Below, piece by piece: positions 1 to 5,759 of a stretch of 5,759 bases of DNA. The DNA lies in the NCBI GenBank assembly GCA_021161545.1, contig JAGHAJ010000121.1, positions 1 through 5,759 on the forward strand. Direction: 5' to 3'. How positions within the stretch are numbered: position 1 is the stretch's first letter; each line of letters opens with the position of its first letter. Source of the stretch: Synergistota bacterium. Lineage in GTDB: Bacteria; Synergistota; JAGHAJ01. Below the pieces are notes generated by a model. It worked only from the letters and a program-made list of their open reading frames with translations, made no database searches and was not told where the DNA came from. The translations under genes were made by a program, and so were the position numbers.

Positions 1-1
1 G

Positions 2-1336
2 AAGCTCACAGAATCACTCAGGAAGCTTGGTATAAAAATAGGCAGGCTGAAAACGGGAACCTGCCCACGGGTGCACTCAGATACGATAGACTACAGCAAC
101 CTTACAATACAGGAGAGCGCCGATACCCCACTTGCATTTTCTATATACTCAGAGAAAAGGGTCTATAGTGGTTATCCATGCTGGTTAACGAGGAGCACAA
201 ATAAAACACATGACATCATAAGGGTAAACTTAGACAGATCTCCATTATTTACAGGAGTGATAGAGGGGGTAGGACCAAGATACTGCCCATCTATAGAAGA
301 CAGAGTAACAAAGTTTCCAGACAGAGACAGCCATCCCATCTTCCTTGAACCAACAGGTAGGAGGACAAAAGAGATATACTTACAGAACTTCACAACGAGC
401 TTACCTTTAGATGCACAGGTAAAGATGGTCAGGAGCATACCCGGACTCGAGAATGCAGAGATAATGCGCCCAGGATATGCGATAGAGTATGACTTTGCTC
501 CCCCCACACAGCTAAAACCATCTCTGGAGAGTAAGATCATAAGGGGGCTGTTTCTTGCAGGACAGATAAACGGCACTTCCGGGTATGAAGAAGCTGCAGG
601 TCAGGGTATAATAGCGGGGATAAATGCTGTACAATACATAAAGGGAGAACCCCCTTTTATTCCCGACAGGTCAGAGGCATATATAGGCGTTATGATAGAT
701 GACCTTGTAACAAAGGGTGTGAAGGAACCATACAGGATGATGACATCACGTGCAGAGTATAGACTCCTTATAAGACAAGATAATGCAGACCTGAGAATGG
801 TGCCGTATGGTTACAAATTTGGTATGGTGCCACGATACATATACGAAAGGATATTAAGGAAGAAAAAACGCATAGCAGAAGAAATAGAAAGACTAAAACA
901 CACCAAGATACCGCCAACAGATAAGGTAAATGAGATTTTAAGGAGCAAGGAGAGTAGTCCAATAGATGAAACAACCACCATTTACAGATTGTTGAAGAGA
1001 CCGGAGATAAACTACAAAGATATAATGATGTTTGATCCAAATCTATCCAGCTATGAAGAAGATGTATATGAAGAAGTAGAGATAGAGATAAAATATGAAG
1101 GATACATACAGAAACAAAACAAACTGGTAGAGCAGTTCAGGAAGTTAGAGGACAAACTCATACCCGAGTGGATAGATTACGATAAGGTTCCAGGATTGCT
1201 CACAGAAGCAAGAGAGAAACTAAAGACCATACGTCCACGTTCTCTTGGACAAGCTTCCCGAATAGAAGGAGTAAACCCCGCAGACATATCCGTACTTATG
1301 GTATATCTTTCTGCATCTAAGAGGAAAACGGCTTGA
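2..1336 (+). CDS. mnmG: MnmG (GidA) tRNA uridine-34 carboxymethylaminomethyl-modifying enzyme, 5'-truncated by window edge
   Basis: With MnmE, MnmG uses FAD and a methylene-tetrahydrofolate carbon to build cmnm5/nm5 on the wobble uridine of several tRNAs in the cytoplasm. The open frame runs from base 2 without a start, so the window cuts the gene; the GTG at 71 is internal. The 444 visible residues begin with the family segment GRLKTGTCPR. They continue through GPRYCPSIED (with the conserved Cys near fragment residue 95), FLEP, TSLP, RPGYAIEYD, AGQINGTSGYEEA (about 186-198), EPYRMMTSRAEYRL, and the helical MnmE-binding end with RPRSLGQASRIEGV. Family members are about 620-630 residues, so roughly 185 N-terminal residues, including the GxGxxG FAD-binding fold, lie outside. 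The usual TGTPPR reads TGTCPR here. The last 20 bases overlap the convergent radical SAM gene. The family assignment is secure. Confidence 0.97.
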   Translation, partial: KLTESLRKLGIKIGRLKTGTCPRVHSDTIDYSNLTIQESADTPLAFSIYSEKRVYSGYPCWLTRSTNKTHDIIRVNLDRSPLFTGVIEGVGPRYCPSIEDRVTKFPDRDSHPIFLEPTGRRTKEIYLQNFTTSLPLDAQVKMVRSIPGLENAEIMRPGYAIEYDFAPPTQLKPSLESKIIRGLFLAGQINGTSGYEEAAGQGIIAGINAVQYIKGEPPFIPDRSEAYIGVMIDDLVTKGVKEPYRMMTSRAEYRLLIRQDNADLRMVPYGYKFGMVPRYIYERILRKKKRIAEEIERLKHTKIPPTDKVNEILRSKESSPIDETTTIYRLLKRPEINYKDIMMFDPNLSSYEEDVYEEVEIEIKYEGYIQKQNKLVEQFRKLEDKLIPEWIDYDKVPGLLTEAREKLKTIRPRSLGQASRIEGVNPADISVLMVYLSASKRKTA

Positions 1337-2291
1337 GCTCATCCACACTCAACCCTACCTTAAAACCTATACCCTGATATGTATTTCTACGCACAAGTTC
1401 GTCTTCTATGGCCCTTCTAACCATCTGTTTGTTAGATGTCCACAATGGAGCAACAAGCATTCCTGAAGGAGCCTCCCCGGTAAGCCTCTGGATTACAACA
1501 GTAGGTGGGAGAACTGATATAGATTCCACCACAACATCGACAAAATCTTCCATCGAAATCGCCTTATATCTACCGGCCTGTAGCCACTTGTGCAGCACAG
1601 AGCCTTCAACCACATAAAGCGGATGTATCTTTATGGCATCTATACCAAGGGCAGCCATTACCCTTACAGTCTCCAACATATCCAACTTTGTCTCTCCGGG
1701 TAGCCCAAATATTATATGAACACATACCTTTAGCCCCTTCGCCTTTACCCTTGATATGCTATCTACTATCTCCGCAACACCGTGTTGCCTGTTTATCAAC
1801 TTCAGTGTCCTGTAGTGGATGGACTGAACACCAAGTTCAACCCATACCTCCAGATCATCACTATAAGAAGCAAGCAAGTCTAATACTTCATCTGGAACGC
1901 AGTCAGGCCTGGTACCAACGGCAAGCCCAACCACCTTTCCATATCGAGAAGCTTCACTTATAGCCCTATCGTATAATGTCTCCAGATGGGAAATTGGCCC
2001 ATAAGTATTGGTAAATGCCTGAAAATAAACTATAAAATAATCCGTTTTGTATCTTCTACGGGCAACCTCTGCACCTTTTTTCACCTGCTCTTCTATAGAC
2101 TCACTCCTCAGTGAAGCACCAGAACCAGAACCAAAGACATCACAATACACACATCCACCAAAGGATAGCCTCCCATCCCTATTAGGGCAAGTAAATGCAG
2201 CATCAATAGTTATTTTCTGCACTCTCTTTCCGTACTTTTCCTTTAGATACTTGTTAAAAGAATAATATCTATCCACCACATCAATCACCAC
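1317..2291 (-). CDS. Radical SAM protein, YhcC/TIGR01212 family
   Basis: This 324-residue radical SAM enzyme is predicted to bind a [4Fe-4S] cluster and cleave S-adenosylmethionine; the family's substrate is not established as far as I know. Visible are an N-terminal FNKYLKEKYG, then CPNRDG and GGCVYC supplying Cys35, Cys47 and Cys50 (a C-x11-C-x2-C cluster motif in place of the classic Cx3Cx2C). Family signatures follow: YFQAFTNTY (89-97), GTRPDC (126-131), ELGVQS (152-157), FGLPGE (195-200), KIHPLYVVEGS (221-231) and RLTGEAP (269-275). Length is normal. The start is uncertain: GTG at 2291 is followed directly by a second GTG at 2288, and no good Shine-Dalgarno sequence precedes either, but the family N-terminus cannot lie much further downstream. 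It lies 46 bp after a tRNA-Gly gene on the same strand with no visible promoter or terminator between, so it is probably read from the tRNA promoter. It converges on mnmG. Confidence 0.93.
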   Translation of the reverse strand: MVIDVVDRYYSFNKYLKEKYGKRVQKITIDAAFTCPNRDGRLSFGGCVYCDVFGSGSGASLRSESIEEQVKKGAEVARRRYKTDYFIVYFQAFTNTYGPISHLETLYDRAISEASRYGKVVGLAVGTRPDCVPDEVLDLLASYSDDLEVWVELGVQSIHYRTLKLINRQHGVAEIVDSISRVKAKGLKVCVHIIFGLPGETKLDMLETVRVMAALGIDAIKIHPLYVVEGSVLHKWLQAGRYKAISMEDFVDVVVESISVLPPTVVIQRLTGEAPSGMLVAPLWTSNKQMVRRAIEDELVRRNTYQGIGFKVGLSVDELKPFSS

Positions 2292-2337
2292 GCAGGAAAC
2301 TCATGGAGAATACCTAAGAAGCATACTTTGGGGAGAG

Positions 2338-2413
2338 TGGAGCGGACAACGGGACTCGAACCCGCGACCCTCGGCTTGGGAAGCCGATGCTCTACCAACT
2401 GAGCTATGTCCGC
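2338..2413 (-). tRNA. tRNA-Gly, anticodon CCC, CCA encoded
   Basis: Read on the minus strand the cloverleaf is complete. The acceptor stem GCGGACA pairs with TGTCCGC. The D stem GCTC/GAGC encloses AGTTGGTA. The anticodon stem TCGGC/GCCGA encloses the loop TTCCCAA, giving anticodon CCC (codon GGG). The variable loop is GGGTC, and the T stem GCGGG/CCCGT (one G-T pair) encloses TTCGAGT. The discriminator base is T, as usual for bacterial glycine tRNAs, and the terminal CCA is encoded in the DNA. The 76 bases include CCA. A strong promoter sits just upstream and the radical SAM gene lies just downstream. Confidence 0.98.
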
Positions 2414-2426
2414 TTCTCTTAATTTA

Positions 2427-2455
2427 ATTATAGCAAAGCTTCTTCCACTTTTCAA
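2427..2455 (-). promoter_or_regulatory. Sigma-70 promoter of tRNA-Gly(CCC)
   Basis: On the minus strand TTGAAA (2455-2450) is followed after exactly 17 bases by a perfect TATAAT (2432-2427). Transcription should start near 2420, about seven bases before the mature tRNA 5' end at 2413, so the leader is minimal. This is close to a consensus stable-RNA promoter. It also appears to be the only promoter upstream of the radical SAM gene short of the coiled-coil gene's own promoter. Confidence 0.88.
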
Positions 2456-2506
2456 TGCCCAAATAGGTTTTTACCCTCTCCTCCGCTTTTGCTCCACTCA
2501 CAAACA

Positions 2507-4018
2507 TCACTCCCCAACCACAAAAGGTAACTCTGAAGAAGTCACTCTGTCAGAGAAAAGATCAGAAAGTATAACCTTGAGCGTATACTTTCCCGGTTTA
2601 GTGTTTCTCAAATTCAACCTAAGTCTCAGATACATCTCTGTATTCGGTATCCATGATACCCACGAAAACTTCTTCCACCCCTTCTTTTCAAACACCTTTT
2701 TCCCTTCAGCATTAAAGAGTTCAACCCCTATGGTAACACCAAACCTATATCTATCTCCATCTTTGAGAAGAGTATAACCCACAGGCCTCATATAGATAAG
2801 CATCTTTTCACCACGTCTAAAAATATTATCCTCCCTCAGCTCGTATATACCCACTCCCCTCACACTATTCACAAACAAAATATTTGCTACCTTAAGGGGC
2901 GCTTTATTCCATACTTTAATAAACAAGTGGTGAATGGATTCAAGCGCTTTTAAAAACTTTTTCTCAGATATGAGTTTGCCAATCTGCATACTCTCTTGGT
3001 TGGAAGTTTTATTCCCTTCTTTGAGTCTCTCATTTTCCAACTCAAGGGTGTTGAGCTTCTCCTTTAAGCTGGCATTTTCTTCGATAAGCTTATCTACCTT
3101 CTCTTTTGATTCAGAAAGCCTCTGGCTCAACTCCTTATTCTTAAACCTCAAAAGCACTATTTCCTCTTTTAAACTATTGTTGTCAAAGATGAGCTGTTTA
3201 GGTACATTATTCAACTTATCTCTAAGGAGTCTGTTCTCAACTTTAAGTTTTAACACTTCCTTTTTCAGTTTGCTGTTATCATACATAACCCCCGAAAGCC
3301 TCTTCGTTAGCTCATTGTTGTCCTTAAGCAACTTTTTAACTTCCTGCTTCATCTCCGCACTCTGGAACTTAAGGAGCGCTACCTCTTCCCTCAGCGCTTT
3401 ATTCTCAAAAGTAACATCAGAAATCTTTTCCCTCAAAAGGTCGCTATTCTCCATAAGTATCTTTACCCTTCGCTGCTCTGCACGCAACTTCTCCTTTAAG
3501 TCCCTCACGTTAAGCTTTAAGAATGCAGATAAATCTTTCAGAGAAACAATCTGTTTCTCATAGTAATCCAATCTATCTTCCGCCACACCAAGGTTACGCC
3601 TCAGCAACGCATTAGTGCGCTCAAGCACTCCAACCTCTTTCGTGAGTTTATCATTCTTAGAGAGCAATACCCTTATCCTTCTTTCAAGTCCTTTATTCCT
3701 GCCAAGCAATTCCTCATTCTTTTTAACAGTAGAGGTTAGCATATCCTTCAATTTATCATTTTCCTTTCTAACGCTCAAAGCAACTGCATGCTCTTGAGCT
3801 TTTGCCATCTCCAACGATGCTATCCGCTTTTTTAATGCTACATTGTGTTCCTTTGCAGCAGAAAGCTCTTTACTCACAAGGTCATACTTTAACTTTATGG
3901 ACGCATTTTTCTGCAAGACATCAGATATTATGGAACCACGCTCTATAACTATACTTACGGATAAGACCAGCCCCAATGCCAAGACAACAAGAAGCACACC
4001 CCACTTCCTCTCCACCAC
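2507..4018 (-). CDS. Membrane-anchored long coiled-coil protein with C-terminal beta-rich domain, function unknown
   Basis: I do not recognise a named family for this 503-residue protein. Residues 4-5 (RK) precede one hydrophobic segment (about 7-25), with no lipobox and no signal-peptidase site that I trust. It is probably a type II membrane protein with the bulk outside the cytoplasm. Residues about 33-335 are a highly charged coiled coil in which N-x-x-L/I recurs in heptad phase. The phase shifts around Pro273, the only proline in the rod. After a linker (336-345) and a helix (about 346-372), residues about 378-503 look like a beta-sandwich: FRRGEKMLIY, a Trp-rich stretch near 447-457, and PGKYTLKVILSD, a pattern I associate with C-terminal domains of many uncharacterised envelope proteins. 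It has no cysteine. The GTG start at 4018 follows GGGGGG six bases upstream; a second GTG at 4015 is possible. It may be a structural or scaffold protein of the envelope, but that is inference. Confidence 0.85.
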   Translation of the reverse strand: MVERKWGVLLVVLALGLVLSVSIVIERGSIISDVLQKNASIKLKYDLVSKELSAAKEHNVALKKRIASLEMAKAQEHAVALSVRKENDKLKDMLTSTVKKNEELLGRNKGLERRIRVLLSKNDKLTKEVGVLERTNALLRRNLGVAEDRLDYYEKQIVSLKDLSAFLKLNVRDLKEKLRAEQRRVKILMENSDLLREKISDVTFENKALREEVALLKFQSAEMKQEVKKLLKDNNELTKRLSGVMYDNSKLKKEVLKLKVENRLLRDKLNNVPKQLIFDNNSLKEEIVLLRFKNKELSQRLSESKEKVDKLIEENASLKEKLNTLELENERLKEGNKTSNQESMQIGKLISEKKFLKALESIHHLFIKVWNKAPLKVANILFVNSVRGVGIYELREDNIFRRGEKMLIYMRPVGYTLLKDGDRYRFGVTIGVELFNAEGKKVFEKKGWKKFSWVSWIPNTEMYLRLRLNLRNTKPGKYTLKVILSDLFSDRVTSSELPFVVGE

Positions 4019-4050
4019 TCATCACCCCCCATATTAGTATTCTCTCACAA

Positions 4051-4059
4051 ATTATACCA
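4051..4059 (-). promoter_or_regulatory. Extended -10 promoter for the coiled-coil gene
   Basis: On the minus strand TGG directly precedes a perfect TATAAT (4056-4051), giving the extended -10 form TGnTATAAT. The -35 position at 17-base spacing (4079-4074) reads AACTCG, a poor hexamer. Transcription would start near 4044, about 26 bases before the GTG start. A perfect hexamer with an extended -10 and a poor -35 is typical of promoters helped by an activator; the adjacent inverted repeat is a candidate site for one. Confidence 0.65.
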
Positions 4060-4064
4060 CAAAA

Positions 4065-4106
4065 CATTAGTATCGAGTTAATTACGTCAACTACTCGATA
4101 CTAATG
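4065..4106. repeat. Perfect 14-bp inverted repeat, 14-bp spacer, in the coiled-coil gene promoter region
   Basis: CATTAGTATCGAGT (4065-4078) is exactly reverse-complemented at 4093-4106, separated by 14 bases. A third copy of its ATTAGTAT end lies at 4033-4040 in direct orientation, inside the predicted 5' leader of the coiled-coil gene. The left arm covers the -35 position of that gene. There is no T tract after either arm, so it is unlikely to be an intrinsic terminator. A dimeric or tetrameric regulator site is the most natural reading; the end of an old insertion is an alternative. Confidence 0.8.
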
Positions 4107-4215
4107 GTAGTGTACAATTAATTGTGTCATAAAAGAATTCAAGGATATGATTGAGGAGATTATGATTAGGAGAAAGAATGATAAAAGAGGGTGACACAAA
4201 AAAGTTGACATTACC
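4106..4215. mobile_element. MITE-like 110-bp element with imperfect 24-bp terminal inverted repeats, possibly IS256/Mutator-derived
   Basis: The first 24 bases (4106-4129, starting GGTAGTGTACAA and ending TTGTGTCA) match the reverse complement of 4192-4215 (which starts TGACACAA and ends ACATTACC) at 18 of 24 positions. The outer ends GGTAxTGT and inner ends TTGTGTCA resemble, from memory, tips of IS256/Mutator-type elements. The interior has no transposase, only a short open stretch ending in TGA at 4189-4191 whose residues (KEFKDMIEEIM) vaguely recall the start of such transposases. I see no 8-9 bp target duplication. It could be an internally deleted, old element, or a chance pair of AT-rich repeats. 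The left repeat contains a perfect 12-bp palindrome, ACAATTAATTGT (4114-4125). Confidence 0.4.
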
Positions 4216-4217
4216 TC

Positions 4218-4246
4218 TTGACATACACTCCTCACTGAAGTATAAT
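4218..4246 (+). promoter_or_regulatory. Consensus sigma-70 promoter of the feo operon
   Basis: TTGACA (4218-4223), a 17-base spacer and TATAAT (4241-4246) match the sigma-70 consensus at all twelve bases. Transcription should start near 4253, inside the first iron box. A promoter this strong needs a repressor, which fits the DtxR-type boxes that abut it. The -35 lies only two bases beyond the right end of the MITE-like element. Confidence 0.92.
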
Positions 4247-4264
4247 TAGTTTAGGCTAATAAAG
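4246..4264 (+). promoter_or_regulatory. DtxR-type iron box 1
   Basis: The 19 bases TTAGTTTAGGCTAATAAAG agree at 14 positions with the DtxR/IdeR consensus TTAGGTTAGGCTAACCTAA, including the whole TTAGGCTAA centre. The site starts on the last base of the -10 and covers the predicted start of transcription, so an occupied site would block RNA polymerase. The DtxR-family gene downstream is the obvious candidate ligand. The similarity is seen; binding is inferred. Confidence 0.75.
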
Positions 4265-4283
4265 TTAGATTAGACTAACAATA
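4265..4283 (+). promoter_or_regulatory. DtxR-type iron box 2
   Basis: TTAGATTAGACTAACAATA also matches the 19-base DtxR consensus at 14 positions and carries a GTTAG/CTAAC inverted pair (4264-4268 and 4275-4279). It abuts box 1 with a 19-base centre-to-centre distance, just under two helical turns, so two dimers could sit on nearly the same face. It ends 12 bases before the first start codon of the operon. Confidence 0.72.
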
Positions 4284-4295
4284 CTGGAGGTTGGC

Positions 4296-4529
4296 ATGCA
4301 AGATATCATAATGGGTATCATAAGCATACACAAAGTTATATCCACTCAGGAAATACAGAGGATAACCGGGTTTGAGGAGACAGAAATAAGAAAAGCCCTG
4401 CTATAACTCAACACTGAAAAGAAGATTTCATATGATACAAAGAGAGCTCTCAGAACATCTTGCAAATCATGTCCTTTAAGAAATATCTGTAAAGTAAGGA
4501 GGTATAAAGATGAGTGGCGTACTAACTGA
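4296..4529 (+). pseudogene. feoC: FeoC-like winged-helix protein interrupted by in-frame TAA
   Basis: ATG at 4296 follows GGAGG with a five-base gap, so translation should start well here. After 36 codons the frame meets TAA (4404-4406), then stays open for 40 more codons to TGA at 4527-4529. Read through, the 77-codon product looks like a small winged-helix FeoC protein. Two helices (DIIMGIISIHK, STQEIQRITG) are followed by a recognition helix EETEIRKALL-stop-LNTEKKISYD, then a cysteine motif C56-x2-C59-x5-C65 (SCKSCPLRNIC) like the Fe-S or Fe-binding cysteines of FeoC. The stop falls where a Tyr (TAC/TAT) would fit the helix. FeoC proteins accompany FeoA/FeoB and influence FeoB stability or activity. 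The intact tail shows no frameshift, which suggests a recent mutation, a read error or readthrough. It overlaps the DtxR-FeoA start by 20 bases. The FeoC label rests on pattern and position. Confidence 0.65.
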
Positions 4530-5214
4530 AAGTCTGGAAGATTATTTACTCGACATATTTCTAATAGGAATGAAAAAGAAAGTTGTCAGACTGAAAGACA
4601 TAGCACAGAGCAGAAAGGTAAGCCTACCATCTGTAACCAATGCTATAAGGGTGCTCTCCAGCAAAGGGCTTGTAAACCATGAAGAATACGGACATGTAGA
4701 GTTAACAGATGCTGGCATAGAAGAGGCAAAGCGCGTATATGAAAGACACAAAACCATATACAAATTCCTCCACAATATATTAGGAATAGATGAGGAGCTT
4801 GCTGAAAGTGAAGCACACAAGATGGAACACGATCTACACGAAAAAACATTGATGCTGCTGCAGAAGTTCACCGAATTCGTTGAAAAATCGCCCGTAAAAG
4901 AAAATCCACTGTGGTTAGAGCACTTTAGATACTTCGTGGAGACTGGTGAATTTCCAGAGTGTAAACATACCGAAGGAGGTAAACCAAGAATGAAGCTGAG
5001 CGAGATGAAAGTCGGAGAGAACGCAAAAGTAATATCCATTCAAGCAAAAGGCACATTAAAAAGAAGATTATTAGATATGGGCATAATCCCGGGAACTACT
5101 GTCAAAGTGGAAAAGAAGGCACCCCTTGGAGACCCAATAGACATCGTGGTAAAGCACTACCACCTCTCTTTGAGAAAAGATGAAGCGTCAAGCATTACAG
5201 TGGAGGGGATATAA
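4510..5214 (+). CDS. DtxR-family metal-dependent repressor fused to a C-terminal FeoA (SH3-like) domain
   Basis: This 234-residue regulator is expected to bind DNA as a dimer when loaded with Fe(II) or Mn(II). Residues 5-65 form the winged helix-turn-helix (LTESLEDYLLDIF, VVRLKDIAQ, SLPSVTNAIRVLSSKGLV, wing YGHVELT). Residues about 70-125 form the metal-binding and dimerisation domain with RH80 and EAHKMEH (101-107). By alignment from memory, D11, H103, E106 and H107 sit at the primary site; DtxR Cys102 and MntR Glu99 correspond to His103. A linker with FPECKH (148-153) leads to a FeoA domain (161-234) containing LKRRLLDMGIIPG. ATG at 4510 follows AAGGAGGT by six bases. A second AAGGAGGT precedes Met161 and could start a free FeoA. 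It is second in the operon and its stop touches the feoA start, so it is probably autoregulated through the two iron boxes. Fe versus Mn preference is not readable. Confidence 0.93.
   Translation: MSGVLTESLEDYLLDIFLIGMKKKVVRLKDIAQSRKVSLPSVTNAIRVLSSKGLVNHEEYGHVELTDAGIEEAKRVYERHKTIYKFLHNILGIDEELAESEAHKMEHDLHEKTLMLLQKFTEFVEKSPVKENPLWLEHFRYFVETGEFPECKHTEGGKPRMKLSEMKVGENAKVISIQAKGTLKRRLLDMGIIPGTTVKVEKKAPLGDPIDIVVKHYHLSLRKDEASSITVEGI
4973..4992 (+). promoter_or_regulatory. Internal Shine-Dalgarno and in-frame ATG at the FeoA domain of the DtxR fusion
   Basis: AAGGAGGT (4973-4980), a full eight-base anti-Shine-Dalgarno match, lies nine bases before an in-frame ATG (4990-4992). That ATG is Met161 of the DtxR-FeoA protein, the exact first residue of a typical FeoA (MKLSEMKVGE). 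Initiation here would release a 74-residue FeoA. It equals the operon's other ribosome sites in strength. The match could instead be chance within Glu-Gly-Gly codons, or a relic of formerly separate genes. Confidence 0.6.
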
Positions 5215-5427
5215 ATGCCACTCGCATACGCTAAAACAGGAGAAACTCTCCGCATACAGAACATTGCTGGAGGTAGAAACCTATCCAGAAGACTTGCAGA
5301 AATGGGACTATACCCAGGTAGCACAATAAAGGTTATATCAAATCAAGGTGGCCCTATAATTATAGCTATAGGAGAAACACGCCTTGCTATAGGTAAAGGA
5401 ATGGCCGCAAAGATATTTGTAGGATAA
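5215..5427 (+). CDS. feoA: FeoA, small SH3-like ferrous iron transport protein
   Basis: This 70-residue cytoplasmic SH3-like protein works with FeoB in Fe(II) uptake, probably by contacting FeoB's cytoplasmic side. Family hallmarks are visible: a Gly-rich turn ([16 protein letters not shown]), [32 protein letters not shown]. Length is normal (about 70-80). The ATG follows the DtxR-FeoA TAA with no gap, and GGAGG (5202-5206) inside that gene's end lies eight bases upstream, so translation is probably coupled. It is the second FeoA-type domain in the operon and differs clearly from the fused one, so this is not a fresh tandem copy. Confidence 0.95.
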
Positions 5428-5428
5428 A

Positions 5429-5446
5429 AGGAGGTTATGTAGGATG
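5429..5446 (+). promoter_or_regulatory. Ribosome binding site that fixes the feoB start
   Basis: AAGGAGGT (5428-5435) lies between feoA and feoB. Its GGAGG (5430-5434) is nine bases from ATG 5444, a good spacing. A nearer ATG at 5437 is only two bases from GGAGG and is followed at once by TAG, so ATG 5444, which opens the FeoB frame, is the start. Confidence 0.8.
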
Positions 5447-5759
5447 CAAACGCAGATACCTGCAGTTCATGTAAAAAGAAGTGAAGCCATAACGATAGCC
5501 ATGATTGGAAATCCAAATACCGGGAAAAGTGCCCTATTCAACGCTTTAACCGGGGGGCATGCACACGTTGGGAATTGGCCAGGTGTAACAGTCGAAAAGA
5601 AAGAAGGAAAATTTGAGCATGGAGGTCAAACCTTTAACGTCATAGACCTACCCGGAACATACAGCCTAACAACCCACTCCATAGATGAAAGAATAGCACG
5701 AGACTTTATTCTCTCAGGCAATGCAGATATAGTCATAAACGTAGTAGATTCAACAAACA
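5444..5759 (+). CDS. feoB: FeoB ferrous iron transporter, N-terminal GTPase domain, cut by window end
   Basis: FeoB is the inner-membrane Fe(II) transporter with a cytoplasmic N-terminal G-protein domain. The 105 visible codons show P-loop GNPNTGKS (residues 22-29), switch [10 protein letters not shown] with the G2 Thr at about 49, G3 DLPGTYSL (68-75), switch [12 protein letters not shown], and the NVVD strand (99-102) that precedes the G4 NxxD motif beyond the window. All membrane segments lie outside. The start is ATG 5444, 16 bases after the feoA stop. About 15 residues lie ahead of the first beta strand (ITIAMIGNP), slightly more than in minimal FeoB proteins. It is last of the visible feo genes and should share the iron-box-controlled transcript. 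Confidence 0.96.

Follow-up and report, generated by a model that had tools for sequence, protein, structure and literature searches.

The short reading frame at positions 4296–4529 of the window (the whole 5759-nucleotide stretch of Synergistota DNA analysed here) is probably a feoC-like gene that a single nonsense codon has broken and that opens a feo operon under iron control. Provided that the stop exists in the cells, the locus shows feoC in the course of being lost, which is relevant to the published proposal of an ancestral FeoC that most lineages later dropped. There is nothing unusual in one nonsense codon within an accessory gene that cells can do without, and the case is most likely one of ordinary gene loss rather than of a recoding trick.

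The interrupted frame and its resemblance to FeoC

The frame opens at an ATG (4296–4298) on the plus strand, preceded by the ribosome-binding site GGAGG (4286–4290), and runs for 36 codons to a TAA at 4404–4406, the base directly 3' of which is C. Beyond the TAA the frame continues, unshifted and open, for 40 codons to a TGA at 4527–4529, and this second half (4407–4529; translation LNTEKKISYDTKRALRTSCKSCPLRNICKVRRYKDEWRTN) carries the C-x2-C-x5-C motif CKSCPLRNIC at 4461–4490. The start, the TAA and the C after it, the 40 open codons and the cysteine motif had been described correctly in an earlier, sequence-only reading of the locus. The same reading took the stop to replace a tyrosine, which the alignment does not bear out, since 12 FeoC proteins have Q, L, H, R, T or I at the corresponding place; the position is variable, is occupied by Gln in E. 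coli FeoC and lies near the end of the recognition helix. The first half (4296–4406) is gene-like in its codon usage and the second half is not, a difference that is compatible with relaxed constraint on the latter and to which its cysteine-rich make-up also contributes. With the motif kept and no second stop, decay of the second half, if any, is slight. No ATG, GTG or TTG lies in frame anywhere in the second half, so that only readthrough or a non-standard start could give rise to it. A frame read through the TAA would share 20 bases with the next gene, dtxR-feoA.

The read-through protein of 77 residues was compared with FeoC in several ways. The proposed check against PF09012 gave no match up to E 10, whereas the profile does recognise E. 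coli FeoC as well as two genes from the same phylum, and we therefore name the gene FeoC-like and do not file it as a member of the family. The earlier interpretation is supported in part: gene context, the CKSCP-x4-C spacing, an alignment across the stop and intact feoB-linked FeoC-like genes in the phylum speak for a FeoC-like identity, but PF09012 does not. In a BLAST comparison with E. coli FeoC, the aligned segment (residues 8–65) spans the stop and contains a single gap of three residues (E 1e-4, for a single comparison), and hhalign against 13 FeoC sequences gave E 1.6e-4 at a probability of 50%; the similarity crosses the TAA without a change of frame. The archetype cysteine motif is CKxCPx4-7C, as quoted in PMC8749426, and CKSCPLRNIC conforms to it, the first Cys of the four-Cys form being absent. 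A single-sequence fold model (pLDDT 69) has the three winged-helix helices in place, the wing not being modelled, and the TAA position falls inside the third of them. Foldseek and VIA-align matched this model to winged helices with middling scores, those of Foldseek only at E >1, and no FeoC chain was among the matches listed, which excludes nothing. A PDB sequence search with the read-through protein gave no match.

These results bear on whether the two halves belong together at all, since the frame might instead be a short helix-turn-helix-like ORF followed by a chance open stretch with cysteines. Such a reading would account for the missing PF09012 match and for the codon usage of the second half, and it gains from the observation that DtxR-type winged helices score equally high with our home-made FeoC profile, so that the helix part alone is unspecific and only the cysteine part specific. 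Against it, only 10 of 1000 shuffles of the second half's own residues reach its real FeoC-profile score, a number that falls to 2 of 1000 when the second half is joined to the first; after two sequences had been added to the profile, the shuffles reaching the real score were 51/2000 alone and 1/2000 joined, and with a small profile of three there were none among 2000 in either form. Moreover, matches to winged-helix profiles extend past the stop as far as residue 50 or so and vanish when the first half is used alone, and the CxxCPx4C spacing is identical to that of an intact, feoB-linked gene from the same phylum (L238). Of 120-base random sequences matched in dinucleotide composition, 3.1% are open in one frame, 0.1% contain C-x2-C-x4-6-C and about 0.01% combine the two, the motif having been picked post hoc; CxxCPx4C arose in 13 of 100 000 shuffles of the second-half residues. 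We consider unrelated halves improbable.

Predicted promoter, probable operator and genes of the feo operon

The order of elements is promoter, two DtxR-like boxes, the broken ORF, a dtxR-feoA fusion, feoA and feoB, all genes lying on the plus strand. A predicted sigma-70-type promoter, TTGACA-17-TATAAT (4218–4246), matches the consensus at 12 of 12 positions and leads directly into two abutting DtxR/IdeR-like boxes at 4246–4264 and 4265–4283. Each box agrees at 14 of 19 positions with the DtxR/IdeR consensus used here. A lone box of this quality is not rare, in that 28 of 200 random whole windows of the same composition score at least 14; because the two boxes here are in register and a DtxR-like box is likewise placed between promoter and dtxR-feoA in a WOR-3 genome (L104), 4246–4283 is likely to be an iron-repressor operator. 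Its position directly after a consensus promoter suggests that the DtxR-FeoA fusion may repress its own operon.

The fusion gene (4510–5214; Pfam Fe_dep_repress, Fe_dep_repr_C and FeoA) encodes a DtxR-type repressor joined to a FeoA domain and is followed by feoA (5215–5427; Pfam FeoA, 77 bits) and by feoB (5444–5759; Pfam FeoB_N, 138 bits), which is cut by the contig end. The fusion has its own ribosome-binding site, AAGGAGG (4496–4502), within the second half of the feoC-like frame, so that the TAA does not block dtxR-feoA. The feoC-like frame shares the operon with feoA and feoB, but as its first gene and not downstream of feoAB, which is where a survey found feoC in all species having the gene (PMC8749426). 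Its place at the front, beside the likely operator, makes for a modest novelty of gene order, seen in a broken gene.

That position also raises the possibility that the short ORF is itself functional, its 36-residue product or the act of translating it serving as a leader that tunes dtxR-feoA, with the second half a relic. The good ribosome site, the location between operator and dtxR-feoA and the confinement of gene-like codon usage to the first half are in keeping with such a role. We nevertheless hold it to be improbable, to the same degree as unrelated halves, since neither the stop nor the ribosome site of dtxR has noteworthy RNA structure around it, the product ends inside the helix-turn-helix, and related dtxR-feoA genes have no such ORF between operator and start codon. 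Among related genes of 42–52% identity, none has a feoC-like ORF upstream.

Upstream of the operon, two further features were noted. The intergenic region between a coiled-coil gene and the feo operon contains a 12-base inverted repeat, TTAGTATCGAGT ... ACTCGATACTAA, at about 4069–4105. The product of the coiled-coil gene (2507–4018, minus strand) is 503 residues long, has a hydrophobic segment at its N-terminus and is predicted to form a very long coiled coil; only weak SMC-like or SH3-anchor family matches were found for it.

Origin of the in-frame stop codon

The sequence-only reading had offered a nonsense mutation, a base error or readthrough as the source of the stop. The first of these fits best, although that it is a real mutation in the cells is our inference and a base error is the main rival. 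In that alternative, the TAA is a miscalled base in a draft metagenome assembly, and cells carry the feoC-like gene unbroken; a draft genome in 288 contigs with 82% completeness and a second half whose motif and frame are still intact would be in keeping with this. However, no internal stop occurs in any other gene of the window, and in about 164 kb of the genome no clear second interrupted gene was seen by eye among 20 of 22 candidates, two of them (L215 and L228) judged at this level only. We regard a base error as unlikely, if less so than any other alternative.

Programmed or leaky readthrough of the UAA, giving a short form and a full metal-binding form, found no support and appears very improbable. 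The intactness of the second half without frameshift is in its favour, as is the C following the stop, since measurements in yeast, cited in PMC5289835, are reported to show more readthrough in this context. Yet among bacterial stops UAA is described as the one least often read through (PMC5289835), the 36 tRNA genes found in the 82% complete genome are all sense and include no suppressor, and no RNA structure follows the stop (z 0.81); RNA structure and Rfam searches returned nothing beyond a tRNA. In about 164 kb of the genome TAA ends 51 of 130 long ORFs, in six cases followed by C, and is therefore a normal stop here. Least probable of all is that the UAA is kept on purpose in a first-placed feoC-like gene of an autoregulated dtxR-feoA operon; were it so, the majority of ribosomes would produce a short helix-turn-helix fragment and a small number the metal-binding form, so that Feo activity would depend on how efficiently translation terminates.

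The majority of Feo systems have no FeoC, for which repeated loss has been argued (PMC8749426). The genome contains, moreover, a second, complete feoA-feoB pair (L214, G000:C180, 5155–7295, minus strand) without an adjacent feoC. A small ferredoxin-like ORF (7370–7549, minus strand) lies upstream of this pair. Taken together, the stop, tRNA, RNA-structure and codon-usage evidence, the record of FeoC loss and the second feoAB make a nonsense mutation the most economical reading. Under a nonsense mutation, the promoter and repressor boxes would still serve the operon, and translation from ATG 4296 would end within the predicted recognition helix, at 36 residues, leaving the wing and cysteine motif unmade. 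The ribosome site of dtxR-feoA, about 100 bases beyond the stop, would allow that gene to be translated independently, and the regulator, FeoA and FeoB would thus still be made. The 36-residue fragment would presumably be inactive, and the wide dispensability of FeoC, together with the presence of a second feoAB, may explain why its loss is tolerated.

FeoC-like genes elsewhere and comparison with known systems

Two intact FeoC-like genes lie directly after feoB in the same phylum, both on the minus strand (L238, 1444–1698; L236, 1375–1686), and both score above the PF09012 cut-off. It took a mixed profile, with the query among its sequences, to find these short genes, which points to under-recognition of feoC in this phylum. 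Together with the front-of-operon placement, absent from the survey, they suggest that feoC-like genes, when short and diverged, readily escape notice. A search with PF09012 in 61 relatives gave one marginal match only, which lies within a 1252-codon open frame and was rejected. Searches with the read-through protein by itself yielded nothing convincing, either in its own phylum, where the best matches are in unrelated contexts, or in about 790 genomes of two other groups, the latter search having no positive control. Close relatives sought by DtxR-FeoA patterns were not found in genome contigs, plasmids or viral contigs, and no relative nearer than phylum level came to light.

The closest named counterparts are the FeoC proteins of E. 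coli and Klebsiella (PF09012; PDB 1xn7, 2k02 and 4awx), with which the product of the window gene, if read through, shares its length (77 as against 78 residues), a putative winged-helix part and SCKSCP followed by a further C, and the gene its linkage to feoA and feoB. Unlike them, the window gene is interrupted by a TAA, is without the first of the four Cys and has no PF09012 match, and it stands before feoAB, whereas the E. coli and Klebsiella genes stand after. The L238 and L236 genes resemble it in encoding a putative winged helix and then CxxCP but, in contrast, are intact, PF09012-positive and downstream of feoB, and their proteins have about 20% identity to that of the window. The DtxR-FeoA proteins of WOR-3 (L104) and Deltaproteobacteria (L105) are 51–52% identical to the fusion described here, yet their loci, unlike the window, have no feoC-like ORF between operator and dtxR.
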